The notes beneath the pieces were generated by a model. The model had not been told where the DNA came from. It searched no databases and was given only the letters and a program-made list of their open reading frames with translations. 35,047 bases of DNA from Flavobacteriaceae bacterium. Lineage in GTDB: Bacteria > Bacteroidota > Bacteroidia > Flavobacteriales > Flavobacteriaceae. Of the stretch, positions 1 to 35,047 are shown one piece after another; the stretch's first letter is position 1, and every line of letters begins with the position of its first letter. The position numbers were made by a program, and so were the translations under genes. The DNA lies in the NCBI GenBank assembly GCA_024763015.1, contig JANTGO010000004.1:1-35047 (forward strand), given 5' to 3'.

Positions 1-162
1 TTTTTTATACTAAAAATATATCGCTTACAAACTTCCAAGAAATAGGTGTCTAAGCTTCCATTTTGATTTTTATCAAAAGTATATTTTTTGGTTAAAAAAT
101 AATGCTATATGAGCTTGTTTTTTTAAAGAATAAATGTATTGTCTTTGTGAGAGAAATAAAAT

Positions 163-837
163 TTAATCTATATCCTCAGCTCCCAAAACACTAGCAATAA
201 TGGTTTCACCACCACGGGTTTTATCACCAATTACAACTGAAACCTTAGTGTTTACCGGTAAAAATACATCGACACGTGAGCCAAATTTGATAAATCCGGC
301 ATCGGCGCCTCTGACTACCTCATCACCTACTTTGGAGTAGTTTTCGATTCTTCTAGCAACCGCACCTGCAATTTGCCTAAACATAACAGGACCCATCATG
401 GGGTTGTCCACCACTATGGATGTTCGCTCGTTTAGCTCTGAAGATTTGGGATGCCAAGCCACCAAGTGCTTCCCCTTGTAGTATTTGCTATACAATACCT
501 TTCCACTTACGGGATAACGCGTAGCATGAACATTTAACGGAGACATAAAAATTGATATTTGCAGGCGTTTATCCTTAAAATATTCGGGCTCAATGACCTC
601 TTCAATAACCACCACTTTGCCGTCAACAGGCGCAATGACGTCGTTTGGCTTTGCAACGACCTCTCGAGAAGGAAATCTAAAAAAATAAACAATCAACACA
701 AAAAATATCAAGGAGGCGATGGTAATAATCCAATTTAACCAGTAGATATCATTGTGTTTGTGCAAATAATAATTAACAATGGCAATCACAAAAAAAGCCC
801 ATGCAATTATTCTATATCCTTCTTTATGTAAATTCAT
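163..837 (-). CDS. psd: Phosphatidylserine decarboxylase family protein
   Basis: 224 aa; N-terminal TM segments, 'PSREV...IAPVDGKVVVIEEV' and C-terminal 'KFGSRVDVFLP' typical of the short Psd family; overlaps cdsA stop (TAATG). Confidence 0.9.
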   Translation of the reverse strand: MNLHKEGYRIIAWAFFVIAIVNYYLHKHNDIYWLNWIITIASLIFFVLIVYFFRFPSREVVAKPNDVIAPVDGKVVVIEEVIEPEYFKDKRLQISIFMSPLNVHATRYPVSGKVLYSKYYKGKHLVAWHPKSSELNERTSIVVDNPMMGPVMFRQIAGAVARRIENYSKVGDEVVRGADAGFIKFGSRVDVFLPVNTKVSVVIGDKTRGGETIIASVLGAEDID

Positions 838-1637
838 TATTTCAAAATTAATAATAATATAAATACAAACGGAATAGCAAAAATAAAACTATCCAATCTG
901 TCTAAAATGCCACCATGTCCCGGCATTATTTTTCCGGAATCTTTAACGCCTGCCTGTCGTTTAAATTTAGACTCCAATAAATCGCCCAAGGTACCAAAAA
1001 TCACAATTACGAGGGCATACATTAAATAGATGTATAAAGAGAAGTGTAAATCAAATGAAGTATTCTTTGACATAAAATAATATAAAATTGCTACTAAAAC
1101 ACTTCCAGTTAGCCCACCAATAAGGCCCTCAATAGATTTTTTGGGTGAAATCTGCGGCGCCAATTTATGCTTACCAAAGCTAGAACCTGCCAAATAAGCA
1201 AAACTATCTGATGACCAAATAATCACAAAAACAAACAAGATTAAGTGCCAATCAATATGCAAGAGCAAGGCAAAGGGAAAGGCAATATAAAACATGCTCA
1301 GAAAAAACCTAGAAAGCATCTCACTTGTGATTTTACCAAGTATAAATTGCACAAAAGGAATCATCAAAAGTAAAATGCTAAAAGCCCATAAAATATTTTG
1401 GGTAAGATGCTTGTCGATATCAAAATGGTATTTAAAACTGCCACTCATAAAATAAATGGCAATGGCGGGCAAAATCAACAAACTTTTACGCACTTTGATT
1501 AATTTGGCAAACTCAACCAAGGCGAGCAACATAAAAATGAAGAACAGCCAAAAACGCAAGTAGGAAACTTGCAAACCCACCAAAACGATAAGGACATAAA
1601 CCAAGCCAAAAAAACTTCTTTTAACTAACTCCTTCAT
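837..1637 (-). CDS. cdsA: Phosphatidate cytidylyltransferase
   Basis: 266 aa multi-TM; C-terminal CDP-alcohol signature 'SDSFAYLAGSSFGKHKLAPQISPKKSIEGLIGG' and 'KDSGKIMPGHGGILDRLDS'. Confidence 0.95.
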   Translation of the reverse strand: MKELVKRSFFGLVYVLIVLVGLQVSYLRFWLFFIFMLLALVEFAKLIKVRKSLLILPAIAIYFMSGSFKYHFDIDKHLTQNILWAFSILLLMIPFVQFILGKITSEMLSRFFLSMFYIAFPFALLLHIDWHLILFVFVIIWSSDSFAYLAGSSFGKHKLAPQISPKKSIEGLIGGLTGSVLVAILYYFMSKNTSFDLHFSLYIYLMYALVIVIFGTLGDLLESKFKRQAGVKDSGKIMPGHGGILDRLDSFIFAIPFVFILLLILK

Positions 1638-1641
1638 CTCA

Positions 1642-2217
1642 TTAATTCTCTATTAAAAACAGATAGGTATCAAACCAATTTTCAGATACTTCTCCTTCTT
1701 TATTCTTCTTAAAAACGCTTAAAGTTTGTATATTTGACGGGTAATCCTCATATTTCTTATTTATCTCTCTCAAGGCATCTGCTTTTGACAAGGTAATTTG
1801 ATTGGACAATGCTATAAAAACCCTTGTATTGGGCAAATCTATATTTCTAAAATTTTTAGTTTGACGTGAGGTCGTCATAACGGCTCCTTCTTCAGCAATT
1901 AAGCTTTCGCAACCACCTAGCAAAACAGCATCTTTTGTAAGTTCGGTTGTACAAGGTACTTTTAATTTTTCTAAAAAATGCAAATAAGAACGTTCAATCA
2001 CACTAAAACGATCCTTTTTAAGATATTTTAGCAGTTTTAACAATTCAGAAGCAAAGCTATCCATATCTTCGGGATAGAAAAATTTGCCGCCATTCTCCTT
2101 AAACCTAAAAACAAAGTGTTCATCTACCGGCATCTTTGTCAATTGGTCGATATCCTCAACTTCATCTTTATCGTAATCTTTAGACTTTGAAGAAAAAATT
2201 TTTTTAAAAAATTCCAT
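1642..2217 (-). CDS. LUD domain (LutC/YkgG-like) protein
   Basis: 191 aa; pattern consistent with LUD/LutC-like fold ('LGGCESLIAEEGAVMTTSRQT'); sits between ftsH and cdsA. Confidence 0.7.
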   Translation of the reverse strand: MEFFKKIFSSKSKDYDKDEVEDIDQLTKMPVDEHFVFRFKENGGKFFYPEDMDSFASELLKLLKYLKKDRFSVIERSYLHFLEKLKVPCTTELTKDAVLLGGCESLIAEEGAVMTTSRQTKNFRNIDLPNTRVFIALSNQITLSKADALREINKKYEDYPSNIQTLSVFKKNKEGEVSENWFDTYLFLIEN

Positions 2218-2261
2218 TATCGGCTGATTTTTATCTTATAAGTGTTTTGCAAATATAAAAA

Positions 2262-2298
2262 AATAACACCGATAAAATGCAATTATATCGGTGTTATT
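2262..2298 (-). terminator. Rho-independent terminator downstream of rsfS-ftsH
   Basis: 13-bp perfect stem AATAACACCGATA / TATCGGTGTTATT with 11-nt loop; on the minus strand it is followed by a T-rich run (rc of 'caaatataaaaa'). Confidence 0.75.
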
Positions 2299-2373
2299 CG
2301 TTTAAATATGTGTTACTTGCTATAAAAACATAAAATTTATAGTCTAATTTTATCAATTATAAATTTCAAAAAT

Positions 2374-4338
2374 CTACGCCTCAGGCGTTTCTTTTTCTTC
2401 CTCATCAAAAGGTCTCTTGCCAAGAATTCTTTCTAGATCTTCTTTAAAAATAACCTCTTTTTCAAGTAGTCTATTGGCCAAATTTATCAACTTCTCCTTA
2501 TTCTCACTTAAGATTTTTTTAACCCTAACATATTGTTCTTCAATTATTTTTGAAATTTCTTGATCGATAATCTCAGCTGTTTTTTCGCTGTACGGTTTGG
2601 TAAATCCGTAAGCTTCACCGGAAGAATCATAATAGGTCAAATTACCAATTTTTTCATTTAATCCGTAAACCGTTACCATCGCGCGTGCTTGTTTGGTTAC
2701 TTTTTCCAAATCGTTTAAGGCACCTGTTGAAATATTTCCAAAAATTACTTCTTCGGCAGCCCTACCTGCCAAAGTAGCAGCCATTTCGTCCAACATTTGT
2801 TCTTTTTCTACCAACACACGTTCTTCAGGCAAATACCAAGCGGCACCCAAAGACTGCCCACGAGGTACAATGGTTACTTTAACCAAAGGATGTGCATGCT
2901 CAAGCAACCAACTTGCCGTCGCATGACCTGCTTCATGATGTGCCACACGACGTTTTTCTGCCGGCTTTATAATTTTATTTTTCTTTTCCAATCCACCGAT
3001 TATTCTATCAACGGCATCTAGAAAATCTTGTTTATCTACTTGCTCTTTGGCTTTACGAGCCGCAATAAGCGCTGCTTCGTTACAAACATTGGCAATATCT
3101 GCACCCGAAAATCCGGGAGTCTGTTTTGCCAGAAAATCGACATCCACATCGTTTGACAACTTCAAGGGTTTTAGATGGACCTCAAATATCTCTTTACGTT
3201 CGTTTAAATCGGGTAAATCGACGAAAATCTGTCTATCAAAACGTCCGGCACGCAAGAGCGCTTTATCCAAAACATCTGCACGGTTTGTCGCAGCGATAAT
3301 AATTACGTTATCTTGTGAACCAAAGCCGTCCATCTCAGTAAGCAATTGGTTTAGCGTACTTTCTCTTTCATCATTACTGCCTGTCATATTGTTTTTGCCA
3401 CGGGCACGTCCTATGGCATCAATTTCGTCAATAAAGATGATTGAAGGTGATTTTTCCTTGGCTTTCTTAAACAAGTCTCTCACCCTAGAAGCACCAACCC
3501 CCACAAACATTTCTACAAAATCAGAACCTGAGAGTGAGAAAAAAGGCACTTTTGCTTCTCCGGCAACGGCTTTTGCAAGCAAGGTTTTTCCGGTTCCGGG
3601 AGGGCCTACCAATAAGACACCTTTCGGAATTTTACCACCCAATTTGGTGTATTTCTCCGTGTTTTTCAAAAAATCAACGATCTCTTTTACTTCTTCTTTT
3701 GCACCTTCTAATCCGGCAACATCTTTAAAAGTAGTTTTTTCTTTCTTTTTAGTATCGTATAATTGGGCACGTGATTTTCCAATGCTAAAAATACCGCCAC
3801 CGCCACCACTGCCGCCGGCACCGCCGCCACTCATTCGCTTCATCATATATAACCAGAAACCAATAATGAGAATCCATGGCAATACCTGCATCAAGAATGC
3901 CATAAAATAATCGGTTGTGGTTTTAAACTTATATTCTACCGGAATGCCTTTGGCTCTTGCTTCGTCCAATTTTTTTTCGAAGAGTTCCAAATTCCCAATT
4001 TCTACGATATAATCGGGTTGCGGACCGGATTGAAAAAATCCTTTTTCTTTTTTCTTGCCCTTTTTATCCTTGGCAGCATCGGCAATAAATATATCGGCAA
4101 GTTGTTTATTCTCAATAACAACTTCCTTTATTTTGCCATGATCCAAGAGCTCTTCAAATTTATTATAGCTTATTATTTTCTCATCATTTGAATCACCTGA
4201 ATTCATCATCAAGAAGAATAGCGTGGTAAAAATAGCAAAATAAATCCAAGATATATTAAATTTCATCGGGGACTTATTATTACCGGTATCAGGCTTTTTC
4301 ATTCCTTTTTTCGAATTGTCAATATTATTCTTATCCAT
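2374..4338 (-). CDS. ftsH: ATP-dependent zinc metalloprotease FtsH
   Basis: 654 aa; Walker A GPPGTGKT, 'IIFIDEIDAIGR', SRH, HEAGH zinc motif. Confidence 0.98.
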   Translation of the reverse strand: MDKNNIDNSKKGMKKPDTGNNKSPMKFNISWIYFAIFTTLFFLMMNSGDSNDEKIISYNKFEELLDHGKIKEVVIENKQLADIFIADAAKDKKGKKKEKGFFQSGPQPDYIVEIGNLELFEKKLDEARAKGIPVEYKFKTTTDYFMAFLMQVLPWILIIGFWLYMMKRMSGGGAGGSGGGGGIFSIGKSRAQLYDTKKKEKTTFKDVAGLEGAKEEVKEIVDFLKNTEKYTKLGGKIPKGVLLVGPPGTGKTLLAKAVAGEAKVPFFSLSGSDFVEMFVGVGASRVRDLFKKAKEKSPSIIFIDEIDAIGRARGKNNMTGSNDERESTLNQLLTEMDGFGSQDNVIIIAATNRADVLDKALLRAGRFDRQIFVDLPDLNERKEIFEVHLKPLKLSNDVDVDFLAKQTPGFSGADIANVCNEAALIAARKAKEQVDKQDFLDAVDRIIGGLEKKNKIIKPAEKRRVAHHEAGHATASWLLEHAHPLVKVTIVPRGQSLGAAWYLPEERVLVEKEQMLDEMAATLAGRAAEEVIFGNISTGALNDLEKVTKQARAMVTVYGLNEKIGNLTYYDSSGEAYGFTKPYSEKTAEIIDQEISKIIEEQYVRVKKILSENKEKLINLANRLLEKEVIFKEDLERILGKRPFDEEEKETPEA

Positions 4339-4357
4339 ACATTAAATTAAAAAATTA

Positions 4358-4723
4358 TTATTCACTTTTGAGCTGCATAATTTTGGCATCTGCCCAAAGT
4401 TCCTCTAAATCGTAATATTCCCTGGTGGCTTTTTGCATCACATGCACCACCACATCTACATAATCCATCAATATCCATTCGGAATTGTCAGTACCTTCGA
4501 TATGCCAAGGCTTTTGATGCAATTCCTTGCTTACCGTTTTTCTTACGGAATCTGCGATGGCATTTACTTGCGTGTTTGATGTTCCATCAGCTATGATAAA
4601 ATATTGAAAAACAGCATTTTCAATCTCTCTTAAATCTATGATTGTCGTATGTTGTCCTTTTACTTCTTCAATTCCTTCAATAATTTTGCTTATTAAAGCA
4701 TCAGTATTATTTTTATTCGTCAT
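4358..4723 (-). CDS. rsfS: Ribosomal silencing factor RsfS
   Basis: RsfS/Iojap core 'DALISKIIEGIEEVKGQHTTIIDLREIENAVFQYFIIADGTSNTQV...WILMDYVDVVVHVM'; ORF extends to 4768 but Met at 4723 is the better start. Confidence 0.9.
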   Translation of the reverse strand: MTNKNNTDALISKIIEGIEEVKGQHTTIIDLREIENAVFQYFIIADGTSNTQVNAIADSVRKTVSKELHQKPWHIEGTDNSEWILMDYVDVVVHVMQKATREYYDLEELWADAKIMQLKSE

Positions 4724-4826
4724 ATATTTTTCTATATTTTCTTCGTACTTTTGATAAAATTTTATCAATTAATTCTTTTGGCAAAGATGACAAAAATTTA
4801 TGTGAAAGCAAAACCTATTTTTTTTG

Positions 4827-4834
4827 TATTTTTG
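4827..4834 (+). promoter_or_regulatory. Candidate Bacteroidetes -7 element for birA
   Basis: TATTTTTG matches TAnnTTTG; ~59 bp before the birA ATG at 4893; no clear -33 TTTG seen. Confidence 0.35.
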
Positions 4835-4892
4835 ATAAAAACCTATTTAAACATAAGAAAAATTGATTGTACCAAAATTTACAAATATTGCT

Positions 4893-5468
4893 ATGAATCA
4901 TATCAAATTTAATACCATAAGTTCAACGAATGACTTCCTAAAAAGTTACAGCAAAGAAAAAAAACTACCCAATTTTTTTTATGTACAAACCGACAGTCAA
5001 ACGCAAGGACGCGGTCAAAGAACAAACAATTGGGAATCAGCTTGTTGTGAAAATATATTAATTAGCTTTTTGACTTTTCCGGATTTTAGCGCTCAAAAAC
5101 AATATCTGCTCAACCATATCGTTTCGATAGCGCTGGTAAATGTTTTGCGAAAATTTAAGATTTTTAATGTCAAAATAAAACAGCCAAACGACATAATGGC
5201 AGAAAATAAGAAAATTGCGGGTATTTTGATTGAGAATGTCATACACAATCAAATCATCAAACAAAGTATCATCGGTATTGGTTTGAATGTAAATCAAACG
5301 ATGTTTATCAATCTGCCCCAAGCCATTTCTATGAAAAATATCACCGGATTAACCTATTCTTTGGATGAAATCGTTCAAGTATTGAGACAAGAACTCATCG
5401 ACTTATTTAACAAGAATGAATCGACCATTAAAGAACTGTATGAACAGATAGAAAGCTACGAAGTATAA
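4893..5468 (+). CDS. birA: Biotin--[acetyl-CoA-carboxylase] ligase
   Basis: 'STNDFLK', 'QTQGRGQRTNNWES', 'KIKQPNDIMAENKKIAGILIE', 'IIGIGLNVNQ' motifs of BirA catalytic domain; Met at 4893 preferred over upstream TTG at 4863. Confidence 0.93.
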   Translation: MNHIKFNTISSTNDFLKSYSKEKKLPNFFYVQTDSQTQGRGQRTNNWESACCENILISFLTFPDFSAQKQYLLNHIVSIALVNVLRKFKIFNVKIKQPNDIMAENKKIAGILIENVIHNQIIKQSIIGIGLNVNQTMFINLPQAISMKNITGLTYSLDEIVQVLRQELIDLFNKNESTIKELYEQIESYEV

Positions 5469-5472
5469 AAAT

Positions 5473-6441
5473 ATGGGATATCTCGTAAAAAAATATCAAA
5501 AAGAGCATCAAAAAGACTGGGATGATTTTGTGCGAAAAACCGCCAATGGCACTTTTTTGCATCAAAGAAGTTATATGGACTATCATGCCGAGCGTTTTAC
5601 AGATTATAGTTTGATGATTTATAAAAAGAACAAACTTATCGGTGCGCTACCTGCTCATATAATTGATAATGAAATATTTAGTCACAACGGGTTGACCTAT
5701 GGTGAAATACTTTACCACAACAAATTACATCTTGCTGATAAGATAGAAATAACCGAACAGCTTTTAGAATACTTACAAGATAAAAAAATCAATCACTGGC
5801 ATATCAAAAGCATTCCCAATATTTTTCACCGCTATCCCGATGATGCCAATTTGTACCTCTATCATCATTTAGCTTCAAAAATGCTTTGGATGAAACCCTT
5901 TTTTGTCATTTTTACGCCTACATTTACCGGCATCAATCGCAATCGAAAAAGAAGTATCGCCGAGACTAAATCGCTAGCTTTACAAATTTCTCAAGATCAA
6001 AAATATTTAGCAGGTTTTTGGCAAATCATCCAACAAAATTTAGCTAGCCGGCACCAAGCAAGCCCCGTGCACAGTTTGGCAGAAATGCAACTTCTAATGA
6101 AGAGGTTTCCACAAGAAATCAATTTTTTTGCATGTCTGTCAAACGACAAAGTGCTGGCAGGTGCCATTGTATATAAGTTTGCAAATAGCGTCCATTATCA
6201 ATACATTCACGCCAACAATGAACCGGACAAAAGGAATGCTGTTGACTACTTAACAAACTATCTGATAGAACATTACAAAAAAGATTATACCTATATCAGT
6301 TTTGGAAGCGCAGAAAAAAACAAATTTATAGACCAAGGCTTGTCCTACTGGAAAGAAAGTTTTGGCGCAAAAATCATCAATCAATACGCCTACAAAATTG
6401 ACATAAACAAGGCTCACGAACTCAAGCAAATACGACAATGA
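5473..6441 (+). CDS. GNAT/FemAB-like acyltransferase
   Basis: 322 aa, tandem GNAT-like (FemAB-type) pattern; ATGA overlap with the downstream aminotransferase gene. Confidence 0.7.
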
Positions 6442-7535
6442 TTCCATTCCTAAACCTTAAAGAAATCAACCTAAAATACGAAGTTGCTTTTCAAGAGAAA
6501 TTCGCACAATTCTTGGAAAGTGGTTACTATGTCAGAGGCAATGAAGTCAAAAGTTTTGAACAAAATTTTGCACAATATTGTGGCACAGCGCATGCCATTG
6601 GGGTGGGAAATGGATTAGATGCCATTCGCCTAATTTTGGAAGGCTATAAAATCTTGGGCAAGCTCAAGCCGGCAGATGAAATTCTCGCACCGGCTAACAC
6701 CTATATTGCCAGCGTTTTGGCCATTAGCCAAGCCGGATTGACACCCGTGCTTGTCGAGCCAAACATTAAAACTTATAATATCGACCCGCAACAAGTCAAA
6801 GAAAAAATAAACGCCAAAACCAAAGCAATTTTAGCCGTACACCTCTACGGACAAGTGTCAGATATGAACGCCTTACAAAAAATTGCTAAGGAAAATAACC
6901 TGCTTCTGATTGAAGATGCCGCACAAGCACATGGCGCTGTCTATGAAAACAAAAAAACGGGAAATCTGGGCGATGCTGCTGCTTTTAGTTTTTACCCAAC
7001 CAAAAATTTAGGTGCTTTGGGCGATGGCGGTGCCGTTACAACACAAGATGCTAAACTGGCTGAAATCGTACTGCAATTATCCAACTACGGGCAAGCGACA
7101 AAATATGTCAGCCGGTTTAAAGGAATCAATTCTCGTCTGGATGAAATACAAGCCGGTTTTTTAAATGTCAAATTGCCATTTTTGGACGAAATCAATCAAA
7201 TGAGAAAACGTATTGCCAAAACATATTTGGAGCATATTGATAATGAAAAAATTGTTTTACCACAGCCAACGGATTTTCAAAGTCATGTTTTTCACCAATT
7301 TGTCCTTAGAACCAAAGAGCGAAATCTTTTTAAAAAATATCTTTCTGAGCAAGAAATAGATAGTATCATCCACTATCCTATTCCACCGCATCAGCAAGAT
7401 GCTTACCGTGAATGGAACGATTTATCCTATCCTGTTACGGAGCAAATTCACCAAGAAATTATCAGTATTCCCATCCGTGAAAATTTGACCGATTCAGAAA
7501 TTTTTTATATTATTGAACAAATTAATCGCTTTTGA
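6438..7535 (+). CDS. DegT/DnrJ/EryC1 family sugar aminotransferase (FdtB/QdtB-like)
   Basis: 365 aa; '[11 protein letters not shown]', '[24 protein letters not shown]', 'EDAAQAHGA', '[17 protein letters not shown]' PLP-Lys motif, '[12 protein letters not shown]'. Confidence 0.92.
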
Positions 7536-8833
7536 ATGCTGTCAAAAAAATATTAAAGAAAAACATTTGGTTGAAAATCTCTTTTTTTAACTCCTTTGCT
7601 GTTGTTGCCAGGTTTATCAGCAGTTGGATTGTCAATAAGATTATCGCTATTTACATTGGTCCTGAAGGCACAAGTATGACGGAGCAGTTTCGAAATTTTT
7701 TGCAAACCCTTCAAGGCGTTTCCTCAATGGGTATTGGCGAAGGCGTTACCCGATATACCGCCAAATATCAAAACAACAAAAAACAGCTAAGTTCCTTTTT
7801 AGCAACCTCTTACAAGATTGTAATCATTACCTCGATTCTTTTTGCTATTGCCACCATTGTGTTCTCCAAAGACATCAACCGGCATTTGTTTGGCGACAGA
7901 GACTTTAATATGCTGATCATGTTAGCGGGGGTTTTGACGCCCATTTATGCGATTAACATCATTTTGATGTCTATCCTAAATGGGTTTCAGAAATATAAAA
8001 AAGTTACTTATCTCAATATTTTGGCAAATATTTCAGTCGCTGCTTTTGCTTTTTATCTTGTCATAAATTACCAATTATTCGGTGCTTTGTTGCTCGTATT
8101 AATCACCCAAGTCATTATGTTTGTCATCGTATTGTTACTGATTCGAAACGATATGATTGAAATACTGCGATTCTCACTAGGAAAATCTAAAAACAGTCAT
8201 TACAAAAGATTGATTAACTATGTAGGAATGGCACTGGTTACAGCCATTGTTATCCCCTTATTCAGCATCTTAATCCGTAATCAGATATTTGATTATTTTC
8301 AAAATGATCAAGGAGTACATGCAGGCTATTGGGATGGCGTTAAAAAAGTATCAGGATTATTATTAGCGTTCATCACGCCCATTTTCAGCTTGTATTATTA
8401 TCCCCAACTTGCCAAAATTACAACCAACAAGGAATATTTTGCTGAATTAAAAAAGTTTTTTAAACAGATTTTCCCATTATTCACGCTTGGAATGATTGTA
8501 TTATACTTGCTGAGACATTGGGCTGTACTCCTATTTTTCTCGAAGGAATATACACCTATGGAAGATTTGTTTTATTGGCAACTCTTAGGCGATTTTGTCA
8601 GGATTATTTCGCTAACAATTGCCTTTTTGATGCTTGCCAAAGCCAAAGTCGTTTATTACATTTCTACGGAAATTGGCTTTTGGATAGTTTATTATTTTTT
8701 GACACAGTATTTCATACAAAAATATGATTTAGAAGGAGTTACAATTGCCTATTTCGTAACTTACCTACTTTATCTTGCCAGTTTGCTCCTGCTGTACAGG
8801 AGAATATTTACCAAAAGAACTGTTTTATTATAA
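7532..8833 (+). CDS. O-antigen/lipid-linked oligosaccharide flippase (Wzx-like)
   Basis: 433 aa polytopic; '[26 protein letters not shown]' N-terminus of Wzx flippases; starts with TTG overlapping the upstream TGA stop. Confidence 0.85.
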
Positions 8834-8851
8834 TTTAAAAGTGATTTAAAA

Positions 8852-9274
8852 ATGAAAAAGATTCTCATCATAAACGGACCTAATTTAAATTTGTTGGGCA
8901 AGCGCGAACCGGAAATATACGGGAACGTCAGTTTTGAAGATTTTTTAATCGAGTTGCGTCAAAAATTTCCGAACATCGATATTTCTTATTATCAAACCAA
9001 TCACGAAGGCAATATCATAGACAAATTGCAAGAAGCAGCCGATAGCTTTGAAGCTGTTGTCTTAAACGCTGCGGCTTATACACATACTTCTATAGCCATC
9101 AGCGACACTTTAAAAATCCTGAAAATTCCCGTTGTAGAAGTTCACATCTCCGACATCAGTCAACGCGAAGAATATCGCAAATTTTCTTTTGTCTCCGACC
9201 ACGCTGCGCTAGTGATTATGGGCGAAGGACTGGCGGGTTATACCAAAGCTATTTCATATTTATCAAAGCTATAA
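8852..9274 (+). CDS. aroQ: 3-dehydroquinate dehydratase type II
   Basis: 140 aa; 'IINGPNLNLLGKREPEIYG', 'YQTNHEGNIIDKLQEA', 'LNAAAYTHTSIAISD', 'VEVHISDISQREEYR'. Confidence 0.97.
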   Translation: MKKILIINGPNLNLLGKREPEIYGNVSFEDFLIELRQKFPNIDISYYQTNHEGNIIDKLQEAADSFEAVVLNAAAYTHTSIAISDTLKILKIPVVEVHISDISQREEYRKFSFVSDHAALVIMGEGLAGYTKAISYLSKL

Positions 9275-9278
9275 ATTT

Positions 9279-10007
9279 ATGTATAAAACACTATTGAGTT
9301 GGAGCACCGGTAAAGATGCGGCATACAGTTTATACCTAAGCATGCAACAAAACCAAAAACCGGATGCTTTGCTTACAACCGTCAACCAAGATTTTGAACG
9401 CGTTTCAATGCATGGAATCAAATTAAATTTGCTAGAACAACAAGCAGAAAGATTAGGATTACCCATTTTTACGATTTCGATGCACAAAGATGTCAGTATG
9501 GCAGATTACAACCAAATTATGTTTGAGAATTTGATACAATTAAAGGCAAAAGGTTTTGAACAAATCATTTTTGGCGACATATTTTTAGAAGATTTAAAGA
9601 TTTTTAGAGAAAAAGAATTATCAAAAATACCGCTAAAAGCCAACTTTCCGCTTTGGCAAAAAGACACCAGAATTTTGGCAAAAAAAATAATTGCCTCCGG
9701 CATAAAAGCCATTGTTGTCAGTGTCAATGCCAAATATCTTGATAAAAGTTTCGCGGGCAGAATTTACGATGAAAGTTTTCTAAACGACCTGCCGGACAAT
9801 GTCGATTGGTGTGGCGAGAATGGTGCGTTTCATACATTTGTTTTTGACAGCCCCGATTTTTCTTCCCCGATTGATTTTACCAAAGGAGAAATTGTCTTTA
9901 AAAGCTATAAAAGCTGTACAGAAGATGACGAAAATTCCTATAAAAAAGATTCTCAAGGAGCCACTTCAAAATGGGATACCGGATTTTGGTTTATCGATTT
10001 AAACTAG
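9279..10007 (+). CDS. Dph6-like (diphthine--ammonia ligase family, DUF71) ATP-pyrophosphatase
   Basis: 242 aa; PP-loop variant 'SWSTGKDAAYSL', 'FGDIFLEDLKIFRE', 'CGENGAFHTFVFDSP'. Confidence 0.85.
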   Translation: MYKTLLSWSTGKDAAYSLYLSMQQNQKPDALLTTVNQDFERVSMHGIKLNLLEQQAERLGLPIFTISMHKDVSMADYNQIMFENLIQLKAKGFEQIIFGDIFLEDLKIFREKELSKIPLKANFPLWQKDTRILAKKIIASGIKAIVVSVNAKYLDKSFAGRIYDESFLNDLPDNVDWCGENGAFHTFVFDSPDFSSPIDFTKGEIVFKSYKSCTEDDENSYKKDSQGATSKWDTGFWFIDLN

Positions 10008-10013
10008 TTATAA

Positions 10014-11156
10014 TCAAACCTCACAAAGAATTCTAGCCGCACGCAAGAGCGTATCCTCGTCTTTTGGAAATGCAAAACGCAATATTTGTTGGTTTCTTTT
10101 GTCGTGATAAAAAGAAGAAATCGGGATAGCTGCCACGCCTTTTTCCTTGGTCAACCAAACGGCAAAATCAAATTCTTTTTGGCTGGAAATAGCACTGTAA
10201 TCCAACAACTGAAAATATGTACCGTGAGACGGCAGCACTTTAAACCTGCTTTCTTGTAAAGCATCTACAAAAAAGTCACGCTTACTTTGGTAAAAACTAG
10301 GAATGTGTATATAATTCTCCGGGTCTTTCATATATTCAGCTAGCGCATATTGAATGGGTGTGTTAACGCTGAATACATTAAATTGATGTACTTTTCTAAA
10401 CTCCTTCATCAAATTCTCCGGCGCAACTACATAACCCGTTTTCCAACCGGTTGCATGAAAAGTTTTGCCAAAAGAATATACGGCAATCGTCCTAGCAAAC
10501 AAATCATCAAACAAGAGCGCAGATTGGTGTTGCAAACCATCAAATATTATGTGTTCATACACTTCATCACTAATCACTACAATGTCGGTGTTTTTGGTTA
10601 TTTCTGCCAATCGCAACATATCTTCACGATCAAAAACAAAACCACCCGGATTGTTAGGCGTGTTGAAAATCAACAATTTAGTGCGTTCATTAATAGCGTC
10701 TCGAACTTGATCCCAATCGATTTTAAAATCAGGAGCCGATAAGGAAATATAACTAGGAATACCACCGTTTAAGCGTACCGCAGGGTCATAAGAATCATAA
10801 GCAGGTTCAAAAATAATGGCTTCATCTCCGGTAGAAATAAAAGCTGTTATAGCCGTAAACAAAGCTTGGGTTGCCCCTGCTGTTATGGTGATTTGCGTAT
10901 CGGGATTGATATCTCTATCGAATAAGAATTTGATTTTTTGAGCAATGGCTTGTCGCAATTCCAACACGCCGGTCATGGGTGCATATTGATTTTTGTCTGC
11001 CAACATTTGTTGATTCACATCCTTGATTAATTCTCGTGAAACCTGAAAATTGGGAAAACCCTGTGATAAATTAATGGCATTATATTCATTTGCCAATCCG
11101 GACATAACTGCAAAAATAGATGTTTCGGCTTGGGGAAGTTTACTTGAAATATGCAT
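10014..11156 (-). CDS. Class I/II PLP-dependent aminotransferase (methionine aminotransferase, YbdL-like)
   Basis: 'NLSQGFPNF', 'NTPNNPGG', 'SDEVYEHIIFDG', 'SFGKTFHATGWKTGY'; Met at 11156 (MHISSKLPQ) preferred over 11192. Confidence 0.92.
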   Translation of the reverse strand: MHISSKLPQAETSIFAVMSGLANEYNAINLSQGFPNFQVSRELIKDVNQQMLADKNQYAPMTGVLELRQAIAQKIKFLFDRDINPDTQITITAGATQALFTAITAFISTGDEAIIFEPAYDSYDPAVRLNGGIPSYISLSAPDFKIDWDQVRDAINERTKLLIFNTPNNPGGFVFDREDMLRLAEITKNTDIVVISDEVYEHIIFDGLQHQSALLFDDLFARTIAVYSFGKTFHATGWKTGYVVAPENLMKEFRKVHQFNVFSVNTPIQYALAEYMKDPENYIHIPSFYQSKRDFFVDALQESRFKVLPSHGTYFQLLDYSAISSQKEFDFAVWLTKEKGVAAIPISSFYHDKRNQQILRFAFPKDEDTLLRAARILCEV

Positions 11157-11274
11157 ATAAAAAATTTTTTTTGAGTGGCTAAATATACGCAAAAATGCTT
11201 ATTTGTCAAATATGAATTAGCCCGTAATTTTCCAAAAAAATACTTGTATCTTGCAGGCCAAATCATCATTTATA

Positions 11275-13131
11275 ATGAATTATATTTCCGTCCAAAATAT
11301 CAGCAAGTCTTTTGGTGACCGCCAGTTGTTTTCAGACATTTCTTTTGGGATTAATCAGTTTCAAAAAATTGCCTTTATTGCCAAAAATGGCAGTGGCAAA
11401 ACCACACTTCTAAATATTATTGCCGGAAAAGAACCAATGGATTCCGGTAAAGTGGTGATGCGCAAAGGATTAAAAGTCGTTTATGTAGAACAAAAAGACC
11501 GTTTAAATCCTGAATACACCATCGAACAAGCCGTGTTTAACTCTGACAATCCCCTACTAAAAATAGTAGAATCTTATGAACATGCGCTGAAAAACATGGA
11601 TGATACGGACGCCTATCAAAAAGCCTTTAATGCTATGGAACAACATCAAGCTTGGGATTTTGATACGCAATACAAACAAATTCTCTCCAAACTAAAATTT
11701 GAGAATCATAGCTTGCAGATAAAAAACCTGTCAGGTGGGCAAAAAAAACGTCTTTCGCTTGCTATCTCGCTCATTCACAAACCCGACGTATTGATATTGG
11801 ACGAACCCACCAATCACCTTGATTTGGAGATGATTGAATGGTTGGAAAAATATTTTGCCAAAGAAAAAATGACCTTATTTATGGTTACCCATGACCGGTA
11901 TTTCTTGGAACGTGTCTGCAATGAAATTATGGAATTGGATCAAGGAAAAATTTATAGATACAAGGGAAATTATTCCAATTTTTTGCAAAAAAAAGAAGCA
12001 AGACTGGCTGTTGAAAAACAAACGCTGAGCAAGACAAAATCTTTGTTTAAAAAAGAGTTGGAATGGATGCGCAGGCAACCCAAAGCCCGAACGACCAAAT
12101 CAAAATCACGCATTGATGATTTTCAAATAATCAAAGAAAAAGCAACTCAAAGACGAAACAACCACCAAGTACAGTTGGAGATTAGTATGGAACGTATGGG
12201 CAAAAAGATTTTGGAGATAGAAAACGTATCAAAATCATTTGGCTCGCTTAAAATTTTAGACCAATTCAATTATGTTTTTAAGCGTGGTGAACGAATCGGC
12301 ATTATTGGAAAAAACGGCACCGGAAAATCGACTTTCTTAAATATTATTAGCCAACAGTTAGACATTGATTCAGGGGCAATTTCGGTAGGCGAAACCATAA
12401 AATTCGGTTATTACAAACAGAGTGGTATTCATGTCAAAGAAGGACAAAAAGTCATTGAAGTCATTCAAGAATACGGCGACTATATTCCCTTGCAAAACGG
12501 CGGTCAAATATCTGCCGGCGCTTTGTTGGAACGCTTTTTATTCGACAGAAAAAAACAATACGATTTTGTTGAAAAACTATCCGGCGGCGAACTAAAAAGA
12601 TTGTTTTTGTGTACCGTTTTGATTCAAAATCCTAACTTTTTAATTTTAGATGAACCTACAAACGACTTAGATATCGTGACTCTAAATATTCTAGAAAATT
12701 TCTTGCTCGATTTTCCCGGAAACCTAATTGTGGTATCACATGACCGCTATTTTATGGATAAAATTGTAGACCACTTGTTTGTTTTTAGAGGCAACGGACT
12801 TATTGAGGATTTTCCCGGAAACTATTCGGACTATCGCACGTATGAAGATTCAAAGGAAAAAGAAAATGTTGAAAAAATCAAAAAAGATAGTCCTAGAAAA
12901 AAAAACAAACCTGCAAAACTCAATTTTAACCAGCAAAGAGAGTTTGACAAACTTGAAAAAGACATCGAAAATCTAAGAGACAGAAAGCAACAAATTGAGA
13001 CTCTTTTTAACCAAGAAAGTTTGGATATGGAAGAAATCGACCAACTTTCTAACGAGCTAAAAGAAATTATCAACCAATTGGATATCAAAGAAGAACGCTG
13101 GTTGGAATTGTCTATGATTTTGGAAGAATGA
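11275..13131 (+). CDS. ABC-F family ATP-binding protein (Uup-like, with C-terminal coiled-coil)
   Basis: Two ABC domains (GKNGSGKTT-like Walker A, LSGGQKKR and LSGGELKR signatures, DEPTNHLD / DEPTNDLD), charged interdomain linker and C-terminal coiled coil; Met at 11275. Confidence 0.95.
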   Translation: MNYISVQNISKSFGDRQLFSDISFGINQFQKIAFIAKNGSGKTTLLNIIAGKEPMDSGKVVMRKGLKVVYVEQKDRLNPEYTIEQAVFNSDNPLLKIVESYEHALKNMDDTDAYQKAFNAMEQHQAWDFDTQYKQILSKLKFENHSLQIKNLSGGQKKRLSLAISLIHKPDVLILDEPTNHLDLEMIEWLEKYFAKEKMTLFMVTHDRYFLERVCNEIMELDQGKIYRYKGNYSNFLQKKEARLAVEKQTLSKTKSLFKKELEWMRRQPKARTTKSKSRIDDFQIIKEKATQRRNNHQVQLEISMERMGKKILEIENVSKSFGSLKILDQFNYVFKRGERIGIIGKNGTGKSTFLNIISQQLDIDSGAISVGETIKFGYYKQSGIHVKEGQKVIEVIQEYGDYIPLQNGGQISAGALLERFLFDRKKQYDFVEKLSGGELKRLFLCTVLIQNPNFLILDEPTNDLDIVTLNILENFLLDFPGNLIVVSHDRYFMDKIVDHLFVFRGNGLIEDFPGNYSDYRTYEDSKEKENVEKIKKDSPRKKNKPAKLNFNQQREFDKLEKDIENLRDRKQQIETLFNQESLDMEEIDQLSNELKEIINQLDIKEERWLELSMILEE

Positions 13132-13249
13132 TAAAGGCAAAACTTTGCAAAATTAAACAAGACTGAGTTTTAATTATTTTTTCTAATAGAATTTCTTCTT
13201 GCTAACTTCCTGTTAACCTATAAACATTTTTAATCACTATTTCTACAAA

Positions 13250-13723
13250 TTAAAAAGTATATCGAATAGAAAAAGCACCTTCATCACCATAAAAATGTGA
13301 ATAGCCAATGAGGTTAAAACTCGGTTTCCAGTCCAAAGAAATAGCAATAGGAATACTTGGGATGGCGTATTCAATGCCCAAAATACCATCGGGACCAATC
13401 ACCATATAAGACGTGCTTTCGCCCCAACCGACATATTTGTCATCATAAAAACCTATATGCGCCCCAAAACCGTAATACCAGCTAATGCCTTCAACATCGG
13501 TTATCTCATTTTGAAACTCCAATAAACCAACGACTTCAAAACCGCGCCATCTGGAATCTACGATTGCTTCAAGCGCTTTATTGTCATCGATAAAATGCTT
13601 AAAAGTAATGCCACTGTGAAATCCGCCTCGCAAGCCAATCGCATTTTCATAAGCCTGTGCATTTGCAGAGAAATAGCCTAAAAATAAGGCGAAAAATAAG
13701 TAAATCGTGCTTTTGTTTGTCAT
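13250..13723 (-). CDS. Secreted small outer-membrane beta-barrel-like protein
   Basis: 157 aa; signal peptide 'MTNKSTIYLFFALFLGYFSANAQA', alternating aromatic/hydrophobic strands, C-terminal 'FSIRYTF' ending in Phe. Confidence 0.75.
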   Translation of the reverse strand: MTNKSTIYLFFALFLGYFSANAQAYENAIGLRGGFHSGITFKHFIDDNKALEAIVDSRWRGFEVVGLLEFQNEITDVEGISWYYGFGAHIGFYDDKYVGWGESTSYMVIGPDGILGIEYAIPSIPIAISLDWKPSFNLIGYSHFYGDEGAFSIRYTF

Positions 13724-13846
13724 ATTGCTTTTATTATTTATTTTACTTAAAAAGATTAAGTTTTTTAATTAAAAACGAAAATACATAAAAATTATTATTA
13801 ATGATAAAAAAGTTTGATATTTGCAAAGATTAGAAATAACAATACA

Positions 13847-15211
13847 ATGGCACAAAAACCAGGCATTCCAAAAGGAACCAGAGACTTTAACAGCGAGCAA
13901 ATTGCCAAACGCAATTACATCATCCAACACATCAAAAGAAATTTTGAAAATTATGGTTTTCAACCGATTGAAACCCCATCTTTTGAGAATTATCAAACTT
14001 TAATGGGAAAATATGGCGAAGAAGGCGACCGCTTAATTTTTAAAATTCTCAATTCGGGTGATTATTTAAGAAAAGTAGATGCGGCATTATACGAGGAAAA
14101 AGACAGCAAAAAAATCACGCCGAAAATATCCGAAAAAGCGCTTCGATATGATTTAACCGTGCCTTTTGCCCGTTATGTTGTGCAGCACCAAAACGAACTG
14201 AGTTTTCCTTTTAAACGTTATCAAATTCAGCCGGTTTGGCGTGCCGATCGCCCTCAAAAAGGACGTTTTCGCGAGTTTTACCAATGCGATGCCGATGTAG
14301 TGGGTAGCCAATCGCTATGGCAAGATGTATCTTTTACATTATTATATGATCAGGTTTTTACCGATTTGGAAATACCGGTTCATATCAAAATAAACAACCG
14401 AAAAATTCTTTCAGGTCTGGCTGAATTGCTTGAAGAAAAAGATAAATTTACCGAGTTTATCGTTGCCTTGGACAAACTGGACAAAATCGGCAAAGAAGGC
14501 GTCGTGTCAGAAATGCTTGCTAAAAATATTTCTGAAAAATCCATTCAAAATATTTCGCCCATTTTTGAATCAAAAGGCAGCAACGAAGAAAAAATTGCTT
14601 TATTAAAAAATTTATTACAAAACTCTAAGGAAGGACAAAAAGGTATAGAAGAATTGAAATTCGTCTTGCAACAAACCAACAAAATCGGCTTGCAATCCGC
14701 CCAGATCGAATTTGATATTACCTTGGCGCGCGGGCTTAACTATTACACCGGCTCCATCTACGAAGTCGTTGCCGATAATGTGGCAATGGGCTCTATTGGC
14801 GGTGGTGGTCGTTATGATGATTTAACCGGCATTTTCGGATTAAAAAACATGAGCGGTATCGGCATTTCTTTTGGCTTGGATCGTATTTACCTGGTGATGG
14901 AAAGCTTGGATTTGTTTAAAGATATTACATTGGCTAAACCCGACATACTCTTTGTAAACTTTGGTGGAGGCGAAGCAATGTACAGCTTACAAGCCATTCA
15001 GAAACTGCGTAAAAATAATATTAAAGCCGAGTTGTTTCCGGACGCATCCAAACTAAAAAAACAAATGAATTATGCCAACAAACGACAAATAGCATACGTT
15101 GCAATGGCGGGCTCACAAGAAATGACAGAAAATGTTTTTAGTATTAAAAATATGCAAAACGGTGAGCAACAAAAATTATCGGTTGATGAAATAATTGAAT
15201 TGTTACACTAA
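13847..15211 (+). CDS. hisS: Histidine--tRNA ligase
   Basis: 'KGTRDF', 'YDLTVPFARYV', 'RPQKGRFREFYQCDADVVG', 'ARGLNYYTGSIYEV', 'GGGRYDDL', 'GISFGLDR'; Met at 13847. Confidence 0.97.
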   Translation: MAQKPGIPKGTRDFNSEQIAKRNYIIQHIKRNFENYGFQPIETPSFENYQTLMGKYGEEGDRLIFKILNSGDYLRKVDAALYEEKDSKKITPKISEKALRYDLTVPFARYVVQHQNELSFPFKRYQIQPVWRADRPQKGRFREFYQCDADVVGSQSLWQDVSFTLLYDQVFTDLEIPVHIKINNRKILSGLAELLEEKDKFTEFIVALDKLDKIGKEGVVSEMLAKNISEKSIQNISPIFESKGSNEEKIALLKNLLQNSKEGQKGIEELKFVLQQTNKIGLQSAQIEFDITLARGLNYYTGSIYEVVADNVAMGSIGGGGRYDDLTGIFGLKNMSGIGISFGLDRIYLVMESLDLFKDITLAKPDILFVNFGGGEAMYSLQAIQKLRKNNIKAELFPDASKLKKQMNYANKRQIAYVAMAGSQEMTENVFSIKNMQNGEQQKLSVDEIIELLH

Positions 15212-15239
15212 AAATTTTATCTCCAATAACTGATTTTTT

Positions 15240-16496
15240 TTATAGCAAACTGCCATATTTCCAAATCAGGTAGCTGATTGAAAAAATGCTTAGAAACAAG
15301 ATACCTAATTGTGCATAAATTCGTAAATATTTTCCCGGGCGAAAGGATTCGGGAATATGACTGTCTGTAACCGCCTTATAGTTTAAAAACGCCAAAACCG
15401 GAGCAGTGATAAATGACAAAGTCGTTGCCAAATCAACCATAAATTTCATACTGGACGAAAAAGCATAAATCAGTAATAAAGCACCGGAAATTACAATCAT
15501 CAGCCAAAACCAAACCAATTTATTTCCATATCCTTTGGTGGAAGGCAACAAATATTCCGTCGTAGGTTTTAGTACTTTTGAATAAGCATCCAAACAAGTC
15601 AGAGTGGTACTAAACATGGTTGTAAAAGCTGCAATTGCAATGATTATGTAAGCCCACTGTCCTATGCTCAAGGTGTATAAATGCATCAATTGTCCGGCAA
15701 ACACGCCTCCTTTGGCCGAGAAATGTTCACCACTCCCATACATCAGCAATGCACCCAAACTCAAAAATCCCAAAGCCAAAAAAGCCGTTCCGATATATCC
15801 AATTTTAAAATCTAACAAGGCCTCTTTTAAAGTAGGACGATACTCGGTTTCCTTTTGTTTCTCGACCGACCAATACGAATGCCAAACCGATACATCAATG
15901 GGTGCCGGCATCCAACCGACTAAAGCGATTAAAAATGCCAAGTCAACAGCACTTCCCCAGTCAAATATTTTGGCGGTATCCAAATGCTCGGTAACCGGAT
16001 TCATAAAGGCGCTCAAAACAGCAATAATGGTAGAAATCGTGAGCAAAATGATGATAAATTTCATCAATTTATCCAAGACAGCAAATTTACCTACAACCAA
16101 TAAAATCAAAGTTCCCAACAATAAAATCAAGCTAATGCTTGTAACACCCAAACTTAGATCCATGATGTTTTTTAACAATCCTGCCGTTACCACCGTAACA
16201 GCTGCTTGGATGGTAAACATGGTTGCAAAGGTAAAAAAGGCATATAAACCTACTGCCCACTTGCCTATTCGATTATACCCGTCAATTAAGCTTTTACCGG
16301 TTGCTGCTGCATACCTCGGTGCGAATTCAAAAAAAGGATATTTAATAAAATTTGCCAATATGACAACCCAGACCAGATAAAATCCATAATTGGCACCTGC
16401 TCTAGTAGATTGCACCAAATGCGATACACCAACCGCAGCACCCGCCCATAAAAGTCCGGGTCCCAAGGATTTGATAAAATTTTTGTTTAATTTCAT
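15240..16496 (-). CDS. Divergent Nramp-family transporter
   Basis: 418 aa, ~11 TM; 'SLGPGLLWAGAAVGVSHLVQSTRAGANYGF' TM1 and 'VGWMPAPIDVSVWHSYW' TM6 equivalents. Confidence 0.85.
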   Translation of the reverse strand: MKLNKNFIKSLGPGLLWAGAAVGVSHLVQSTRAGANYGFYLVWVVILANFIKYPFFEFAPRYAAATGKSLIDGYNRIGKWAVGLYAFFTFATMFTIQAAVTVVTAGLLKNIMDLSLGVTSISLILLLGTLILLVVGKFAVLDKLMKFIIILLTISTIIAVLSAFMNPVTEHLDTAKIFDWGSAVDLAFLIALVGWMPAPIDVSVWHSYWSVEKQKETEYRPTLKEALLDFKIGYIGTAFLALGFLSLGALLMYGSGEHFSAKGGVFAGQLMHLYTLSIGQWAYIIIAIAAFTTMFSTTLTCLDAYSKVLKPTTEYLLPSTKGYGNKLVWFWLMIVISGALLLIYAFSSSMKFMVDLATTLSFITAPVLAFLNYKAVTDSHIPESFRPGKYLRIYAQLGILFLSIFSISYLIWKYGSLL

Positions 16497-16521
16497 ATGT
16501 TTATTTTTAATAAAATAACAA

Positions 16522-17703
16522 CTAAATCATTTTTAATGCGTTATCTAAGTCTTCTATGATATCTTCCACATTTTCAATTCCTACGGAAAAACGAACCAAT
16601 TCATCAGAAATCCCGGCTGATTCTCTCGCCTCTTTACGCAAAGAAGCATGTGTCATGGAAGCCGGATGTTGTATCAAAGATTCAACGCCGCCCAACGAAA
16701 CCGCTAATAAAGCCAAATGTACATTATCCATCAATGTTTTTCCTGCTTTAAGACCGCCTTTTACACCAAAACTGATCATGGTTCCCGGTGCTTTCATCTG
16801 TTTTTTTGCCAATTCGTATTGCGGATGTGACTTTAAGCCCGGATAGGCAACCCAAGCAATTTTGGGATGATTTTCTAAAAATTCAGCTACTTTTATAGCA
16901 TTCTCTACTGCACGTTCAACACGGATAGAAAGGGTTTTGACACCGCGTATTACCATATAAGCTTGGTGCGGATCCATATTAGCACCAAAATAAGTCATCG
17001 TTTTTCTAAGTCTGGCATAAATTTCGGGGTCTTTGGCAATCAAAGCGCCACCAACAATATCAGCATGACCGTTGATAAATTTAGTCAAAGAATGCAAGAC
17101 AATATCGGCACCCAAGTCCAAGGGTTTTTGTAGATAAGGACTCGAAAACGTATTGTCAACAGCCAATAAAACACCATGCTTGTGTGCAATTTCGCTAGCT
17201 TTCTTTAAATCGGTTAAAGAAATGGTCGGATTGGTAGGTGTCTCTACATATAATAATTTAGTATTGGGACGAATGGCTTTTTCAATTTCATCAAGATTTG
17301 ACGTATCTATAAAAGTAGATGCTACCCCAAAATCTTTAAAAAATGTTTCCATCAAACTTCTGGAAGGCCCGTAAATTGCCGCCGAACTCACTATATGATC
17401 ACCTGATTTTAGCATAGCTGCATACAAGGTACTCACGGCACCCATCCCCGAAGCGAATACCACGGCACCAAATCCATTTTCCAAATCGGCTAACTTATGC
17501 TCTAATGCGTCAATGGTCGGATTGGCAATTCTGGTATAAATATATCCCTTCTCCTTGCCGTCAAATAAAGCAGCGCCATGGTTTGCACTTTTAAAAGCAA
17601 ATGTTGAAGTTTGATAAATCGGTGTTACGGCTGCGCCAAATTGATTTTCAAAATCGCCCGAATGTATCAGTTTGGTATCAAAACCTTTATTTTTTGTATC
17701 CAT
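16522..17703 (-). CDS. Cys/Met metabolism PLP-dependent (trans-sulfuration) enzyme, methionine gamma-lyase/cystathionine gamma-synthase type
   Basis: 393 aa; 'TPIYQTSTFAF', 'YIYTRIANPTIDALE', 'FASGMGAVS', 'DNTFSSPYLQKPLDLGADIVLHSLTKFINGHADIVGG', 'SLGGVESLIQHPASMTH'. Confidence 0.92.
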   Translation of the reverse strand: MDTKNKGFDTKLIHSGDFENQFGAAVTPIYQTSTFAFKSANHGAALFDGKEKGYIYTRIANPTIDALEHKLADLENGFGAVVFASGMGAVSTLYAAMLKSGDHIVSSAAIYGPSRSLMETFFKDFGVASTFIDTSNLDEIEKAIRPNTKLLYVETPTNPTISLTDLKKASEIAHKHGVLLAVDNTFSSPYLQKPLDLGADIVLHSLTKFINGHADIVGGALIAKDPEIYARLRKTMTYFGANMDPHQAYMVIRGVKTLSIRVERAVENAIKVAEFLENHPKIAWVAYPGLKSHPQYELAKKQMKAPGTMISFGVKGGLKAGKTLMDNVHLALLAVSLGGVESLIQHPASMTHASLRKEARESAGISDELVRFSVGIENVEDIIEDLDNALKMI

Positions 17704-17729
17704 TATACTTTATTTTAAGTTGATTAAAA

Positions 17730-17758
17730 CAAATATAAGAATTAATAACGGATGCAAA
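17730..17758 (-). promoter_or_regulatory. Candidate Bacteroidetes promoter for the trans-sulfuration enzyme gene
   Basis: Minus strand TTTG (rc of 17755-17758) - 17 nt - TATATTTG (rc of 17730-17737), fitting TTTG/TAnnTTTG; 27 bp before the start codon. Confidence 0.5.
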
Positions 17759-17815
17759 TATGCTTTTTATCAAGAAAGCATAGGGAAAATTTTAAACTTA
17801 AAATAAACGAATAGA

Positions 17816-18301
17816 TTATTTTCTAGGAGGAAATTTACGCAAAAGTTTATCAATGGCTCTTTTGAAGGTCTGAAAATCATTTCCATCCAAATCTATATAG
17901 GTATTTCCTTGCCATACAATTTTTTTAGAGCGTGCATCAACAATGTCTATATACAAGCGCCCTTCTACTGATTTTTCTTTATAAATCCTTCTGTGCCAAG
18001 GACTAAAACGAACAGGATAGACATCTATTCTGTCGTGTAAGTCGGTAAAAACATTTACGATTAAATCCGGGCGGGATGACTTGCTTAAATTCTTGTGTAA
18101 CAGCTCGTCGGATATGGTTCTTAGCACAAATCTCTTTTTATCTTTTGGTATTTTTAAAGCCCTGATGCCTTTTTTAAAGAAGGCAAAAGTTTGATATTGA
18201 GAAAAGTCAATATTTTTATCGTAACTAATTTTTGTAGATGAACAAGAAGAAATCGAAACGACCAAAAATACAATAAGTGATAATTTAAGCGGTGTTTTCA
18301 T
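17816..18301 (-). CDS. DUF4136 family lipoprotein
   Basis: Lipobox 'VSISSC', 'IDFSQYQTFAFF', 'VEGRLYIDIVDARSKKIVWQGN'; Met at 18301 (MKTPLKLS) precedes signal peptide. Confidence 0.8.
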   Translation of the reverse strand: MKTPLKLSLIVFLVVSISSCSSTKISYDKNIDFSQYQTFAFFKKGIRALKIPKDKKRFVLRTISDELLHKNLSKSSRPDLIVNVFTDLHDRIDVYPVRFSPWHRRIYKEKSVEGRLYIDIVDARSKKIVWQGNTYIDLDGNDFQTFKRAIDKLLRKFPPRK

Positions 18302-18400
18302 AAGAATATTTTTTAAAATAATAATCATTGTAAAGAATAGCAAGGCAAACGTTCTACAATTCACATTATGTCAAATACAAAAATTATTCCAAAGAGAAGA

Positions 18401-19114
18401 CTAATGCGCTTGAAAAACAAAAACAGTAGGACGTTTATGCAAATCAGGCTTTTGTTTTTTCCATTTAGCAACAGGAAGGGTTTTTACCGACTCGGTATCC
18501 AAAGTAAGATCAGTTGCCAGTGTCAACAAAGTATCAGGATGTAATATTTTGGTTAAGGTCTCAAACAATTTTTGATTGCGATAAGGGGTTTCGATAAAAA
18601 TATGGGCAGATTGGTCTCGCATAGAAAATTGTTCCAACTGCTTAATTTTTCTCTTTAATGCACCGGATTCTTTAGGCAAATAACCATGGAAAGAAAAATT
18701 TTGCCCGTTAAGTCCGGAAGCCATTAAGGCCAAAAGCAATGATGAAGGCCCGACAAATGGTTTGACTTTAATCTGATGCTTATGCGCCATTGCCACGACC
18801 AATGAACCCGGATCGGCAATCGCCGGCAAACCGGCTTCGGATAAGAGTCCCATATCCTTACCGGCAAGCAAAGGTTCTAAAAATGATTGCAATCCTGCAG
18901 ACTTATCGTGTTTGTCCAATTGAAAAATTGTCAATTCCGATTGCTTGCATTCGGGACATATTAGCTTGATAAACCTACGAGCTGTTTTTTCATTTTCTAC
19001 TATAAAATAATTGAGTTCTTTAATTGTCTCCTTCAATATAGCCGGAAAAACATGCGCCGGATTTGAGTCGCCTAAAGTGGTTGGCAGTAAAAATAAAACG
19101 CCTTTATGCATCGC
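18401..19114 (-). CDS. SAM-dependent methyltransferase (RsmI/tetrapyrrole methylase family)
   Basis: 'KGVLFLLPTTLGDSNP', 'GLLSEAGLPAIADPGSLVVAMAHKHQIKVKPFVGPSSLLLALMASGLNGQNFSFHGYLPKE'; Met at 19114 gives 11-nt overlap with the LMW-PTP gene. Confidence 0.88.
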   Translation of the reverse strand, partial: AMHKGVLFLLPTTLGDSNPAHVFPAILKETIKELNYFIVENEKTARRFIKLICPECKQSELTIFQLDKHDKSAGLQSFLEPLLAGKDMGLLSEAGLPAIADPGSLVVAMAHKHQIKVKPFVGPSSLLLALMASGLNGQNFSFHGYLPKESGALKRKIKQLEQFSMRDQSAHIFIETPYRNQKLFETLTKILHPDTLLTLATDLTLDTESVKTLPVAKWKKQKPDLHKRPTVFVFQAH

Positions 19115-19571
19115 TATATTTTTTTGCAATGATGCTTGTTGCTTCATCTAACATTTTGAAAACCAATTCGGCAGCGTTTTTACCTTTGTTATAAGAATCG
19201 GGCACATCTAAGTTTTCGCCCGGATACACTTCATTCAAAATAAAATCAACTTTTTGAATATCCTGAGCATTTCTTGCTATTTTTTTTATCATCTCCCAAT
19301 TTTGACGATCCATGATGTATATTTTATCGAACTTGTCAAAATCCTCTAAATTAAAAGGACGCGAACGTAAATTTGAAATATCTAAATTATTTTTTTTGGC
19401 TATTTCCTGAGAAGTTTTGCAAGGTGCTTCCCCCTTGTGCCAATCATCCAAGCCGGCAGAATCTACCACTGCTTTATGCTCCGGAATTTTTGAGCGCAAT
19501 AGTGCTTCAGCCAATGGCGAGCGACAAATATTGCCCAAACAAAGCATCAATATTTTTTTTGGTCGATTCAT
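19104..19571 (-). CDS. Low molecular weight protein-tyrosine phosphatase
   Basis: 155 aa; 'ILMLCLGNICRSPLAEALL' CX5R(S/T) loop and 'VPDSYNKG' DP-like motif. Confidence 0.95.
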   Translation of the reverse strand: MNRPKKILMLCLGNICRSPLAEALLRSKIPEHKAVVDSAGLDDWHKGEAPCKTSQEIAKKNNLDISNLRSRPFNLEDFDKFDKIYIMDRQNWEMIKKIARNAQDIQKVDFILNEVYPGENLDVPDSYNKGKNAAELVFKMLDEATSIIAKKYSDA

Positions 19572-19657
19572 TCTTCTAAGTTTATGGGCAAAAATACAAA
19601 AATAGTCTTAGTAATACCAGTGATATTTTCTTAGTCTTAGACAGGCTTAATCGTAAA

Positions 19658-21079
19658 TTATAAAGAAAATTTTATTTCCAAATCTTTGTAGTATTTACGA
19701 AAATCTTTATCTACATTTCTTAATCCGTCAATGGTTTTACAAGCGTGCAAAACAGTAGCATGATTACGTTTACCAATTTTTCTACCAATCTCAGCATAAG
19801 GTTTGCGAGTCATTTTTTTTGCAAAATACATGGCAAATTGTCTGGCTTGAACGATATCACGTTTGCGTGATTTTGAGTTGAGTTCCTCAATATCGACATT
19901 AAAATACTTGGCCACCACTTCTTTAATCATGTCGATAGAATAAATTTTTCTATTTTGTTTGACATAATTACTGATAATTTCACTGGCCAATTTCAAATTG
20001 ATTTCCCGGCGGTCAAAAGAAGCATGTGCAATAAGAGAAATGATAATACCTTCCAGTTCGCGAATATTGGTTTTGATGCTTTGCGCAATATAATCCACAA
20101 CGTTATCAGGCAAATCAACGCCATCAAGATATAATCTATTGAGAATTATTTTCTTACGCGTTTCATAATCCGGCTTTTGCAATTCAGCAGAAAGCCCCCA
20201 TTTAAAACGGGATAAAAGTCGTTGTTCGATATCTTGCATATCCACCGGTGTTTTATCAGCCGTCAGGATAATTTGTTTCTTATTTTGATGCAAGTGGTTA
20301 AAAATGTGAAAGAACACATCTTGCGTACCCGGCTTCCCTGACAAAAATTGGATGTCATCTACGATAAGCACATCTATCATTTGATAAAAATGAATAAAAT
20401 CATTTCTATTGTTACGCTGGGTTGCCGTCGTATATTGTTGGATAAATTTCTCAGTAGAAACGTATAAAACGGTTTTTTCAGGAAAAATAGATTTGACTTC
20501 CAAACCGATAGCATTTGCCAGGTGGGTTTTACCCAAACCAACATCGCCATAAATCAATAAAGGATTAAAGGATGTACCTCCGGGTTTTTTGGCTACAGCC
20601 ATCGCTGCATTTTTTGCTAAACGATTCGAATTTCCTTGAATAAAATTATCAAAAGAGTAATTTTGATTCAATTGAGAATCGATATGAATTTTTTGAATTC
20701 CAGGAAAAGCAAAAGGATTTTTTATGTCAGGAACCAACTTATTGGTTGTCTTTCTATTTTGGAGCGGCACTTTGGGTCTGTTAGAACTTGGAAGGTCTAA
20801 TAAATCTTTTCCGTTTGTATGTGCTTCACCACTCATTTTGATGCTGTAAATCAATTTTGCATCCGCACCCAAATATTTGTTTAAAGCAATTTTTAACAGC
20901 TGTAAATAGTGTTCTTCAATCCACTCAAAATAAAATTTGCTCGGCACCTGAATCTTTAACTTTTTTCCCTCAAGTGCTACGGGAATCAAAGGCTTGAACC
21001 AAGTTTCATAAGAAACCTCATCGATATTGTCCTTAATAAAAGACAGACAATTATTCCATAAGCCAATAGCTTGATTCAT
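19658..21079 (-). CDS. dnaA: Chromosomal replication initiator protein DnaA
   Basis: 473 aa; 'LLIYGDVGLGKTHLANAIG', 'VLIVDDIQFLSGK', C-terminal 'ARQFAMYFAKKMTRKPYAEIGRKIGKRNHATVLHA'. Confidence 0.98.
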   Translation of the reverse strand: MNQAIGLWNNCLSFIKDNIDEVSYETWFKPLIPVALEGKKLKIQVPSKFYFEWIEEHYLQLLKIALNKYLGADAKLIYSIKMSGEAHTNGKDLLDLPSSNRPKVPLQNRKTTNKLVPDIKNPFAFPGIQKIHIDSQLNQNYSFDNFIQGNSNRLAKNAAMAVAKKPGGTSFNPLLIYGDVGLGKTHLANAIGLEVKSIFPEKTVLYVSTEKFIQQYTTATQRNNRNDFIHFYQMIDVLIVDDIQFLSGKPGTQDVFFHIFNHLHQNKKQIILTADKTPVDMQDIEQRLLSRFKWGLSAELQKPDYETRKKIILNRLYLDGVDLPDNVVDYIAQSIKTNIRELEGIIISLIAHASFDRREINLKLASEIISNYVKQNRKIYSIDMIKEVVAKYFNVDIEELNSKSRKRDIVQARQFAMYFAKKMTRKPYAEIGRKIGKRNHATVLHACKTIDGLRNVDKDFRKYYKDLEIKFSL

Positions 21080-21248
21080 AGTTAGTTAATGATAATTCAG
21101 GTTAAAACTGTGGTTATTGTTGCTTAAACTTAAGTGCAAAATTGAGACAAAATTTCCAATAAAAAAAATTTTTTTCGCTTGTTTTTTAATTATTTTTTTC
21201 CTAATATGAAATGTTTAAAAAAAACTGCTAAATTTCAGTTTTAAGTAT

Positions 21249-21256
21249 TACTTTTG
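21249..21256 (+). promoter_or_regulatory. Candidate -7 element for the thioesterase gene
   Basis: TACTTTTG matches TAnnTTTG 34 bp upstream of the ATG; no clear -33 motif. Confidence 0.35.
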
Positions 21257-21289
21257 TAGTATTAATATCAAATTAATGTAAAGATAGAA

Positions 21290-21700
21290 ATGAAACAAAA
21301 AGTCCACGAAATTAAATTTAAAACCCGTTATGCCGAAACCGACCAAATGGGTTATATTCATCATAGCATTTACGCCCAATATTATGAAATGGGACGCATC
21401 GATTGGATGAATAAAATCGGTATTTCATACAAAAATATGGAAAAAGACGGTGTTATTTTGCCTGTCTATTCACTTTACACAAAATATTTCACCCCACTCA
21501 CTTTTGACGAATTAATCACCGTAATAACATACGTTAAATACTTAAAAGGTGTAAGATTGGCTTTTGGCTATGAAATTTATAATGAAAAAGGTGAAAAATC
21601 AACAGAAGGTGAAGTCGTTCTCGTTTTTGCCGATGCACAAACCGGAAAACCCATCAGACCTTATCAAGAATTTGTAGAAAAACTCAATCAAGTCATCTAA
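21290..21700 (+). CDS. Acyl-CoA thioesterase (4HBT hot-dog fold)
   Basis: 136 aa; 'RYAETDQMGYIHHSIYAQYYEMGRIDWM' YbgC-like signature. Confidence 0.92.
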   Translation: MKQKVHEIKFKTRYAETDQMGYIHHSIYAQYYEMGRIDWMNKIGISYKNMEKDGVILPVYSLYTKYFTPLTFDELITVITYVKYLKGVRLAFGYEIYNEKGEKSTEGEVVLVFADAQTGKPIRPYQEFVEKLNQVI

Positions 21701-21813
21701 TACTAACCTGTTATCAAGATAATGAAACCACCATGTAGAATTCTATTTACGCACGGAGATATAATTAAGGTGATTCCATGTGTTACCAACAAAAAATATT
21801 AAATTATAAATGC

Positions 21814-22530
21814 ATGAAAACAAAACTAAGCGTAAATATTAACAAAATTGCCACCCTCCGTAATGCCAGAGGCGCCAATTACCCTGATGTTTTGGCATTT
21901 GCCCAACGCATACAAGAAATGGGTGCTGATGGTATCACCATTCATCCAAGACCCGACGAAAGACATATACGATATACCGATGCACTTGCTTTACGTCCCT
22001 TGGTGTTTACCGAATTTAATATCGAAGGCAATCCTATCTCAAAATTCATTGATTTGGTGTTGGAAGTAAAACCCGAGCAAGTAACCTTGGTTCCCGATGA
22101 CCCCAACCAATTAACCTCCGATCACGGTTGGGATACGATTAAGTATAAAGACTACCTAAAAGAAATCATATCGGAATTTAAAAAAAATAATATTCGCACT
22201 TCTATTTTTGTCGATCCGGATGTCAAAATGGTCGAAGGAGCAGTCGCTACCGAAACAGACCGAATAGAATTATATACCGAATCTTATGCCAGTGAATATG
22301 CCAAAGGGAATACAGAAATTATTAAACCTTTTGCAGAAGCTTCAGAACTGGCACATCAATTGGGCTTGGGCATCAATGCAGGGCACGATTTAAATTTGAA
22401 TAATATTTCCTTTTTCAAAAAACATTTAAAATATCTTGACGAAGTATCTATCGGGCATGCATTAATCGTAGAATCGCTTATGTACGGCTTAGAAAATGTG
22501 ATTAGAATGTATCAAGAAAAATTAAAATAA
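21814..22530 (+). CDS. pdxJ: Pyridoxine 5'-phosphate synthase
   Basis: 'LSVNINKIATLRNARGANYPDVLAFA', 'GADGITIHPRPDERHIR', 'INAGHDLNLNN', 'SIGHALIVESL'; Met at 21814 preferred over 21778. Confidence 0.96.
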   Translation: MKTKLSVNINKIATLRNARGANYPDVLAFAQRIQEMGADGITIHPRPDERHIRYTDALALRPLVFTEFNIEGNPISKFIDLVLEVKPEQVTLVPDDPNQLTSDHGWDTIKYKDYLKEIISEFKKNNIRTSIFVDPDVKMVEGAVATETDRIELYTESYASEYAKGNTEIIKPFAEASELAHQLGLGINAGHDLNLNNISFFKKHLKYLDEVSIGHALIVESLMYGLENVIRMYQEKLK

Positions 22531-22533
22531 TGG

Positions 22534-23319
22534 ATGGATAGCCACCAAAAAATACTGCATTCAAAAATCATAGGAAAAGGCACTCCCCTACTTATTTTAC
22601 ATGGATTACTGGGAATGGGTGACAACTGGATTAGCTTATCAAAACAATATGCCGAAAATGGATTTGAAGTCCACATAATCGACCAGCGAAATCATGGCAA
22701 AAGTTTTCACAGCCATCAGATGAATTACAGCATAATGAACCAAGATTTGCTGCAATACATTAATCATTACCGCTTAACAAATTGTCAAGTAATTGGACAC
22801 TCAATGGGTGGCAAGAGCGCTATGAATTTTGCTGTTAGTTATCCCGACATGCTTGAAAAATTAATTGTTGTGGACATTGCGCCAAAATATTATGCACCCC
22901 ATCATCAAGTTATTTTTGAAGCCATTAAAAGCATCGACCTTACATTATATAATAAACGTAAAGAAATAGATGATTTTCTTTCGCAAAAAATCGCATCACC
23001 GCCCATCCGAAATTTCTTGTTAAAAAATCTAAAAAGAAATAGTGATAACAAATTTGGATGGAAAGCAAATATAGATGTTCTTGAAGCATCACTGGAAAAA
23101 TTGGGTGAAGCACTTCCCGATAATAGCAAATTTGACAAGCCTACCTTATTTATCAAAGGACAACAATCTCCATATATCAATCAAGCAGATTTTGAAGTAA
23201 TCAAAATACACTTTCCACAAGCAAATATATTGGAAATTGCAAATGCCGGACATTGGGTGCATGCGGAACAATCCGATTATTTTTTCAAAAAAACCTTATC
23301 ATTTTTAACAAATAAATAA
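22534..23319 (+). CDS. Alpha/beta hydrolase (YbfF-like esterase)
   Basis: 261 aa; 'LLILHGLLGMGDNW', 'DQRNHGKS', 'GHSMGGKSAM', C-terminal 'NAGHWVHAEQ'. Confidence 0.92.
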   Translation: MDSHQKILHSKIIGKGTPLLILHGLLGMGDNWISLSKQYAENGFEVHIIDQRNHGKSFHSHQMNYSIMNQDLLQYINHYRLTNCQVIGHSMGGKSAMNFAVSYPDMLEKLIVVDIAPKYYAPHHQVIFEAIKSIDLTLYNKRKEIDDFLSQKIASPPIRNFLLKNLKRNSDNKFGWKANIDVLEASLEKLGEALPDNSKFDKPTLFIKGQQSPYINQADFEVIKIHFPQANILEIANAGHWVHAEQSDYFFKKTLSFLTNK

Positions 23320-23377
23320 ATTTTAGCGTTAAAATTACATCATTTTGAGAAAAAATGCTTTTAATTAAACAAAATAC

Positions 23378-23408
23378 TTGCAGGAAATAATTCTTTATAT
23401 TACTTTTA
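23378..23408 (+). promoter_or_regulatory. Candidate Bacteroidetes promoter for the FadL-like gene
   Basis: TTG (23378-23380) - 20 nt - TACTTTTA (23401-23408); one mismatch to TAnnTTTG. Confidence 0.4.
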
Positions 23409-23435
23409 TGAAAAATTAATTTAAACTTAACAACT

Positions 23436-24683
23436 ATGAAAAAATTACTAGTAGTATTAGTCTTTCTATCTATTGGCAGCATTTATGCCGGCGGATATAG
23501 AGTAGCACTCCAAGGTCAAAGAATGTTGGGAATGGGACATGCCGGTTTATCCGTATTTTCCAATACAGAAACTGCATTTTTTAACCCTGCGGGTTTGTCT
23601 TTCTTAGATAAAAATTTCTCCATTTCATTTGGGGTTAGTGGTATTATGTCAAATGTCAAGTACCAAAATGCCCAATACAACCAAACGGCAGGAACCAATG
23701 ACCCAATGGGAACACCTTTTTATCTTTATGCGTCATATCGAACAAGTGACCAAGTCACTTTAGGTTTGGCTGTTTACACCCCTTTTGGCAATTCACTCGA
23801 ATGGGATAAAGATTGGGCAGGATCCAGTATTGTGAACAGTATTTCTATGAAGGTTTTTTATATTCAACCTTCAATGGCTTACAAATTTAGCAAGCATTTT
23901 AGCGTAGGCGCATCTTTGATCATGGCTTACGGAAGTGTCGATTACAATAAAAATATCAACCGATATTTGACAGATGAATCGGGCAACAGAACGGATGCCA
24001 CTGTTAATTCGGGTACTGTTAGTGCAGCAGGATATTCTTTTAGCATGGCCTACAAACCCTCTGATAAACTTTCTATGGGTTTAAACTACCGTTCCTCTGT
24101 AGTCTTAGATGCGAAATATGGTAAAGCAGAATTCAACGATGTTCCTTCATTTTTAGCTGGAAAACTTAAAACAGCTGCTATTTCAGCCAAATTGCCTATG
24201 CCGGCAGAATTGGGTGTCGGTTTATCCTTTAAACCCTTAAAGAAAATGTTAGTCGCCCTTGATTATAACTACACTTACTGGAGTATCTATCAAGAACTAA
24301 AAATAGAATTCAAAAATGGCTTACCACCTAGTGTAAGTGAAAAGAATTTCCATAACACCAGTACTTTTAGAATTGGTGCTGAATATGTCGTTAATGACAA
24401 AATTAATGTTCGTGCCGGATATTATTACGACCAATCGCCTTCAACCGAAGGATATTTCTCACCCGAAACGCCTAGTTTAAATTCAAACAATTACACTTTT
24501 GGCATCGGATATCAAATGAAAAAATTAGCGGTAGATTTTTCTTTCCTCTATGTTGATGGTATAGAAAGAACCGACTACACCTATGTTAGAGGTGAAGGCC
24601 CTTCTGCCTACCGTTTTGGCGGTACTTATGTTAGCAATGCTATCATTCCAGGAATTGGTCTTACTTATTCATTTGACAAATAA
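23436..24683 (+). CDS. OmpP1/FadL/TodX-family outer membrane transport protein
   Basis: 415 aa; signal peptide, 'GMGHAGLSVFSNTETAFFNPAGLSFLD' FadL N-terminal motif, beta-barrel, ends in 'GIGLTYSFDK'. Confidence 0.9.
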   Translation: MKKLLVVLVFLSIGSIYAGGYRVALQGQRMLGMGHAGLSVFSNTETAFFNPAGLSFLDKNFSISFGVSGIMSNVKYQNAQYNQTAGTNDPMGTPFYLYASYRTSDQVTLGLAVYTPFGNSLEWDKDWAGSSIVNSISMKVFYIQPSMAYKFSKHFSVGASLIMAYGSVDYNKNINRYLTDESGNRTDATVNSGTVSAAGYSFSMAYKPSDKLSMGLNYRSSVVLDAKYGKAEFNDVPSFLAGKLKTAAISAKLPMPAELGVGLSFKPLKKMLVALDYNYTYWSIYQELKIEFKNGLPPSVSEKNFHNTSTFRIGAEYVVNDKINVRAGYYYDQSPSTEGYFSPETPSLNSNNYTFGIGYQMKKLAVDFSFLYVDGIERTDYTYVRGEGPSAYRFGGTYVSNAIIPGIGLTYSFDK

Positions 24684-24703
24684 TCATTAAAAAAATTAAA
24701 ATT

Positions 24704-26209
24704 ATGAAAAAGATATTATTATTAATCTTAATCGTTCTGGTCGGCATTAATTTTACTGCCTGTAAACCGGAATTTGCTTCACCTATCAGTGATGGTGATT
24801 ATACGAGCGGTAATGCCGATTTTAGCAAATACGTAGCGGTTGGTAACTCATTAACCGCAGGATATACCAACGGTACTTTATACAAAAGTGGTCAAAGCAA
24901 CTCATTCCCATCTATGTTAGCAGAAAGAATGCAACTAGCTGGCGGCGGTGCTTTTACGCAACCTTACTTAGATGATGACACCAAAGATATTGGTGGTATG
25001 GTTTTAGCCGGCAATCCAATTTTGACGCCAAAATTTATTATCAATGCGTCATCCGGTGGTCCTGAACCCATCAATGACGTCCCTACTATGGATGTAACCA
25101 ATATTCACCCCGGACCTTATAATAATATGGGGGTTCCCGGTGCTAAAGTATTCCATTTAGCCGCAGCCGGATATGGTAATGTAGCCAATTTGGCTTTGGG
25201 TGCTGCCAATCCATATTATGTAAGAATGGCTTCTGCGCCCAACACGCCTGTTATTCAAGATGCTGCCGGTCAAAACCCTACATTTTTCACACTTTGGATT
25301 GGTAACAATGATGTGCTTTCATTTGCAACCAGCGGAGGTGTTGGTGTCAATCAAACAGGAAATATGGATCCGTCAACTTATGGACCCAACGACATCACTG
25401 ACCCTACGGTATTTGGTGCTGTTTACAGCCAACTATTGGATGCAATGACAGCCAATGGTGCCAAAGGTGTGGTTGCTACTATTCCGGATGTATCTTCTAT
25501 TCCGTTCTTTACTACTATTCCTTATGCACCCATCCCAATGACTGATCAAAATACGGTTGACGCCTTAAATGCCGCTTATTTGCAATATAATCAAGGTCTG
25601 CAGTTGGCATTGGCTAATGGATTAATCACTGCTGCTGAAGCTAGTAAAAGAACCATTACTTTTGCCTTAGGTGCCAATGCTTTGGTTATTGAAGATGAAT
25701 ATTTGACCGACCTATCAGGATTAGGTTTGCCCTCTATCAGACAGACGAATGCAGATGACTTGGTTCCGCTAACTGCCAAAGCTATTATAGGTACTCCTGA
25801 TCCAAATAATCCTCAGTTAATCAATGGCGTTACAAAACCTTTAGAGGATCAATGGGTATTGGTTAAAGAAGAAATTAATATGGTCAGAACGGCTGCTACT
25901 GCATATAATGCTACTATTACACAATTGGCTGCTGCTAAAGATTTACCGGTTGCAGATATGGCTGCTACGATGCAACAAATGTCACAAGGACTAGCTACCG
26001 AAGATGGTTCCATTTACACAGCTGACTATTTCAATGGTGATAATTTAGACAATTTGGTATTTGGATTGGATGGTGTACACCCCACTCCTAGAGGATATGC
26101 TATCATAGCCAATAAATTTATCGAAATTATCAATAAAGAATATAAATCTAATTTACCATTGGTTGTACCTGCAACGTATCCAACTTTTGACATTTTAAGT
26201 TCAAACTAG
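24704..26209 (+). CDS. SGNH/GDSL hydrolase family lipoprotein
   Basis: 501 aa; lipobox 'INFTAC', block I 'VAVGNSLTAGY', block III 'LWIGNNDVL', block V 'DGVHPTPRGYAIIA'. Confidence 0.85.
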   Translation: MKKILLLILIVLVGINFTACKPEFASPISDGDYTSGNADFSKYVAVGNSLTAGYTNGTLYKSGQSNSFPSMLAERMQLAGGGAFTQPYLDDDTKDIGGMVLAGNPILTPKFIINASSGGPEPINDVPTMDVTNIHPGPYNNMGVPGAKVFHLAAAGYGNVANLALGAANPYYVRMASAPNTPVIQDAAGQNPTFFTLWIGNNDVLSFATSGGVGVNQTGNMDPSTYGPNDITDPTVFGAVYSQLLDAMTANGAKGVVATIPDVSSIPFFTTIPYAPIPMTDQNTVDALNAAYLQYNQGLQLALANGLITAAEASKRTITFALGANALVIEDEYLTDLSGLGLPSIRQTNADDLVPLTAKAIIGTPDPNNPQLINGVTKPLEDQWVLVKEEINMVRTAATAYNATITQLAAAKDLPVADMAATMQQMSQGLATEDGSIYTADYFNGDNLDNLVFGLDGVHPTPRGYAIIANKFIEIINKEYKSNLPLVVPATYPTFDILSSN

Positions 26210-26243
26210 ATTTTTTTTAATAACCAAAATATAAACTCAATTA

Positions 26244-26275
26244 TTGAGGGCGTTTGCTTCAGCAAACGCCCTCAA
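26244..26275. terminator. Bidirectional intrinsic terminator
   Basis: Perfect 15-bp stem TTGAGGGCGTTTGCT / AGCAAACGCCCTCAA with 'TC' centre, followed by T-rich tract; lies between convergent genes ending at 26209 (+) and 26287 (-). Confidence 0.9.
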
Positions 26276-26286
26276 GTTTTTATATA

Positions 26287-26787
26287 TCAATTTTGCACAT
26301 CAATATTTACCTCATTATGTGCTTTTTCCAGAATAAAACTTTTCTTTGAAGTGCCATTCATAAAATGAACAATATTCTTTTGTTCATCGAATAGGTCTTG
26401 CAAAATAGCATTATACACTGCTAATGATTTCAGTTTTTGCTTTAAAGGTACTTCAATCAAAATAACAAGAAAATCATCTTCTTGGGTTGTGCCTAATATA
26501 TTATATGACAAATCAGTTTCATTGGTTCGTAACTTGAACTTTTTATGAACATATCTTTTTAACAATGCTTGTGTTTTTGATTCGCCTAAATGGGCATCTA
26601 CTTGATAAGTGTCAGACAAAACGTGTTCCATATCATCAGGAAAAACACGCATAACGATTTCTAATTTCATCGCCTCTGGCTTATAAACAATCTCTGTAAC
26701 ACTTACATAATATTTATGTAATGCAAAGGAACTCAGTAGCAGAATAATCGTTAAAAATCCTATTTTTTTTATACTTTTGTCAAACAT
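26287..26787 (-). CDS. Conserved Bacteroidetes hypothetical (DUF6702-like), exported
   Basis: 166 aa; N-terminal signal/TM 'IGFLTIILLLSSFALHKYYVSVTEIVYKPEAMKLEIVMRVFPDDMEHVL'. Confidence 0.65.
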   Translation of the reverse strand: MFDKSIKKIGFLTIILLLSSFALHKYYVSVTEIVYKPEAMKLEIVMRVFPDDMEHVLSDTYQVDAHLGESKTQALLKRYVHKKFKLRTNETDLSYNILGTTQEDDFLVILIEVPLKQKLKSLAVYNAILQDLFDEQKNIVHFMNGTSKKSFILEKAHNEVNIDVQN

Positions 26788-26876
26788 TTTATTTCTATAT
26801 AAATTAATATTGTTTTAAGTCACAAACATAAACAATAATAAAGTGCAAATAAAGGCCATTCATCAAAAAACAAAAC

Positions 26877-28193
26877 ATGAATAAAAAATTTCTATCCTTC
26901 GCTTTACTTTTCATCTTAATATCTTGTAATTCGTTAAAAACAACAACACAAATATCATTCCCAAAAGAAAAAAGTCCGGTTATCACCTTGCAGCGCAGTC
27001 AAAATTTGTATTCAGATTTGTCGGAACCCAGTATCTGTATCAACAAATCAAACAACCAAAACATTGTTGCCGGAAGCATTTTTGACAATGTTTACGTTTC
27101 TGATAATCAAGGAAAAACTTGGACACATAACCGGTTGCATTCAACTTATGGGGTTTTTGGCGATCCTTGTTTGGCTTCGGATCATCAAGGAAATTTGTAT
27201 TACCTACATTTGGCAGACCCTGATCATAATAGATTTAGCAAGGAATTTTTAAGCTCAATAGTCATTCAACGATCAACAGATAATGGCAAAACTTGGGATT
27301 TGGGAACGGCTATCGGTTATAATCCCAAAACCATACAAGACAAACATTGGATTGGTATCGATCCCGTTTCGGGGGCGCTTGCCGTTACTTGGACAGAATT
27401 TGATGCCTACGAAAGTAAAAACCCCAACGATCACTCTCGCATCCTCTTCTCTCGCTCCGATGATCATGGAAAGACTTGGTCCAAACCTATAAGTATTAGC
27501 CAATTTGAAGGAGATTGTCTAGATGATGACGGCACAACCGAAGGGGCTGTCCCCGTTTTTGATAAAAAAGGAAATATTTATGTCGCTTGGGCTTGGAACA
27601 ACAAAATTTATTTTGACAAAAGCACCGATGGCGGTAAAACTTGGTTAGACGAAGATATTGTCATAGCCAACCAACCCGAAGGATGGAATTATACAATTCC
27701 GGGTATATTTAGAGCCAATGGCATGCCCGTTTTGTGCATTGACAACAGCAATAGCCCTTATGCCGGTACTTTATACGTTAACTGGTCAGACCAAAGAAAA
27801 GGCACAGACGACACCGATATTTTTATCAGCAAAAGCACAGATGGCGGTAAAACTTGGCAAAAAGCCAAACGCGTCAATACCGACAAAAGCAAAACTCATC
27901 AATTTTTAACTTGGATGAGCCTTGACCCAACTACCGGTTATATCTATATCGTTTATTATGACAGAAGCAAATATAAAGACAACAAAACAGATGTTTTCCT
28001 AGCTTTTAGCACCAATGGCGGTAAAGATTTTAGTGGCAAAATCATTTCAGAAAAACCTTTTACACCCCAGCAAAATTATTTTATGGGCGACTACAACAAT
28101 ATAGATGCTTACAAAGGAATCGTAACACCCATTTGGACAGATTTTGATAAGAATGTATTAAGCATCAAAACTGCTGTGTATCATTTTGAGTAA
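26877..28193 (+). CDS. Asp-box (BNR/sialidase-like) beta-propeller lipoprotein
   Basis: 438 aa; lipobox 'LILISC'; repeated S-x-D-x-G-x-T-W boxes (VSDNQGKTW, STDNGKTW, SDDHGKTW, STDGGKTW x2, STNGGKDF). Confidence 0.88.
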   Translation: MNKKFLSFALLFILISCNSLKTTTQISFPKEKSPVITLQRSQNLYSDLSEPSICINKSNNQNIVAGSIFDNVYVSDNQGKTWTHNRLHSTYGVFGDPCLASDHQGNLYYLHLADPDHNRFSKEFLSSIVIQRSTDNGKTWDLGTAIGYNPKTIQDKHWIGIDPVSGALAVTWTEFDAYESKNPNDHSRILFSRSDDHGKTWSKPISISQFEGDCLDDDGTTEGAVPVFDKKGNIYVAWAWNNKIYFDKSTDGGKTWLDEDIVIANQPEGWNYTIPGIFRANGMPVLCIDNSNSPYAGTLYVNWSDQRKGTDDTDIFISKSTDGGKTWQKAKRVNTDKSKTHQFLTWMSLDPTTGYIYIVYYDRSKYKDNKTDVFLAFSTNGGKDFSGKIISEKPFTPQQNYFMGDYNNIDAYKGIVTPIWTDFDKNVLSIKTAVYHFE

Positions 28194-29822
28194 TCAAGTC
28201 TGAATAGCCCCAACATTGTAGCGCTCTGTAATCGGTTTTTTGTTGGCCATATCTATTCCAAGACTAATCCATTTACGCGTTTCAAGCGGGTCGATAATCG
28301 CATCGGTCCACAAGCGTGCTGCCGCATAATAAGGCGATATTTGCTTGTTGTATTTATTTTGGATATTTTCGAGCAATTCTTTCTCCTTTTGCGGGGTAAT
28401 TTCTTCGCCCATTTTTTTTAGCCGTGCTTCCTCTATTTGCAACAGTACTTTTGAAGCAGCAGCACCGCTCATCACCGCCATTTCTGATGTCGGCCAAGCT
28501 ACAATCAGTCTAGGATCATAGGCCTTGCCATTCATTGCATAGTTTCCGGCACCGTAAGAATTTCCTACAATTACCGTGAATTTTGGCACAACCGACGTAC
28601 TTACGGCACTGACCATTTTTGCGCCGTCTTTGATAATACCGCCTTGTTCAGACCGACTACCCACCATAAATCCGGTGACATCTTGCAGAAATACCAATGG
28701 AATTTTCTTTTGGTTACAATTCATCACAAAACGAGCTGCTTTGTCAGAAGAATCGGAGTAAATAACCCCACCAAATTGCATTTCGCCTTTGGCATTTTTA
28801 ACGATTTTACGTTGATTGGTAACAATCCCAACCGCCCAGCCATCGATACGGGCATAACCACAAATAAGTGTTTTGCCATAATCGGCTTTATATTCATCAA
28901 AAGAATCAGCATCAACCAATCGATCGATTATCTCGTACATATCGTATTGCGATTGTCTTGATACCGGCAAAATACCATAAATTTCTTCCGGATTTTTCTT
29001 TGGTTCTTTTACCTCAATTCTGTTAAAACCTGCCATATCGGGCGCCCCTATTTTACCTAAAATATTCTTTATTTTATCAAGCGCCTCTTGGTCGTTTTTT
29101 ACCTTATGATCTACCACGCCCGAAATGGCCGTTTGTGTAGTTGCGCCACCCAAACTTTCATTGTCTATATTTTCGCCTATCGCCGCCTTGACCAAATAAC
29201 TGCCTGCCAAAAAAATACTTCCGGTTTTATCTACAATCAGACTTTCATCGCTCATAATGGGCAAATAAGCACCGCCGGCAACACAACTTCCCATTATGGC
29301 AGCAATCTGAATAATCCCCTTGCTACTCATCACGGCATTGTTGCGAAAAATACGACCAAAATGTTCTTTATCGGGGAAAATTTCATCTTGCATTGGCAAA
29401 TACACACCTGCAGAATCGACCAAATAAATAATAGGCAAATTGTTCTCCATGGCAATTTCCTGTGCGCGCAGATTTTTCTTTCCGGCAATTGGAAACCAAG
29501 CGCCTGCTTTTACCGTAGCGTCATTGGCAACCACAATGACCTGTCTACCATCTATGTAACCAATCTTTACTACGACACCTCCGGCAGGACATCCTCCGTG
29601 TTCGGCATACATCTCATATCCGGCAAATGCCCCGATTTCAATCTGTGACTTGTCATCATCCAACAGATATGCAACGCGATCACGAGCGGTCATTTTGCCC
29701 TTCGCATGCTCCTTTTCAATACGTTTTTTGCCACCACCTATATGAATTTTTGCCAGTTTTTGGCGAACTTCGGATAATTTTAATCTATTATAATCTTCGT
29801 TTTTATTGAATTGAATATCCAT
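28194..29822 (-). CDS. Acyl-CoA carboxylase carboxyltransferase (beta) subunit
   Basis: 542 aa; biotin-dependent carboxyltransferase pattern 'GKMTARDRVAYLLDD', 'LVDSAGVYLPMQDEIFPDKEHFGRIF', 'FLQDVTGFMVG', 'GNSYGAGNYAM'. Confidence 0.93.
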   Translation of the reverse strand: MDIQFNKNEDYNRLKLSEVRQKLAKIHIGGGKKRIEKEHAKGKMTARDRVAYLLDDDKSQIEIGAFAGYEMYAEHGGCPAGGVVVKIGYIDGRQVIVVANDATVKAGAWFPIAGKKNLRAQEIAMENNLPIIYLVDSAGVYLPMQDEIFPDKEHFGRIFRNNAVMSSKGIIQIAAIMGSCVAGGAYLPIMSDESLIVDKTGSIFLAGSYLVKAAIGENIDNESLGGATTQTAISGVVDHKVKNDQEALDKIKNILGKIGAPDMAGFNRIEVKEPKKNPEEIYGILPVSRQSQYDMYEIIDRLVDADSFDEYKADYGKTLICGYARIDGWAVGIVTNQRKIVKNAKGEMQFGGVIYSDSSDKAARFVMNCNQKKIPLVFLQDVTGFMVGSRSEQGGIIKDGAKMVSAVSTSVVPKFTVIVGNSYGAGNYAMNGKAYDPRLIVAWPTSEMAVMSGAAASKVLLQIEEARLKKMGEEITPQKEKELLENIQNKYNKQISPYYAAARLWTDAIIDPLETRKWISLGIDMANKKPITERYNVGAIQT

Positions 29823-29874
29823 AAAATGTAATACTTAAAATGATTTGTCTAAAGTAACGAAAATGCAGCAAACC

Positions 29875-31416
29875 TCAAAATGTTTTGTATAATTTAATAT
29901 GCAATTGCAAGGAATCTATTAGTTTTCTGGATTTGCGTTTATAACCTTCAAATTGATAGGCCTTAAAATTTAAAAAATGCAATTTGTCAAATATCTTTTT
30001 TTGATTGGATTTTGGCTGAAACGGATGATAAAGTGTACTTGAATCCATCGGGAAAAAGTAAAATGTATTGATAGAAATAATAGAATCATCACTTATTTTA
30101 TCCGAGTATCTATAAATCTTTTGTGGCAAATTGGACCAAGATTGCGAATCTTCTGAAATCTCAATTATCTGTTGGCGCGGATAGCTCCTTAAATAAGACC
30201 AATACACATCTCTTGGATAGGAAATGTTTAAATAATGCTGCATCTGAACAAAGAAAAATGCCGTTGCTAACATTACAATTGACAACATCAATATATATCG
30301 ATATAAAATTTTAATGTTGGATATAACATATAAAATTAACAATATCCATATTGGAAAAAATTGGTGCAAAATCCTGGCATAGAGCGTTACTGCATAAAAA
30401 TAATAACCCAAAACTACATAAAGTAGGTAGAAAAATGTGTAGGACAAAAGCACAGCTAATAATACTTTATCGCTATGTTTTTTGCCTCGGATTAATCTAT
30501 ACAGCATAAAAATACCCAAGACAAATATTATCAAAAAAACATATCCTAAAAAACCCTCAACAGCTATCAGATATTTAAATATGAAAGTTGGGGTATCCCA
30601 AAAATCTCCTTGTGTAACGGTAGTAGAAAGCCTTAGCGCATTGTGAATAAATGATTTTCCGCCCAATCTCGAAAACAGTTCAAAAAATAACAAAATCGAA
30701 ATACTTCCGAAGATATATGTTAGAACTACAAAACTAGTTCTTTTAAATTTTTTATGACTAGATTGAAATAGAACAAACAAAAACACCCCAAACAAAGCCA
30801 TAAAACTTAAATTATACGCCGGATAGACCAAGAAAGCAAAAAAACTTAATCCGCCAAGTAGAAATGCTTCTTTTGGAGCAATCTTTTTTTTATCAAAGTA
30901 CAACCTAAGCAAGCGATATAAAACAAATAAAAATAATAACAATGAAGCATCATAAGGATAAAGATGTCTCAGATAAACATAGGAATTTAGCAGCAATGTA
31001 TAAACCAAAACGCCAAACAAAGCCAAATCTCTGTGCTGAAAAACAAGTAGATAAATTTTATATAACAACCAAATTATCAGGCCATAAATGATAAAATTAT
31101 AAACAAAGACCACATAAAAATTTCTTGTTTCAAAAAAATCCAAATCAAAGATTTTAGCCGTGATGAACTGCATGCTTGCCGGAATCATTTTAAGTAAAAT
31201 CTCACCCGGTCGCCCTTGTGCAGAAAATACCGCCGAAGAAAAGCCGTAAAAGTCGCCATGCATTAAATGTTTCAAGGCACTCCAAGCCATAAGATATCGA
31301 CGTTCATCGGGCTCTGTCATATAACCGGCATTAATCAAACGAAATTTGTACAAATTCGTCAAAACCAAAAAGCCGACTAATATTTTTATAAAAAATTTTG
31401 AAAACTTTGCATTCAT
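29875..31416 (-). CDS. Polytopic membrane protein, possible GT-C-type glycosyltransferase
   Basis: ~513 aa, about 10+ TM segments, soluble C-terminal tail; early 'MTEPDERRYL' acidic loop after TM1 as in GT-C/PMT-like proteins. Confidence 0.6.
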   Translation of the reverse strand: MNAKFSKFFIKILVGFLVLTNLYKFRLINAGYMTEPDERRYLMAWSALKHLMHGDFYGFSSAVFSAQGRPGEILLKMIPASMQFITAKIFDLDFFETRNFYVVFVYNFIIYGLIIWLLYKIYLLVFQHRDLALFGVLVYTLLLNSYVYLRHLYPYDASLLLFLFVLYRLLRLYFDKKKIAPKEAFLLGGLSFFAFLVYPAYNLSFMALFGVFLFVLFQSSHKKFKRTSFVVLTYIFGSISILLFFELFSRLGGKSFIHNALRLSTTVTQGDFWDTPTFIFKYLIAVEGFLGYVFLIIFVLGIFMLYRLIRGKKHSDKVLLAVLLSYTFFYLLYVVLGYYFYAVTLYARILHQFFPIWILLILYVISNIKILYRYILMLSIVMLATAFFFVQMQHYLNISYPRDVYWSYLRSYPRQQIIEISEDSQSWSNLPQKIYRYSDKISDDSIISINTFYFFPMDSSTLYHPFQPKSNQKKIFDKLHFLNFKAYQFEGYKRKSRKLIDSLQLHIKLYKTF

Positions 31417-31478
31417 TAGAGCAAAGGTATTAAATTTGAAGTTCACTACCTAAATTAGAGAACCTAAGCAAATAATAC

Positions 31479-31886
31479 TTATTCATTCTTACTTGCCAGA
31501 AAAGTTTGGTAATCGCGTATATAATCCGATTCATCAAATTTACCCGAATTTAAAACCAAGCAGACGCTACCTTGAGAAAAAGATTGCAATTCGCGCCAAA
31601 TGCCGGTGTCAATAAGCAAACCTCGATCGGGACGGTTGAGTAAAATGGTTTTTTTTTGAATTCCGTCATCTAAAACAACTTCAAAACTACCACTGATGGC
31701 TATTAGAAACTCTTGTTGTAACTTGTGTGCATGACCACCCCGATAGGCGCCTGCAGGAATATCAAACAGATAATAAACCCTGTTCATCTTAAAAGGCAAA
31801 ATGCCATTTTCGACCACTGCCAAATTACCGCGATGGTCTTTTATCTTAGGTATTCCTATAATTTCACAATCTGTTATCAATGCCAT
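31479..31886 (-). CDS. FdtA/QdtA-like dTDP-sugar 3,4-ketoisomerase cupin
   Basis: 135 aa; 'KDHRGNLAVVENGILPFKMNRVYYLFDIPAGAYRGGHAHKLQQEFLIAISGSFEVVLDDG'. Confidence 0.88.
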   Translation of the reverse strand: MALITDCEIIGIPKIKDHRGNLAVVENGILPFKMNRVYYLFDIPAGAYRGGHAHKLQQEFLIAISGSFEVVLDDGIQKKTILLNRPDRGLLIDTGIWRELQSFSQGSVCLVLNSGKFDESDYIRDYQTFLASKNE

Positions 31887-31907
31887 TTTTTACATTTATC
31901 GGTGCCA

Positions 31908-33152
31908 TTATTCGTAGCGCAAAGACTCAATCGGATCTAATTTTGATGCCTTATACGCAGGATACAATCCGGAGATAATAGCTACCGCAAATATAACAAA
32001 AATTGCCACACCAATCGCATTCCAAGGCATTGAAAAAGGCATGTGCATCACATTAGCCACCAAAAATCCAATTGATAAACCAAAAACGATTCCCACAAAA
32101 CCACCTAAAAATGTAATGACTAAAGTTTCTACAAAAAACTGAATCATAATTAATAAACGATTGGCCCCAATGGCTTTACGGACACCAATTTCACGCGTAC
32201 GCTCAGTCACGGAAACCAGCATAATATTCATCAAAGCAATCGACGAACCTAAAATGGTAATCAAACCAATAATGAATGCCAAAATTTGCAAGGAGCTGCT
32301 GACACTTTTCAATTCTCCTGCCATTTTATCACTCCTGTTAATACCAAAATTATTCGGTTGAATCGGACGTAGCTTCCTTATTTTTCGCATCAGCGAAATC
32401 GCTTTATCTACTTGTTGACCATACGAATCCTTGTCGGTTACGGCTACGGCAATACTGTAATTTGCTTGCGCAGAAGGAAAAAAATTACGTGCCAAATTTA
32501 GCGGAATAAAAATTTGATCATTTCTACTGCCACCAAAGGTAGATTGCTTGGGTTTTAGCCATCCGGCTACCTTAAATCTATTCCCGTTTATAATAATTTC
32601 TTTTTTAATTGGATCTGTATCCGGAAACAAATCAGCTTTTAAATCTTCACCGATAATGGCGAGGTGTCTATTGTTTAAAATGTCTTTTTGTGTAAAAGAC
32701 TTCCCTTCTTTCACTTCATTGGCATTGACCTGCATATAGTTTTCATCGACACCGACTATCTTAAACTTTGGGTCTGTTTTTTTTGAGTCGCTTTTTATCT
32801 CAACATCACTTGCTACAAAACTCGATAAGGAAACTATCGCATTTTTTTCAAGGTAGCGTTTTTTAAACGCTATTGCATCGCGATAACTAATTCTTGGATT
32901 AATAATTTTATGTCGATTGTGTCTTCCTTTTTGAATAAATTGATTTTCGTATCGTTTAAAAGTAAATTTATTCGACCCCATACTTTGTAAACTGGACGCA
33001 AAACTATTGTCCAAGCCTTTTACAACTGTAAGCGTCCCGACCAAAGCCATAATTCCAAAAGCAATAATCAGGAGCGTAATAGCAGCTCGTACTTTCTGGG
33101 ATTTAATCGATTCAAAAGCGATTACAATATTGTCATATATGATTTTCCACAT
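31908..33152 (-). CDS. MacB-like ABC transporter permease
   Basis: 414 aa; N-terminal TM, periplasmic MacB_PCD domain, C-terminal FtsX-like 'SVTERTREIGVRKAIGANRLLIMIQFFVE' and 'GLYPAYKASKLDPIESLRYE'. Confidence 0.93.
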   Translation of the reverse strand: MWKIIYDNIVIAFESIKSQKVRAAITLLIIAFGIMALVGTLTVVKGLDNSFASSLQSMGSNKFTFKRYENQFIQKGRHNRHKIINPRISYRDAIAFKKRYLEKNAIVSLSSFVASDVEIKSDSKKTDPKFKIVGVDENYMQVNANEVKEGKSFTQKDILNNRHLAIIGEDLKADLFPDTDPIKKEIIINGNRFKVAGWLKPKQSTFGGSRNDQIFIPLNLARNFFPSAQANYSIAVAVTDKDSYGQQVDKAISLMRKIRKLRPIQPNNFGINRSDKMAGELKSVSSSLQILAFIIGLITILGSSIALMNIMLVSVTERTREIGVRKAIGANRLLIMIQFFVETLVITFLGGFVGIVFGLSIGFLVANVMHMPFSMPWNAIGVAIFVIFAVAIISGLYPAYKASKLDPIESLRYE

Positions 33153-33388
33153 AATTAATTTAATTTAATAATACAAATGCTATAAATACAACTTATAGAT
33201 ATTCAAATACTTATAAGTCAAAAAGACATCTATTTCAATTCAAAACAAAAAATATTATGCATTTGCTGAAGATATTTCAAACATCAATTCAACAAAACAA
33301 ATATTTCTATAATAAAATACGACTAAAAACGTTTATTATTACAAATATATTTAATAATTTTACATAAATTTTTAAAAACAGAGGAACC

Positions 33389-34213
33389 ATGAAAAGAATC
33401 ATCATTTTAGGATTTGTAATCAGCTTATTACTAAGCTCTTGTGTCAGCAAAAAAAAATATAACATGTTAAAACAGGGTAAGGCCGAAACCGAACAATACC
33501 TTAGAGAGTACAAGGATAAATTCTACAAGTGTACAACAGACAAGGAAAAATTGCAAACCAGACTGGAAGCGCTTAACGATAACAACAAAACTTTGCAAGA
33601 TGCACTGGACAAATGTGTCAATCTCAACCAGCAAGGAAATGTAAATATCAGTAAATTGTTAGACGAAATCAATAAATCTAACAAATACATCAGAATGTTG
33701 ATTGTAGAAAATAATAAAAAAGACTCTTTAAACAAAGTTTTAAGCACCCGTATTACCCGTTCGCTCAAGGATGTAGATACCAAAGATTTGGATGTTAAAG
33801 TAAAAAAAGGTGTGGTATTCATCTCGTTGTCAGACAAAATGATGTTTAAATCCGGCAAAACAAAAATCAACAAACAAGCCGATAGCGTATTGTTAAAATT
33901 GGCTCGAATCATCAACGACTACAAAGATTATGAGGTATTGATTGAAGGACATACCGACAACGTGCCTATTCACACATCTTGTATGAAGGACAACTGGGAT
34001 TTGAGTGCCTTAAGAGCTACTTCTATCGCACGAAAACTCCAAGACGATTTTGGGGTAGATCCTGCCAGACTTACTGCCGGCGGACGCGGAGAATGGGTTC
34101 CAAAAGTTAGCAATGACACACCCGAAAACAGAGAAATTAACCGTAGAACCGAAATTATTTTGTTGCCTAATCTTAAACAATTTAATCAGTTAATGGAAAA
34201 AGGACATCAATAA
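33389..34213 (+). CDS. OmpA/MotB-family lipoprotein with coiled-coil linker
   Basis: 274 aa; lipobox 'LLLSSC', coiled coil, OmpA_C 'VLIEGHTDNVPI...NWDLSALRATSIARKL...RLTAGGRGEWVPKVSNDTPENREINRRTEIIL'. Confidence 0.93.
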   Translation: MKRIIILGFVISLLLSSCVSKKKYNMLKQGKAETEQYLREYKDKFYKCTTDKEKLQTRLEALNDNNKTLQDALDKCVNLNQQGNVNISKLLDEINKSNKYIRMLIVENNKKDSLNKVLSTRITRSLKDVDTKDLDVKVKKGVVFISLSDKMMFKSGKTKINKQADSVLLKLARIINDYKDYEVLIEGHTDNVPIHTSCMKDNWDLSALRATSIARKLQDDFGVDPARLTAGGRGEWVPKVSNDTPENREINRRTEIILLPNLKQFNQLMEKGHQ

Positions 34214-34283
34214 ATTTTTAATATCGGCTAATTATCAACAAACAATTTAATTTATAAAATTATACACTACGTGTATATATGAA

Positions 34284-34303
34284 ATATCACGAATTCGTGA
34301 TAT
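34284..34303. repeat. Perfect 20-bp palindrome
   Basis: ATATCACGAATTCGTGATAT, self-complementary over all 20 bp. Confidence 0.95.
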
Positions 34304-34309
34304 ACGTAC

Positions 34310-34319
34310 GTTACCTACA
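34310..34319. repeat. Left copy of cassette-bracketing inverted repeat
   Basis: GTTACCTACA, exact reverse complement of 34852-34861. Confidence 0.9.
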
Positions 34320-34325
34320 ATTTGA

Positions 34326-34856
34326 ATGAAACAATACGTAAAATTCACCATTAAGGATTCTGATAATAATGAAACTACTGAATTCAGTTATGTTCCAAAC
34401 TCGTTTGGAGAAATTGAATTGCGAAAACTGACTGACAAATTGAATATTCTAATCATTCATTTTGAGAATCTGGATTTAGTAAGAGAAAACTTGGATGATG
34501 AAGCAGACGAATTTTTAGATGACCCAATATCAATAATGCTAACAAATTATCCAATAAAAATAAATGAACTATCTGAATTAGAATTGGATTTAAAAGATGG
34601 CTGGACTGATGATATGTTATTTACTATGGTCACTTTTAGAGATGGAGAATCGATTAATAATAACAAAATATCCATTAAAAAAGATGGGAATGGAGTGTTT
34701 GTCGTTAATTGGACAGGAAGTTACTCAACTTGGAACACAGACCGTTCTGATAGATTTTTAGAATTAAATATAAAGGCAAAACTAAAAACTGAAATAGTAA
34801 CACCTTTATGCGAAAATGATGAAGTTATAATAGAAACGTTCGATAAAAAACTGTAG
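34326..34856 (+). CDS. Small acidic hypothetical protein
   Basis: 176 aa ORF, ATG 6 nt after the left repeat, TAG stop embedded in the right repeat; no recognised domain. Confidence 0.75.
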   Translation: MKQYVKFTIKDSDNNETTEFSYVPNSFGEIELRKLTDKLNILIIHFENLDLVRENLDDEADEFLDDPISIMLTNYPIKINELSELELDLKDGWTDDMLFTMVTFRDGESINNNKISIKKDGNGVFVVNWTGSYSTWNTDRSDRFLELNIKAKLKTEIVTPLCENDEVIIETFDKKL

Positions 34857-34861
34857 GTAAC
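34852..34861. repeat. Right copy of cassette-bracketing inverted repeat
   Basis: TGTAGGTAAC, exact reverse complement of 34310-34319; contains the stop codon. Confidence 0.9.
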
Positions 34862-35047
34862 AACGTGTATAGCTCATTGCTATTCAGTTGCTTAATCGAA
34901 GTTAAAGCGTGTTTGGAAAGTCGCCAAATTTTTAAATTTGACGATTTCCAATAAAAAAGATAAATAATAAAATTTAAGAATCTGGCTTGTGGCTCAACCG
35001 AAAATTAATTGCTAATTTGCACGCAACGAGCCATACACAAGACCGTT
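34852..35047. mobile_element. Putative attC-like folded recombination site (truncated by window end)
   Basis: Outer TGTAGGTAAC; inner arms GTGTATAGCTCATTGC (34865-34880) and GCAACGAGCCATACAC (35023-35038), inverted with 14/16 identity; central hairpin 34913-34951; ends ...AAGACC-GTT. Confidence 0.5.

Follow-up and report, generated by a model that had tools for sequence, protein, structure and literature searches.

A probable mobile gene cassette at a contig end and integron-like cassette arrays in flavobacteria linked to a tyrosine recombinase without the I2 insert

RESULTS

Anatomy of the unit at the window end

The window analyzed here, a 35,047-nt stretch of a Flavobacteriaceae genome (G000, contig C4), ends in a single open reading frame (ORF) of 176 aa that is bracketed by an inverted repeat and followed by a long structured site (Table 1). 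The ORF product had no significant match in Pfam or NCBIfam, and no family was found for it. A check of the sequence found every element named in the first-pass annotation at its place, with all coordinates correct. The bracketing repeat, described there as perfect, is perfect over 10 nt and runs further than described: past an A/C mismatch, equivalent to a T.G wobble in the bottom strand, lie three more matched bases, a pattern that is also that of related cassettes. A 10-nt perfect inverted repeat is unremarkable in itself, because 89 such pairs lie no more than 600 nt apart in the window, so that the evidence resides in the combined architecture; chance, which could account for the repeat, was rejected as an explanation of the unit. 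The limits of the unit follow from the topology of its end repeats, as in 105 related cassettes, and from a Winogradskyella eximia homologue that opens at the same TT. Since the contig stops at 35047, the window end coincides exactly with the cassette junction, and the covariance-model match (34859-35047) takes in the spacer and the GTT at this end.

Table 1. Features of the window unit and of the attI-like copies elsewhere in the genome
Feature	Position	Strand	Remark
attI-like landing site	34268-34312	+	Putative crossover between G34310 and T34311
20-bp palindrome ATATCACGAATTCGTGATAT	34284-34303		Within the attI-like site
attI-like core CACGAATTCGTGATATACGTACGTT, 25 nt	34288-34312		Identical in C61, 1 mismatch in C45
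attI-like copy	G000:C45:15257-15281		Followed by cassette-like start, then contig end
attI-like copy	G000:C61:12260-12284		Followed by cassette-like start, then contig end
GTTACCTACA	34310-34319	+	Upstream repeat copy
Cassette start / distal half of R' (GTTACCTACA-A-TTT)	34310-34323	+	Pairs with 34848-34861 except position 11
Mobile cassette unit, 735 bp	34311-35045	+	From TT of R' to the G preceding the next TT
Cassette ORF, 176 aa	34326-34856	+	ATG 34326, TAG 34854-34856
R'' box (AAACTGTAGGTAAC)	34848-34861	+	Complement of start box, from sequence
TGTAGGTAAC	34852-34861	+	Reverse-complement copy overlapping TAG 34854-34856
Spacer'' AAC, 3 nt	34862-34864	+	Part of the 3/6 asymmetric internal loop
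L'' arm GTGTATAGCTCATTGC	34865-34880	+	Bottom-strand pairing with 35023-35038; covaries in the cassette family
Variable terminal region of attC-like site, 142 nt	34881-35022	+	Length and sequence vary among sites
L' arm GCAACGAGCCATACAC	35023-35038	+	Partner of L'' arm
Spacer' AAGACC (6 nt) and GTT core of R'	35039-35047 (GTT 35045-35047)	+	At contig end

Fold and covariation of the attC-like site

When the ends of the window cassette were rejoined and the bottom strand was folded as DNA without constraints, the result (-37.4 kcal/mol; z -6.4 vs shuffles) comprised the outer stem, the internal loop and the inner stem that had been proposed for this site, and the top strand misfolded (-30.5). 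The suggestion of an attC-like structured site was borne out across the family by covariation of the stem: among 27 aligned sites, 98.6% of the stem cells were paired on the bottom strand and 8 of 19 pairs were altered on both sides, whereas sliding one arm as a control lowered pairing to 25-52%. Two stem positions were G.T in 26 of the 27 sites, which on the top strand corresponds to A.C mismatches; the 3/6 asymmetric internal loop was present in all of them, and a bulged stem base in only about 5, the window site having none. The bottom strand was the more stable computed fold in 74 of 83 sites, which share kinship, so that a p value for this asymmetry is not independent evidence. The R' core reads GTTACCT in the window, and its departure from GTTRRRY, noted at the outset, proved to be a trait of the family, whose cores consist of GTTR followed by variable bases. 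The covariance model R1 was built from 27 sites with the window site among them, and the R1 score of that site is therefore not independent. No Rfam family matched the site at E 0.1, and a class 1 integron region gave no R1 match.

An attI-like motif and further sites in the same genome

A 25-nt motif precedes the window cassette and has three copies in the genome, at the window and on contigs C61 and C45, all of them followed by a cassette-like start. The C61 copy lies 82 bp past the stop codon of a gene for a 464-aa tyrosine recombinase. Judged by its sequence, the motif is attI-like, and reading it as attI would place the window unit at an orphan attI copy. A second attC upstream of the window cassette had to be abandoned: none lies there, and the sequence, together with the C61 and C45 copies, places an attI-like site in that flank instead. 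The presence of several attI copies in one genome is unusual for integrons.

A pattern search with the L'' arm also found contigs C9 and C164, and the covariance model located further sites in the genome, including one outside its training set on contig C12, which opens at a cassette start, GTTAGCGGTA, complementary to its own R''. On contig C161 (L119), a site in the opposite orientation (2039-2164, + strand) lies upstream of another gene for a recombinase without I2 (2754-3641). Positions 270-1672 of contig C164 (L035) comprise a site and, directly behind it, an insertion sequence, IS3-like by eye, in which two ORFs are transposase-like. Contig C152 (L034; 183-3200, minus strand) holds ORFs that by eye resemble Cas2, Cas1, a reverse transcriptase (RT) and Cas6, possibly an RT-linked CRISPR adaptation module.

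Presence and absence of the cassette

In the genome collection, the window ORF had one relative, in W. eximia, with 96% DNA identity over 555 nt and a protein 95% identical to the window product. The matching stretch opens with the TT of the cassette start, which follows G in the window and A in W. eximia, and ends just past R''; the flanks differ. This match, together with the general gene content, agrees with placing the window in Flavobacteriaceae. Two further model sites lie upstream at the W. eximia locus. The comparison of strains that had been suggested came out in part: the OmpA-like neighbor gene is full-length in eleven congeners and the cassette is absent beside all eleven, but an exact empty-site pair was not found among them, because the intergenic region after the OmpA-like gene is too diverged to be aligned. 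On a plasmid of Chryseobacterium sp. SNU WT5 (NZ_CP041688.1, 11962-24996; L205), an integrase of the I2-less family is followed by short genes (Crp/Fnr, RidA, SRPBCC, GLPGLI) with two weak attC-like model matches, possibly a mobile integron of this type.

Cassette arrays in related genomes

The cassette that closes the window is very probably a genuine mobile one, and the integron-like capture system to which it belongs has a wide distribution among flavobacteria and related Bacteroidota. The pattern TAACAACGTGTATA, with at most one mismatch, was strongly enriched in some related genomes (78 matches in G058 vs 5 for the reversed pattern), and in the chromosome of G026 more than 20 sites are clustered in each of two regions measuring about 46-56 kb. 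When the end of a cassette was compared with its own start, more than half of the 56 adjacent pairs matched over at least 8 nt, and the mean complementarity of adjacent sites was 7.07 nt vs 4.07 nt after shuffling (maximum 4.71 in 1000 shuffles). Adjacent pairs without a match mostly exceed one cassette length, and another site type may lie between them. Among 158 sites found by motif, 108 had a start complementary to R'' over at least 9 nt no more than 3.5 kb upstream, as opposed to 1 with shuffled R''; the L box directly precedes 92 of these 108 starts, whereas among GTTR positions at large the figure is 7%. At position 11, A occupies the start in all 113 cases, and the R'' complement has G in 98 of them. 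An R'' that is complementary to the beginning of its own cassette is, in these sequences, the signature of an integron.

The 105 unique cassettes have a median length of 762 bp, and 96 of 100 cassette ORFs (at least 60 aa) run in the direction of the array. Domains in a cargo sample of ten proteins included DoxX, VIT, SDR, alpha/beta hydrolase, SMI1/KNR4, HEPN and DUF2971. A cassette opening with GTTATGTACAAGTTCCCAAAC is repeated many times in the two G026 arrays (L068-L073), inside one array as well as across both, and its start frequently lacks a long ORF. BLAST could locate breakpoints among arrays only coarsely, as conservation of the L' box extends up to GTT.

The search of the genome and its relatives with the covariance model, which the first-pass annotation had recommended, found matches in 94 of 150 relatives and, across the phylum, in 78 of 396 genomes; since scoring was confined to the best candidates in each genome, site counts are lower bounds. 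Arrays with end repeats that covary cassette by cassette exist in relatives, as the cassette topology ascribed to the window unit had implied, and the outcome named beforehand as contrary to it, a lack of further units and of covariation, did not occur. The guess of a distinct cassette family is likewise upheld.

The associated integrase

The first-pass annotation had seen no integrase; in the same genome, however, a tyrosine recombinase gene lies on contig C61, with contig ends between it and the window cassette. Such a gene is located a short way upstream of the first site, and on its strand, in at least 10 genera, and where the junction was readable, in several genera, the first cassette starts 39-126 bp past the integrase stop codon (82 bp in C61). 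The recommended search for a recombinase was thus rewarded with respect to a tyrosine recombinase, but not with respect to IntI, which exceeded the TIGR02249 cut-off in none of the 150 relatives; a hidden canonical IntI in these relatives was accordingly rejected. In the phylum, IntI above the curated cut-off occurs in 105 of 396 genomes and is common in other classes.

The catalytic R, K, H, R, H and Y positions are invariant in 13 aligned integrases. The spacing from KxDR to HxxRH is 58-59 residues in 31 of 31 array recombinases vs 100 in 11 of 11 IntI proteins; the IntI insert of ~41 residues (I2, or patch) is missing from all 31, and the alignment of the integrase to 2a3v skips chain residues 198-243. 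The best family match is NCBIfam NF040815 (XerA; 209-234 bits, cut-off 220) and the best PDB match is XerA (5hxy). Genomes carry several recombinases of this I2-less family. When a tree was rooted on two Xer proteins from this genome, IntI fell inside the I2-less set, and an AU test did not reject that set as a separate clade (p-AU 0.27); descent of IntI from integrases without I2 is thus suggested by the tree and receives no support from the AU test.

Many of these integrases carry an extra N-terminal domain of ~85 residues, in two copies in C61, three in C143 and none in others. Its profile was found in 44 of 90 genomes, and sites were present in 40 of the 44 genomes with the domain vs 21 of the 46 without it (Fisher p 3.8e-6, ignoring relatedness). 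The predicted structure (pLDDT 83) had weak top Foldseek matches to the damage-recognition domain of XPB (2fwr; prob 0.90, E 0.12) and the HARP domain of SMARCAL1 (4o66; prob 0.82, E 0.14), a hidden Markov model of the domain aligned weakly to HARP (hmmsearch, 4o66, E 0.29), and Pfam HARP gave no match. The predicted fold is thus weakly HARP-like. HARP-type domains bind DNA junctions, and by analogy a junction-binding role may be hypothesized for the N-terminal domain.

DISCUSSION

The arrays share much with IntI integrons (class 1; Vibrio chromosomal; 2a3v): an attI beside the integrase, cassettes that hold one ORF each and are lined up in a single orientation, attC sites with R'', L'', L' and R', complementary cassette ends, a putative G|TT junction and a predicted fold of the bottom strand. 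They differ in an integrase that lacks the insert of ~41 residues and often has an extra N-terminal domain, in a core of GTTR rather than GTTRRRY, in sites with G.T wobbles and few bulges in place of regular extrahelical bases, in the 3/6 internal loop, and in an attI that lies downstream of the integrase gene and has three copies in this genome. Most sites, as aligned, lack the extrahelical bases that the IntI insert reads. CALIN elements (attC clusters without an integron-integrase) are likewise arrays of attC without canonical IntI, whereas the arrays described here are linked to an integrase of another architecture. Xer-type proteins, represented by NF040815 (XerA, "site-specific tyrosine recombinase/integron integrase"), include the best family match of the integrase, which differs from them in its linkage to attI and cassette arrays, in an SPLD-like C-terminal end shared with IntI and, in many members, in the N-terminal domain. 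An "integron-like" subgroup of tyrosine recombinases in which the insertion is not fully conserved is described in one study (PMC8138268), in passages that make no connection with cassette arrays or attI.

According to one account, the I2 helix is necessary for cassette capture and attC recombination, occurs in no other protein and is what made integron integrases single-strand recombinases (PMC7790495). If I2 is necessary in this sense, an integrase without it must use another means. Nearly nothing is reported from flavobacteria and related Bacteroidota in the integron surveys that we examined; the IntegronFinder 2.0 survey added one complete integron, in Salinibacter, from which previously nothing but integrase-only elements had been known (PMC9024848). 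The lack of an insert thought essential may be the reason why the arrays escaped such surveys. We found no published description of them in a search mainly of openly available journal papers, and an earlier description is possible.

Several other explanations were weighed. In a canonical integron or a CALIN, the cassettes would carry ordinary attC sites and an IntI with I2 would have been lost, diverged or missed in the assembly. True IntI is indeed common elsewhere in the phylum, some genomes hold both IntI and R1-type sites, and a few sites near IntI genes match R1 weakly (16-20 bits). Yet sites occur in 94 of the 150 relatives, none of which has IntI above the cut-off, and the recombinases adjoining arrays keep their short catalytic spacing without exception; with the class 1 region devoid of an R1 match and extrahelical bases mostly missing from the stem, we consider this explanation improbable.

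Homologous recombination between near-identical sites could have reshuffled relic arrays in place of site-specific recombination, and the sites are similar enough to recombine and some cassettes are repeated within one array. Such reshuffling leaves unexplained the complementarity of each R'' to its own cassette start, the compensatory changes, the placement of attI at the integrase and the intact catalytic residues of the 13 aligned integrases, and is very unlikely. Almost no weight can be given to a non-autonomous transposon or repeat family (MITE-like), a structured RNA or a terminator, spread by another mechanism: a long inverted repeat in many copies, each about 120-190 nt, and contig ends that suggest repeated sequence, would fit this account, but the end repeats match within a cassette and differ between cassettes, which is not expected of a MITE, each unit has one ORF in the orientation of the array, and arrays begin at an integrase and attI. 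The negative Rfam search also speaks against it, and a transcript of the ORF strand would contain the mismatched strand rather than the paired one.

The window unit thus very probably belongs, as a mobile gene cassette, to an integron-type capture system that is native to Bacteroidota and would work without I2. Architecture, covariation, the asymmetry of the strands, the linkage to an integrase and the lack of the insert can be read from these sequences, and from them we infer a model with binding, cutting and recombination through a single-strand pathway. The bottom strand of the attC-like site, when single-stranded, would fold into an R stem, a 3/6 internal loop and an L stem with conserved G.T wobbles; the Xer/IntI-like tyrosine recombinase without I2 encoded on contig C61 would bind the folded site and cut between G and TT. 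It would then join the cassette to the attI just downstream of the integrase gene or, alternatively, to either of the other two attI copies of this genome, the window locus being among them, or it would excise the cassette as a circle, and repeated capture would lead to arrays. More tentatively, and with considerable doubt, we propose that this is a second way to run an integron, in which folded single-stranded attC sites are recombined without I2 on hairpins marked by wobbles, with a HARP-like, junction-binding N-terminal domain in many members, and which may represent the state ancestral to IntI with I2. A large, active-looking flavobacterial system without I2 makes the origin of integrons testable, and its cassette arrays open a large pool of mobile genes.
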